Assembly: GCA_025558095.1 (NCBI GenBank) | Contig: JAIVFI010000007.1 | Span: 186,001-250,000 of the forward strand | From: Hyaloraphidium curvatum | Lineage: Eukaryota; Monoblepharomycota; Hyaloraphidiomycetes; Hyaloraphidiales; Hyaloraphidiaceae | Direction: 5' to 3' | Length of the DNA stretch: 64,000 nt | In this document: positions 1-64,000 of the stretch, one piece after another | Layout: every line of letters starts with the position of its first letter | Position numbering within the stretch: position 1 is the first letter of the stretch | Notes under the pieces: generated by a model | What the model was told of the DNA's origin: nothing | The model's database searches: none | The model's input: only the letters and a program-made list of their open reading frames with translations | Made by a program: the position numbers and the translations under genes

Positions 1-166
1 CAACTCCAAGCGGACGGAACGGACTCTGGACGGGGACGGCCACGGCGGCAAAGTGCAGATCCAACGAAAATCAATTCCAACGAGGATACATCTCGGGGGG
101 TGGCGTTTAAATACGCCGGTGGGGCCTGTCGCCCTGGAGCCTCTCGGGCCGCGAGGGAGGGTGCGC

Positions 167-1502
<1,336 letters not shown>

Positions 1503-2011
1503 GCGGCCGTGTGCCTGGCCTCGGACGATAGCGGGCACCCGCTCCCCGGCGTATCTAAACGCCACCACCCGGACTCGCGGCGGAGTTGGACTTTGGACGG
1601 AGATGGAGAGGATTGGCTTGGCTTGTACTTTGGGCGATTTGTGGCCCGATAACACGGTTGTTCTCCTTCATCTGCTCGTCCCGACCGCTCTCGGCGCTGC
1701 TGTCCTTCTCCCTTGTCCGCACACTCCCGGAGGCTACCCGAGTGCCCTACCGCCCTCCAGCACCCTGCTGCCCCGCCGTCATGGGGAGGGGGGGGGGGGG
1801 AAAGGAGGGGGGCAACCATATCGACCTTCTTTGACTGCTCCGACCCTCAGTCAACTGCTCAGCACCAGGACACGGACTTCATCCGCCGCGCAGCCCAGTC
1901 CAATCCGTGAATCGCCCCCGGCCGGCCTCCCCACGAACCGGCTCCGCAATTCTCTTGACAGCCCGACCGCGCCGTACATTGGCGGCCACCCCGCTGCATC
2001 ACGCGATCCCC
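1503..2011. other. Intergenic region with G-rich tract
   Basis: About 500 bp between H2B and the convergent cysteine-rich gene. It should contain both 3' UTRs. A run of 12 or more G followed by AAAGGAGGGGGG lies at about 1787-1813. No convincing coding frame is seen. Confidence 0.4.
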
Positions 2012-2990
2012 TCACTTGACGGCTTTCTCCCTGAGCTCGTCTTGCTGCGCAAACAGCATCGAGATCCGAGCCGCCTCGATGTCGGGCGGAATGGCGTTGT
2101 GCATGGCCGACACCGCCCGATCGTAACCGCCGCAGAGCGAGGCATTCGACAGCGCGGGCCCGAGCCTCCTGGCGGCTTCGCTGTTCTCGGGCAGGCACTT
2201 CCCGCAGAGGCAAACGTGGTCGCAGGGGCACGGGTCGCCGCCTTCGGTGCGGCACGCGCGGTCCCCGGGGCAGCCCGCGGCCTGCCTGGCCGGGAACGGG
2301 GCCGCGGGCCGCAGCGGCTCGAGGTCGAGGCCGGGCCAGCACGTCGACGTGGCGGCGCATTGCCCGGCGGGGGAGCAGCACCGGCTCGCGCACTCGGTGG
2401 CATTCGACGGCGTGCAGACGGATCCGGGCGGGGCTCCTTGGCCCCGCGGGAAGCACTGGTCGGAGTGATGGCAACGACCCTCGAAGCAGCAGCCGGAATC
2501 GCACTCGGTGAAGGTCGATACCTCGCACTTCGGGGGCCGGGTGAGCACGGGGACTGCCCGGAGCGGCCTCCGGCACCCACCCTCGCGAGATGGTTCGAGC
2601 GCAAGGCGCCCCAGCAGTCGCCGTGCGGGGCGCAGCGGCCCGCGACGCAGCAGCCGGAAGAGCACTCGCGGTATGTCGAGTCACCGCACGAGGCGTTGTG
2701 CGCGGCGCCGCGGACCGCGGCCAGGGGCGCCAGCGCGCTGCGGCACGCTTCGTCCGGCAGGCACCGCCCAAACAGGCAGCATCCTGACGGGCAGTCTGTC
2801 GCCAGCGTGCACGGCGGGTGCGGCGCCGTGGCGGAGATGGCGGCGCCGACCGCGGCCTCCTTGGCGGACCCGGCCGCCGGCGGGCGCGCGGCGCGGGAGA
2901 GGTCGGGCAGCGGCGGCTGGCGGCGTGCGATGGCGACGCGACGAATCGCACAGAGGCGACCGCAGCGATGGCTTCGGGCCACCGGCAATA
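2012..2990 (-). CDS. Cysteine-rich repeat protein, probably secreted
   Basis: No family is recognised. On the minus strand two overlapping frames encode at least four copies of a cysteine module with the pattern C-x(3-4)-T-x-C-x-S-x-C-C-x(3-4)-C (for example TDCPSGCCLFGRC, CSSGCCVAGRC, CDSGCCFEGRC, CASRCCSPAGQC), then a C-rich stretch (CPCDHVCLCGKC) and a charged tail ending REKAVK. Such dense paired cysteines suggest an extracellular, disulfide-stabilised protein. The first two modules lie in one frame and the last two in another, with the switch near 2520-2620. No good GT-AG intron of normal length was found there, so the junction is unresolved (tiny intron or frameshift). No ATG is in frame upstream of the first module, so the start must lie in an unmapped 5' exon between about 2990 and 3160. 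The span given is a minimum. Confidence 0.5.
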
Positions 2991-3310
2991 AGACGGCGAT
3001 GAAAGGCCGCGGGCCTTGGAGGCCGGAAAAAGTCGCTTTGGGGCGAGAGAAGGAAGTGGGAAGTAAACGGGTCCCCCACACAGCCCGACCATCCGATCAC
3101 CGCGCCCCGTACATTGCATCCGGCCACCGCATCGCCTCTCCAAGCCACGCCTTGCAGCACAGTGGTCGCTCAAGCCTTTGAAACCCGCTGGTACCGGGAC
3201 GGCCTACAGGCTTTTTCACTCGGTGGTGAGCTCCGAATCAACAAACAGAAACGGTTCGCAACCCACGCAAGTCCGGGCCGAACGCGGCCGAACCGGTCCA
3301 CAGCTCCAGA

Positions 3311-3740
3311 TCAGGCGTCGGAAGCTTGGGCTGCGATTAGCCGGAGGTCGTGAATGAACGCTTCGCTCTCAAGGTCGAGCAAGTTCCCGCAGCGCCCCCT
3401 GTCCGCGTCCCCATTCCCTCCCGCCTCGACGATCCACGCCCGGACATACTGTTGTTGGACATTGTCCATCTGGCTGTGCACCGAGCGCACAACTTGCGGT
3501 GCACCTGCCGCCCGGCGTCCCCGCCGTCGAAGTTGGCGAGCTCGCCCCGCATGTCTATCCGATCCTCGACACGTCCCGGTCCGCAATCGGAACCGTTTTG
3601 AAGGTATGGTGCCGGCTTCTTCGGCTCTCGTTCGGGACGATGAGGTTCACGGAGGGGAGGCCGCCCAGCTGAACCGCATAGGCAGCCGAGTGACGTCGAA
3701 TCCCTGCCAATCACCGTTGGCCGGCCCCTCCTCCCCTCCA
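3311..3740 (-). CDS. Possible hypothetical gene, exons unresolved
   Basis: No function can be given. Minus-strand segments here look coding: one contains LGGLPSVNLIVPNESRR and the last contains MDNVQQQYVRAWIVEAGG, rich in acidic residues and ending AAQASDA before a stop at 3311. They sit in different frames and would need at least one intron; a GT at the DRD|V junction and an acceptor before MDNVQ keep phase. More minus-strand coding-like sequence continues up to about 4020. Start, exon count and family are unknown. Confidence 0.3.
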
Positions 3741-4066
3741 ACCTCCTTCGCAGCTCTCTTCATACTGTGGAGATGATCGTGGTGCTCTGCCGCCCCGCGA
3801 ATCGCGCTGTGCAGCGCACCAGAGCGGTGCACGCGCGCACCTTGAGCTTGCGGGGGACATGAGGCGACCATTGCCGATGCAGCACTTGCCGTCGAGGCAT
3901 TGTGCCACAGGCTGTGGACCGGCTCGTCTTCGGTTGGTCTCCGAACCGCATGAGGTTCAGGGACGCTCTCGTCGGAGCGCGGTCCCTTGACTTGGCTGCT
4001 GCGTCACACCCGTCCCTCATCCCTCAGTGATCCCCCAACGCCACTTCCCCCGGCCGCGCCCCCGCC

Positions 4067-5556
4067 ATGGCCGACACCGCAGACGGCGGCCCGCCGGTGG
4101 CGCCGCCGGCGTTTCCCTCCGAGAAGCGCGCCGCCGCGCCGCAAAAGTCCGACGCCGCCGCGCTCCCCGCCGCGGACCCCGCCGCCCTCCCCGTGCGCCC
4201 GCGCGCGGACGCCGTCGTCCCGCAGGGCGGCAGACTCAAGGCCGCCGGCTTGATCCTGACCACGACAACCCTGCCCACGCTGCTCGCCCTGCCCACGGCG
4301 ATGGCCGGCCTCGGCTGGGCCGCCGGCGTAGTCGTGCTCCTCGGCGCCGCGCTGGCCGCATTCTACTGCTTCTACTCCCTCGTGGCGCTCAACGATTACG
4401 GAGGCAGCCCGCACTACACGTACCCGGAGCTGACAGACGCCGTGCTCGGCAGGCGGTGGTACACCGGGAGCATGGTGCTCGCGCTGCAGTACGCGAGCCA
4501 GTGGGGCACCGGCGTCGCGAACCTGGTCATGGCAGGAGGATTGCTGCAGCATTTCTGGAAGGCAAACTGCGCGCCGGCGTCCTGCTCGGCGATGAACACC
4601 GCCTGGTGGACCGCCGTCTGCGGGGCGGCCATGGCCGTCCTCGGCCAGCTCCCCGACTTCTCCAACCGCAACTGGGCCATCATCACCTCGGGCTTCTTCA
4701 CCGTCTTCTACTCGACCGTCGCCATCGGCCTGTCGATCGCCAACAACCAGGCGGCCACGGCAAACTACAGCATGGAGGGCACAACCGTGCAAAACATGTT
4801 CACGGCCTTCAATGCCATCGGGATGGTCCTCTTCGTCTACGGTGGGCTTCAACACCTTCCTACGGTCCCATTTTGGGTGCTCACATCCGTTTCTGGCGTC
4901 TAGGGGATACGATGTACGCAGAGGAACAGTCGATGCTCACCCCCGTCGACGGCAGCACGGTCGGACCGATGCACGGCGGCATGAAGATCGCCTTCGGGAT
5001 CACCGTACCCCTCCTCGCCACCCTCGCCTGCGTCGGCTTTTGGGCCTACGGCACCGCCGTCACCCCCTTCCTCTTCAACGCCTCCATGAACCCCGCGTGG
5101 CTGGCCATCCTCGCGAGCGCGACCTGCGTGCTGCAGCTGCTCTTTGGCAACGCGGTGTTCGAGCAGCCCATCGTCGAGAAGATCGAGACCAAGATGGCCG
5201 CAAGGTGGCCCGCGCAGGGATGGATGCGCCACGCCGTCGATGATGCGGCCTACCCGAGCCGGTGGCTGATGTTCCTCGTGCGGACGGGGTACTGCCTCTC
5301 CGTCACCGTGGTCGCCGTCTTCTTCCCCTTCTTCTCCTCGCTGATGGGCCTGATCGGCGCCGCCGTGCTCACGCCGCTGACGTTCGTCTACCCGATGGCG
5401 ATGAAGATCCGCGCCGGGGGGCCGGGGGCGGGCAGGTGGGTGCGCGCGCTGGACACGGCGATCGTGGTGGTGTTTGGGCTGGCGGGGTGCGTGGCGGCGG
5501 TGGGCGCGGTGCAGGGGATCGTGGTGGGGCTGCAGAACCTGGACCTGAGCGCGTGA
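4067..5556 (+). CDS. Amino-acid/auxin permease (AAAP) family transporter
   Basis: Multispanning membrane transporter likely to carry amino acids, probably coupled to protons, as in the AAAP/SLC36-SLC38 families. Two exons (4067-4841, 4904-5556) give 475 residues; the 62-nt intron splits a Gly codon in FVYG-DTMYAEEQ, matching the conserved YG-x-H/E region of the family. After a roughly 60-residue Ala/Pro-rich cytosolic tail come about 11 hydrophobic segments, starting at GLILTTTTLPTLLALP with the helix-breaking LPTAMAGLGW motif typical of TM1. The start is the first ATG of the long frame. Substrate and membrane (plasma membrane or vacuole) cannot be told from sequence. The 3' end overlaps the antisense frame of an F-box remnant. 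Confidence 0.82.
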
Positions 5557-5995
5557 GGCGGGACGAGGAATGGCGGGGTGCATGGATGCATCTGGAAAGA
5601 ACTGCGCGACAGCACCGCGGAACGCCTCGCCCGCGCTCCAATGCAACGACCGCTCGAGCGAGCACCACCTTCTTCACATGCTGCAGCACAACGATGCCTG
5701 ATACATTCTCCATGAGTTTCGTCATCCTGTGGACCGCGACCTGCTCCGCGGCGTCTCGCTGGAACTCTTCGCCGGTCGAGTTCCACGGCCCCGTGAGAAA
5801 GTCCCACAGGTTGAGCGTCTCCAGGAGCAGCGGGAGCCGAGTCGCATACGTCTTGCGCGACGCCTTGGCCAGCTGGTGGTGGAGATCGCGGGGACGGTAG
5901 AGGTACCGCGCGACGTGCTCGAGGATCTCGGGCGGCAGACCCGCTCCCGGCGCCGGCGACGACGGCTCCAGGGCGGCACTGCCCGTGCCGATCAC
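5369..5995 (-). pseudogene. F-box protein fragment 1 of tandem cluster
   Basis: The minus strand encodes an F-box-like amino terminus (LPPEILEHVARYL at about 5938) followed by a helix pattern (HHQLAKASRKTYATRLPLLLE) shared with the paralogue at 7.1-8.0 kb. F-box proteins recruit substrates to SCF ubiquitin ligases through Skp1. After about 145 residues similarity stops, and the frame runs on as antisense of the permease until 5369, so the leucine-rich substrate-binding part is missing. The apparent start codon is GTG, and no in-frame ATG is found where the paralogue alignment predicts one. It is therefore called a truncated copy; an unrecognised spliced form is possible. Confidence 0.5.
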
Positions 5996-6287
5996 GAGAG
6001 AAGCATTCGAGATGCGTTGCGTAGCGAGAGAAGATTTTCGCGCGTTCCGTCGAGGGATGGCTTTTTGGTCCGCGGGGTTTCGCGGAGATCATCAACCCTC
6101 CATCAGCGATTCAAACAGCTCATGAGGATTCTCAAATGTATCGCAGCGCATCGAACATAGTATGGTAGCATGTTCTACATTCGCCCGAGGGGCAAAGTCG
6201 ATCGCCCGCGCTGGCCGCTTCGAAAGCATCGGAAGGATACAATCAGAAGATGAATGCTGAGTCTCGGTCGCTCGCTCTCAATCTCGT

Positions 6288-6935
6288 TCAAGGAGCCAGC
6301 TGCCCGTGCGGAAGGCCGGTCACCTTCGAAGTCTCGCGAAGCGTCTGCTCGATCTCGGCGACGGAAGTGGCTCCGTTCGCAGCCGCCCGCCTGGTGACGC
6401 GCATGATTTCCTCGTGGATCGCCCTGAAGACGTCGACCTCGCCCACGGGGTCGGGGATCCAGATGTCAACCCCGGCGCGCAGGCGTTCTTTCCCCAGCAA
6501 CAGCTGGCGCCATTCGTCCCGCTGCATGCACGGCCACACCGTGAAGGAATGGAGCTTCTTCAGGTTCGGAGGGAGGCCGTCAAGGAGAAGGCGCTCGGGG
6601 AACACCCGGAACTGCAGCTCCCGCAGGTTGGTGCGCTTGCAGAGATCCGGCCAGATGCGGGCCACGCGGCGCGGCACCTTCTCAGTCTCTTCCGTATCGT
6701 CCTCGTCCCATGATGCACAGAACTCCGCGAAGCCGTTCAGAACGGTTTCGGGGTTGAACAGCGGGTTCCCAAGCATGGTCTCCAAGTGGACAAATCTGTC
6801 GTCATCGGAGAGCCCAGAAATCTTCTTGACGGTGTCCTCCGACAGCTGGTCCGTGCATTTCTGAGAGCAGCCTTTGAGCCCAAGTTTTGTGCGGCGCTTC
6901 CGCGAACGGATCTCGGTGGCCTGGGCTCTTGGCGT
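6288..6935 (-). pseudogene. F-box family carboxy-terminal fragment 2
   Basis: A minus-strand frame encodes about 200 residues resembling the carboxy-terminal part of an F-box/LRR-like protein (LREQF-like repeats such as NLRELQFRVFPERLLLDGLP). It reads upstream through DTVKKISGLSDDDRF to RTKLGLKG, where it resembles the end of the next paralogue (RIRLGLSL, stop at 7096). A possible acceptor lies before ATEIRSRK, but there is no F-box and little room for more exons before the neighbouring gene ends. It is probably a remnant of a tandem duplicate or a detached 3' part. Confidence 0.4.
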
Positions 6936-7095
6936 CGCGGCCCAACTCCAACACTGGCTTCAGCTGTGCACCGAAGCCGCCGCTGTCAACGCTCCGGCCC
7001 CCGCGCCGGTCGCTTTTGGTTTGAATGTAGATGAGGAGCTGATTCTTGGGGCGTAGGGGGATTTCTAAGTGTACGGTGGGATTGCTAGCTCCTCA

Positions 7096-8010
7096 TTACA
7101 GACTGAGCCCAAGGCGGATCCGTTGGAGCTTGGGGGAAGCCGCAACAACCTTGTTGACCCAGTCAGCATTGAAGTCGACCCCATCGTTTCTGCGGAAGCC
7201 GAAGTAGACCGTCAACTCCCGGAGCGGAAGTACTACGTCACGCTCCAGAACAGGCAAAATCGTCCGTGACTCGATGAAGAGGGTCAGGACTCTCACGTTC
7301 CGCAAGTCGAAAAGCCTCCTGCTGCTGACGTCGTCTTCCGGGGGCTGATAGTGGAGCTCCACCGCTGCGGGTCCGTCTTTCCCTGTGCCGAATGCCTCGA
7401 CCGCAGAGAAATCAAAGGCGGCACTGAAGTTTGGTATCGGTATCCCAGGATGAGCGTTTTGAGGGGCCAAGGACGCTTTCGGATTTCGGCCACAGCCTCG
7501 GGTTCCACATGTGCCGCACGGATCTCCAGGCGCTCGAGCCGAGGTAACTGGGCCAGGAGATTCACTCTCCTGGCATCGAGATCGGAAACTAGTGCCCAGC
7601 ACGTGGCGTGCCGACACCTGGCGTAGAAGTGCGAGATCGAGCAACGCCAAGCCTCGTCCGCGTTCAAGTCCTCCGAAAAAGGCCAATGGTCAACAAGAAT
7701 CCTTTTGACGAAGTCGAGCTTGCCCAGCCGCAGTCCGTCCTCCATGAACTGATTGAGCCTCTCCGACGTTTCCTGCGCGTTCGGTACGTGCCGCGCCGCT
7801 GGTCCCGCCGATCCCGGCCCCGCCAGAACGAGATGAAGGTCGACCGTTTCAATCAGCAGTGGAAGCAGGAGCGAGTACGTGTCGTGAGACGCCTTGGCCA
7901 ATTGGTAGAGATCGCGCCGCACGAGGAATCGCTCCACGTGCAGCAGGATCTCGGGCAGCCAACGCGTTCCCGGCGCCGACGACGAAGCTTTCGGTGCGGC
8001 ACCGCTGTTG
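7096..8010 (-). pseudogene. F-box/LRR-like protein, frame broken (copy 3)
   Basis: The F-box (LPEILLHVERFL at about 7925-7958) is followed by LYQLAKASHDTYSLLLPLLIE, then leucine-rich-like segments (NLLAQLPRLERLEIRAAH; RELTVYFGFRR) to a stop at 7096. It is likely an SCF substrate adaptor by family. The amino-terminal half (about 7440-7960) and the carboxy-terminal half (7096-7440) are in different frames, with no GT-AG pair of suitable phase between them, which suggests a frameshift near 7440 or a sequencing error. No ATG is in frame just upstream of the F-box, as in copy 1. The 5' flank is nucleotide-similar to that of copy 1, showing tandem duplication. Confidence 0.5.
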
Positions 8011-8219
8011 CGATGACGAGCGAAGCACTCGAGACGCGTTCCGAAGCGGGGGAGGCCATTGTGCGCGTTCCGCAGAAGGATGGTTTCTTTTTTGTTCGCG
8101 GGGCTTCGCGACGAGGCAGCGAATCAATCCGCTCGTCCTGCGATTCGATCACTTCAAGGAGCAATCTCATTTCCACATTCTATGAGAAGAGGAAGGGATG
8201 ATACAAGCCCTCGACCGCA

Positions 8220-9600
8220 TCACTTGTTCACGTCCACGACCACGCGGCCGGCCACGTTCCCCCTCACGATCTCGTTCGCCACCCCCACCGCCTCCTCCAG
8301 CCCCACGACCTTGGTCATCTCGTGCAGCTTGTCCATCGGGAGGTCCTGCGCCAGGCGCGCCCAGACCTGCTGCCGGCGCGGCTGCGGGCACTGCACCGAG
8401 TCGATGCCTGGAAGGGGCCGGTCAGATCGTGGAAGGTTTCGGGCAGCGGCTCGAACCAACCGAGGAGGTTGACGCCGCGGAGAATGAAGGGGAAGACGCC
8501 GGCGTTCGGCATGCCGGGCGACGCAGCGAGACCGCAGGCTGCGACGGAGCCAACTGGAGGTGAACGGGACATTGAGGATGACGCGAGCGAATGCCCAAGC
8601 GCATGACACCCACGGTACTTCATCTGGCTCAGCACGTTCACCAATATCTGTCCGCCGACCGTGTCCACAGCGCCGGCCCATTTCTCGCTGTCGATGGGCT
8701 TGCCGGGCTTCTCGAGCTCCTTCCGGTCGATCACCCGCGAGGCTCCGAGCTTCTTCAAATAATCGCCCTGGCTCTCCACGCGGCCCGAAACGGCGACGAC
8801 TTTGTAGCCGAGCTTCGCCAGAATGGCCACAGCGACGGAACCGACGCCTCCAGCGGCTCCAGTGACGACAATCTCGCCGCTGTCGGGCTTGACCCCGTGT
8901 TCCTTGAAACGGCCCATTAGCGAGGGTAGGCTCTCGAGCAAGGGAGAATGCCAACCTGAAGGGCCATCACGCACTGCATCGCCGTGAACCCTGCCGTCCC
9001 GATGGCCACCGCGTCCTTCTCCGAGATGTTCTGCGGCAGCTTGACGAGCCACTCGGGCTTGACCCGCGCCATTTCCGCCAGCCCACCCCACGTGCTGCCC
9101 TCGCCGATCCCGTAGCCGGTGAGCACGACGCGGTCCCCGGGCGCCAGGCCGGAAGAAGCGGGGGCCTCGACGATGGTGCCGGCAATGTCGATGCCGGGCA
9201 CGTGGGGGAAGGTGCGGACGATGGGGGAGCGGCCCGTGATTGCCAGTCCATCCTGTGAAAGTGAAGAGGGAAGATGACGGTAGAAGGAGGAGGAGAGGAA
9301 GGAGAGGAAGGAGAGGAAGGAACAGCCGAAGTCAGAGAGGGCGAGAGAGCTTCGTTGGCAGGTACACGCTTTGTAGTTGATCGAGCTGAAGGCGACCTTG
9401 ACCAGCGCCGGGTTCTTCGGCAGCGCCGAGGCGTCGAGTCGCTTCACGGCGGCCGAGATCGTCTTGCCCTTGTCTGCCGACTCGAGGACGAGCGCGCGGA
9501 ACTCGCCCGACGCGGCCGCGGCGTTGGGCGCCGTCGGCGCCGCGGCGGACGGCGTCGCGCCGAACGCGGAGAGCAGCGCGGCGGTGCGGCGGAGGGCCAT
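8220..9600 (-). CDS. AcuI/YhdH-type zinc-independent quinone/acryloyl-CoA reductase, MDR family
   Basis: Medium-chain NADPH-dependent oxidoreductase of the AcuI/YhdH branch, which reduces acryloyl-CoA or quinone-like substrates. Exons 9370-9600, 8956-9252, 8614-8902, 8461-8553 and 8220-8407 sum to 1,098 nt, giving 365 residues. Evidence: PHVPGIDIAGTI, GWGGLAE-like loop, IGTAGFTAMQCV, the nucleotide fold VTGAAGGVGSVAVA, LGASRVIDR, KWAGAVDTVGG, VAACGLA and PFILRGVNLLGIDSVQ. The first 30 residues (Arg- and Ala-rich) could be a mitochondrial presequence; another ATG nine bases upstream is possible. Intron 1 (9253-9369) carries a GGAGGAG/GGAAG purine array on the plus strand, and homology (NYK-DGLA) forces a GC donor, making it a candidate GC-AG intron. 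Confidence 0.85.
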
Positions 9601-9717
9601 GTCGCTCATTCGGACGCGATGCTCGGGAAGCGGGTTGAGTTTGGCCGGCTCCCGACGCGCGTCCACGTCACCCGCCCAAACATCGTCTCCCACTCGCAGC
9701 CAACTCGCGCCGCGATT

Positions 9718-11278
9718 ATGACGAATCCCGCGTATCCGCCCCTCTCGGTCTTTTCCGAGTCTCCTCCGATCTCGGGGTTCGTCGCCCCGGGCTTCGAGAC
9801 CGTCCTCGAGGAGTTTAAGGCCCACTTCCAACCGGTGCTCCGGAGAACCTGCGCGAACTCGGCAGCTCCTTCTGCGCCTTCCACCGGGGCAAACCTGTCG
9901 TGCTGCTCTTCGGGGGACACGCCGACGAGGCCAAGACGCGCAAGTTCGACGGCGACACGCTGACCTGCGTCTTCTCGAGCGGCAAGTCCGTGATGTCCAC
10001 CGTCACGGTCTCGCAAATCTCGGCCGGGAGGTTCGGCTGGAACGACCGCATCGCGAGCATTTGGCCCGAGTTCGCGGCGGGCGGAAAGGCGGATGTGACC
10101 GTGAAGGACATGCTCAATCTCCCTTTTTCCCCTTCCTCTCTCCCCCCCCCCCTTCCCCCCCTCCTCTCCCCTCTCCCCGGTCGGATCGCCGGCAACCCGC
10201 ACAACTTCAAGGGGAAACTCAAGAAGGCCTACCACGCAGTCACGGTAGGCACTTCCAATGGATGCTTTCGACCCACTCGCTCACGATTGCACGCAGCGGG
10301 GCTGGTTCCTCAACGAGATCGTCTGCCGGCGCCACCCCAAGGGCCTCAGCCACGGCCGCATCCTCCGCGAGGAGATCATGCCACGCATCGGGGCCGAGAT
10401 CTACGCCGGCTTGCCGCGGGAGCTGCACCACCGGGTCAGCCCCGTCGTGCATAGCGAGTTCCTGATGGCTGCGCAGGCGCTCGTGGCGCCCTCGGATTCC
10501 TCGTCGGAAAACGGCGGCAACGCGCTGGCGCTGACCATCACGGGGCTCACGGACGTGCCGGCCAATCGTACGACGCGAAACACGGCCAATTCGCCAGCAG
10601 TTATGGAATGCGAGACACCGAGCGCGTATACGATCACCAACGCGTGGAGCTTGGCCGCGCTGGGGAGCGTGCTGAGCAGGCGCGGCGAGGGATGGCTGAT
10701 GGACGAAAAGACGTGGGAAGAAGCACACAGGCTCGAGGAGCGGCTCAAGGGTGGGCTTTGTGGCCACGTTGCTTGCAGTCGTGCTGACCGGCGATCGCGC
10801 AGGCGAGAAGGACATCGTCTTCCAGGCCCGCGGGCGGACCACCTGGGGCGGCTGGATGCAGTCGCTGCCGGGCAACGTGGTGCCGCAGTTTGCGTTGGAT
10901 CCGAGGACCGGCAGGCCCAAGAAGCTGCCGGCAAGTGCGAAGAGGAAGGGGTGGGAGTGGACGGGGGTGAGCTCTGTCGGCGCAACGTTGCGTTCCTCTT
11001 GCTCACTAGGCATCCCGGGGGGGATTGGCGCAAAGTGGTACGGGTTCGACGGGTTTGTACTCTCTTTTCGGCGTTCTCTGCTGATGCCGACGTGCGACTG
11101 AATCTTTCCTTGCCTCCCGCGCAGATCCGTGATGCAGTGGGCCCCCGGCCACGAAGTTTCCGTCGGATACGTCCCCAACCTCCTCTACCCCGGCCTGCTC
11201 GGTGACGAGCGAAGCCTGCTGCTGACCCTGAAGCTGGTAGAGTGCATCGAGGCCGTCGAAGCAAAGGCCAAGATGTAG
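9718..11278 (+). CDS. Beta-lactamase-fold serine hydrolase (class C-like), possibly damaged
   Basis: Member of the eukaryotic beta-lactamase-related serine hydrolases (EstB/LACTB-like). Visible parts: GFETVLEEFKAHF, a FHRGKPVVLLFGG strand, SSGK as the catalytic SxxK, WNDRIASIWPEF, GKADVTVKDML, then YHAVT joined across an intron to RGWFLNEIV, and the carboxy segment SVMQWAPGHEVSVGYVPNLL ending at 11278. Two problems: near 9835 the frame must shift by one base with no intron to explain it, and the segment normally following DMLNH (the HxAGL region) is replaced by a poly-C/proline stretch at about 10120-10185. One late donor/acceptor pair (about 10970-11035) is not certain. The organism may carry a decayed copy, or the assembly may have indels. 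Confidence 0.6.
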
Positions 11279-11782
11279 CGAAGAGTAGATTGTGGGGGAT
11301 GGTCGGTTTCACCTTGCTGTTGGATGAATGTTTCAATCTCAATGATGGTGCAGATGCGACTTTGCTTTGGAATGCGAGAACAGCAGAGCTGCATTCGGGT
11401 TTCGAAGGGTCGGAGTTCGGAGTTTGTGGTGCGGCCGCCGCCACCAACTCCGGCCCCGACAGCGCGCGTGACCTGTCGGCCGTGTCCCCCACCGTCGTAC
11501 CCGGCGTGTCGGAGACTGTCAAGTATTTTCTGCGGGACCTGGGACAACAGCGCCCCAGATCCGCGGCCGGGCTGCGCGCGTTGAGCCGGGACTGGCCGTG
11601 CCGGAGGCGCTTTGTCCCGCAAACTCCGAAGGCGCATCGCCGCCGCGCCGCACGGACCTCCGCCGCCGCGCTCCGTTGCCGCGACTTTCCGCGAGCTTCT
11701 GCAGCTCGCACCGGGGCGCCGGGACCTGTCGGAGCCCGCCAAGCGGGGCCCGCCGCGCCGCGTCGGCGCTGTTGGCGCCGAC
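11279..11782. other. Intergenic region
   Basis: About 500 bp between the hydrolase stop and the J-protein ATG. Open frames exist in the GC-rich second half but carry no recognisable motif. It is probably the 3' UTR and promoter. Confidence 0.35.
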
Positions 11783-13366
11783 ATGCCCACGCCGAGCTCC
11801 ACCTATTGGAACACTTCCGCTTTCGAGTTCCGCGATTTCACTCCCTGGACCTGCTCATCGTGCGCCATCGCGCCGCCGCCTCCGGCATACGTGCCGCCGG
11901 CGGCCGGCCCCCCCCCGCCGCCTCCGCCGGCCCCTGGCCGCCCCCCGCCCGAGCAGCAGCAGCAGTCGCCCGGCCAGCAGCAGCGGTCGTCCGAGCCAAA
12001 TGAACATCAGCCCGCGACACGCTCCCCTCCCGTGCCTATCCCGGTGCCGCCGGCGCCCGGGACTTCGCCGGAGGCCATCCTGGACTACGTGCTGAGCCCT
12101 GTCGTCTCCCTCTACGATGTGCTGGGGGTCCGCCCCGACGCGTCGGTGGGAGAGATCAGGCGAGCATACCTGAGCCGCAGCAAGGATTGCCATCCGGACC
12201 GGATGCTCGCCCAGAGCCCGACGGCCGTTGCGACAAGCCCCAGCACCACCCCCGGCTCCCCGCCGCGGAAGCGCGCCGCCGAGCCCATGGACCCGGACGT
12301 CAAGCGTCGCAACTCGAGCAGCTCCGAATCGAGCTGCGAGACTGCCTACGCCGAGGCTTGTCCGGGATCCCCCGCCTCGGACACCACCTCGGCCAGATCA
12401 CTCACGCCCACCGAGCCGGAGTCGGCCTCGGACACCGAGCAGAACAGCGATGACTGCAGCGCCAAGGTAATGTTCTCGCGGTGCCGCGGGCGTCAGTCGG
12501 ATCTGGCTCCAAGGCTTCTTGCTGATATGATCCCCCTTCCCGTGATCAGGCCACCGCCGCCTTCCAACGCCTTGCGTTTGCCTACGAAACTCTGCGCGAT
12601 CCCGGCGCCCGGCGTCGATACGATCTCCACGGAGAGGATGCTTTTTCGGGGGATGTCGACGAGGGGTACGGCGAGTTTTGGTGGTGGGGCGACTGGGTGG
12701 GACGGAACGGCGAGGAAGAGGAAGTCGCCGAGGCGGATGAGGGACCAAGCGTCGCCGAAGAGATCTTCGGCAGCGCGGTGAAGCAGGTGGGTTCGCTTTA
12801 CTCGGGCAGCTGGTCGCCGACTGATCAACGCCTTCCCCCTACTTCTCTGATCGCTTTCGGTGTCTCGATATCAGCTCTACGAGGACTTCTTCTCCACTTC
12901 CTTCGATCAGATCATGGCCGCCATCGACATCGTCCACCGCCTGAACCCCCAGCTGGACTTTTCGCGGGAGAAGCTCACGCGCTTCCTCCTCCGCCTGCGC
13001 GATCTCGCGGCCCTGTCGTCGCAGTCGCTCGCCTCGGGCCTGTTCGCCTCGGTCCACCGCGAGGTGTACCGCCTGTCGGAGCTGAGGGACGAGTGGGCCT
13101 CGCTGAGCTGGTGGGACATTGGCGGGCAGCTGCGGGTCGGGATCGAGATGGGTCGGGCGCTTGTCAAGGTTGGTCTCCTGCCGCCCATTGAGTCTGGCTA
13201 CTTCCGCTTACATTGTTCAAAGATCTACGGCCGCGTGGCGGCGGAAGCCCGGATGCGGGGCATCGACGTCGAAGAGGCGATCGACGCGGCGGCGGTGGTC
13301 GGGCTTGCCGTGTCGCCGCGTGGCAGATTGCGGATGGGCAACGGCATGCCGATTGTAGTCACATGA
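11783..13366 (+). CDS. DnaJ-domain protein with split J domain
   Basis: Hsp40/J-protein expected to stimulate an Hsp70. Four exons (11783-12466, 12550-12786, 12875-13168, 13223-13366) give 452 residues. A Pro/Gln-rich amino region (residues 30-80) precedes the J domain: SLYDVLGVRPDASVGEIRRAY, then HPD at residues 137-139 (12191-12199). About 85 Ser/Pro/acidic residues follow before the rest of the domain resumes as AAFQRLAFAYETLRDPGARRRYD. The carboxy half is a helical region (YEDFFSTSFDQIMAAIDIVHR; WWDIGGQLRVGIEMGR), possibly a partner-binding domain. The last intron is 54 nt, in frame and stop-free, so its retention would still give protein. Cellular role unknown. Confidence 0.8.
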
Positions 13367-13611
13367 TGGTCGAACGGAGGGGCGGGAGAGAAGATTTGGA
13401 GAGGGAGGGACAGGGACCTGGATACCGCATTTTGGGCGATTCGGCTTTGCTTTCAGGATTCATGATTACCCTTTTATCAGCTTGGCATCGTGGTGGACTC
13501 TTTTGCTGGCTCTGTGGCATGCACATTGTACCTGAACACGGAATCAAGAGCGTTCTTAATGTCGACCCAAATTGCTCGTCGCGACGTGGAAGAGCCGGAC
13601 TGTATTGCAAT

Positions 13612-14187
13612 TCAGACGTCCACATCTATCTTCTTCGAAGCCCCGTCGAGCTTCCGATTCGCCCGGGAGTTCGTGTATGCCAGGTAAGTGTTCCAGGCCG
13701 TCGCCGTGGTATTGACGACCAAGAGCCTCAAAGGCGGAGGCGTGAAGTAGAAATTTATACACTGCACGGGGACCCACACTGCCCAGTTCGCCACAATGGT
13801 CGACGGAAAAGTTTCCTTGAGCTTGAGCCACAGGTCCGGAAGCTTGCGGCCTTCGAGGAGGCCCATCTGCACAAAGTACGCGGAAACGAAAACTGGCGTG
13901 AAAACCAGCTGGTCCAAAGCTACCCGCGCGAGCAGTTGAGGCAGAGGATCGCGGAGGACGACGCGTCTGTTGAGCTGCCCGTACCAGGTGGACAGCATGG
14001 GTCCGGCGGAGAGGCCTCCAAATAACAGCGACCTCAGCGTCCTCCGGTAGTCGTGGTGCGGAGTCCGCTCCACCAGGTGCTGCGAAAGCGCGTCTCCGAG
14101 CCCGAACATAAATGCAGTCATGGCGGCCTCTGTCGGGAGTGGGTGCGACGTTGCCAAAGCCCGGTACCGCCGCAGAATGGCGGCCAT
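13612..14187 (-). CDS. Mpv17/PMP22 family membrane protein
   Basis: A 191-residue intronless gene for a four-helix channel-like protein of inner mitochondrial or peroxisomal membranes (Mpv17, Sym1, PMP22, PXMP2). Family hallmarks are clear: amino-terminal Y-x-x-L-x-x-x-P, a GDALSQ motif, a middle DQLVFTPVF segment and the signature WAVWVPVQCINF followed by P-x-x-R-x-L and WNTYLAY. The start is the ATG at 14187; upstream codons in frame are not ATG. The tail is Lys/Asp-rich. The gene is divergent from the polyprenol reductase. Which organelle it serves is not decidable here. Confidence 0.9.
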   Translation of the reverse strand: MAAILRRYRALATSHPLPTEAAMTAFMFGLGDALSQHLVERTPHHDYRRTLRSLLFGGLSAGPMLSTWYGQLNRRVVLRDPLPQLLARVALDQLVFTPVFVSAYFVQMGLLEGRKLPDLWLKLKETFPSTIVANWAVWVPVQCINFYFTPPPLRLLVVNTTATAWNTYLAYTNSRANRKLDGASKKIDVDV

Positions 14188-14322
14188 GTCTGCCACGTGG
14201 AAAGCGGGATCAAAAGAAACGAGTCCAGAATAGGTTCTCTTGTAGCGCAAGCGATGCGGCGTCGGCGAGTGGCCGGTGCGGTCGTCCCGCAGGGTCGTCC
14301 CACACCGTCGGTTTATTTACCC

Positions 14323-15318
14323 ATGCTTCCGACCCTGGACGCCGCCCTCCTCGCGGCGCTGGCGCGGCTATTCTACCTCGTAGCGACTCTTCTGGTTGTT
14401 GCGACGGCGTCTTTTCCCCGGACTCGCGATGTCCTCGTTCATTACGGCAAGCTGCTCTCGCCGGACACTGTGACCCGCGCCCCGCGAGGTCTTTTCGGCT
14501 TTCCGCTGAACTGGAGGGTGCCGAAGACGTGGTTCACGCACTTCTATGCCTTTGGACTGGCATGGTTCGGCTACACCGCGTGGGAGCTCGCGTCCGTGGT
14601 ATGCGGGCCACCGTTCATCGGCGGAGCACCTCTGCTTCGCTTGGTGCTCCGCAACGACGTCGCGGGCCTGAAAGCCGATCCGAGCCTGTTTCATGAAAAG
14701 CCAGCGGGACCTACTCCACCAGCTGCTTTGGTTGCCTCAGTGCTCATGACCTTCCAAATGGCCCGACGGCTGCTCGAGTCGCTCCTGCTCATGAGACCTT
14801 CACCGGCCCTCATGCACGTGGGCCACTATGCCGTGGGCATGGCTTTCTATGCTGTGACCGGGGTGGCGGTGTGGGTGGACTCTGTCGGCTGGCTCGCACG
14901 ATGTCTGGCACGGCACGAGGAGCATTGCGCGCGATCAGCCGTTTCCGAGTTTCTTTCGGAGCCCCGGACTGTTGCGGCGATCGCTCTGTTTGCCTATGGA
15001 TCCATCCAGCAGTACCGCTCGCACGCGATTCTTGCGTCACTCCGCAAGGAGGAAGCGGGCACGGCGCGTAGCCGGTACTCTTTGCCCGAGGCAGGCTCAT
15101 TCAGTGGTCTCGACTGCCCGCATTACTTCTTCGAGATTCTCATATACACTTCTCTTGTTCTCGTGAGCGGAGGCAAAGCGCGGACGTTGTGGTACTGCTT
15201 GCTTTGGGTTGTTGTCAACCTGGGGACCACGGCAGCCGAGACCGGCAAATGGTATGAGGCCAAGTTCGACGCGTACCCGAGAGGCAGGAAGTGGAGGATG
15301 ATTCCATTATTGTGGTGA
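14323..15318 (+). CDS. DFG10: Polyprenol reductase (SRD5A3/Dfg10 family)
   Basis: Steroid-5-alpha-reductase-fold enzyme of the ER that reduces polyprenol on the way to dolichol, needed for N-glycosylation. Intronless, 331 residues, close to SRD5A3 (318). Features: an amino-terminal hydrophobic helix, WFTHFYAFGLAW, a RRLLESLLLMRPS-type motif (QxxRRLxE), HYAVG, and the carboxy signature CPHYFFEILIYTSLVL with NLGTTAAETGKWYEAKF near the end, the NADPH/substrate-binding part of the family. An in-frame ATG at 14254 would add 23 basic residues; 14323 is preferred because it places the first membrane helix at the amino terminus. Confidence 0.88.
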   Translation: MLPTLDAALLAALARLFYLVATLLVVATASFPRTRDVLVHYGKLLSPDTVTRAPRGLFGFPLNWRVPKTWFTHFYAFGLAWFGYTAWELASVVCGPPFIGGAPLLRLVLRNDVAGLKADPSLFHEKPAGPTPPAALVASVLMTFQMARRLLESLLLMRPSPALMHVGHYAVGMAFYAVTGVAVWVDSVGWLARCLARHEEHCARSAVSEFLSEPRTVAAIALFAYGSIQQYRSHAILASLRKEEAGTARSRYSLPEAGSFSGLDCPHYFFEILIYTSLVLVSGGKARTLWYCLLWVVVNLGTTAAETGKWYEAKFDAYPRGRKWRMIPLLW

Positions 15319-15415
15319 AAGCTGCAATTGATGCTGATTGGGTATCACATACGAGTACGATCTAAAAGGTCATCGTCCCCAAGGGAACACTCCGGTCCCC
15401 GTCCCCGCCTTGCCT

Positions 15416-18400
15416 TCACTCCTCGTCCTCGCTGAAGTCCATCTTGTCGAAAGCCGACAGCTTCCGAAGCGCGGCGAGAACATCGGCGATCGCGTTGGAG
15501 GGAATGCACAGCCCGATCGCCTTGAGCTTTTCGTCGTCCGTGCCCGCCGTGCGAACGATCTTGAGGCGCAGCTTGGAGCTGAGAACCATGGCGCTCTCCA
15601 CCGTCCGCCAGATGGCCATCTGATGATGCGCTTCAATGGAAGCTGCAAAGCGGTCGACAGAGACCCACAATGTTTCCGACAATGAGGTGGTGGCTCCGGA
15701 GCCGCAGCCCAAAGTCGCAGTAACCGTTCGCCTTCTGCATAGCGCACGAGTCCTGCAATGTGATTGATCAGGGCAGGGCCTGCTGCGCACGCGAAGCAGC
15801 ACTACCTTTCCGAGCTTGTGCGTACAGTTCTTGAGGGCGAATTCGTAGCTAACCAAGCATCAGCAGATGCCGAAAGAGAGCGCAAAGCAATGCTCACCGT
15901 TTCGTCCACCTGGCCTGAATCTCTTCGGGACGGACCTTGCGGTAGTTGCGCCTCAAGTCGCCGGCGCTCATCAGGGTGAAGATCTCGCCGACGTTGGGCT
16001 TGTAGATCTGACCAAAAAGAACGGTTTGCAAATGACCGGAGAACGGGGACACGATCGCTTACCTTGAACATCCGGTTGTGCGCCGCGACGGCTGAGGCAA
16101 AGCGTGAGCAAAAGCGACCGGAAGAGGCGTGCGCAAACTCGCCAAGCTGGTACATCTCGTGACCGTTGTGCGTGGAGATATAGAAGCCATCCGCATTATC
16201 GGGTTCCGGGAGATCGTCGAGAATGGACTTGGCCGCCGCAAAGCTCATCCCGCGGTCGCTAACGAGCTCGAAGTACCTCGTTTCCAGGCCGTGGCGCGGA
16301 TCGCGGTAGATCGTGACAATGTCCTTGCCCTCCGCCATCGCCAGGGTCTCGTGGAGGCCGCCGATCGTTTCCACCCCGCGGTCATACTTGTTGTTGCGCT
16401 TTGCCCAAATGAGAACGTGGCGAAGATTCTGCGCAAAGAACTCGAATAGCGGGTTCTGGAACTTCAGAGGCAATCCGAGAAGCCGGTTGAGGAACTGAAA
16501 ACCAGGCTGTCAATGCGGGGCGTTGGGTCCGCGGGCGGAGAAGAGCAGCACCTTGGGAATGTTCTTCACGTCTGCTTCTTTCCCGACCATGTCGAGGCGT
16601 TCGCACAGCAGCGCAAGCCGCTCGAAGAACTGGTCCTCCGTCACGCCTTCGGGAAGCACCTCGGGTGTGAGCCGCTCGCCGCCGGTGTCGAAGTTGGAGC
16701 GGAACGAGTTGCCGACGATGGCCGAGTAAGCCTGCCCCGGAACGATGAATGAGAGCAAGTATGGGATGAAGCGGCATATAGACTCGCCCTCTCGAGAGCG
16801 AGGCGCCCGAACTTGGTGTCGAAGTGAAAGCTGTTCAACGAGATGCCGTTGCTCGCTTTGCGATCGCCTGGAGCACGCGGTTGCTTCAGTAGCGAAGCAC
16901 CATGCGCGGAAGCAAACTCATACCCTTGGTGAGCGCGCCCATGGACGAGAGACGCTTGGCAACGGCGGAAGCAAACCGATTCTCGCCGGCAATCTGCGAA
17001 ATAACCAGGATGTACTCCGGAGCCGACGACTGGTTGCTGCGGTGAGTCCGCCCGAGCTGCACCACCGTCTGAGGAGAACGTCGATGAGAGTGTGCAGGGC
17101 GGAAGATGCGCGGCGGAAGAAGCCCGGCGCACCTTGTCCGCAGCCCAAGCGAGCTCGAGGGTAATGTGCACTCGCCGCTTCTGGTTCTTGACTCTGCGAT
17201 CGGCCTGCAGGGAAATGCCCGCGGAGGCGGCGTCGCTGATGATGGCGATGTCCTGGATGGCCGCAACGCTTTGTTAGGGCAAATCAGCACGGATGCACGA
17301 AGTGCGCACCTTCTTGCCAGCCATGAAAGCGGCCTTCTCTGTTGAAGGCGTTCAGCAACGACGGAAGATCGGTGGAGCAATCGCAACAAACCGGCGAGGT
17401 TCATGTTGTCCAGCGTGACCCCCTTATCTTTTCCGTACCGCTTCTCGTAGACGATTCTGCCCCTGCTGTTCTTGATGGCCCGCATCTTGCGCCCCGTCAG
17501 CTCCGCAACTTCGGCCGGGCCTCCAAGTTCGATGACGAGCTGGCAAAAGCGGTGAGCAAGGGCAATTGCAAGCGAGTTCATCACTCGGAGCTGACCTGAT
17601 CAAGAGCATTGTCCGGAAGATTGATCTTGTCCGTCCTTGTGGGTTGTCGCGTCAGAATGATCGGGCAAGAATGTACGCAGCCAAGCTCACTTTTCCAGGA
17701 GATCGCACAAGGACTCGAAGAAGGGAAGCTGCTCCAGAGCTTGCTTGGACCCCAGCGCCTTGTACAGCGGCTTGAGCTGACGATCCAGGTTGACTCTGCG
17801 CTTCTGCGGGGGTTTGGCCGGCCGAGGAGCGGACACGTCGCTGTCGTCCTCGGATTCCAGAGCCGCCACGCGCTTGCGAGGATGCCAGATGGGTGCGTCG
17901 GAGCTTTCGGAATCGCTGGCCAGCTTGCGTTTGGCGTCCGACGGCTCCTGCTTCACGACCTCCATCTTGACGTCCTTCGGCTTCCGCCGGGGCTGCTCGT
18001 CTTCGCCGGTCTCCGAGTCAGAGCTGGAGCTGGCCATTTTGGACTTCTGCGCACGGCTCGGCCGCGGACGGTAGTCCTCTTCGTCCGAGTCCGGAATGAG
18101 GATGACGTCGCTGTCGCTGTCGAAGTTGACCTTTTCGTCCTTCACCTCCTTCTTGACCTTGTCGGCCTTCTCGGACTTGATGCGACCGCCAGAGCTGCGA
18201 GAGGAAGGCCGCCGCGTGCTGGCGGAACTCGCGGAACGGTCATCACCGCTCATGGATTCGGCTTCGTCCTCGAAGTCGGACGAGCCCGAGGTTCCGCTCT
18301 CATCGCCAGAGTCCTCGGAGTCGTTTTCGGTCTTGATGGATGCGACTGGGCGGCGGCGCAGCTTGCGGGCCGGACGCTTAGCCCTCGAAGACGCCGCAGA

Positions 18401-21400
18401 ACCCGAATCGGAGTCGTAGGAGTCGTCACCCTCGGAGCCGTCGGAGCCGTCGCCGTCCGAGTCTTCGTCATCCGGGTATCCGTCGAGGTCGAGGTCATCG
18501 TCCGAAGACCCCACCTCCTTGTCGGGCACGAAGCACTTGCGGAAGAACCAGATGAGCAGGCGGATGATCGACTCCTTGGGCGACGACACAAGGCCTTCCA
18601 AATCAGGTTCCTCGGCCAGCCTCTTGGCGGTGTTGGCTTCGCCGGTGTTCTGCAGTCCGATCACGACGGCCTTGCCGTCCTCGAGTGCTTTCTTGGAGAT
18701 CTCGATCACGGCGGGAACCTAGAGGCAAGGCCGTGAGCACTCCGTACGCAATGCGCTGGCTTTACCGGGGTTACGCGCCTTCGACGATATGACCAAATAT
18801 CGGAAGAACCGCTGACGGATTCGGTTAGTGCAGCCACTGGTGCGGCGAAACTGGCGCACACCTGATGGGAGCCCCAGAAAAGGCGAGTCATGACGCTGAG
18901 CGCCTTGCCGTCCAAACCAGTGGTGTTGGCCGATGCCCACTTGAAAAGCACGTCCTTTAGATCGAGCCAAAGGTCCACGGAGGCGTCGTAGTCGAGGACC
19001 GAGGGGTCGTGCGGGATGTTGATCACCTCGAACGAGGCCGTGGCGTAGGAAAGCGTCCGGGCCAAATAGCTGCCAGTGGACTTCAAGTCCAACGCTTTTG
19101 CAATGGCAATGGTTATGGTTGGTGAAGAGCTGCGGGTTCACGCTCGCGGCCTCGCTCACCTAAGCATTCCTGTTGATGTGACAATCAGCGATGCAACCGT
19201 GAGCTTTGCGGAAGCACCAACCATGGCACCCGACCCCCTCTTTTCCACGTTCTCGTAGAATTCCTTGAATCCGGTCGGAAAGCTGGTGCCAGGTCCCCAG
19301 AGGCCAAGTCGTGACCCGGGGAAAGAGGTGTCCGTTAGCAAAGTCGGCAACAAGACCCTCGCAGCTCAGGCAGCTCACATGTAAGCCAGGTTCCTCGTTT
19401 CGGAGACCCCAGTGGCGGAGACGTAAACGACGCGGGCCTTCTTGAGCCGCTCCTGCGTTACCGAGATGCAAACGTCAGCAACGTTTCCGACCCGCCCCGG
19501 AAGCCGCACTTGAATAGCCGCGATGACGATCCCGGTCTGCGTAGCACCGGTCTTGGTGTTCTTCTTCGCCGCTTGTCCTTTGCCCCGTCCGGCTTCGTCG
19601 ATGAGCTGCTGCACGACGTCGACGCCCTCGGGCAGATCGACTCCCTCGTCGTCCTTGGACACGGCAGCGTGCTTCTTCCCGGGCGGGACGAGGTTCTTGG
19701 CCTTGTGCCTGTTTCGAAGGCGTCAAATCATGCAAGCGCCAAGAAGCCCGCCGACACTCACGATTCGTCGAAGATGAGGAGCCCATCAAAGTCCTCCCCG
19801 CCCAGCCACTCGATGACCTGTTCCAGCCGAGAATCCATCATCTTGCCCTTGCCCTTCTTGCTCTGCGTGCGAGCCTGGCGCTTGGCGATCAGCGAGGAGT
19901 AGGTCGAGAAGAGGACGCCATTCCAGTTTCCAAGGCGCTGCACGTCGCGAGCCATTGCGGAGCAGACAGACAGTCAGCGTTGGAGGTGATGAGCGGAGCG
20001 CCCAATAAGACGAACCTCGTATGACAGCTTGGCGATGTTGGTCACCGAAATGTGGTTCGCTGCCGAGCACAGGTTAAGCATCGATTGCGTCGAATGCAGC
20101 GCATGTGAAGCACTGCCCACCTCCAATATCAGAAAGGTCACGTCTTGCGTCTTGATACAAGTCAGCCGAAACACTGACCCAAAGAGCGCGTTTCCTGCCG
20201 TGCAGATGGTTTTCGTAGATGATTCCTGAATGCCAGCGAGGATGAGAAGACCACGCGATCGGAAAGGCTTCAGCGAAACCGACCGGCAATCGTCCGTCCT
20301 TTGCCGACACCTGTGCCAGCACGGGACTGATTATCAGGACACGGCTGGAGATGCTCTCGCGAGGGCGCACCTGCTCCGTCGCCCACAGCGAAGCCTGCAC
20401 GCGACTTGTTATCGGGACACATCTGGAGATGTTTTTGCGAGGCGTAGACAACACTGAGTGGAAGAACAAAGAAGGTCAGACGATACATCTAGGCCAAAGC
20501 ACTGAACAAGCAGCGGCGGACCAACCTCTCGAGCTGGATCTTCGACAGAGCACCCGTTTCTACGAGCTTGGCACGAACTTTTTCGTCGGAGTAAAGCTTC
20601 GGCACGTATGTGATCGGCGGGGGAGGGCAAGAAGCGAGCGAGGCCGCTTCGACCTGATGTTGCACGAGTTAGCGCAGAAAGCTCGAAGCCTCAGCACTCC
20701 CACCAAAGGGTCCGGATGGTCCAGGCCGTACGGAAGGCTGGACTGATAAACGGCGTAGCGCTGGCAAAGAACCATTAGATAATGGACAGGGCTTCCAATC
20801 GCGTGGCCTCGCACCTGGAGGTCTTCGAGCTCATCTTCAACGTCGATCTCCTCCTCGTCGACGTGCTCGTCCGACCCGGCAGCGGCAGCGCCTTTGGCGG
20901 CTGTAGATGCAGTCTTTGGCGCTTGAGCCTGCGCGGCGGCTGCGGTGGCGCCTGCGTTGGTGGATGGTGTCGCGGTCGGCATCAAAGGAGTGCCGTGACG
21001 GGCTTGACCGGGGGCTGGGACGCTGCCTTGACGCGACTTGGGCCTGGACGCCATGTCCTTGAGGCTGAAGTCCTTGTTCGCCCAGAGATCCGCGATTGAT
21101 GCTTGCGCCTTGGGTCGGTTGCTGTTCTTGAGCCGGTTCTGCGCAACACCCCCGGCGGACAGGGCATGCGGTAGATTGGCGGCTTGGGTCGCAGGGCGCT
21201 GCGCTGCCTGGGGAGCGGGCACCGTTGCCGCCTGCGCAGGGGGCGGGAGGAACGTCGCCGCCGGGACTGGCATCGGTGAGGCGTTGACGGCCCCCGGGAA
21301 CGCTGCTGCCGCTTCGTCCGCCGCCTTCTTGGCGTGATACGACTCGAGCATGATCCGAATCTCGGCTGGGGACATGTCGGCGAGCAGGGCGGCGACGTCG

Positions 21401-21420
21401 TTCTCCTTTTCGCCCACCAT
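15416..21420 (-). CDS. SBNO: Strawberry notch-like SF2 helicase
   Basis: Large multi-exon gene for a strawberry-notch protein, a nuclear DExD/H-helicase-like transcription co-regulator. Exon 1 (20815-21420) starts with [18 protein letters not shown] and is Ala/Pro-rich. Conserved blocks then follow: ETASL-like [52 protein letters not shown] (Walker A split by an intron), [41 protein letters not shown] (motif II, split), [34 protein letters not shown]-like [23 protein letters not shown] (motif VI) and [16 protein letters not shown] Ser/Asp/Lys-rich insertion of about 270 residues lies at 17.69-18.55 kb. About fifteen short introns; not every junction was resolved. Stop at 15416. Confidence 0.88.
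20322..20444 (-). repeat. Diverged tandem duplication spanning an SBNO intron
   Basis: A segment of about 45 nt in the SBNO exon (20399-20444) recurs 78 nt downstream in the gene's direction at 20322-20367, almost wholly inside the 60-nt intron 20311-20370. Both copies share the blocks CATCTCCAG and a TG-rich, GATAA-containing middle, with roughly 80 percent identity by eye. In both, the copy is followed by AG-GTG, which serves as donor in the first and as acceptor/exon border in the second. Confidence 0.75.
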
Positions 21421-22212
21421 CCTGGAAGGTCACCGCCCGCGTCGAAAAAAGGCGCGAGGGGGCACGGCGTGTAAAAAAGGTGTTCCGAATGAGCGAATCA
21501 TGTGCTCCGCTCACCTGGCGTCCGGCGAGAAGGGGCAGAACCACAGGCGGTGGGGCTGCGGTCACGGGGGCGTTCAGGCACGTTGGAGCGTCGGGGCGGG
21601 GCGCCGAGGCTACGCAGCTTACCTGTCTTTCAGTTCCGCTTCACGATGGCCATTCGCCGGCGGGGCACGGCTCGTCGCTTGTCCGCACCGGTGTGGTGTC
21701 ACAGAGGTTGAGGAGTTGAAGGCGGAGGTTGCCATCACGATCCACTCCAAACCCCTCCAACTGGGCTGAATCTCGGTCGAACTGCACGATATTCTTCGTA
21801 GATTTCGGCAGTGCATTAGCAGGGAGCAATTGGCAGTAAAACTCGGCACCTTCTTACACGCGATCGCTGACGTCACCGCGTGGCTTCAACCCTCGGTACC
21901 CTTCCATCCTGGATGGTGGGAAGATTTGCAACGAAACATTGTCGACTGCGCGATGCTCGCATCTCAATAGCTGCCTCTCGTGCGTGGCCGGCACAGTCCG
22001 GCCTTCGAACGGTTCGGGGCTGGCTGCGGAGCTCTCCATTGTCTGTGTCTGCAATCCTGGACTTTCGGAGCGCAGAATCTACTCGGTCAAGAGCGAAGCG
22101 CCAATTTACGCGAAGGCCGGACGCGATTGACGCGATTTCGAAGTCGTATGTTGAAGTCGCTTGGTCGCGCGGCGACGCGTCGCTTAAGAGAAAGGGGGGA
22201 ACTCTTGTCGAC
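21421..22212. other. Divergent promoter region, SBNO / GGR-like gene
   Basis: About 790 bp between two divergent start codons. Several open frames cover it, but none has a recognisable motif. AT content is somewhat higher from 21.7 to 22.1 kb than in the neighbouring genes. It presumably holds both promoters. Confidence 0.35.
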
Positions 22213-24184
22213 ATGGCCGTCCTCGCACCTCTGTTGCTCTACGGCATTCTTGCTTTCGTCGCTCTCGCTCTCACGGCCATAGCTTTGGTCTTCGGCTTCG
22301 TGGCGCTGCAGGCCTACTATTCGACGCGGCCAGACCTTCCGACGGCGATACCGGCTGACGGAAGCGCTAAAAGCAGGCGGGAAGCTACCGATAAGGACAT
22401 CTGGGATTGCATCGTGGTCGGTCCGTAGCTTGCTCGTGCTTTGCTTTGGGATTCGCCTGAACTCCCGTTCGTTTCATGTTTCTTCTGCTTCTGGATTACA
22501 AGGGGCCGGTCCCTCAGGGTCGACCTTCGCTTGGGACCTGAAGCGAAAGAATCCGAGTCTGAAGATCTTGCTTCTCGAAAGGGCCGTGTTTCCGAGGCGC
22601 AAGTACTGCGGAGATGCCGCGAGTATCGACCTGTTTGCCGCTGCGAATGCAAGGCTGACGTGTGGTGTCGGTTTCAGTGGTGCGAGAAGGCGCTGGTCAT
22701 TTTGGACGAGATGGGGATCTTGAAGAAGCTCGAGGATCCAGGTGCTTTCCTATCATGGCCTCCGCTCACGCTGTTGCTCATGGCGACCTTGACAGCATCC
22801 TTTGCTTCTTCGCTGCCCCCTGGCATCGATTTGGAGGCCTACAAGGCGGCGGGCTTCGAGCCCGGAAAACCTCTGGCGCGCAGGGTGCGATCGGGAGGCT
22901 TCGTATCCCCGTCGGGCATCCGCTGCATCAACGACAAGGACGACTCGGACGCGTACGGCACGACGACGCCCATCCGGACCTACGCCATCAAGCGCTTTGT
23001 CATCGACGAGTGGATCGCAAAGACGGCCAGGTCGGTCGGCGCGGAGCTCGTCGAGGGGTGCGAGGTCGGGGAGGCCAGGCTGGACAAGGAGTCGGGGATC
23101 TGGACCGTGTCGGAGAAGAAGGGAACCGGGGCGGGTGCGAACGGGACCGACCCGCATCACGAGGTGGAGCTGGAGACGGGCGACCAGGGCTCCGCGGCTG
23201 CCGCCGCGGCCGGAGGACGGACCTTTAAAGGACGGCTGCTCGTGATTGCCGATGGCTCGACCTCGTACCTCGCCCAGAAGCTCGGCCTCGTCAAGAGCCA
23301 GCCCGACTCCGTGTGCAGCCACTCGTATTATGTTCCCGGGGAAAAGGGGAACGCGGGGGAAGTGGAAACGTCGGCCGACGGGGTCATGCTCTTCTCGCAA
23401 TCGGTGCTTCCCGGCTACAGTGCCTGTTTCCGGCACAGCTCCGGGGACGTGAGTTGTTTCAGTGATCCGAGCCTGTCTTACGCCTGGGTGCTGACATGAG
23501 CTATCGCCGTAGATATACCTCGGAACGTACATCCTTCCCGGCGGGCAAGCGCGGCCGCGCTGGATCAAGCCGTTCGAGGATACCCTGGTGTCCGAAAACG
23601 TCTACGCCCGCTCCCTATACAGCGGCGGCAAATGGCGCGAATCCAAGAAGCTCGCCCCGATCCGGTGCTACACTGGGGACCGCAGCGAACGCTCGTACGG
23701 CGACAGGGTGCTCGTGATTGGCGACGCGGCGGGGCAGGTGGACCCGCTGACCGGGGAGGGCATACACACGGCCATGGTCGCCGCGAGGCTCGCTGCCCAG
23801 ACCGCCGCGGAGATGTTTTCGGCCGGCAGGTTCGACGAGGCCGCGACGGCGGTGTACGAGCGGCGCTGGGCTGCGGAGATGGGGCCCGAGTTCTTCTATT
23901 CCCGGGTCATGGCGTGGATTCTTTACCATTTCCCTTGGGTTCTCGACTGCATGGCCACCGTGGGAGTCCGGAGGAAGCAGGAGTTCCTGGATCACTACGG
24001 AGAAGCCATGACAGGGCAAAAAAGCAAGATCGAACTGCTTCGATGGCGTGATATTGTCGAGATCATACCGGAGATGATAAGGAGGCTCGTGACTGGGCAG
24101 GTCGCCAGCGACGTGGAAGTCGTTCCAGGCTACATGGACGCCGGCGCAAAGCTTGAAGCCATGTTTTCGCGCAAGGGACGGTAG
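22213..24184 (+). CDS. Geranylgeranyl-reductase-like FAD oxidoreductase, membrane-anchored
   Basis: FAD-dependent prenyl-reductase-family enzyme. Exons 22213-22420, 22503-22618, 22678-22741, 22796-23448 and 23513-24184 sum to 1,713 nt (570 residues). A hydrophobic amino-terminal helix (LLLYGILAFVALALTAIA) anchors it. The dinucleotide motif VVG-AGPSGS is split by intron 1. Then LLLERAVFPRRKYCGDA, ILDEMGIL, SGGFVSPSG, GRLLVIADGS, DIYLGTYILPGG and the second FAD motif VLVIGDAAGQVDPLTGEGI. Plant ChlP and archaeal GGR reduce geranylgeranyl groups for chlorophyll, tocopherol or membrane lipids; the substrate here is unknown. Intron 2 (22619-22677) begins GCGAGT, the only choice that restores KYCGDA-WCEKALVIL. 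Confidence 0.85.
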
Positions 24185-25170
24185 CTGAGCCGGAAGCGGA
24201 GAACGGGTAGGAGTGGTGTTGGAGAAGCCTTTACCTCGCTGGCACCGCTGTGACTCTACATTGGTGCGCGGACGGACACTGACTCTAACTTGTGCCGGCG
24301 AATGCTAGCTCGGGGTTTCGGACATCGCCCATTTCTCGGCCGCAACGCATCGTACGGGCCCGGACGACCCGGGAACGTGACCGCAGGGGGTCAGTTCCAC
24401 GCCCTAAGTGGTGTCAGATTTCAAAAATACCCACTGCCCGTTGTGATGGCCGGGGAGCGTTGCGGGCGTGCGGAGGAGGGCGGTGCACGCCCAAAACCCC
24501 GAGGGGCAGCCCCCACAGACCGACCGCGTCCGAGGCACGCAGACCCCCGACGTGGCTCGGAGGACGCGCTCCATTGCGCTGCGCGGGCGGGGCGGGCGCG
24601 GGAGACGTGCCGGGAGGGGTGGGAGGTCGGCGGTGCCCCTCGGCTGTAGCCCACCCCGCCCCTCCCATCTTCTGCGGCAGGGCCAGATATTCGGCGGCGG
24701 CGCAGGCACGATGGAGTACGGCAAGTTGGACGGCGCGGGCGCGGCTGAGCGGGGGTGGGCGGACGATCGGATGATGTGAGGCACAAGAAGCCTAAGAAGG
24801 GCCCCCATAACAGTCCGCCGCAGAACACTAAGAGCAATTCATCACGATAGAATCCTAGAACGCCGCCCCGGTGATCGACGAAGGGTCGTGGTCGTGAGGC
24901 GGGTTGACGACGAACGGCCCCGCGAGTGCTTGCTGCCATTGGGCGCCGTCGTGAGCAATGAGACGAAGCAATGCAACGTAACGAGAGAGGCCCACTAGTC
25001 CATCGCTTCAGCGAACAAAGGAGTTCCGAGTGATGGATGAGTCAGCTCTCCGGCGGGCTCCCCACCAGAAGACCCCGACCGCATTGACCTCGAATCAAAA
25101 CGCGCTTTGACCCCGCTAGACCTGCGACCTCCGCGTGCCGCGCGTCCATTGCTGCTCGCGGCGCGTGGCG
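24185..25170. other. Intergenic region, about 1 kb
   Basis: GC-rich stretch between the GGR-like gene and CTF18. Open frames on both strands (24.3-24.8 kb) are Arg/Pro/Ala-rich, as expected from composition alone. A minus-strand frame ending at about 24404 (NGQWVFLKSDTT) looks slightly protein-like but has no start, motif or splice support. Confidence 0.3.
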
Positions 25171-28100
25171 ATGCTCTCCGCGGGCGACAGCGAGGCGGAC
25201 CGCGCGGCGGAGGAGTGGGAGGCCGCCGAGGCCGCGCAGCGCTCCGCGGAAGAACGGCGCGCGGCGAAGCTGCGGGGCGCGCCGCACACGCCGCCGTCGG
25301 TCGACGCGGACGAAATGGCGGCGCTGCAAAGCGCGGACGACGCGCGGATGGCCCAACCCGCGGGAGGTGGGGGCCGCCGTCCCGGACCGCCGGCCGCCCT
25401 AATGCCTCTGGTACTCCGGCCATGTGGGCTTCGGCAGACTTCTTCACCTCGCGGACGGCGTTGCCGAATCCCTCGAAGCCGGCCATGTTCGAGAGCAGCC
25501 AGGACGACGACTACGAGCTGCTTGCGCTGCGTCGGGAGGCCGAAAGGAGCTCCAGAGCGAGTGGGTGTCTTCCAAACGGGCAGCAACTCTATGGAGTCCC
25601 TCATATTCATCTCCCATTGCAGTTGCGCGGATGGAGGGGGCAGTCTCTTCGTCGCCGAGGCCGCTCTTCTCGTCGCCGTCGGCGGCACTTCTGGCGAACC
25701 GCGCCGCCGACGAGGACGAAGCCGGCGACGATTCGCCGGCGGACGTGCGCGACAGCTCTTTCCTCGACTCCATCCTCGGGGACAAGGCTGGACTGTTGCG
25801 CCGCGCCTCCGGGTCGGAGCCCGAGTCGGAGGACGACGATTCGCCCGGGGGCGGAGAGGGGCTCGGGATCAAGCTTGGCTTGGACAACAGCGTGGAGGAA
25901 GCAAATTCCTTGCCTGAGGCTCCGGACTCTGAAGCTGAAGCAGACCATCGACCGGACATGATGGAGGAAGTCCCGGATCGGAACCCTGAGCGACGCTCTC
26001 CTTCCCCGGCTGCTTCGGATCGCGGAAGTGAGGCAGATGATTGGATGCGGGAGCTCGACAGGGCAGCACACGGGGCTCCAGCAAGACGCCCGAAGGTGGT
26101 TGAGGAACCATCCCCACCGAGACGCCCGAAGGTCGTCGAGGAGCTCTCCCCAACGAGACGTCGGATGATGGTGGAGGAGCTCTCGGATCCGGAACCGGAT
26201 CAGGACGAGCAGGACGACTGGATGGCCGCACTGGCGCGCGCTGCGGATCCCGAGCGCGATCAGGGCCGGGGCCGGAACAAGCGCCCCGCATCCGATCTCG
26301 CTGGCTACGACGATGCAGACTCGCCTCCAAAGTCGTCGCGGCGTCGGCTGTCGGACGGGGAGCAGTCGGAGCCGGCGACGCCCGTGGCGGACGAAGAGGC
26401 ACGGAACCGCGTGCTCGCCGAGATCCGCTCCGCGCGCGCGGCCCAGGAAGCCGCCTCGCGGCCCGTGCGCCGCCGCGACTTCACGCGGCCGATCGACAGC
26501 CCGCACGTCTGCGCCAGGACGTCTTCCGATCGCGAGGTGTACTTCCCGCTGCGCGACTCGCAGCCGACCCCGCTCCCGGACATGCGCGAGGAAGGCGGCG
26601 GCCTCCTGCCCGGCGCGGGGATCTACGCCATCCTGGACGAGATCGAGCGCGACCGCGCCAAAGCGCAGGAACAGGACGGCATGCGCAGCCAGCTCCTGGA
26701 CATCGGGATGGACGCCGACGGCGCCGAGGCGCTGCTCGCGGACGTCCAAGCGGCGGATGCCCCCGCAGGCGGAGATTCGCGCATGTGGACGGACAAGTAC
26801 CGGCCGAGGCGGTACGTGGACCTCGCAGGGGACGAGACGGTGAATCGCAGCGTGCTCTCGTGGGTGAAGGCGTGGGACTACTGCGTTTTCGGGCGGAGGC
26901 CCAAGGTGGCCCCCTCGGTGGATGCCGAAAAGTCGTACGCCGGTCGGGGCAGGGGACACGGCCGCGGTGGCTTTGGCAGGGGAGGCTTTTCGGGCCGTGG
27001 CGGCGAGCCTGCGGCCAAGGATCGGTGGCTGCGTCCGGAGCACAAGGTAAACATCCTGCTCGTCCAAAAGTGGTCTAAAAGCTGAATCTTCTTCTGCAGA
27101 TCTTGCTCATTGGCGGTCCGCCCGGTCTCGGCAAGACCACCCTTGCCCACGTCGTTGCCCGGCACTGCGGGTACGACGTCATCGAGGTCAATGCGTCGGA
27201 TGAGCGCGCCGCCTCGACGCTGGTGCAGCGCGTGGAGTCGGCGACGCAGAACCTCAGCCTCGCCGGGGCAGCACGGGGCAAGGCCACGGGGAAGCCGAGC
27301 CTGATCGTGCTGGACGAGATCGACGGCGTCAGCTCCGCCGAATCCGGCGGCGTGAGCTTCGTCCAGGTTCTCGTGGAAATGGCCACCGCGTCCGCGGACG
27401 CGGGTTCGAAGGCCGACGCCGCGGACGACGACGGCGACAAGAAGGAGGACGGCGAGGGCGAGGATGCTGCCAAGGAGAAGAAGCGCTCCAAGAAGGGCAA
27501 GAAGGTCGCCAAGCACCCGCCGCTGCGGAGGCCGATCATCTGCATTTGCAACGACCCATACGCACCCGCCCTGCGCCAGCTGAGGAGCGTCGCATTGGTC
27601 ATCAACATCCGCGTGCCTCCCGTCCAGGCCCTCGCGAAGCGCCTGGCCGACATCTGCGCCTGGGAAGGACTTTCGGTGGAGCTGCGCACGCTCATGGCAC
27701 TCGTGGAAGAGACTCAGGGAGACGTGCGGAGCTGTCTCATGACGCTGCAGGTGAGCTTAACCTCTGCTTGGCCCCTGTGTGCATCTTGACCTCCCCGTAC
27801 AACAGTTCGTGCGCTCCAAAGCCGATCGGCTGATGTATTCGGACCTCCAGACGCTGTCCGTTGGTCGGAAGGACTCGGAGAAGAGCCTATTTGCCGTTTG
27901 GGATACGATCTTCCAGGTTCCGACTGCGAAGCAGGAGCGGAACACCTTGTTCACCGGCCGGCATGACGACGGCGGCGAAGTCGTGGAGGGCCACGTGCAC
28001 AACCAGCACGTTCACAACATCCTGGCAATGGTCGCTGCTCACGGCGAGTACGACCGAATCCTGCAGGGTGAGTAGAGCTAGGCGCTGTTTGATTAGGCTG

Positions 28101-29418
28101 ATTGAGTGACTGCGTTTTCAGGATGCTTCGAAGCGTACACGAAGCAGCGCCACGTTGACGTATCGACCGATCCTTCCAAAACGCGCATCAATCAGCTGTT
28201 GGATTTCCTCACCGGTTTCCACGACGTGGTCTCCAATCGCGTCAACACCTCGCAGAACTGGGAACTGGGCGGCTATCTTTCCTACATCTTTGTCGCATTC
28301 CACCGCTTCTTTGCGACGACAAACCGGACGCGCATCGAGTGGCCGCGCAAAGACTACGAGGCTTTCGTTGCCACGAAGACCAACGACAGCATCCTGCAGC
28401 TGATGCAGAAGGGCCTGTCCGCTAAAGCACGGATGAGCTGGAACGTTCGGAACGTCGCTCTGGAGCTCGCGTCTCCGGTGCTGCGCATCATGTCGCCGGA
28501 GCTTAGGCCTGTCAATGTGCAGCTCATGAAGGCCGAGGAGCGGAGGACGCTGAAGCGCCTCATCGGGCTCATGGTCGGCCTCGGGTTGGGGTTCAAGCAG
28601 GAGAAAACAACGCCGGAGGATCGGTTGCAGGCCGGCCAGATCAGCGGCGACGGAAACTGGGTCTTCCGTCTCGAGCCGTGAGCGCGTTTACGCTCGATCG
28701 CTTCTCGCAGCTAAAAGTTGCATTCTCCACCAGACCAATCCATCGCTTGATCGAGTTTTCCTCTGACACCACTCCCCTCACCTCCCGCGGCATTCTTCCC
28801 TATGGGTACACCGTGCGCCAAATGGTGGCTCACGAACTCGAATTCGAGCGGGTTCGTCGTGCCGAGAAAGCTCGGGCCGAACGCGAAAAGGAGCTGGAAG
28901 AGCTTGAAGCGAGACAGCGAGCAAAGGCGGACGGGCTGTTTGCGCATGTTCCGGCTGCTGAACCGGACCCTGCAGAAAAGGCCCTCGAGGAGGCGGCAGC
29001 CAAGGAGGCGGCGGAGGCCGCGGAGCGGAAAAGGAAGCAGGAACTCAAGGACAGGGTGTTGGAGAAGATCACTGCACGGAAGCCGGCTGCAGTCGTGCAA
29101 ACGAAGGTGGGCTTCCCACTCAATCGGTTGGCTCTTCTCAATCTGACGGCGTTGCTCAGGCGGCAACCGACTTTTTCGGCAGGCCTCTCAAGAAGGAAAG
29201 TGCATTTGCTGATGACGAGGAGGACGAAAACGAGGATCAAGGTGAGCGCAGTCATCTGCTTTCTTCTTGATGAAACTAAACCCTCCGCTCCAGGTCAGAA
29301 GCCGCGGAAGAAGGCACGGACGGAGGAGTCCAAAGCACAGTTCAAGGTGCTCTACAAGTTCAACGAAGGATTCAGCAACGCCGTACGCACTCCAGTGTAC
29401 ATGCGTGACTTCCTGTAG
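25171..29418 (+). CDS. CTF18: CTF18, alternative clamp-loader large subunit
   Basis: AAA+ large subunit of the Ctf18-RFC complex that loads PCNA for sister-chromatid cohesion and replication checkpoint. Nine exons (25171-25366, 25438-25560, 25623-27046, 27100-27750, 27806-28067, 28122-28677, 28734-29106, 29160-29241, 29294-29418) total 3,792 nt, 1,263 residues; every phase closes. A long acidic, probably disordered amino region is followed by WTDKYRPRRYVDLAGDE, Walker A GGPPGLGKTTLA, Walker B LIVLDEIDGV, the sensor region and arginines, the helical collar (NQLLDFLTGFHDVVSNR), and the diagnostic Ctf18 carboxy tail: TDFFGRPL and YKFNEGFSNAVRTPVYMRDFL-type end that binds Ctf8-Dcc1. Between Walker A and B sits a Gly/Arg-rich (GRGHGRGGFGRG) upstream linker and a Lys/Glu insert. 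Confidence 0.95.
26084..26191 (+). repeat. Three 36-nt coding repeats in CTF18
   Basis: Tandem units start at 26084, 26120 and 26156, each encoding RRPKVVEE-x-SPP/T-like 12-residue repeats (third copy diverged to RRRMMVEE). They lie in the disordered amino-terminal region before the clamp-loader AAA+ domain, flanked by two related DDWM-x(2)-L-x-RAA segments. Confidence 0.85.
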
Positions 29419-29529
29419 ATCTGTTTTGCTGGCCTTATGTCTCCGTTGTGAAATGGAATCCTGCGTCAGAGGTAGAATCGTTGGACTGAAGAAGATGTCA
29501 CTTGTCCGCCGTCTATTCCATGACGCAGT

Positions 29530-32500
29530 TCATCTCTCTACATTAAGGACGGACCAGAGCCAAACGGAATCTGGAGTCGCTGATCTGAAAGAAGTCGCGG
29601 CAATTAACACTTGCAAAGCAACGAAGCCCGGGGCCTTCACCTCCTGGTCCTCCTCAATAATGACGTTTCGACCTTCCAACGAGCCCTTCTTGATGTTCAG
29701 GCTCTGCTTGAGAGCCTTGTTGAGGAAGTCGATCTGGCGATCGAGGCACGTCTTGAGCTGGTCGTCCTTGTCCTCAAGCATCTCGTAGAAGTACTCGACT
29801 TCGTCGACGGGAACAAGCAGAGCCTGCGACGTACCGACGTCAGAAGCCAGAAGCCCAACTTGAAGGTGGCCGCACCTTTTTCCGCAACCGTTGAACGCGA
29901 TTCACCACCTCCCTCGCCATGCCCTCCATGATCAGCCCCTCGTCGAGCGTCACGTCGACCAGCACCAGGGCGTTCTTGTCAAACGCCCCTTCGTACGTCG
30001 GATGTTCTTGCTCGTCAAAGTAGCGCACGACGCGCAGATCCGCGTCCGTGAGCTCGTGTCCATTCACGGTGATCTTCTTCGTCGTCAGGAACTCCTTCAA
30101 AGTGTCCGAAGGCAGCTGCTGCAGCGCCTTCACAAGGGCCGGCGCGTCCTTCTTGAGGCGCATCCCCAACGTCTTATGGTCGGGATCGGCACGGTACTTG
30201 AGACCGTACTTGTGCTCATCGTCCGTGACGACAACGGATTTGATGTTCAGCTCCTCGCTGATGTAGTTACCCAGCGAGCGCACGTCATCGAGGTACTCCT
30301 GGTCTGCGTTGATGACCACGACCTCGCGCAGCGGGGTCTTGACGGGGATGTTCCGCTTATCCCGCACGATGCGGCACAGTTCAATCACCCGGCGCATTCG
30401 AGAAACACGCCGCTCAATTTCGGGATCGGCGTAGCGCTCGTTGGGAACGGGGAAGGAGAGGAAGTGGATAGACCGGTCGTCGGCCTGTACGGGATTGAGG
30501 CAGGAGGCGGCGGCCGCAGACGAAGCGGTGTGCAGGTGTTGGCGCAGACCTTGGTAGATGGTTTCGGTTATGAAGGGGGTGAAAGGAGCCTAGGAAGTAG
30601 ACGAGGCGGTGAGATTGCCGTACGAACATTTTGCCGAAGGTCGAATTACCATCGTCTTGCAAAGAGTCAACAGAACTTCGAAAAGGGTGTTCATAGCGGC
30701 CACGGCGTCTTCCGGCCCGTTCTCTCCCTTCAGCCGCTTGCGGTTGAAACGCAGGTACCAATTCGTCAGCTCGTCCACCAGCTGAAGCAGCCGCGGAACG
30801 ACGGTGTAAAGACGGTACGCCTCCATCTCCTTGCGCACAAACGCGATGAGCGACTGGCACGAGGCCAGGATCCATCGGTCCATGAGCGCCGAAGAGGTAG
30901 GGGCCGCGGGGTCGTACTTGAACTCGACGCCGAGGTCCTACAGAGAACATTCAACGTGTGCCAGAGCTCCGAATCTTCGGCAACGAACCTTCTTCAGGAC
31001 AACAACCTGGGTCACAAAGAACCTGTACGAGTTGAACCAAGGAAGGAAAACTTGCGCGAGAAGCGCCTTCACGTCTTCCTCCTTGAACTTGAGGGTTTCG
31101 GCGCGCACGACGGGGGAGTTGATGAGGTAGAGGCGCAGAGCATCAGCGCCGTACTGATCCACGATCTGCGTCGGCTCGGGGTAGTTCTTGAGCCGCTTTG
31201 ACATCTTCTTGCCGTCACTAACGCGGAAATCAGGACGTCTGACTCGATGTCACCGAACGACGATCGGGCACTCACGCGGCGAGGACGAGACCGTTGACGA
31301 TGACGTTCTTGAACGGCGGTTTTTGGAACAGGTGAACGGAAAGCACCAGAAGGGTGTAGAACCAGCCACGGGTCTGGTCAAGGCCCTCAGCAATGAAGTC
31401 GGCCGGGAAGCCCTTCTCCCACTCGTCCTTGTTCTCAAAGGGGTAGTGGGATTGCGCGTATGGCATCGAGCCCGACTCGAACCAGCAGTCGAGCACCTCG
31501 TCCACTCGCCGGAGCACACCCTTGCCCTTCTGCGAAGGGATCGTGATGTGGTCGATGCTAGCGTGGGTGTCAATCGGACTGCAGCTTTACCGGCACCCCG
31601 AACGTCTCACCTGTCGCGGTGAAGATCCTTGATACCGGCCACGCCGCTGAGCTTCTCCAGCTCCTCAATGCTGCCCACACAAACAATCTCCTCAAAGTCC
31701 TCGCTCGTCCACAGCGGAATCGGCGTGCCCCAGTAGCGGTTCCGCGAGATGGACCAGTCGCGCGCGTTCTCCAGCCAGTTCGCGAAGCGCTTCTCCTGGA
31801 CAAAGTCCGGGACCCAGTAGGTTTCCTTGTTTGCTTGGAGCAGCTGGTCCGTGATGTTGCTGACGCGGACGAACCACGAAGGAACAGCCCGGTACACGAG
31901 GGGGGTGTCGGACCGCCAGCAGAAGGGGTACGAGTGGTTGAGAACCCCCTGGCGGATGAGACGGCCGTGCTGCTTCAGCATCTTGACGATGTTCTTGTCC
32001 GCGTCCTGAAGAGAACGGTCAGGGTCGCGACGAAAGGTCGGGATCGAGAGCTTCACCTTGACGTACTCGCCCTTGAAGTCCGTCACCTCAGCCGTGTAGC
32101 ATCCCTTCTCGTCGATCGGGCACGGCACATCCTTGCCCTCCTTATCGATGATGCCGTGAAGCATCGCTACCCGGTAGTCGTCCTCACCGAAGCCGGGAGC
32201 CTGGTGGACGACGCCCGTGCCGGCTTCATCCGTCACGTAGGTGTCCGAAACGACCTTGAAGGTCGTAAACTGTCCCTTCCGCGCCTCGTAGTAGGGGAAC
32301 AGGGGCACATACTCGAGCCCGGCGAGCTCCGAGCCCTTGTAACGCTGCACCACCTCGTACTTTGCCTTCTTCAGGTTGTAGACCGAGTCCAGCCGCTTCT
32401 CCAGCAAGATCCAGCATTTGCCCGTCTCGCCGTCGCGGACCTTGACATAGTCAAAATCGGGATGGACGCAGAGGGCGAGGTTGGCCGGCAGGGTCCAGGG

Positions 32501-33377
32501 AGTGGTCGTCCACGCGAGGATGGAAGTGTCCGGATCCGAGATCAGGGGGAAGGAGACGACGACGGCGGGGTCGTCGACGTCCTTGTAGTTCTGGTTCGCC
32601 TCAAAGTTGGATAGTGGGGTATTGCAGGCGGTGGAATAGGGCATGATCTGCAACGGGCGTCGTCAGGACCTGTTCCCCGGGAGGCTGCCAATCTCCATAC
32701 CTTGAAGCTCCGGTACACCTGCCCCTTGTCCCACAGTTGCTTAAAGACCCACCAGACGCTCTCCATGAACGACGGGTTGAGCGTCTTGTAGTCGTTCTCA
32801 AAGTCGATCCACCGCCCCATCCGCACGACCGTCCGCTCCCACTCCTTCGAGTACCGCATGACGATAGAGCGGCATTCGGCGTTGTACTTGTCGATACCCA
32901 TGGCGAGGACGTCGGAGCGGCCGTTGATGCCCAGCTTCTTGTCGATCTCGTACTCGACCGGAAGCCCGTGGGTATCCTGAGGTCCCTCCGTCAGATTGCC
33001 GGAAAATCACCGCCAGAAAGAGCTCCGACGCACCCAGCCGAACCGCCTCTCCACGTAGTGACCCGTGGTCGTCGCGTACCGCGTCACAACATCCTTGATC
33101 GTCCCCGCGAGCAGGTGCCCGTAGTGGGGCAGCCCCGTCGCGAACGGCGGCCCATCGTAGAACGTGTAGCGCGGCAGATCCTTCGTGAGCTCGAGCTGAC
33201 GCTTGAAAGCGTCGAACTGCTGCCACAGCCCGAGGACCTTGAGCTCCTCCTGGTTGAAGTTGAGCGACGAGGACACGATCCCTGTTCCGCGAGCCGCACG
33301 ACGCCGTCGGGGTGAGCATGGACCCAATCCCGTACAGATCAAATGGAATTCGCACCTTCGGAGCCCTCGGCAGCCAT
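29530..33377 (-). CDS. ILS1: Isoleucyl-tRNA synthetase, cytosolic
   Basis: Class I aminoacyl-tRNA synthetase charging tRNA-Ile. Nine exons: 33356-33377, 33034-33281, 32701-32976, 31611-32647, 31276-31578, 30989-31217, 30650-30937, 29876-30589, 29530-29823; total 3,411 nt, 1,136 residues. Catalytic motifs are present: HYGH (HIGH) at residues 60-63 and KMSKR at 633-637. The CP1 editing domain carries [15 protein letters not shown] and [19 protein letters not shown], the GWFYTLL helix precedes KMSKR, and the anticodon-binding DRWILAS helix follows. Eukaryotic-type carboxy extension without an organellar presequence (MAAEGSEG start), so cytosolic. Convergent with CTF18, whose stop is 111 bp away. 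Confidence 0.96.
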
Positions 33378-33651
33378 CTTCTTCCTCAGGCAGCCCGCCG
33401 AGGCACCGAACGCTTTCGAGCCTGTCGGGTGCCGGGGCGCGTCCCAAGCGCGTCCAAAGACCGGTACGCGGCGCGCGGCCCGCAGCACAGCACGCGCCGA
33501 CGTCGTGGAGACCCGGAATACCCGGGCGAAGGCGTCGGCGGCACGGTCCGTGCCTCCGGTTGGTTTATTGTTGTTTGCAGCCGAAAATTGCTAGCCCGCC
33601 CTTCAACTGCCTTCACCTGCTCTGCTCCGAGCCTGACCTCGGAAATCGGCG

Positions 33652-34253
33652 ATGGCGCAGTCGAACCCCCTCTCCGATCCCAAAATCCAGGCGGCGATCA
33701 CCGATGCGGGCACGGGCGGCCTGATCGGCTTCGCAACGGGCTGTGGGGCGCTCCGGCGCGCGGCGGGTGGACCCTGCCTCACCTGCCGCTCCGTCCATTC
33801 GCAGACGCGGTGAAGAAAGTCGGGAAGGTGGCGCTCGTGGTGGTTGGGGTCGGCTTCGCGGGGTTGCAGGTCCTGGCGAACAATGGTTCGGCCTCCGTCG
33901 CTCGGGTTGGGAAAGGCGGGGCTGAACGGTGCCATTCGCCGTGCAGGGATGGTGGAGGTCAATTTCTCCGCGATGGACAAGTACGCGAAGAAGAATCTCG
34001 ATTTGAACAAGGACGGGGTGGTGCGTTGGGCTCTTGCGGACCTCGGGTTAGGGAGTGTCTGAACTGGCATCGCGCGCAGGTGGACGTGAAGGACGCCGTG
34101 GTCGCGACGCAGAGCCTTTCCGACTACTTCAGCCGGCGGATGCCGCAAGGGGCAGGTCTGCATCTCTGGTCTGGAACCCGTGCCGTATGAAGGTGCTTAC
34201 TCATTCCTCCAGGCTTCGGCGTCGGATTTCTCGGGGGATTGAGGTACGGATAA
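33652..34253 (+). CDS. FUN14 domain mitochondrial outer-membrane protein
   Basis: Short FUN14/FUNDC-family protein of 120 residues; relatives sit in the outer mitochondrial membrane and link to mitophagy or ER contact sites in animals. Five small exons (33652-33742, 33805-33885, 33947-34020, 34080-34155, 34213-34253) close perfectly. The join gives the family core: GGLIGFATGYAVKKVGK, then VALVVVGVGFAGLQVLANNG, DLNKDG-VVDVKDA, and the Gly-rich carboxy hairpin ending FGVGFLGGLRYG. No LC3-interacting motif of the FUNDC1 type is obvious in the short amino terminus, so a mitophagy role is not shown. Confidence 0.88.
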
Positions 34254-34349
34254 GGCTTGAGGTCTGCCACAAGCTGTGAATGTATTTCGGCGCAAGCAAA
34301 CAGCATCGCCAGGTATCGTCATTTCTGCTGTGCACCCGCATCCATCCCT

Positions 34350-35754
34350 TCACCGCGCCGGCCACTCCGCAATGTCGACCCTGTATTCCTCGATCGGCAC
34401 CGTGTACGGTTCCTCCGGCGGCTCCATGTCAGGGTACCCGTTGTCCCTGAGGATCCTGAGCCAGTCCTCGGGCCGCTTGGACGGCGGCGCCGAGGGGTTC
34501 CGCGGGGGGTACAGCGGCGGCGCGTGGAACGTCAGCGTGGCCCTGGCCGCCGGCACCGGTTCCACGGGGATGGGTTCCCAGGGGACTTGCGCGGCACCGA
34601 GGAAGGGCTGGTACGCGTTGGGCGGGAAAGGCGAGCCGCCGGGGCCCATGCCGTGCTGCATGCCGGGCGGGAACGCCTGCATCGACGACTGGTAGATGGG
34701 AAACGCTGCCGGCGATCCGATCCCGTTGGGAGGCACCATGGGGAACTGCGTCCCGGGCGGGAAGCCAGCCTGCTCGGCGAACATGGCGCCGGGGGTGTCC
34801 GGGCCCTCGTCGCCGTACTCGCTCGGCTCCGGGCTGCCCTCCTCGTCCAGCGGGTTGATGTAGTAAGCGGCGCCGCCGATCGACACGAGGATGGCGCGCG
34901 CCGCGTCCGAGATGTCAAAGAGCTCCTCCTCGGTGTTATCGTCCGAGATGTACGTCCCGCGCAGCGTGATCCGGTCCGACGGAAGCTCCTTGTGGACCAG
35001 CGGGCCCGTGGGGTCCTTGATCGTGTACTGCATGATCGGGTACGGGTCCCTGTTGTGCGGCGGCGGGTGGAAGCAGGGCAGGTGCGCCTCCTTGATTGTC
35101 CTGGGAGCGGGAGGGTCAGATCGTGCGCATGAAAAGCCCGGTGCCTCGTGCCACGCACCAGTAGTTGGTCCGCCTGTCCATGGCCTCCACGACCGTGACC
35201 TCGACCTTTTCGAAGCAGTCGTACTGGCTCAGGACCGACGACACGGCGCTCTTCCAGTTGGGCTTCCTGGTCGGCACGTGGTCGCCCCAGCGCTCCGGGC
35301 ACGCGTGCTTGAGCCACTCGGTCACGAAGGCCACGGGCGCGTGCCGCAGCGGGTGCGCCAGGATCGCCGAGCCGATCAGGGTCACGAACGGCGTGTTGAG
35401 CTGGTTTGTCTTTGACAGCGTGGTCTGCGGGAACGGCGGCGGCGGCGGGATCTGGCCGGCCAGCTGCTTCCTGATGGTGCGCGATCGCTGCCTGCCGCGG
35501 TCGCGGTCGCGGCGGCGCTGCAGCTCGTCGGGCGTCGAGGTCGTCAGGCCGCCGAAGGCGAGGTACGGCCGCTCGGCGGGCGCGTCGTCGGCGGCGCGGC
35601 GCGGCGGCGGCGGCGGCGGCGCCTTCTTCTTCAGCATCAGCCGCTTGGCGTGCGGCTGCGGCGGGACGGGCCCGGTGCGCTCGCCGCCGCGCCGCGTCGA
35701 GTAGCCGCCGTGCCGCGTCGGCGGCGGCGACGGCCGGTCGTCCGAGTCGGACAT
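34350..35754 (-). CDS. Forkhead (winged-helix) transcription factor
   Basis: Two exons (35159-35754, 34350-35100) with a 58-nt intron. A Pro-, Arg- and Lys-rich amino region is followed by a divergent forkhead domain: FVTLIGSAILAHP (helix 1), VTEWLKHACPERW (helix 2), KPNWKSAVSSVLSQYDCFEKV (recognition helix, matching W-x-N-S-V-R-H-x-L-S) and, across the intron, RRTNYW-TI (matching GSYWTL). The intron lies inside the domain and splits the Trp codon. The carboxy half is acidic then Pro/Gly/Met-rich, typical of activation regions. Its target genes cannot be inferred. Tail to tail with FUN14 (about 95 bp) and head to head with the DUF1764 gene. Confidence 0.72.
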
Positions 35755-35875
35755 GCCGCCTAGCAGGTCCAATGAAGCCAGAAATGGCACGGAAGGGAGA
35801 TCTCCGGGTTTTGAGCCGGAGCTTGCAGGGGGGAATGTTCGCCGAAGTCGCACAAGTCGCAAGACGCGGCCTATT

Positions 35876-36358
35876 ATGGCGCAGCCAAAAGCAACCAACA
35901 GCATGCCGAAACCGTCCGCTCCCAAGCCGTCCGAGGCGGCAACCGCGCCCGCGAAGCGCAAAGCGGCCTCGGAAATCGACGATATTTTCGCCGCTCGGGG
36001 CAAATCTGGACCAGCAAAGGAGGCAAAGGACGCAAAGAAGCCGGCCGAGGAGGAGCCGATTCTGGCGAACGAGGCCCCAAAGAAGAAGAAGAAAAAGTCC
36101 AAGCCTGCTTCCGATGGTGCTTCGGACGCCAAGGACGCCAAGGTCGAGGTCGTGGATCTCTCCGCGAAGCCCTCTTCTGCCAAGAAGAAGAAGCTCGTGG
36201 ACGAGGACGGTTTCGCCGACTCCAGGGGCAGCAGCGGCAGGAAGAAGATCGACGGGCTGGACGTCTATTCCCGTGCGGAGCTGGGGCTGGTCGAGGATCG
36301 GCCCGGCGGCGACACCCCGCTGTGCCCGTTCGATTGCCCGCCAGAGTGCTGTTCATGA
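35876..36358 (+). CDS. DUF1764 family protein
   Basis: A 160-residue intronless gene. Lys-rich amino half (KKKKKKSKP) with SEIDDIFAARG at about residue 32, then DEDGFADSRGSSGRKK and a conserved end: YSRAELGLVEDRPGGDTPLCPFDCPPECC. This order (SEIDDIF, FADSRG, the E-L-G-L segment and the C-P-F-D-C cysteine tail) is that of the DUF1764 family, small eukaryotic proteins of unknown function, possibly nucleolar from the basic composition. An ATG at 35753 overlaps the divergent forkhead start; the one at 35876 fits the family start better. The usual end is CPFDCDCCF, so a short insertion (PPE) sits in the cysteine tail. Confidence 0.75.
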   Translation: MAQPKATNSMPKPSAPKPSEAATAPAKRKAASEIDDIFAARGKSGPAKEAKDAKKPAEEEPILANEAPKKKKKKSKPASDGASDAKDAKVEVVDLSAKPSSAKKKKLVDEDGFADSRGSSGRKKIDGLDVYSRAELGLVEDRPGGDTPLCPFDCPPECCS

Positions 36359-36475
36359 GCAACACCGATCGGAGGCTGTCCGCGATGTCACTCCAGGATC
36401 GTAAACGTCTGCTGGGATGTCTACTCTAATCGGAATGAGGATGACGCAGTACATGCTGGGCAATAGTTCTCAGCC

Positions 36476-37424
36476 TCAATGGGACTTGGCGTAGATCGCC
36501 GGCAGGTTCTCAGGGGCGATGAGCTCCTCCAGCGTCGCCTTGACGTCCGACGCCGACGTCATGGTGAACTTTGCCCGCGTGCGCGCGGTGGTGAAGGAGG
36601 AGAAGATGCTGTAGAGGAAGGACATGAGCCACGGGACGTGGAGGAAGAGCTGGGCGAGGGGAACATCAACGGAAGGTCCCAAATCGGTGGCGCCATGACA
36701 CTACCTTTCGTTCCAAGAATTCTGGATAGTTGTCGCTGAATATCGTGATGATCTGCTTCGAAACGGCACGAATGTTGGAGTCCACGGAGAACATAGAAAC
36801 ACCCTCGTAAGAATGCTACATCAAAGTCAGCCCCGAAGCACGGTCCTGTCGGTTTTTGCTTCGCTCACGATCTGGGTGACCGTCTCGATCGGCGTGTTGA
36901 AGTCCAGCAGAGCGACCGCCTTCTCCATGAGCTGGATCCGCCAACGGATGAAGTCATCGGTCCCGTTTCTGAAGATTGTAGCGGTATCTATCCCGGCGTA
37001 AAGGTTCCAGGTCACAGGGTGCCTGCGAGAGTGCTTTCCGTGAGATCCGAGCCGAATGGGCGAGGCGACCATCTCCGCACCCCTTGCGATCCGGCTTATC
37101 CTGCAAAAAGCCCAGCTTGTCGAACGCCGGGTCGAACTTCTCCTTCATCAGCTCGTGGATCCGGAAGCTCTTCCTCCACCGCAGCACGTTCTCGGCCATG
37201 GCGAGCGCCGCCTCGACGTCAAACTCCCGCGCCCGCAGGAACTTGAGCAGCACCCGCTTCTGCGCATCAGTGGGTTCCCCGTCGATCCCGGCCAGCGGAA
37301 CACCCCAAAGGTTCTCGTAGTCGGTTCCCAGTTGAAGGGAGGAGAGACTGTTTGCGAGGTTCAATCGGAGCGCGTCGAGTGCCTCCTTCTGCGAGGTGCT
37401 GAGGTCCTCGAGGTAGCCCGACAT
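36476..37424 (-). CDS. CRAL-TRIO (Sec14-like) lipid-transfer protein, SFH5-like
   Basis: Sec14-superfamily protein expected to bind and transfer phosphatidylinositol between membranes. Exons 37081-37424, 36842-37022, 36705-36803 and 36476-36649 make 265 residues. The amino CRAL-TRIO-N part has WGVPLAGI and a TDAQKRVLLKFLRAREFDVEAA helix; the lipid pocket includes GHPVTWNLYAGID, GVSMFSVDSNIRA, IFSDNYPEFLERK and LFLHVPWLMSFLYSIF; the end carries RAKFTMTSASDVKATLEELI and ENLPAIY. The Gly-Gly that normally follows the final Tyr is absent and the protein stops three residues later. The third intron is only 38 nt, the shortest accepted here. Closest in layout to yeast Sfh5, but this is by eye. Confidence 0.8.
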
Positions 37425-37615
37425 CGTTGCTCTCCCGAAGCGTATACGGCGGTCAAGCAGGCGACCACGCGATGAAGCTACTATCAATGCTGAGCGAGGG
37501 AGCGGATCTTGTTTGCCTGTTTATCCGCCGATCGCGCGAAGCCAGCAAGGCGGTCACCGGTCTCCCGCTTTCCGGCCTCAATTCTCGACGTCATCCTCCA
37601 TATTCAACTCAAACA

Positions 37616-39917
37616 ATGCGATCGCTGAAGCATGCATCTAATGCCCCCGAGGAGTTCGACGACGATCTCCCCGGGCCCCCGGCTCCGCCGCCCAAGGATT
37701 CCGCGGACCCCTGGGGCCTGGCCCGGCTGCTCCGCTTCGCCCGCACGGGCAACCCGACGGCGACGCTGATCGCACTTTGCGAGATTGGGGCGGTCATCGA
37801 GCAGGCTGGCGGGGACGGTGGGATTGCTGCGGCCTGCCCGGGACGCGGCTGACAGGTGGACAGAGAAGCAGGCGCAGGCGTTGGTCGCAGCCGATGGTGC
37901 CCGGCTCTTGGTCAACATTCTGAGCACCAAGGATGAGGGCTGCGTGCTGGCATCGCTGAAGCTGCTAGCGGCCTTGTCGGACAACGGTTGGCACTTGAGC
38001 TCGGCCCGGAATCCACTTGCCCTTACCCAATCTCCATGGCGCTCCCGGCAACCAGCCCAGATCCGCAGCGCCATGGCGCATCTAGATGGCGTGAAGCCGC
38101 TCGTGGATCTGCTTAACTCGGATTTGCCCGAGCACCGCGGGCTGGCGGCCGCAATCCTTGCGCGGCTGTCAAAGAACTGTGGGTTTCTCGAGACCGCCTC
38201 AGTGACTCTGAGCACGAATGAACTCCATACCGAGCAGCCCTGAACAGGTCTCTGGTGCGCCACCATGGCGGCGTCCCGAAACTGGTGCGTTTCCTCAAGT
38301 CGGACGAGGCGACGACGGCCTCGGCCGCGGCGGAAGCACTCAAGATCTGCAGCCGGAGCAGTAGGTCCCCCACCGCGAAACGTTGATCCAATCTGAGCTT
38401 CGAAAAGACGCCGTGCGCCTCGCCCTGCGCGAATCGTCGGCCTTGCCGCTGCTTTCCTCCCTCCTTGCCTCTTCTCCGCCTTCCCTCCTCCCGCCTCTGC
38501 TCGGCATCCTCGAAAACTGCGCCTCGGACCCCGCGCTGGCCTCCGAGCTCGTACCCGCCCTCGCTGCCGCGGCCCCGCACCTGCGGTCATCCGACGGTCC
38601 TGTGAGGATCGCCGCCGCCAAGGCAGCATTCAGGTGCGCTGAGTCACCGGAGCTTAGGGCCGGACTAGCCAGTCTGGGGGCGCTGGAGCCGTTGGTGGCG
38701 ATGCTTTCGCTGGCCATGGGGAAGGAGGCCGCGGGGGCCGCTGCGGGTGCTGTCGCAAAGTGCGGTCTCGATCGTTGGTTCAGCTCAAAGGTCGATCTTT
38801 GGTGGGAAGCTGACAGCACATTCAGCAACCATGCTCGAGCCGCTCATAAAGATGGGAGCGTACGGCAAGCTGGCCGAGCTGCTCGCAGCCAATGCCGATG
38901 ACGCAGCGCTGTCGACGACTGTTGCGGAAGCCCTTGGGACTGCCGCCGCGGGATCTGGTAGGTGCAAAAGGTTCGTGCCACATGACGCCTTGACCAAAGC
39001 TCCTTGCAGCTGCTGGCAGGAAAGCAATTAGGGAATCGGGCGCAATAATCACGCTGGTTGGCCTGCTGTCATCAACGAACGCTGCACTTTTGTGCAACGT
39101 CGCCTTCGTCCTCGGCAAGTGCTCCCAAGAACGTAAGTTGCACGATCCACTCGTGCTCTCCGATGACTGTGCTGACGGCTTTCAGCCGAAAGCTGCGCCA
39201 TCATCGACGCGAAGGAAGGCCTGCGGCTTCTTTTCTCCCTCCTCAAGCAATCCTCCCGCCGTGTCCAATCCGCCGCCGCCCTCGCCGTCAGCGAGCTCGC
39301 CCTGCACTCCCCCAGCGCCGCGGAAACCGTCCGATCCTTCGTCGGCGCGCTGGAGCTCCTCGTGCCGCTGCTCCGCGCCCCCGATACCAGGCTCCAGGCG
39401 CACGCGTGCAAGGCCGTGGCCAGCATCGCCCGCGATCCGGAGAACCTGGCCGTCATCTCGGACCACGGGGTCGTCGGGTCGCTTTCGGGCCTCGTGGACG
39501 CCAGGGACGAGTACCTGAGGAGGGAGCTCGCGCTGGCGATCGAGGCGTGCTGCCAGTTTGGTCAGTGAGGTCGAAACTTCAAGGAAGCGGAGAACTGATG
39601 AGAGATAATCGACAGGAACGAACCGGCAGCAGTTCGGCACCAACGACGTCGTCGCACCGCTCGCCAAGTACCTCAAATCGTCGGATCCGGACGTGCAGCG
39701 CGCGGCTGCACGGGCGCTGTTCCAGCTCTCCTCGGACGGTACGTCTAACCATGCCCGGAAAGGACGCCTCTCACCCTGCGCAGCCGACAACAGCCGCGCC
39801 CTCGCTGCCACGGGCGTGCTCCCCACGCTGGTCGAGCTCGTGGGATCCGAGTGCGGCGAGACGTCGCGGGCGGCAGCCGGGATCCTGGCCAACGTGCGGA
39901 TGCAGGCACCGCGGTGA
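37616..39917 (+). CDS. ODAD2: Outer dynein arm docking protein ODAD2 (ARMC4)
   Basis: Armadillo-repeat protein that helps dock outer dynein arms on axonemal doublets. About nine exons, roughly 600 residues. Successive ARM repeats are visible: GARLLVNILSTKDE, GVKPLVDLLNSDLPEHR, GVPKLVRFLKSDEA, GALEPLVAMLS, KAIRESGAIITLVGLLSS, then a carboxy block that follows human ARMC4 nearly residue for residue: IIDAKEGLRLLFSLLK, AAETVRSFVGALELLVPLL, DPENLAVISDHGVVGSL, LRRELALAIEACCQFG, VVAPLAKYLKSSDPDVQRA, RALAATGVLPTLVELVGS and AAAGILANVR. The amino-terminal extension of animal ARMC4 is missing. ODAD2 occurs essentially only in organisms with motile cilia. Confidence 0.82.
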
Positions 39918-39978
39918 AGGTTGCTTCAAGAGGGCGTGTATTTCCCTTGGTGCCGAAACAGCCTCTGTCCTCTTTGAC

Positions 39979-41648
39979 CTATCTGTCAACTGATGGAGGA
40001 ACGATGTTAGACCAGAAAAGCGAAATCAGGCAGAAACGCTCACTTTCGCCAAACACGATGTCCATGGTACCTAAAAAGGGCGACACGTCAGCAAAGCACT
40101 TTCGGTTAGTCGAGCAGTCGAGCTCGCTTCTGCCCCACCAATGATGGCAACCATGTCCGCCACAAAGTGTCCCCTGCTCATGAAATCGATGCTGGACAGG
40201 TGCGCGAACCCGGGCGCCTTGATCTTGCAGCGGTACGGCTTGTTGCTTCCGTCTGAGACGATGTAGACGCCGAACTCGCCCTTGGGGTGCTCAATGGCCT
40301 GGTACGTCTCCCCGGGCGGCACCTGGTACCCCTCCGAATAGAGCTTGAAGTGGTGGATGAGCGCCTCCATGCTCTCCTTCATGGTCGAGCGCGGCGGGGG
40401 CACGATCTTGTAGTCGTCGATGCGGTGCGGGCCCGCGGGCATCTTCTCGAGGCACTGCACGATGATGCGGAGGGACTGCCGCATTTCCTCCACGCGGATG
40501 AGGTAGCGGTCGTACGAGTCGCCGTTGGTGCCGATCGGGACGTCGAACTGCGGGTCCGTGAGCGAATGCGCCACGCGGCGACGGCGGAAAACCCACGTCC
40601 ATCTCCGCGTACGCGTCGTACGGCTGCGACTTCCTCAGGTCCCAGTTGATCCCCGAGCCCCGCAGCATGGGCCCCGAGAAGCCGTGCGCGAGCGCCTTCC
40701 ACGCCGGCACGACGCCGATCCCCTGCAACCGCCCGACCCACACGCGGTTCCCCGTGAGCAGCTCCTCCATCTCGTCCACGCGGGTCGCGAACTGCGACGC
40801 CCATTTGTACGCGTCGTCGATGAAGCCCCGCGGGAGGTCCTGCGCGACGCCGCCGGGGCGGACGTAGGCGGCGTGCATGCGGGCACCCGAGACGCGCTCG
40901 TAGAACTCCATGAGCTTCTCGCGCTCCTCGAACATCCAGAGGAGTGGTGTCGTGGCGCCTGGAATTGTTCAGGGGTTTTTCCTGGCAGTTTGCAAGAGGT
41001 CTACCCACCGACGTCCAGCGCGTGCGTTGTCACGGCCATGATGTGGTTCAGGATCCGGGTCATCTCGGCGAACATGGTGCGGATGTACTTTGCCCGCGGC
41101 GGCGCCTCGATGTTGAGCAGCTTCTCCACGGCCAGCGAGTAGCACTGCTCGTTGCACATCATCGACACGTAGTCCAGGCGGTCAAAGTACGGCAGGGCCT
41201 GCAGGTACGTCTTGTACTCGATGAGCTTCTCCGTGCCGCGGTGCAGCAGACCGACGTGCGGGTCCGCGCGGGTGATGATTTCGCCGGAGACCTCGGTGAT
41301 GAGCCGAAGCACGCCGTGCGCGGCGGGGTGCTGCGGGCCGAAGTTGACTGTGAAGGTCTTGATCTTCGTGTCGTCCTCGACCGGCGACTCTGCGGCGGGT
41401 CAGCCTGGCGGCGGGGATGCCTGGGGAGACGCACCGATCTGCTCCATATAAATCATGGACGGGTCGGGCAGCCGCCGCGTGATGGCGTACTGGTCGACGG
41501 GGCGCATCTCGGTGGGCGCCTGCTTCGCACCGCGCCTCTGCGAGAGCAGCAGCGGCAGCGCCGCGCCGGCGGGCGCCGCGATGTTTGCGAACAGCGGCCG
41601 CGCGGCGGAGAGGGCCGCCGCCGCGGGGCGCGAAAACAGCGATGCCAT
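39979..41648 (-). CDS. NDUFS2: Complex I 49-kDa subunit (NDUFS2), mitochondrial
   Basis: Ubiquinone-site subunit of NADH:ubiquinone oxidoreductase, in the matrix arm. Six exons: 41435-41648, 41009-41389, 40597-40958, 40139-40547, 40044-40070 and 39979-39989, totalling 1,404 nt, 467 residues. The amino-terminal 40 residues ([18 protein letters not shown]) are a clear mitochondrial presequence. Then [88 protein letters not shown]-like [11 protein letters not shown], and the tail [19 protein letters not shown]. The last coding exon is just 11 nt including the stop and the one before it 27 nt, so automated annotation may miss them. Only 61 bp from the convergent ODAD2 stop. Confidence 0.96.
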
Positions 41649-42335
41649 GGCGGGGCCGGGCCCGGGGCAAACGCACGTGCGGCGGAGGCGAGGCGGGATG
41701 CCTGCCGAGGAGCACGCGGCGCCTGGGGAGGGGCAGGCAGTAGTGGCGGCACGGGGGGCGGGAGCGCGTCCGCGAGCCACGGAAGAATGCCGACTCGATG
41801 GCTTCCCTCGCACCAAGGCACTGAAGAGAACTACGGAGGACCTTGAGTAGAAGCAATCTAGCTCCTTAACTCGAACTGAGCTCGCTCCGAGGGAATCTGC
41901 GGTGGATGCGTCGCCGATCGATCTCCGCAGGCACTGGACGCGTTCAAGGCAGTCACGATCACCTTCCGGACCACGGATTTGTAGCAGCAACCGATGAGAC
42001 TGAACCATCGGCGTCTGCTGGCGGCTTCCGGCATCTGTACACCGCTTTGAGCGTCTGATCAACTCAAAGGGGGCTCCCCAGCTGCTTCCTGCCATCAATC
42101 CAGCTTCCGAAACTCCGAGTTACAGGCTCAAGCGTTTCTTCCTTGCATTATAGAATCATCCATTGATTCTGTGTCCACCATCTGGACCGGCCTTCGTCTG
42201 CCCGCCTGCGGTGCGGCCTGCGGCAGGACCCCGCTGCCACGCACGCACCTATACATTCCTCTCCCCGCCCCGCATTCCGGCGCCGCTCGGCCGCCGTTTC
42301 CCCCCTCCGCCGCGGCCACTGCCCGCGCAGCCGCC
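41649..42335. other. Divergent promoter region, NDUFS2 / Sed5
   Basis: About 690 bp between two start codons. The middle (41.85-42.17 kb) is less GC-rich than its flanks. No coding signal beyond composition-driven open frames. Confidence 0.4.
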
Positions 42336-43696
42336 ATGCTGTACACGCCGTCGACCTTTTCGGCGCGGTCGCCGTCGCCCGGCCTCCGCGCGTCCTCCGC
42401 GACGCCCGACTCGGCCGTCGGCCGGCGCGGCGACCCCGTGGCGCCGCCGCGCTCGGTGCAGGACCGGACTGCGGAGTTTTTCGCCACGGTCGAGGGCATC
42501 GTCGACCGCATGGAGCAGGGCGGCACGCTGGGGCCGCAGGAGCGCAGGCGGCTGCTGGGGTCGCCGGCCAGGGCAAACTCGCCCAACGGGGCACTTGTCG
42601 GACCCGGGAAATCGGCGCTGGCGGGGCAGGTGGCTGCGAGGACGCAGTTTGCGAGGGAAGCGGCGGCAATCGGCAAGGTGGGATGTCCCGCTCGGCCTGT
42701 GTCCTGCAACTCCTTCTCACTTTCGGCTGCGGTCCTTCTCCTTCGTCCTTTCTTGCTGCCGTTGGTTGTGAAACACAGGACATTAACCAGACGATGGATA
42801 AGCTCGGGAAGCTGGCCAAGCTGGCCAAGCGCAAGACCCTCTTTGACGACCGGCCCGAGGAGATCAACCAGCTCATGTTCGTCATCAAGCAGGACATTGG
42901 CCGGATAAACGCCCGCATCGCGTCCCTCCAGACCTCGTTCAAACAGCCCCCGCAGCCGGGCTCGCCGCAGTTTTCGGGGAAGCAGGCCGAGGACCACGCC
43001 CGCAACGTGGTCGTGAGCCTGCAGGGCAAGCTGGCCGAAACCTCCTCCACGTTCAAGGACATTCTGGAGATGCGCACGCAGAACCTGAAGGACCAGAAGC
43101 AGCGGCGGGACCAGTACGGGTTCGCGCCGCTGCCGGCCAACGGACCCTCGCTGGCGCCGGCGACGGACAGCCCGCTGTACCACGCCAACGGGCCGTCGTC
43201 GTCGACGCTGCCGCCGCCGCCGTCGGAGCACGTGATCGATTTCGGGGGAGGGTTCCAGAGCCAGGAGCTCGTGCAGGCGGGGGCGTCGCAGGACTACATC
43301 TCGTCGAGGGCGCAGGCGATAGAGTCGATAGAGAGCACGATCGCGGAGCTTGGGCAGGTGGGTTGACTTCTGCTGTGGCGGGAAGGCGACCTTTGATTGC
43401 TGATTTTCGATCTCCTGCTTATTCGATTCCGAAACTCGACCTGTCTCGCCATCCTCGTTCCGTCGCCGCCTTCACGTTTCCAACAGATTTATTCCAACTT
43501 CATGACCGTCCTCGCGGGCCAGCGCGAAACGGTGCAGCGGATCGACGAGCACATCCAGGACGTGGAGCTCAACGTGGAGGGCGCGCACAACCAGCTGCTC
43601 AAGTACTACCAGGGACTGCAGAGCAACCGGTGGCTCGTGATCAAGGTCCTCTTCACGCTCATTTTCTTCTTTATGGTCTTCGTGATGATGCTCTGA
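42336..43696 (+). CDS. SED5: Syntaxin-5/Sed5 Qa-SNARE
   Basis: Golgi t-SNARE for ER-to-Golgi and intra-Golgi fusion. Exons 42336-42677, 42779-43357 and 43487-43696 give 376 residues. The amino region has the SVQDRTAEFF motif of Sed5/syntaxin-5; the Habc-type helices include INQTMDKLGKLAKLAKRKTLFDDR. The SNARE helix runs through QAIESIESTIAELGQ and, after intron 2, IYSNFMTVLAGQRETVQRIDEHI, with the zero-layer Gln in AGQRE. A single carboxy-terminal membrane anchor (VLFTLIFFFMVFVMML) ends the protein. A Pro/Ser linker lies between the two parts. Sec18/NSF, which disassembles its complexes, is encoded 1 kb downstream. Confidence 0.93.
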
Positions 43697-43816
43697 CGGC
43701 GGGCGCGGCTGTGGCGGGGTTCGGGTCTGTGTCCTGGGGATCGTGGAGATGTAACATCTTTTGCATGTAGAGACTTGCTGACTGGAATTGCGCTCTCGTC
43801 TTCGTGTTCGCTTTAG

Positions 43817-44495
43817 CAGTCCGTGACCCCGTCTGCTTGTCGATTTTGTATGCGTTGGGCGAGCAAACAGAAGCGTGGGAGCTTTGGACCGTCGACTCCG
43901 TGGAACGCATCTACGGGACGCATGACTTTTTGACGCGAGGTAGAGGTTGAACTCGCCGCACGAGTCGGCGTCCCCCTGCGGGAGCCCGCGGAACTTGATC
44001 TCCCTTTTTGAACGAGCAGCTTTAAGCTTTGCATGGGGCGCAGTCCCAGGAAAGTGCACGATCGGGGGTATCAGAATCTCTGTGCGCTGCAACGCCAGTC
44101 TGGAGCAGATAGCTGAGGAGCAACGTCGCGTGGGAGATGCGCTCCAGCGCGTCATGGGACCCGACCGGATCATGTTCGAAGCGGCTCTTCGCATCGATGG
44201 TTCTGACTTCGGAACGACGACGTTGCCGCCTCTCTTGGAGGAGCAGGAGGAACAAGCCATGTTGATTGCTCGCCGGATATCTTTCTGGAATCGCCGAGTT
44301 CGTCTTGTTGGGCTTGAAAACCCCGAACGCTTTCGGCGCTTGAGCTCCTGTCTCCGTTTGAAAGTATCTGCGATGCGACGCATTACATCCAATAATGAAC
44401 GCTTTCTGAACCAGCTGCAAGAAGTGCAGCAGCTGGCGGACGAGATCGATGCCGTGGTTGCTCGCACGCGGAGGGTTGAAGAGCTGTCGGACTGA
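43817..44495 (+). CDS. Hypothetical gene, two visible exons, 5' end unknown
   Basis: No family recognised. Exon-like segment 43817-43942 reads DPVCLSILYALGEQTEAWEL and VERIYGTHDFLTR, preceded by a TTTAG acceptor and ended by a GTAGAG donor. A 3' exon starts after CGAGCAG near 44020 and continues in matching phase (ALSFAWGAVPGK) through SLEQIAEEQRRVGDAL, an acidic LLEEQEEQAMLIARR helix, and a predicted coiled coil (LNQLQEVQQLADEIDAVV) to the stop at 44495. No ATG precedes the first segment in frame, so an upstream exon in the 43.70-43.82 kb gap is required, which is a tight fit. Confidence 0.4.
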
Positions 44496-44680
44496 GCCCG
44501 CGGATGACAACGAGCTTCGAGGCAGAATCAGCGTCGGCGGAGTATGACAAGCATCGCAATTATTGGACTTGGAGCGCACGATCTGCGAATGATCGATGTA
44601 TCGTCGAGCATGCAGAAGGTGGGGAAGGACGACGTGGCACAGCCGCCGCGGCCACCACTCCTCGACAAACATCCGGGACC

Positions 44681-47363
44681 ATGTCCTTCTTCAGCCGCGG
44701 GTCGAGTGCGGCGTCCGCGCCGCAGACGCCGCTGAATCCCGCGCCGCCGCCGAAATCCGCGGCGCCTCCGCCGTATTCGTCGGTGCCGGGGTCGCAAATG
44801 GCGCGGACGTTCCGGGTGTCCAAGTCTCCAACGGAGGTTCGCCTGCGCCTTCCGGCCGCAAATGTGCAGGGCCCTGACGCTCCATAGGCACTGGCAATGA
44901 CCAACTGCGTGATTGCGAGCCCGAAGGACTTCGATGCGGGGGTTAAGTACATCCTGGTGGAGGACCAGTTCGCGTTTACCCTCAGGTGCGACGACCCTTG
45001 GACCAATGGGCTTCCCTCGTTCTGAAGCATTTCCGTACCGCCAGATTCGAGCCTGCTTTTCCGTCTGGCGAGCTTGGAACCTCTATTTTCCACCGGCGCT
45101 TTGCGCAGCTTTCTCTGAACCAGGACGTTCGGGCACGGGCCTATGATGCCGCTACCGAGCTCCCGAACCCGTATTTGGGGACGCTGCACATGCAGGTTTC
45201 GTTCCTTAGGAAGGGCTTCGAGTCCCCGGAGACGTACGACACGGCGGAGATGGCCCAGGTTTTTCTGTCGTCTTTCGACGGCCACATTCTGGGCAAGGAG
45301 CAGACGCTGTGCTTTGACTTCCACGGGGTCACGCTTGTGGTCGCGGTCACTAGCATGCATGCTCTGGACCTCGCGAATCTCAAGGGGAGCCTGTCGAATA
45401 GCAAGGGCGGCGATCCCGTCGGGAACTCGGTCACGCGCGGCGTCGTTATGGGACAGACCCAGATCCAGTTCACCAAGGCCGCGGACTCGACGATAAAGCT
45501 GAAGGGCTCGGCTAAGGGAGGCCCTTCCACGGCCATCATTCAGCCCGATTTCAAATTCGAGGACCTCGGGATCGGCGGGCTGGACAAGGAGTTCTCCGCG
45601 ATCTTCCGGCGCGCTTTCGCCAGCCGCATCTTCCCGCCTGCGCTGGTCGAGAAGCTGGGCATCCAGCACGTCAAGGGCATTCTTCTCTATGGACCTCCAG
45701 GGACGGGCAAAACGCTCATGGCTCGGCAGATCGGGAAGATGCTGAACGCGCGGGAGCCGCAAATCGTGAACGGCCCGGAGATCCTGAACAAGTACGTCGG
45801 TCAAAGCGAGGAAAACATCCGGAAACTGTTTGCCCCGGCCGAGCAGGAGGTTGGTGTTGGATGGTTGTCGAATGATTGCTCGCTCACGGCGCACGCTTCC
45901 AACAGTACAAGGCGAAGGGCGAGGATTCCTCTCTACACATCATCATTTTCGACGAGTTGGATGCCATTTGCCGCCAACGCGGTTCCGTGCAGAGCGGGAC
46001 CGGTGTGGGCGACTCGATTGTGAACCAGCTGCTGGCCAAGATGGACGGCGTGGAGCAGCTAAACAACATTCTGATCATCGGCATGACCAATCGCCTCGAC
46101 ATGATCGATGAGGCGTTGCTGCGGCCGGGCCGTTTGGAGATCCACATGGAGATTTCGCTGCCGGACGAGAAGGGACGTTACGAAATCCTCAAGATCCACA
46201 CTTCCAAAATGCGGGAGAACGACATCCTGGATTCGGACGTTGACCTGCAAGAGCTTGCCGTGAACACAAAGAACTATTCCGGAGCCGAAATCGCCGGTGT
46301 CTGCAAGTCTGCGAGCTCTTTCGCCTTCAACCGGCACATCAAGGTCGGCAGCCTGGCTACCGTTGCGCCCGACGTCGAGAAGATGAAGATCAAGATGGAC
46401 GATTTCCTGCACGCGCTCGAGGAGGTCAAGCCCGCGTTCGGCGTTTCGGAGTCCGAGCTCGGGCTGTGTGTGCAGAACGGTATCATTCGGTACGCACCAG
46501 TTATCGATGTGAGTTGCAGCTCGAGGGGCCGCGGACCGTTCTCACCGCGGTTTATCCCGCAGCACATTCTCGACGACGCACAGCGCTACGTTTCCTCTGT
46601 TCGCAACTCGCCCATCACTCCCCTCATCTCGATTCTTCTGCACGGCCCGCCCAATTCGGGGAAGACGGCCCTCGCGGCCTCCATGGCCATGCAATCCGAC
46701 TTTCCCTTTGTCAAGCTCATTTCTCCGGAGTCGATGGTTGGCTACTCGGAGACGGCCAAGATGTCCCAGATCAAGAAGGTGTTTGACGACGCGTACAAGA
46801 GCCCGCTAAGCGTCATTGTTGTGGACGGGATTGAGAGATTGTTGGGTGGGTTCTTGGCCCCATGGCACCGCGATCCGTTGGAACTCATTGAGCTGCAGAT
46901 TGGGTGCCCCTCGGTCCGAGGTTTTCCAACGTGGTCTTGCAAACGCTGCTTGTTTTGATGAAGAAGACGCCACCAAGGGTCAGTTGTCGCGTCCTGCAAG
47001 CCATGCTCGATCGAATGCCGACTGATCTGCACAACACAGGGTCGCCGATTGCTCATCATTGCAACGACCTCGCGAAGAACGATTCTGGACTCGCTGGACA
47101 TGTCCGACTTCTTCGACGCCGAGGTCTTCGTCCCTACGATCTCCTCGGTGGCCGCGGTCGAGGTTGTGCTGAAGGAGGTCAAGGTCTTCACGGACGAGGA
47201 GCTGGCTCAGGTCGTGCAGCAGCTTCGCACGGCCAACCTGGACGGCCGGCTCAACATCGGCGTGAAGAAGCTGCTCATGGTTGCCGAGATGGCGAAACAG
47301 GACGACGTGGGAACCGTGGAGAAGTTCCTGACGGAGCTGATGCGAGAAGGGGTGACGAGCTAG
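44681..47363 (+). CDS. SEC18: Sec18/NSF vesicle-fusion ATPase
   Basis: Hexameric AAA+ ATPase that disassembles SNARE complexes with alpha-SNAP. Seven exons (44681-44836, 44888-44985, 45045-45849, 45906-46508, 46563-46845, 46899-46978, 47040-47363), 2,349 nt, 782 residues. A Pro/Ala-rich 40-residue leader precedes the N domain (RTFRVSKSPTE-ALAMTNC; RRFAQLSLNQDV). D1 has Walker A GPPGTGKTL and Walker B IIIFDELDAI plus the MTNRLDMIDEALLRPGRLE segment; D2 has GPPNSGKTALAASMA and VVDGIERLLD, where relatives usually read DDIERLL. The carboxy part has TTSRRTILDSLDMSDFFD. The Asp-to-Gly change in the weakly hydrolytic D2 ring is noted. An alternative start MARTFRV at residue 40 is possible. Confidence 0.95.
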
Positions 47364-47441
47364 AGTTTGTTCTTTGTCCGCGATGTATATTCCTGCATAC
47401 CCATGCTCTACACGAATGAACCAATCTGGTCTTTACAATGG

Positions 47442-50400
47442 TCAATCAACGTGAGGTATTGCAAAGAGAGATGCAATCTTGCTGCTGGCGAACTTGTTTG
47501 CAACGTCATAGACCTTCATTGATTGATACAGGCGTTTCGAATCCAGCGGTTTGATCTGGGGGACGATATTTGCCAGCGATCCGATTACTTCGGCCGCGGC
47601 AATGTCGCTCGATCCGGTAGGGACGGATCCCTCCTCTGTTCGTTCATTTCCCGACTTTTCCGGAGTTCTCTCAACCGCCTTTGCGTCCTCTTCTTCCACC
47701 AATGAGTCCGTCGGCCGCAGCCTGCGGCGATCAAGGTCCCATGGAGCTCTCTCCCCGAATGTGCCAACTAGCTTACCCTCCAACGTCCACAGCTTGGCAG
47801 TGTCGTTTGACACGCTGACAACCAGGCCGTGCTTGTCCGAGTAATCCAGCGAATTGACTGCGCCGTTGTGCGCCCGCCATGCGGCCGATCTCGAGCAGCT
47901 CACCGGCGACGTTCCAAGCATGCAGACGCTAACGTCACCATCTGAATCGCCCACGAGCAGAAGATCGTTTGTGGTACACAAGGCAGTCAGAATTGGACTG
48001 TCTCCTGCACCCTGCGAGAGGCCAAAATCCAGATAAACGCGGGTTCCTGTCGACACATCCCACAAGTCCAGCTCCCCGCCAATGGTGAGCGAAAGAAGCA
48101 TGGCGGTAGGGCTATGCAATCCGTCTTCTTTTCGAGCTCCAAACTGAGCAAGTGTCCTAATGCCGCCCTTTGAGCCTTTCGGAGCTTCGAGTTTCTGAGT
48201 GATCTGCCGTGTCTGAATGTCCACGAGACAGACAGATCCATCAGCGTCTCCCGAGCAAAGCGTCGCCGGGAAAAGGAAGCACAGCGAGGAAATCGGTGAC
48301 GAGTGCCACCGCGGGTCCATGGTGCCCGCGTTGAAATCGGCTGCGGGTGCCAGCTTGCTCGCACCAATCTCGTCCACGAAAAGCTGCACCGTCGTCCCCG
48401 CTGCCGCGGCAAAGTACCTCGTCTCGTCACACTCAATGTGCAAAACGCAAGAGATTTCGTGGTCCAAAGGCGGTTTGGCTTCCTTGAGACGCATGCCGTT
48501 GTTGTGGTTCCAAACCTTGAACGTTCCGTCTGAAGACGCCGTTAGGGGAGGACTACTGCGCAACACAGCAACCCACCAGAAGCTCCGGTCATGAGCCGCC
48601 GTCCGCGCGAGTCAAAGGCCATGGCCTTAATCGGAGCCTTGGGATGAGCATCGGCCCAACGGTACGCCTTTTGCCCGGTCGTAACGTCCCACACGTTGAT
48701 GGCGGAGGAGCTGTCTGCGCTGACGCAAAGGTCAAAGGTCGAGTTGTACAATGCCGCACAGATGGGAAAGTCGTGGCTTTTCGGGTCCTTCTCGTCGTAG
48801 TGCTTATCGCGCATGTCGTAGCGGAGCAGCGACGTGCAGCCAGCTACAACGAGAGTGCCACCGTCCCCGCGGGCGTTGGGCACGAAGACCATACCGCCCA
48901 GAAGGTTCTCGGGCCGATAATCCCTCGGATCGATGATGGTTTGTAGGCAGACCTGCTTGCGAATGTCAAAGACCTTGATGTCCTTGTCCCACGACAGCGA
49001 AATGCACTGGCCGGGTATCCCGGCGACGACCTCGATGATGGGCGCGGAATGGCCCCGCATGGGCGCGATCGCCTTCTGTATCCGGTGCGGATTCCAGATG
49101 CGCAGCGTGCGGTCCTGCCCGCCGGTGATGATCGCGACGGGGTTCCTAGAGTAGGCGAAGCATTGCACGCCCTTGGCAACCGACGCGTGTTCGTTGGTCC
49201 AGTTGAGTCCGTCTTTACGCCGTGCGATGACGAGAGAGCAGTGCTCGTTGGAAGAGCAAGAGACAACAGCGTTCATTTCTTCAATGTAGTCGATGCCGAG
49301 AGTCCAGTCGCTGTGCGTCTTCCAGCTCGTTGTGTTGGCCAGGTGAGCGCTCTCCTTGACAAGCTCGTGCAGCGTCATGTCCAGGCATTCGGAGCTGGGC
49401 TTCTTTGCAAAGAGCTTCTGGTGGTCAAAGCTCAGAATGTTCAGAGTTCCATTGTCGAGCCCATAGTAGATGGCGGTCTCCTGATGGTCTTCAAGAGCGA
49501 CCAAAGACGCCGCAACGCACAAAGCCATGCCTTCACTGAGGTGCACGCGGAGCTGCGGCAACATGGTGTTGCAGTCTGCCGACTGTTAGCAATGAGAGAC
49601 AAGGATGGCACGTCCAACGCACCGAAGAGGGTAATGGTTCTGTCGTCCGCAACGCTGACAATCATGTTCAGATGAGGGATGGTGGCAACGTCGTGCACCC
49701 ATGTATGATGGTTCCCGCGGCGATGCTGCCGGCGCGGATCCGTGACAAAGCTCTGGATCAGCCCGAGATCCCAGTTCCACAGGCACTCGGTGCCGTCGCG
49801 CCCGATCGTCGCGAACCTCCGGTTCTCGGGGAAATGCACGATCCGCTTGATGATGTCAACGTGCGGCGTGGCCGTCGGCCGCCGCGGGTTCAGGGGATCG
49901 TGGTCGAAGGTGCGCTTCTGCGCCTCCTCCTCCATGCTCTGCTGCCCTTCCGAGCGCTTCAGAATGAAGGCAGAGAACTCGTCCCAATCCAAGGTTCCGT
50001 TAGTATCCGTGTCAATCTTCATGAACAGCAAAGTCATCTGGAAGGCGCGTGTCAGTAGGCGGCGACGCGAAAAGAACGGACTGACCTGCTCGTCGGTCAG
50101 ATTGCCACCAAGAACGTTCCGGAAGGCCTTCTTGAACTCGTCCAGCGTCAAACCGACCTCGCCCTGGTCACCTTTTGAGGCTGCACTCTGAACAGGACGG
50201 TCAGAGACGCGTCTCTCCCTGTTCCAACGACCGCCACCTTTTGGAAGAGCTCGAGAAGCTTTCGCAGGTGCTGGAATTCGATCTCGACCTCTGCACGGTA
50301 TTGTGCCGAATCTCGGAGCACATTCACGCCCTCGGTGTTGCTCATGAGCTCCAGGCCCTTGCTCTTCGGTCGCGGTCCGGCCGAGCGTGCACGTCCGCCC

Positions 50401-50504
50401 CCGGCCGTTGTGAAGCTGAGCGTCGAGCCCTCGATGTTTGCGGCAGTCCCGACCCGTGTCCCGGCCATCGAAGACGATGAAGCAAAGCCTGCGGACGAAG
50501 GCAT
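47442..50504 (-). CDS. EF-hand plus WD40-repeat protein, WDR49/WDR64-like
   Basis: Starts MPSSAGFASSSS at 50504. A coiled segment is followed by EF-hand-like helices (LTLDEFKKAFRNVLGG) and a canonical calcium loop, DTDTNGTLDWDEF (D-x-D-x-N-G-x-x-D-x-x-E). Then at least eight WD40 repeats run to the stop: ECLWNWDLGLIQSFV, DRTLRIWNPHRIQ, DKDIKVFDIRKQVCLQT, INVWDVTTGQKAYRW, DGTFKVWNHNNG (joined across an intron), GELDLWDVSTG, TAKLWTLEGK. The closing 90 residues are acidic and lack repeats. EF-hands before WD40 repeats, with the KAMAFDSRGRRLMTG and WNHNNG blocks, resemble WDR49/WDR64/EFCAB8 proteins, which are largely cilium-associated. Introns at about 49.56-49.63, 48.54-48.58, 50.04-50.09 and 50.17-50.25 kb. 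Confidence 0.65.
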
Positions 50505-50657
50505 TTTGAGAGAATTGCATGCGCCTGGTCCTTGGTTTGAGTTGCTGTTTTCGATCGCCTTGGGTTCTCCGCCGCAGCTTCCCCACAACCCAGGCAGGGC
50601 GCATCGCGGACGGCAGCCGTCTCTACTCGCCTTTCACGTCGCTCTTAGCTCGCGGCG
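50505..50657. promoter_or_regulatory. Short bidirectional promoter, WD40 gene / BCAT
   Basis: 153 bp separate divergent start codons of the WD40/EF-hand gene and the aminotransferase, so both 5' UTRs and promoters must fit here. No TATA box was recognised. Confidence 0.5.
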
Positions 50658-52072
50658 ATGCTCTCCGCGGCAGTGCGGCACCCGCCGCTCGGGGCGCTGG
50701 CCCGGGCGTTCCACGCGTCCGCGCCGCGCCTGCAGGCCGCCCCGGCGCTGGCGGAGCTGTCCTCCAAGGGCCTTTCCGTGACGTCGGCACCCGTCGGCAA
50801 GCCGCTGGTGCCGCTTAAGGACCTGGTCTTCGGCAAGACGTTCACCGACCACATGCTGTCGGTCGAATGGACTGCCGAGAAGGGCTGGTTGCCGGCCCGG
50901 ATCCACCCCTACGAGAAGCTGCACTTTGATCCTTCCGCGATTGTATTGCACTACGGCTTGGCGTGTTTCGAGGGGATGAAGGCCTACAAGGACAAGGCCG
51001 GCAACATTCGGCTGTTCCGGCCGCAGATGAACATGCAGCGGCTCTGGAAGAGCGCGCACCGGCTCGCGCTGCCGACGTTCGACCAGAAGGCGTTGTTGGA
51101 GCTGTTGGAGGACCTTCTGAAGGTGGACGAGAAGTGGATCCCGAACGAGCGGGGGTATTCAGTGTACATTCGCCCGACCATCATCGGAACCCAGGTGGGT
51201 TTGCGGATCCCATCGGCTGCTTTGATGCCACCACCGACCCTAACTTTTTGCAGGAATCGCTGGGCGTCGGTGCCTCCAATCGGGCGCTGCTCTTTGTGAT
51301 CTTGTCTCCCGTGGGCCCGTACTACAAGTCGGGCTTCGCCGCCGTCAGCCTGAAGGCCACTAACGAGTACACTCGGGCATGGCCCGGCGGTACCGGAGAT
51401 GCAAAGATTGGTGCCAACTACGCCCCCGGAATCAGGTTCGAGACGCCGGGCCGATCCGTCTGCTCTGATCCTGACTCCGACCAGACCCCAGATTGAGGCG
51501 GGCAAGGAAGGCTATTCGCAAAATCTGTGGCTGTTTGGGAAGGAGGACTTTATCACCGAAGCGTTGGTACCTTACAATTCTCGTCGGACGAGCCGCTGAC
51601 GTTCGCCGCAGCGGAACCATGAACTTTTTTGCCCTCCTCACCAACGAGAAGGGCGAAAAGGAGCTCGTTACCCCGCCGTTGGACGGCACGATCCTGCCTG
51701 GCGTCACTCGGGATTCCATGCTCACCCTCGCGCGGGACTGGAAGGAGTTCAAGGTCAGCGAGCGGCCGATCACCATGGCCGAGCTTTCGAAGGCCGCGGA
51801 TGAGGGCCGGCTCCACGAGGCGTTCGGCGCAGGTGCGTTGATGCCTTGGGGCACTGCGGCCTCCATTCTGATTCGCGAAATCTCCAGGCACTGCCGCCAT
51901 CGTCGCTCCGATCAAGGCCATCAAGTACAAAGGCCGAGACATCCCCGTTCCCCTGGACCCTTCGAATCCGGCCTCGCAGGCCGGGCCGCTCGCGCTTCGC
52001 TTCGCGGACACCATCATGGCGGTGCAGTATGGGGAGAAGGAGTACCGGGATTGGAGCGTGGTCGTGAAATAA
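50658..52072 (+). CDS. BAT1: Branched-chain amino-acid aminotransferase, mitochondrial
   Basis: PLP enzyme (fold type IV) interconverting Leu, Ile, Val and their keto acids with glutamate. Five exons (50658-51194, 51254-51435, 51485-51562, 51612-51832, 51888-52072), 1,203 nt, 400 residues. A presequence ([25 protein letters not shown]) targets mitochondria. Core blocks: [50 protein letters not shown], then [19 protein letters not shown] with the Schiff-base Lys (AKIG), [36 protein letters not shown] and [10 protein letters not shown]. Four short introns all close in phase. Its stop lies 46 bp from the convergent D-LDH stop. Confidence 0.96.
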
Positions 52073-52118
52073 TAGCGCGCGTGTAACCGGATTGAGGCTG
52101 GTTGTGTGCGATGACGAT

Positions 52119-54049
52119 CTATTTCGCCCCCGGGTCCAGTTCAGGCAATGTGTGTCCCGGGTTGAAGAGGTTGTCGGGGTCCAGCGCGTTCTTGATTGCC
52201 CACATGGCTTCGAGCGCCTCGCGGCCGAGCTCGAGCTCCAAGAACCGCATCTTGCTCTTGCCAACACCTGCCAAGAACGTCAGGCATCAATAAGCAACCC
52301 CGATAGCGATACTCACCGTGCTCTCCCGTGCACGTTCCGCCCAATAGGATTGCCCTTTCCGAGAGGATGTCCTGGAACTTCTTGGCCGCCTCTAGCTCCT
52401 TCGGATCGTCCTTCTTCACCGACAGCGCGCAATGGAAGTTGCCGTCGCCCGCATGGGCCACGATCGGCGCCGCCAGACCCATTTCCTCCCTGAGCTTTTG
52501 TGCCTCCCTCATCGCTGCAGGCAGGGCCGAGATCGGCACGCACGAGTCGGTCGAGATGAGCGCGAGCTGCGCCGGGTCGCAGTTGTCCGTCCGAACGGTG
52601 AAGTTGTAGTAGATGGCCGAGCGCCGGATGTTCCATATGTCGGCGTAGTCCGAGTCGCCCGTGGATTCGCGCCAGTGCGCCAGGCGGTGCCGCTTGGCGA
52701 GCTCCGCGACCTCGGACTTTTGCTGCGCGATCGACTCCTTCGTGCCGGCAAAGTCGATCAGCAGCGTTGCCCTTTCGGGGAGCTTGATCGGGGCGCCGGG
52801 GAAGTTGTTGGCTGCCCGCACAGCCAGCTCGTCCATGAGCTCCAAGCGATTCAGAGCGAGCCCGGACGACACGATGGCGTGAACCAGCTTGCCAGCGTCC
52901 TCGATCGAGTCAAAGCACGCGACCGCCACCTCGTGCCGCTCGGGGATTCTGCGGAGCTTGACAGTCACCTCGGTGATAATGCCCAGGGTCCCCTCGGAGC
53001 CGATGAAGAGGCGCGTTAGGTCGTACCTGAAAACGATATCAGCGTTTTGCGCGAAACGGGAGCTAGCCACTAACCCTGCGGAAGATTTTGGTGGCCGGCG
53101 CCTCGTCGTGATGACTTTGCCGTCGGAGAGAACGACGCGAAGACCAAGAACGTTCTCCTTCATTGTACCTGCCCCACAAAGAGTTTCAGATTTCCGAAAA
53201 GTGCGTAAAAGCAGCCTTTTGCGTACCATATCGCCATGCCCGAGTGCCGGAGCAGCTCGTCCCGCACATCCCGCCCAGCGAGGCGCCCGGGCCGGGGTCG
53301 GGCGCGAAAAACAGGCCGTGGTCCTTCAGCTCGGCATTCAGATCCAGCCAGCTCTTGCCGGCTTGGACGACCGCGTCCATATCCTCGGCGTGGAGGGCAA
53401 CGATCGCATCCATGCCGCGAAGATCGATGACGATCCCACCGCGGTCCGTCGGGGTCAGCTGCCCCTCGATGGAGGTGCCCGCACCCCAGGGAATGATGGG
53501 CACCCTGTGCAGCCGGCAGATTTTGACAGCATCCACGACGTCCTGCTCCGTCTCGGCAAACACCACGGCCTGCGGTGTCCCGCCGACGTAGTAGCTCATG
53601 CTGTCGCGGTTCCGCGAAGTCCGCAGGGCCAAATCATCGCTGAATTTCTCGCCGAAGCGGGCGCGAAGATCGCGGACGCAGGCTTCGGCTGCAGGATCGG
53701 AGCGCTTCGCGGAGACCGACGTGCTGGGTGCCTCGGCGGCAACCTCGGTCCGAGATAGGGCGAACGCCGCACCGGCCCCGACGGCAAGAGATGCAATTCG
53801 AAGATGCCATGGGGCTAGCTGGAACGCACGATTGCCCGCCGTGCCGTGAAATGTCCGCGATCGGCATCCAGCCCGTGGGAGACGGCACGGAAGCACGTTT
53901 CTGGAGGCCTCAGCGGCACCGCCGAGCGTCCAAGCAACGTCCCGGGCAAAGAATCCGCGCCGAGCCACGCGACCGAGAGCAGCCATCGCCGCTGGAGGCA
54001 AGGAGGCCGCACTCGTGTAGGTCTTTAGGGTTTTTCGTATCGCCGGCAT
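52119..54049 (-). CDS. DLD1: D-lactate dehydrogenase (cytochrome), mitochondrial
   Basis: FAD enzyme oxidising D-lactate to pyruvate and passing electrons to cytochrome c. The amino terminus (from 54049, or from MAALGRVARRGFFARDV at 53986) is basic, with a hydrophobic stretch LRIASLAVGAGAAFAL suggesting inner-membrane anchoring. The FAD-binding PCMH domain shows AETEQDVVDAVKICR, IPWGAGTSIEGQ, GGIVIDLRGMDAIV and DPGPGASLGGMCGTS, then across introns RYG-TMKENVLGLRVVLSDG and YDLTRLFIGSEGTLGIITE. The catalytic domain has HAGDGNFHCAL (metal/substrate histidines) and GTCTGEH-GVGKSKM, ending LDPDNLFNPGHTLPELDPG. Introns lie at about 53.16-53.22, 53.03-53.08 and 52.27-52.32 kb. Confidence 0.92.
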
Positions 54050-54300
54050 CTTCGGTCCGCCCGGGCCGGCCTCTCGTCACGGCACCACTCGCACCGCGTG
54101 ACCGTCCCCATCTCCGGGGCGCCATCCAGCCGCGCGAGGCTCGGCAGCGCCGCGGCCTGTTGGACCGCCCGCGCCGCCGCCGTTGCGCCGGCGTCCCCTT
54201 CGCCGCCAGCCGGCGTATCTCTCGGGTGCCGCACGCTCGGAGCGCCCACAACCCGGGTCGGCCGCATTTCGGAGTTTGCTAGGCGCCGCTGCTCCCCACA

Positions 54301-55712
54301 ATGAGCAAGCTCACGCCGTTCGGTCGGTTGCCGTTGGACGCTTCCCCGCCTGCCGTCAACCGGGCTGACTGGTTCATCCCGCCCCGTAGGCAACGCTGTC
54401 GCCGGCGCATTGGGTGCTGCTACTGCAAACACCATTATCTACCCGTTGGACGTGTGAGTGCCCTTTTCAGTCCCGAGTTCCTTGGACGGCGATTGATCCC
54501 CTCCGCCACCTCACCCCCTCCGCTGCCGCCACACTCGCCTTGCTCGTGTGATGGACTCATTATCTTCCATTGCTGGTGTCGCTCGTTTGTTCCTCGCAAC
54601 CGGCGTTGGATTGCTTCTCCGTACGGATGCCATTGGTGCCGCAAACCTGCACGGATCCCCGAACGGTCGCCAGTGTTAAGACCCGTCTGTCGGTGCAGAC
54701 GAAGCATGCCCAGTACCACGGGCACGTGCATTACGCAGGCACCTTCGATGCCTTTGCCAAAATCTTTGAGCAGGAGGGTGTCGCGGGGCTGTACGCGGGC
54801 ATCGCCTCTACTCTGGGCAACACAGTGGCGCAGAACTTCGCCTACTTCTACTGGTACGGCTTCATCCGGGGCTGGTGGCAGAAGCGGAACCCGGGCAACA
54901 TCTCGACGGTGATGGAGCTGCTGCTGGGGGCCCTCGCGGGGGCCTTCTCGCAGATGTTCACGCTGCCGCTGGCCGTGATCTCGACGCGGCAGCAGACGGC
55001 GTCGAAGAGGGACAAGAAGAGCGTGCTCGGAACTTTCTGGGAAATTGTTAACGACGAGGGCTGGCCCGCTTTGTGGAAGGGTGAGGGATGCTCGCAGGTG
55101 CCGCGGTCGCCGGTCGCTGACCATCTCTGCGCAATCTTCAGGCCTCAAGGCCTCCTTGGTGCTCTGCTCCAACCCTGCCATCACGTACGGAATGTTTGAG
55201 AGGATGAAATCGCTGCTTCTGGAAGCGCGGCCGCGGAAAGGCAACAGCCTGTCGCCGCTGGAATCGTTCATGCTGGGCGCTCTCTCCAAAACGATGGCAA
55301 CCGTCGTCACGTGCGTTTCTCTTTGCTGCTTGGTTGCCTTGCGTTTGACCGATGGCGCGAAACAGTTACCCCTACATCATGGCCAAGGTCAAGCTCCAGT
55401 GGAAGCCCCCGAAGGAGCTCGCCAACGACCCGATGTACCAGTACAAGGGCGCGCTCGACGTGCTCGCCAAGGTCTACAAGCAGGACGGCATCAGTGGCTG
55501 GTACAGGGTGCGTTTGGCTTGTAGCTGCGTTGCCGAGGTTCCTCCGTTGACGGTCCCTTTACCTCCAGGGCATGGACAAGCAGATCACCAAGGGCGTCCT
55601 CTCGCAGGCCATCCTGTTCACCACCAAGGACCAGTACACCTTCGCCGTGATCGCGCTCTACGCCCTCGCGCAACGCGTCTTCCAAAAGCCCGTTGCGGCG
55701 AAGCAGGCCTGA
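54301..55712 (+). CDS. Peroxisomal-type SLC25 carrier (PMP34/ANT1-like)
   Basis: Mitochondrial-carrier-family transporter of the SLC25A17 group, which exchanges adenine nucleotides or CoA/FAD/NAD across the peroxisomal membrane. Six exons (54301-54322, 54390-54453, 54674-55080, 55142-55310, 55366-55507, 55569-55712), 948 nt, 315 residues. Three tandem modules are seen: PLD-VVKTRLSVQ after NAVAGALGAATANTIIY; LPLAVISTRQQT after GALAGAFSQMF; and TYPYIMAKVKLQW after LGALSKTMATVV. The Leu instead of Asp-bearing PxD motif in module 2 (PLAVISTR) is typical of this group. Helix FQ..GI-type KQDGISGWYRGMDKQI is present. Intron 2 (220 nt) is unusually long for this region. Confidence 0.85.
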
Positions 55713-55881
55713 TGAGCACGATACCTCCCCAACTCCCCCTCGCCGAGAAATCTGGGTCTTAGAGCTTTGATAATAACGTGTACAGGCGGATGAATGAGAG
55801 CTGATCCACTTGTCATTCGGACACTTCGCCTCGATCGGTCCTCCTACAACTACTGTCTCTCGTCCGACGCGTCTTGCGACT

Positions 55882-56814
55882 ATGTCACGAATAATGTCGC
55901 CGTCGATGTTCCGGCCCATCTCCTTCTCCATGCCTGGCATGGCGCCGGCCCCGAAACCTTCTCCACGCCGCGTTCTGTTCCCCCCCGCTTGCGGCGTCGG
56001 CTCCTCCGTCCCGCCGTGTCGCTCGCTCCACGCGACGCGCCAAGCCCTCTCCTCCTCCTCTTCCACGAACAATGGTGCCCCCGATGTTGACTTGGAGCAG
56101 GTGGACGGGTCGGTCTCGTCGCGCTTGCCCCCGAAACCTTCCGTCACGGAGATCCTGGACGAATCGGAGATCGTCGGGACCGAGGTGGACGACATGATGA
56201 CGTCGTTCAAGGGCGCGAGCCAGGTGCCGTTCCCGAAACGCGCGGCGGACGTGCTTTTGGCGCCCATAAACGAGGACGACGTGGAGATGCTGCCAGGTGG
56301 TCTTGCTCGTGCGGAATGGGGACCTGGGAGGGGCGTTGATTCGTTTCGTGCCAGATGGCACTCCATACCTGCCCGAGATTAAGTTCCGGCGGATCTTGCT
56401 CAAGGCCTTCGGGCCCGGAGGTTGGGGCCTCGTACCGAGAGGGAAGCACACCCTGGTCGGCAAGAACCTGAGCCGGGAGTACGCGCTCTTCGTCCAAGGG
56501 CGATTCGTCAGCCAAGCGAGGGGCGAAACGGTTCGTTCGCTTGTTGGAAGCACCTCGATTGGCCAAGATCGGCTGATCTTGCACCTTTGCTCGGCAGGAC
56601 ATGCAATCTAACAGCATGACCCTGGCGACGGCTGCGGAGAGCGTACGATCGGACGCGCTGAAGCGCTGTTGCAAGGACATTGGGATCGCTTCCGAGTACG
56701 GTTTGCGATTTCATTTTGATTGGAGTTCATGCTTACCTTTCCTTTGTCAGGCTGTGGGATCCTGTCTGGACGCGGAAGTGGAAGGCCAAACGGGCGACCT
56801 TGAGCAGACGATAG
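55882..56814 (+). CDS. MGM101: MGM101, mitochondrial nucleoid recombination protein
   Basis: Rad52-like single-strand-annealing protein that maintains mitochondrial DNA. Exons 55882-56296, 56355-56530, 56598-56695 and 56751-56814 total 753 nt, 250 residues, close to yeast (269). A mitochondrial presequence rich in Met, Pro, Arg and Ser occupies the first 60 residues. The conserved core is EMLPDGTPYLPEIKFRRIL, KAFGPGGWGLVPRG, NLSREYALFVQGRFVSQARGE, MTLATAAESVRSDALKRCC and KDIGIASE-LWDPVW, ending in a basic tail (TRKWKAKRATLSRR). Each intron is needed to restore the core. MGM101 is mostly fungal with some protists, which helps place the organism. Confidence 0.93.
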
Positions 56815-56951
56815 AGAGACTCATGCATGCCCAAAAGCTTTGTGTCGTATGTGATGACGGCGCAATCGGCCGCGCGGCCTGCCGCGGTGATGAATGGGTG
56901 CGTCGATCAGGCTCGGGGGGGTCGCGAATAAAAACAAACATTGACGCCACC

Positions 56952-58040
56952 ATGCAATCGAGCCTGGTCCGGGCAGCGATGCCCCGTTTCCCCGTGCTGT
57001 CGCGCTTAAGAAGCTCCTTGCCGCGATGCTCCGTGCCTGCGGCAGCTCGTGCGCTCTCCGCGACCCCCCGGGCGCTCCAAAAGGCGGACATGAAGCTCCT
57101 CGCGCAGCTGCGCAAAGACACCCAGATTTCGATGTCGAAGGCAAAAGAGGCGCTGCTGGCGACCAACAACGACTATGCCGCCGCTCTGGCTTGGCTGGAA
57201 AAGGACGCGGCCGTGTCTGGTGCCGCCAAGGCCTCCAAGCTCGCGGGGCGCGACGCCAACGACGGCCTGGTCGGGATCGTCATAGGATCCGCTGGATTAG
57301 GCGGCGCCATCGTGGAGATGAACACCGAAACGGACTTTGTGGCGAGGAATCCCATATTTTCCAGCCTTGTGACGCAGGTCGGCGCGACGACGCTGTTCCT
57401 GCACTCCGTCGGGGGCACGACCGCGGGTGATCGGGTGCTGCAAGAGGTCAATGCCGAGGAAGTGCTGGCCTCGCCCTTGATGCCGCATCCGACCGCGGAA
57501 ATGGACGGGGATGCGGCGCCGGAAACGATCAAGACGGTCTCAGAGAGAATCGCCGAGGTCGTTGGCAAGGTCGGCGAGAACATCAAGCTCAGGAGGGTGG
57601 CTGTGGCGGGCGGCAGGGTGGAAGGCGATGTTCTGCAGCTCACGGGCGGCTATGTTCACTCGACCAGTTCGGACGGGGCTCCTCTGCAGGGCCGGATTGG
57701 GGCCCTCGTCGTCGTTGACGCCAAGGGCAAGGCCGCGGTCGTCCACCGAAAGAAGGTGGCCCAGCTCGCCAAGAATCTGGCGCAGCACATTGTCGGGTTT
57801 GCTCCCAAGTACGCCGTCGAGGACGACGTGGACCGCACTGCGATCCCGGACGAGGTCCAGCAGCATGTCGGGGAGGATCCCGCGGCCATGGATCGCTATC
57901 TGGACGAGGTTGTACTCGCGCGGCAACCGTTTTTCCTCGGCGGCGGCACTGTTGCCGAGATCCTGGCGCGGACGTCCGAGGAGCTTGGGGTCCGCGTCGG
58001 CGTGAACGGTTTCGTGCGGTGGGGTGTAGCGGAGGAGTAA
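56952..58040 (+). CDS. TSFM: Mitochondrial elongation factor Ts
   Basis: Nucleotide-exchange factor for mitochondrial EF-Tu. Intronless, 362 residues. The first 45 residues are a presequence (MQSSLVRAAMPRFPVLSRLR). The UBA-like helix bundle is LLAQLRKDTQISMSKAKEAL and YAAALAWLEKDA; the signature GLVGIVIGSAGLGGAIVEMN is followed by the invariant NTETDFVARN that inserts at the EF-Tu Mg site. The two core subdomains follow, with KLRRVAVAGG, GRIGALVVVDAKGK, LAKNLAQHIVGF and the tail QPFFLGGGTVAEIL. The ATG at 56952 is the first of the frame after the MGM101 stop, 138 bp upstream. Confidence 0.94.
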   Translation: MQSSLVRAAMPRFPVLSRLRSSLPRCSVPAAARALSATPRALQKADMKLLAQLRKDTQISMSKAKEALLATNNDYAAALAWLEKDAAVSGAAKASKLAGRDANDGLVGIVIGSAGLGGAIVEMNTETDFVARNPIFSSLVTQVGATTLFLHSVGGTTAGDRVLQEVNAEEVLASPLMPHPTAEMDGDAAPETIKTVSERIAEVVGKVGENIKLRRVAVAGGRVEGDVLQLTGGYVHSTSSDGAPLQGRIGALVVVDAKGKAAVVHRKKVAQLAKNLAQHIVGFAPKYAVEDDVDRTAIPDEVQQHVGEDPAAMDRYLDEVVLARQPFFLGGGTVAEILARTSEELGVRVGVNGFVRWGVAEE

Positions 58041-58212
58041 TCCTCGGCGGGATCGGCTTACGGCGGCGAGTACAAACTGCAGAAGGGCTCTAAACTTCTG
58101 CAGTGTGGACTAGCCGAGAGCAACGCTGGCGCTGCACTATCTCGAATCTGGGAGATCAATTGACAGGTCGATGCTGGTACATCCTCACTTCTGCTGTCCT
58201 TTGCCTTCGTAG

Positions 58213-60049
58213 TCATCCACAAGAGATAGCTGCTGCGAAGCCGGCGCCCCAGGTCGGGTCTGCCAAGTCAGTGCGATCGAGCGTCCGCGATTCCCTGGCG
58301 AAGAACTCCACATCCTGGCGCAGAAGACGCCGGCGGATGTACATCGAGACGTGGATGGGAAGATACGTCGAGTTCCCCAGGCTTGACGTGATGCCGGTGT
58401 CAGAATCAAGGAGATGGCCAAGCTTGCCCATGGGCTCCCAGCCCCATAGGCCCAGATCTCTGACCAGCGAAGCGAACCCACTCTGCACAGCAGGGATGTG
58501 GTTGGGAAGATACGTCGAGTTCCCCAGGCTTGACGTGATGCCGGTGTCAGAATCAAGGAGATGGCCAAGCTTGCCCATGGGCTCCCAGCCCCATAGGCCC
58601 AGATCTCTGACCAGCGAAGCGAACCCACTCTGCACAGCAGGGATGTGGTTTCCTTGCGTATGTGCACTCGAACTTTGACGTCGGTCTTCGTCAGGTCTCC
58701 GCTTGTAGATAGCCCGATGAGCACGCCGAGATTTCGGTTATTAAAATCGAACCTCGCCTTCAGGACGAAGGCGTCCTGGTCAATGGAAAATGGAACATCC
58801 CTTCGGATGAGGCCGGAAGAGTTGGTCGGTACAGGAACATGAACGATCGTTGTCCAGGGGGGCAAAGTGCTCTTGAGCGCGGAGACTTCGTTCTGCGACT
58901 GCGTCGCCATCCAGACATGACCACCGAGGAGGAAGACCGCGAGCAGCAGGACCACGATGCACGCCAGGGCAGCGGTGGCGGCCGTCTCGAAGGACAGTTT
59001 GCTGACGACGACCATAACTGTCTGCCAGATGCGGGTGACGGTCGAGGCCTGCAAGGCAGCCAGAGCCGCCTGACCCTTTGCGAGCTCTTCGTCCTTGGCC
59101 TTGATCGCCGCTTGTAGCTCCCCTATCTTCTGGTCGAAAGAAGCCTTCGGCACCGTCGAGGCTCGGAGGGCCGCGAGCTCGGCCTGCAGGCTCGAGACCA
59201 CGAGAGACTGGCTTCGTTGGCCGCGTCGGTATCCTGCTGCAGCTTGGCGTACGCGGCTTCCGCCTGCTTCAGGTGCTCCTGCGCCGCATCACGCTCGTGC
59301 GTCTCGAGGGTGTCGAAAGCGCCCTGAACAAAGAGGAGTCAGGGCCGGCAAAGACGGGAACGGTGCCAAACGAACCTGGTAGCCGCAGTTGGGGAAGTGG
59401 GGACATTTGACGATCCGACGCGGGCACGCAGCCAGGTGGCCAGTCAGCTGCTCGCGGAGCACGGTCTCCGAGCAGCCTTGGTTCGTGCACGGGACCGGCG
59501 CCTTGGGGCAGGACTCTTGGTGCTGCGTCATGTTGCCTCGTCGAATGTCCAGGCCGCAGCCAGCGAAGGCGCATTTGACTGGAAAGCTGGAGCACGTACC
59601 GTAGTGGGCCTAGAGGGGGCAACGAATGAGGCTGACGCAAGCTGGAGCGATGCCTCGGCGCCATACCAGAAGAGAGTCGGGAGGCGACACCGTGCTGCCG
59701 CAGAACGAGCAGTGCCGCGGGCACATCCTCAGGTGGGCGTCGATGTCACACATCTGCACCGACGCTCCGCACCCATCCGGGCAGGCAACCGCGGCATTGT
59801 TGTATAGAAGCTTGAGGGTTTCCTGCGGGCTCGCGAGAAGTGGGACTAAGAACGCCCACGGCTTGCGGCAGTTCGGGCAGGTCTTTCCACTGGGTCCGTT
59901 CTCGCTCAAGGCATGCCTTACAAAAGACGTGGCCGCAGGCCTGGCGATAGCCCTCCTGGTCGTGGCACAAAAAGCACGGGAGTCGCAGACGGCAAAACCG
60001 GTCCGAGACAGACGGTACACGTGAGCCAGGCCGGGTCCGCCATGGCCAT
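58213..60049 (-). CDS. RING/TRAF-type zinc-finger protein with membrane helix and repeated tail
   Basis: Starts MAMADPAWLTCTVCL at 60049 (or 60043); a 48-nt intron joins CTVCLGP to EGYRQACGHVFCKACLE, giving a RING finger, which suggests E3 ubiquitin-ligase activity. The last RING cysteines (KTCPNCRKPW) lie one frame away with no matching intron, so a one-base indel near 59900 or an unseen splice is likely. TRAF-type zinc fingers follow (CPDGCGASVQMCDIDAHLRMC; HQESCPKAPVPCTNQGC; HLAACPRRIVKCP), then a coiled coil (QAELAALRAS; ELAKGQAALAALQ) and one membrane helix (ALACIVVLLLAVFLLGG) near 58.9 kb. The distal part (FVLKARFDFNNRNLGVLIGLS) hints at a MATH-like fold, and the tail contains a duplicated 49-residue block. 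The frame of the tail differs from that of the membrane part. Confidence 0.6.
58356..58649. repeat. Perfect 147-bp tandem duplication
   Basis: Two back-to-back copies, about 58356-58502 and 58503-58649, appear identical base for base. The unit length is a multiple of three, so it inserts 49 residues (LGLWGWEPMGKLGHLLDSDT within each copy) without shifting the frame. No target-site signature of a mobile element is seen. Confidence 0.93.
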
Positions 60050-60285
60050 GTTTGGAGCCCTCGCTCCACTTCGCGATGTGCCGCAGCCGCCTGTCGGGAC
60101 CAGGGAAGCGATGCGCAAGTCCGGGGAAAAGCGTTGCCGCGGCGTGACGGGCTGCACCGGTCCGGGACGGTGCTCGGCGTGCTCATGATTCGGGAGCGAG
60201 CTGGAGGCAGGATGGGCCGGCCGGCGACCCGTCCAAACCCGTCCCCCATCTTCCCCATCGGACCTCGGACCGCGCGGTCCCGCAG

Positions 60286-60655
60286 AAAAGAATATCGTTA
60301 CCTTCTATTCAACTCCTCGCGTTGTACGAAGATGCGCTGGCGGTCGAACGCAGCCGGGCGCGTGTGGCCCAAACGGCGGTCGCGCGGTCCACGACGGCGT
60401 TGGACGCGCCGGGGGCAGCTCGCGACCAGAGTTCTCCATATCGTGCGGCAGCTGCCGAGAAGGCTTCGTCGATCTACTCGGCTCCGCAGGAAACTGGAGC
60501 GCAGATCAAGGTCAACATCGCGAGCGTCGATTGGTGCTCACCTCGACCACCTTCGAATCTTCGAGAGGGAAAGTCTCGGTCCGCCCGACCAATCCATAGT
60601 CTGCAACTCTGCAGCTTCGAACCAATTGGAATCCGAGATCGGACGACTGTTGTAA
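60286..60655 (+). CDS. Small hypothetical gene, 5' exon not found
   Basis: No family recognised. After a CGCAG acceptor at 60285 the frame reads KRISLPSIQLLALYEDALAV, an Ala/Arg/Thr-rich helix, and APQETGAQIK; a 55-nt intron (60511-60565) joins in phase 0 to RESLGPPDQSIVCNSAAS and ends QLESEIGRLL at 60655. The splice keeps frame and removes nothing essential, which supports coding, but no start codon was identified (an ATG at 60211 is not in a matching phase). Divergent from the TRAF-like gene. Confidence 0.35.
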
Positions 60656-61016
60656 CCTGACACCAAGCTCCGGCCGTGCTGGCGTTGATGACCTCTAAAC
60701 ATGAACAGGCCCCGGCCGCTGCGACGAGAACGTAAGCCGAAGACATTCTATATCAGAGGAAGCGTAGTATACGATCAAAGCGAAACCCTTTGCCTTTTGC
60801 GGGTCCTGAACGAAGCAGAGTATCGAGCAACGCAGATGAGGACGATGGGGACGGTCGCGTGGCAGAGAATCCCAAACACACCGGCGGAACTAAGTGCAAT
60901 CTTCCAGCTCTCTCGATCTTTTCGTCTTACGAATGCACTGCAATATCCGTCCTGTCCTCGGGGCGGGGTGATGATGCGCGCTGCGGCGGCGCGCCAAATC
61001 CCCCAACACTGGAGTG
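60656..61016. other. Intergenic region
   Basis: About 360 bp, less GC-rich than its flanks, before the low-complexity protein gene. No coding or structural signal was recognised. Confidence 0.4.
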
Positions 61017-63710
61017 ATGCCCCTCCCGGCGCCGACGCCGACGCGTGCTTCCGAGCTGCGCGCCGGCGCGATCTCGGGCACGCCCGCCGCGCCCGTGCGG
61101 CGAGCGGGGTCGACGGTGTCGGCGGTGTCGGCGACGTCGCGCACTTCCGTGCGGAGCGCGGCGCCCCGCAACCCGCCCGCGGGCCCGGCGGGGACGAGCG
61201 CCGCAGCAAGGGCAAAGGCCGCGCTGCCGACCGCCGCGCAGAGCTCCCCGGCCGCCGCACCGCTGGGCGCACGGGGCGCCAAGCCGGCCGCCCCAAACAC
61301 AAACACGGCACGTTCGGTCGCGGGAAGCACGAAGGGACCCGCGAAACCCCCGCCGAAGCCCGTTCCGAAGCCGCCGCCGCCAAAGAAGCCAGCGGAGGAC
61401 ACGGTGGCCTCGTTTCCCGGCCGGGCCAAGGCAGCAAAGACGCTGCCCCGGCCTGTCACTGTCGCCGAGCTCAAAGCGTCCGCGGAAGCGCTCAACACGC
61501 CGAATTCCCTCTTTGGCCCGTCGCCCAGGACGACCGGGAATACTGCCACGCGGCAGAATGGGCCCACGACCCCGGGCAGGATCCCCACCGCGACGGCGAC
61601 ACCCCGGCGCGTGCCCAGCGCGCCGAAACCCTCGAGCCCGGCGCCGGCCCCGCCGCAGCAACAAGCCATGGGCGGGATCCCGACCGAAGCAGTGCTACAG
61701 AAGCTTCTGGATCTTGAGTCGGAGCGGACGAGGCTGAGGATCGCGAACGCGGAGCTGCAGGCCGAGATGGAGAGGTGCGTTGCTCCGCGGGCCACTTTCT
61801 ACCCTCGCATCTGATTTTGTTGTGTTGCTATTTCCGCACCGTGCCGAACACTTTTCTGTTGGCCTTGCTCCAGGATCAAAACGGCCCCGCCGCCCCAATC
61901 CCCCGCCCGCACCCCTCCCCGCTCCCCCGCCCCAGAATTCCGGCTGCAGGACGAGGACCCGCCTTTCGACGAGATGTACGAGCGCGCGGTGGCCAAGATG
62001 CGGCTGATGATCGGGGACGCGAGCAGGGTGCTGCGCGGGCACGGGGAGGAGACGCCGACGACGGCGGTGGACGGGAACGCCCACGGGCCCGAGGGTCCGA
62101 CGGCGGTGTCGGCCCCGGCTCCGGACGCTGCGAAAGCGGAGGAGCCGAAACCGACCGCCGATTTGGAGTCCACCGTCGGGGTTGCCATCGCCGAGCCCGA
62201 GGCGCCTTCTTTGGAACCTGCTTCTGCCGAAGTCGCAGTTACGCCCACGGAGCCTGAGGTTTCGGTTGCGGAGCCCTTGGTTGCTGCTGCGGAACCAGCT
62301 GCTGTCGCAGAACCCGCGGCGGTCGTCGATCCCGATCCCGCATCGGAACCTGCATCTGCACCGGCGCCCGACGACGCGTCATCCGCGCCGGCCGAGCCTG
62401 CGCCTCCGGTCGCGGTCGTCGAGAAGGTGGAGCAGGAGCCAGAGGCACCCACGCGTCCGGCGCCGGAAGAGCAGCGCTCGGAGGACCAGCTGTTCAGCAG
62501 CGCCGTGGAGCTGCTCGGCTCTTCGGACGACGTCTCGGGCGAAGCTGTTCCCGAGCCGCTCGCTGCTTCGAAATCCGATGAGGAGGCCTCGCGAGAGGTG
62601 CAGCACGGGGAGGAGTCCGTGGAGGAGGTCAGCAGGGAGGAACCAATGAAGCTGGTACCAGCGGGACAAGCACCAGCACTTGAAGCACCGAAGGAGGAGC
62701 TTTCTGTTGAACACCCACCGCCTGCGGTTTCGTTGGGGGACAAGGAGCTGCCGGAAAAGATCAGGATGCCGGGTCACCTTTCTGCCGTGCTGGAAGAGCC
62801 CAAGACGCCGACGCAGGAGGCGCCTCCTCCTATCGCACCAAAGGTCGAAGTCGCAAAGGAGGCGATTCCGGTGACGACCTCGGGCCGCTCCCTCTCCCCC
62901 GACGACACGGCGGCTTCGGGCTCCGCTGGCCGGAGCAGCTCGATTGACACGCTCCCAATGACTCCCTTCGGCAAGGGCCTTTCGTCGCCCCCGGGCTCGG
63001 ACGATGGTCGCGCCTCGCGCCCCAAGAACCTCTTCACGGAGCTCGATCGCCTCTCGATCCGCTCCGCACCCGTTTGGCGGCGCGCCAAGTTCTCGCCTCC
63101 GAGCCTGGCCGACGACCTGGACGGCCTGGCCGAGGACCACGTCTCGGAGGACGGCAAATCCGAGACCTCTTCGGCCGTTCTCTCCGACGCCCCCACCGAC
63201 GCCTCGTACGCCTCTGCGCACGAGGTCGAGCTGGACGCCGCCGAAGCCCGCAGGGCAGCGCTGAGGCTCATCACCCTCCTCCGCGAGCTCGAGACTGCCG
63301 CCGCCGGTCTGGCCTCGCAGCCCAACCCGGCACCGGCGCCGGCATCTCCCCCGACCCCCGCTTTCGGACTGAACATGCTGGTCCGCGACGCCGTCGCCGG
63401 CCCCGCCGTGGCCTCGGCTTCTACGACCCCGCAGGCCGCGGTGCTGAGGCTCGCCAGGGAGGCACTCTCGGTCTCGGAGGCGTTCGGAAGGCTTTGCGGG
63501 CTCGAGGCCGCGGCACCGGCACCGGCGTCGCCCAAGGTGCAGCAAAGCGCGCAGGCGAGCAGGCCGCCGGCGCCGAGGCAGGCGAGGCCGGGGCTGAGGG
63601 AGATGGTGGGAAGGCAGGCGCTGCTGGGCGGGCCGCTGGGGCCGGCGGGTACGGGCGTTTTTGGCGCGAGCATGCGAAGGCCTCCGGGGTACGCGGCCAG
63701 TATCGTTTAA
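61017..63710 (+). CDS. Large low-complexity Pro/Ala/Glu/Ser-rich protein
   Basis: Two exons (61017-61774, 61874-63710) joined by a 99-nt intron that splits an Arg codon; 864 residues, no named family. The amino third is Ala/Pro/Ser/Thr-rich and basic, like a microtubule- or nucleic-acid-binding disordered region, and ends in a short coiled coil (LLDLESERTRLRIANAEL) continued across the intron (MERIK). A conserved-looking FDEMYERAVAKMRLMIGDASRV helix follows, then about 250 residues of Glu/Pro/Ala/Val repeats, a SP/TP-rich stretch with SIDTLPMTPFGKGLSSPP (possible kinase sites), and a helical carboxy part (ARRAALRLITLLRELETAA; LRLAREALSVSEAFGRL). Could be a cytoskeletal or chromatin scaffold; that is a guess. 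Confidence 0.7.
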
Positions 63711-63929
63711 CGCATGATGCTGGTGAGGCGCAGTGGACGATACCGAGGATACCCAGACCAAAGGACAATACCCTGTAGATAACTTTTTCGCCGTTTTTGG
63801 ATATTGCCTACTAATATCGACGCCGTACATCGTTCTACGTCCTGCCGGGCACCGTCTAGAGCGGGATGTTGCCTGCCACCCGACCAACATAAGCCACAGG
63901 CCAAGAAGTGCCAACCGTGGTGATGACCC

Positions 63930-64000
63930 ACCGTGCTTTTTCGCCGGGTTGACCAGCTTCTTAGTCCTCAGCATTCTCAGGTCCTCGATGATCCGCCGCC
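63930..64000 (-). CDS. Partial gene running off the right edge
   Basis: The minus strand at the right end reads RRIIEDLRMLRTKKLVNPAKKHG before a GTGGGT donor, so it looks like an internal exon of a gene whose 5' part is outside the window. Downstream exons between 63.72 and 63.93 kb are not clear. The Lys/Arg-rich sequence suggests an RNA-binding or ribosomal-type protein, without certainty. Confidence 0.3.

Follow-up and report, generated by a model that had tools for sequence, protein, structure and literature searches.

Intron gain by local duplication of exon sequence is already known, and one review has compiled 188 cases in which tandem duplication gave rise to an intron (PMC3443670). 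Introns ascribed to tandem duplication include those of vertebrate ATP2A1 and of the fission yeast genes SPOG_01682/SOCG_00815, in which, as the cases are cited in PMC4974935 and PMC3443670, the intron consists of adjacent exon sequence, its AGGT ends are reused as donor and acceptor, and the protein is left unchanged. A new intron of the potato RdRp gene also stems from a local tandem duplication, which spans the junction of a pre-existing intron with its exon and takes over the splice signals present there (PMC4974935). In Daphnia, introns lying within 10 bases of each other, not at the same site, are counted as parallel gains; these make up 48% of the new introns and are AT-rich (PMC4202315). 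Near intron pairs of Drosophila have been explained by novel positions arising through sliding or tandem duplication (PMC2891723), and in basidiomycete amylase genes an intron is inferred to have moved by one base (PMC3584928).

The 60-nt intron predicted here, in a strawberry-notch gene of Hyaloraphidium curvatum, appears to be a new and fairly clear case of the same general process. As far as ATP2A1 and the fission yeast genes are described in the citing papers, it agrees with them in being composed of adjacent exon sequence, in the reuse of AGGT ends as donor and acceptor and in the (predicted) preservation of the protein. It differs from them in being shorter than the repeat period (60 against 78 nt), in having a paralogous intron that is one base off, and in that the comparison is confined to paralogues and bacterial homologues. 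The potato intron is comparable in its origin from a local tandem duplication, whereas the source of the window intron is purely exonic. Resemblances to the Daphnia gains are the short direct repeat (CAGGTG) flanking the insert, the proposed parallel gains near the same site and the AT-rich intron of a paralogue; in contrast to Daphnia, where the sources are mostly unknown, the insert appears to come from the exon immediately upstream. As in the Drosophila pairs, homologous genes carry introns a few nucleotides apart, and exon duplication is one proposed cause. However, no relevant exon similarity was found for the Drosophila introns (PMC2891723), whereas the window intron is 80% identical to its exon over 50 nt, and the 1-nt spacing seen here does not permit stepwise in-frame sliding.

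A predicted intron in the Walker A codons of a strawberry-notch gene

The window, i.e. the whole stretch of 64,000 nucleotides that was analysed, has a GC content of 63% and belongs to contig C7; the genome, that of a eukaryote, comprises 31.9 Mb in 55 contigs. The gene in question lies on its minus strand, and its predicted spliced product matches the Pfam AAA_34 domain (strawberry-notch NTP hydrolase domain; 4e-80). A genome search recovered two more genes of the family, on contigs C3 and C4, and no close relative was found in viral contigs or in the PDB. The C4 gene (in region L011, C4:696200-700200) is the more diverged and lacks an intron at this Walker A position. The window gene and its C3 paralogue are separated by a dS of 1.44 and a dN of 0.25, with 70% amino-acid identity. 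Over 290 aligned codons they carry 8 and 3 introns respectively: two are exactly common (PDPL/V and DES/H; the slash marks the intron), five are confined to the window gene, and the pair in the Walker A motif is one base out of register. The YM/.../GLWGPG region of the window gene, for which the gene model has no GT-AG intron, was left out of this comparison; an intron is expected there from C3 (minus strand, below 19500) and no GT-AG solution was found, which may reflect an unusual acceptor or a sequence error. The C3 gene also contains an apparent GC-AG intron of 53 nt between LDMKSM and GSYLSRTL (region L010), and an intron of the window gene seemingly lies about 10 codons upstream of it, making another near intron pair.

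The features of the locus are as follows:

20311-20370, minus strand: predicted spliceosomal intron, GT..AG, phase 1, 60 nt; the only GT-AG choice that yields the 16-letter protein stretch
20284-20310, minus strand: short downstream exon coding VGKGRTIA, the second half of the Walker A motif
20315-20364, minus strand: exon-like copy within the intron, 40 of 50 positions identical to 20393-20442, scoring above all 20,000 shuffles
20393-20442, minus strand: probable source segment in the upstream exon, coding 16 residues
20375-20392, minus strand: 18 exon nucleotides (TTCGCTGTGGGCGACGGA, encoding FAVGDG) that separate the source segment from the splice site and lack an intron counterpart
20368-20373, minus strand: upstream CAGGTG, formed by exon end CAG and intron start GTG (predicted donor)
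20308-20313, minus strand: downstream CAGGTG, formed by intron end CAG and exon start GTG (predicted acceptor)
20314-20367, minus strand: 54-nt candidate insert flanked by the two CAGGTG repeats; 50 or more of its nucleotides align to the exon

Reading from 20370 to 20311, the intron begins with GTGCGC, ends with GCACAG and splits a Gly codon of the Walker A motif (GDGA-G/V-GKGR). Its GTGCG start recurs in three other introns of the window gene and C3, its acceptor is CAG, and the A of its CTGAT branch motif is 23 nt away from the 3' end; 13 of the 14 introns of these two genes contain a YTRAY motif. Splicing out the 60 nt restores GDGAGVGKGR, and the predicted protein then aligns to C3 over the intron site with no gap. 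In bacterial plasmid homologues the motif is uninterrupted (GDGTG[VAC]GKGR), as it is in C4, and an intron is absent from this codon in both; in C3 an intron of unrelated sequence stands 1 nt away. Since the motif would otherwise be broken, we take the 60-nt segment to be spliced. The preliminary description had placed a 60-nt intron at 20311-20370, interrupting GDGAG/VGKGR, and had held the protein to be unchanged by it; both statements hold for the predicted splicing, with the strand, the phase and a match to the signals of the gene's other introns now added. The segment might instead be retained and encode a 20-residue repeat: its length is a multiple of three, its frame is open with no in-frame stop, and diverged in-frame repeats are common in the coding sequence of this genome. 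Retention would, however, add 20 residues to a Walker A loop that is contiguous in C4, in the bacterial homologues and, after splicing, in C3, and it would leave the match of donor, branch site and acceptor to other introns of the gene unexplained; we regard it as improbable.

The exon-like copy and the manner of copying

The intron matches the upstream exon without gaps at 40 of 50 positions, at an offset of 78. The local score of this alignment is 50, as against a mean of 14.0 (SD 2.3) and a maximum of 35 in 20,000 dinucleotide shuffles of the intron, and the repeat ranks third among all ungapped direct repeats with offsets of 20-200 in the whole window. When the 14 introns of the window gene and C3 were compared with their flanking exons, only the 60-nt intron gave a clear resemblance (z 16.7), the other 13 remaining at or below z 4. 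The copy spans the intron nearly from donor to acceptor, with no unrelated body left over. The near-copy at offset 78 had thus been rightly recognized earlier and survives the comparison with shuffled controls proposed at the time, although the spans then paired (20322-20367 with 20399-20444) are one base out of register, at offset 77. Of the further statement that both copies end in AG-GTG, the letters CAG/GTG are correct, but the intron copy lacks the 18 nucleotides (TTCGCTGTGGGCGACGGA) that precede this site in the exon. Chance similarity, for which only the short length speaks, can practically be dismissed in view of the z-score and of 20,000 shuffles none of which came near the observed value. 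Introners are known in many eukaryotes, as reported in PMC9860276, and an introner or an intron transposed from elsewhere in the genome would be another conceivable source. In a whole-genome search, however, the 60-nt intron gave a single match and no other copy at E <= 10, and the C3 intron described below likewise had no match elsewhere at that threshold; the absence of another genomic copy, together with a source visible next door, makes this origin very improbable for the window intron. These sequence comparisons lend good support to a local duplication of the upstream exon as the origin of the intron's sequence.

The manner of copying is less straightforward. If tandem duplication had acted alone, intron length and repeat period should be equal. 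Here the intron measures 60 nt and the period 78, because the 18 nt before the acceptor lack a counterpart, and the textbook tandem duplication of Rogers therefore needs an extra deletion of 18 nt. The proposal of an internal tandem duplication thus holds for the exon origin and for the AGGT at both the donor and the acceptor junction, but not for the expected length, and it leaves the birth of an intron at this place unproven. An exon-templated insertion of 54 nt between CAGGTG repeats, in the course of break repair, fits in one step: a 6-nt direct repeat stands on both sides of the insert, at least 50 of its 54 nt have an exon template, and the copy starts near the left CAGGTG and stops one base short of the right one. 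By virtue of this fit to the boundaries, templated insertion is slightly easier than tandem duplication plus deletion. The flanking repeat alone is weak evidence, since CAGGTG is close to the splice consensus.

We searched for further cases among loose candidate introns called without annotation in the window, in a sample of 20 stretches of 10 kb, of which 197.5 kb could be read, and in the two paralogue regions; with candidates of this kind the survey is not exhaustive. No second exon-derived intron was found in this material. The higher-scoring candidates were rejected as a tandem repeat, simple repeats and a read-through coding repeat in region L026. All other diverged local repeats in the 20 stretches have periods divisible by three and the look of coding repeats. 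At 58348-58650 the window holds a two-copy tandem duplication of a 147-nt unit, 99% identical, open in frame and without AGGT in the unit, which is young. Regions L020 (near 3826-4541) and L028 (near 7898-8714) share the same repeats in opposite orientation, which suggests a dispersed repeat element.

Direction and age of the copying, and the intron of the C3 paralogue

With the C3 exon as reference, six of the 10 differences between the two copies can be polarised and four are ambiguous. Five of the six changed in the intron copy, and the remaining one, which is silent, in the exon; copying most likely ran from exon to intron. The corrected distance between the copies is 0.24 substitutions per site, from which, allowing for constraint on the exon, we derive a rough figure of about 0.15 changes per site in each lineage after the copying event, based on 10 differences. 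The paralogues have diverged by about 0.7 per lineage (half of the dS), which places the copying after their split; it would lie about a fifth to a quarter as far back as the split itself. Two of the differences fall on potential splicing signals. Exon CCCGATAAC corresponds to intron CCTGATAAT, a CCGAT to CTGAT difference that yields a branch motif of a type present in other introns of these genes; here C3 carries yet another base, which leaves the polarity ambiguous. Exon GTGCAGGC corresponds to intron GTGCTGGC, where GCAG has become GCTG, with loss of an AG that would compete as acceptor; by the C3 reference, this change took place in the intron copy.

The C3 paralogue has an intron of 63 nt in the same codon (C3:848613-848675, minus strand, in L010, C3:846500-850500), reading GCAGG/GTTAGT...CTTAAAG/GGTCGG. 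It is in phase 2, one base further on than the window intron, and its predicted removal also leaves the Walker A motif contiguous. Its GC content is 33%, against 49-63% in the other introns of the two genes; none of the 260,198 windows of 63 nt in 262 kb of sampled genome is as AT-rich, and the lowest GC among 164 candidate introns is 45%. No sequence shared by the C3 and window introns was found. With a mitochondrial source of the C3 intron in mind, the assembly was searched for COX1, and no match was found. We rejected the idea that the C3 intron descends in decayed form from the same duplication, as it has no likeness to its own exon or to the window intron. As it differs from the window intron in position (by 1 nt), content and composition, it looks separately acquired. 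The preliminary description had considered that a relative with the same intron, lacking exon-like content, would speak against it; C3 goes halfway towards such a case, with an intron of unrelated content that is 1 nt off.

Birth or makeover of an intron, and its implications

The main competitor to a new intron is that an old intron at this codon predates the split of the paralogues, that local duplication later added exon sequence to it, that deletions removed its old body, and that its boundaries slid one base from those of C3: a makeover and not a birth. Common descent is plausible inasmuch as the C3 intron is only 1 nt away and the PDPL/V and DES/H introns are exactly common to both paralogues, so that some introns are ancestral; moreover, the donor could be inherited, since other introns of these genes also start with GTGCG. 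Both parallel gain and a one-base shift have precedents, the former in Daphnia (PMC4202315) and the latter in basidiomycete amylase (PMC3584928). Nevertheless, the window gene shows no trace of an older intron's body beyond the splice-site letters, the C3 intron has no sequence in common with the window intron and is a compositional outlier, and a one-base shift requires compensating changes at both ends; such a shift combined with replacement of the content is unlikely. The chance that an independent gain falls within one base is about 2% (6 sites x 3 / 870 nt), and more if gains prefer AG/G sites. We consider the makeover a serious but rather unlikely explanation. Given the odd composition of the C3 intron and the missing old body in the window gene, independent gains are favoured over common descent. 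We tentatively propose, and rate at slightly below even, that each paralogue acquired its own intron at a shared proto-splice site, the two lying one base apart, one by a local exon copy and the other from AT-rich DNA of other origin.

The explanation that we prefer, and consider probable, is that the exon was copied into the CAGGTG site after the paralogue split, that an intron was born there, and that splice-improving changes followed. At that time the Walker A codon would have contained no intron. About 54 nt of the exon would have been copied a few tens of bases downstream into a CAGGTG proto-splice site within the Walker A codons, leaving CAGGTG on either side. This may have happened in one step, with the exon serving as template for an insertion while a staggered break was repaired, or through tandem duplication of about 78 nt together with a loss of 18 nt; the former appears slightly easier. 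The first CAGGTG would then have become the donor and the second the acceptor (each CAG/GTG), so that the insert would be removed by splicing and the protein remain unchanged. Small later changes may have improved splicing, CTGAT supplying a branch site and GCTG removing a premature acceptor.

The sources of new introns are seldom identifiable, and here the source is visible. The age of the change can be set against that of a gene duplication, and the sequence shows candidate steps by which exon sequence became spliceable, namely the gain of a branch site and the loss of a premature acceptor. The sister intron one base away bears on whether introns at matching positions are always inherited or may be gained in parallel; if the gains were indeed independent, the Walker A site would be a hot spot at which introns have been gained in parallel in a single genome.
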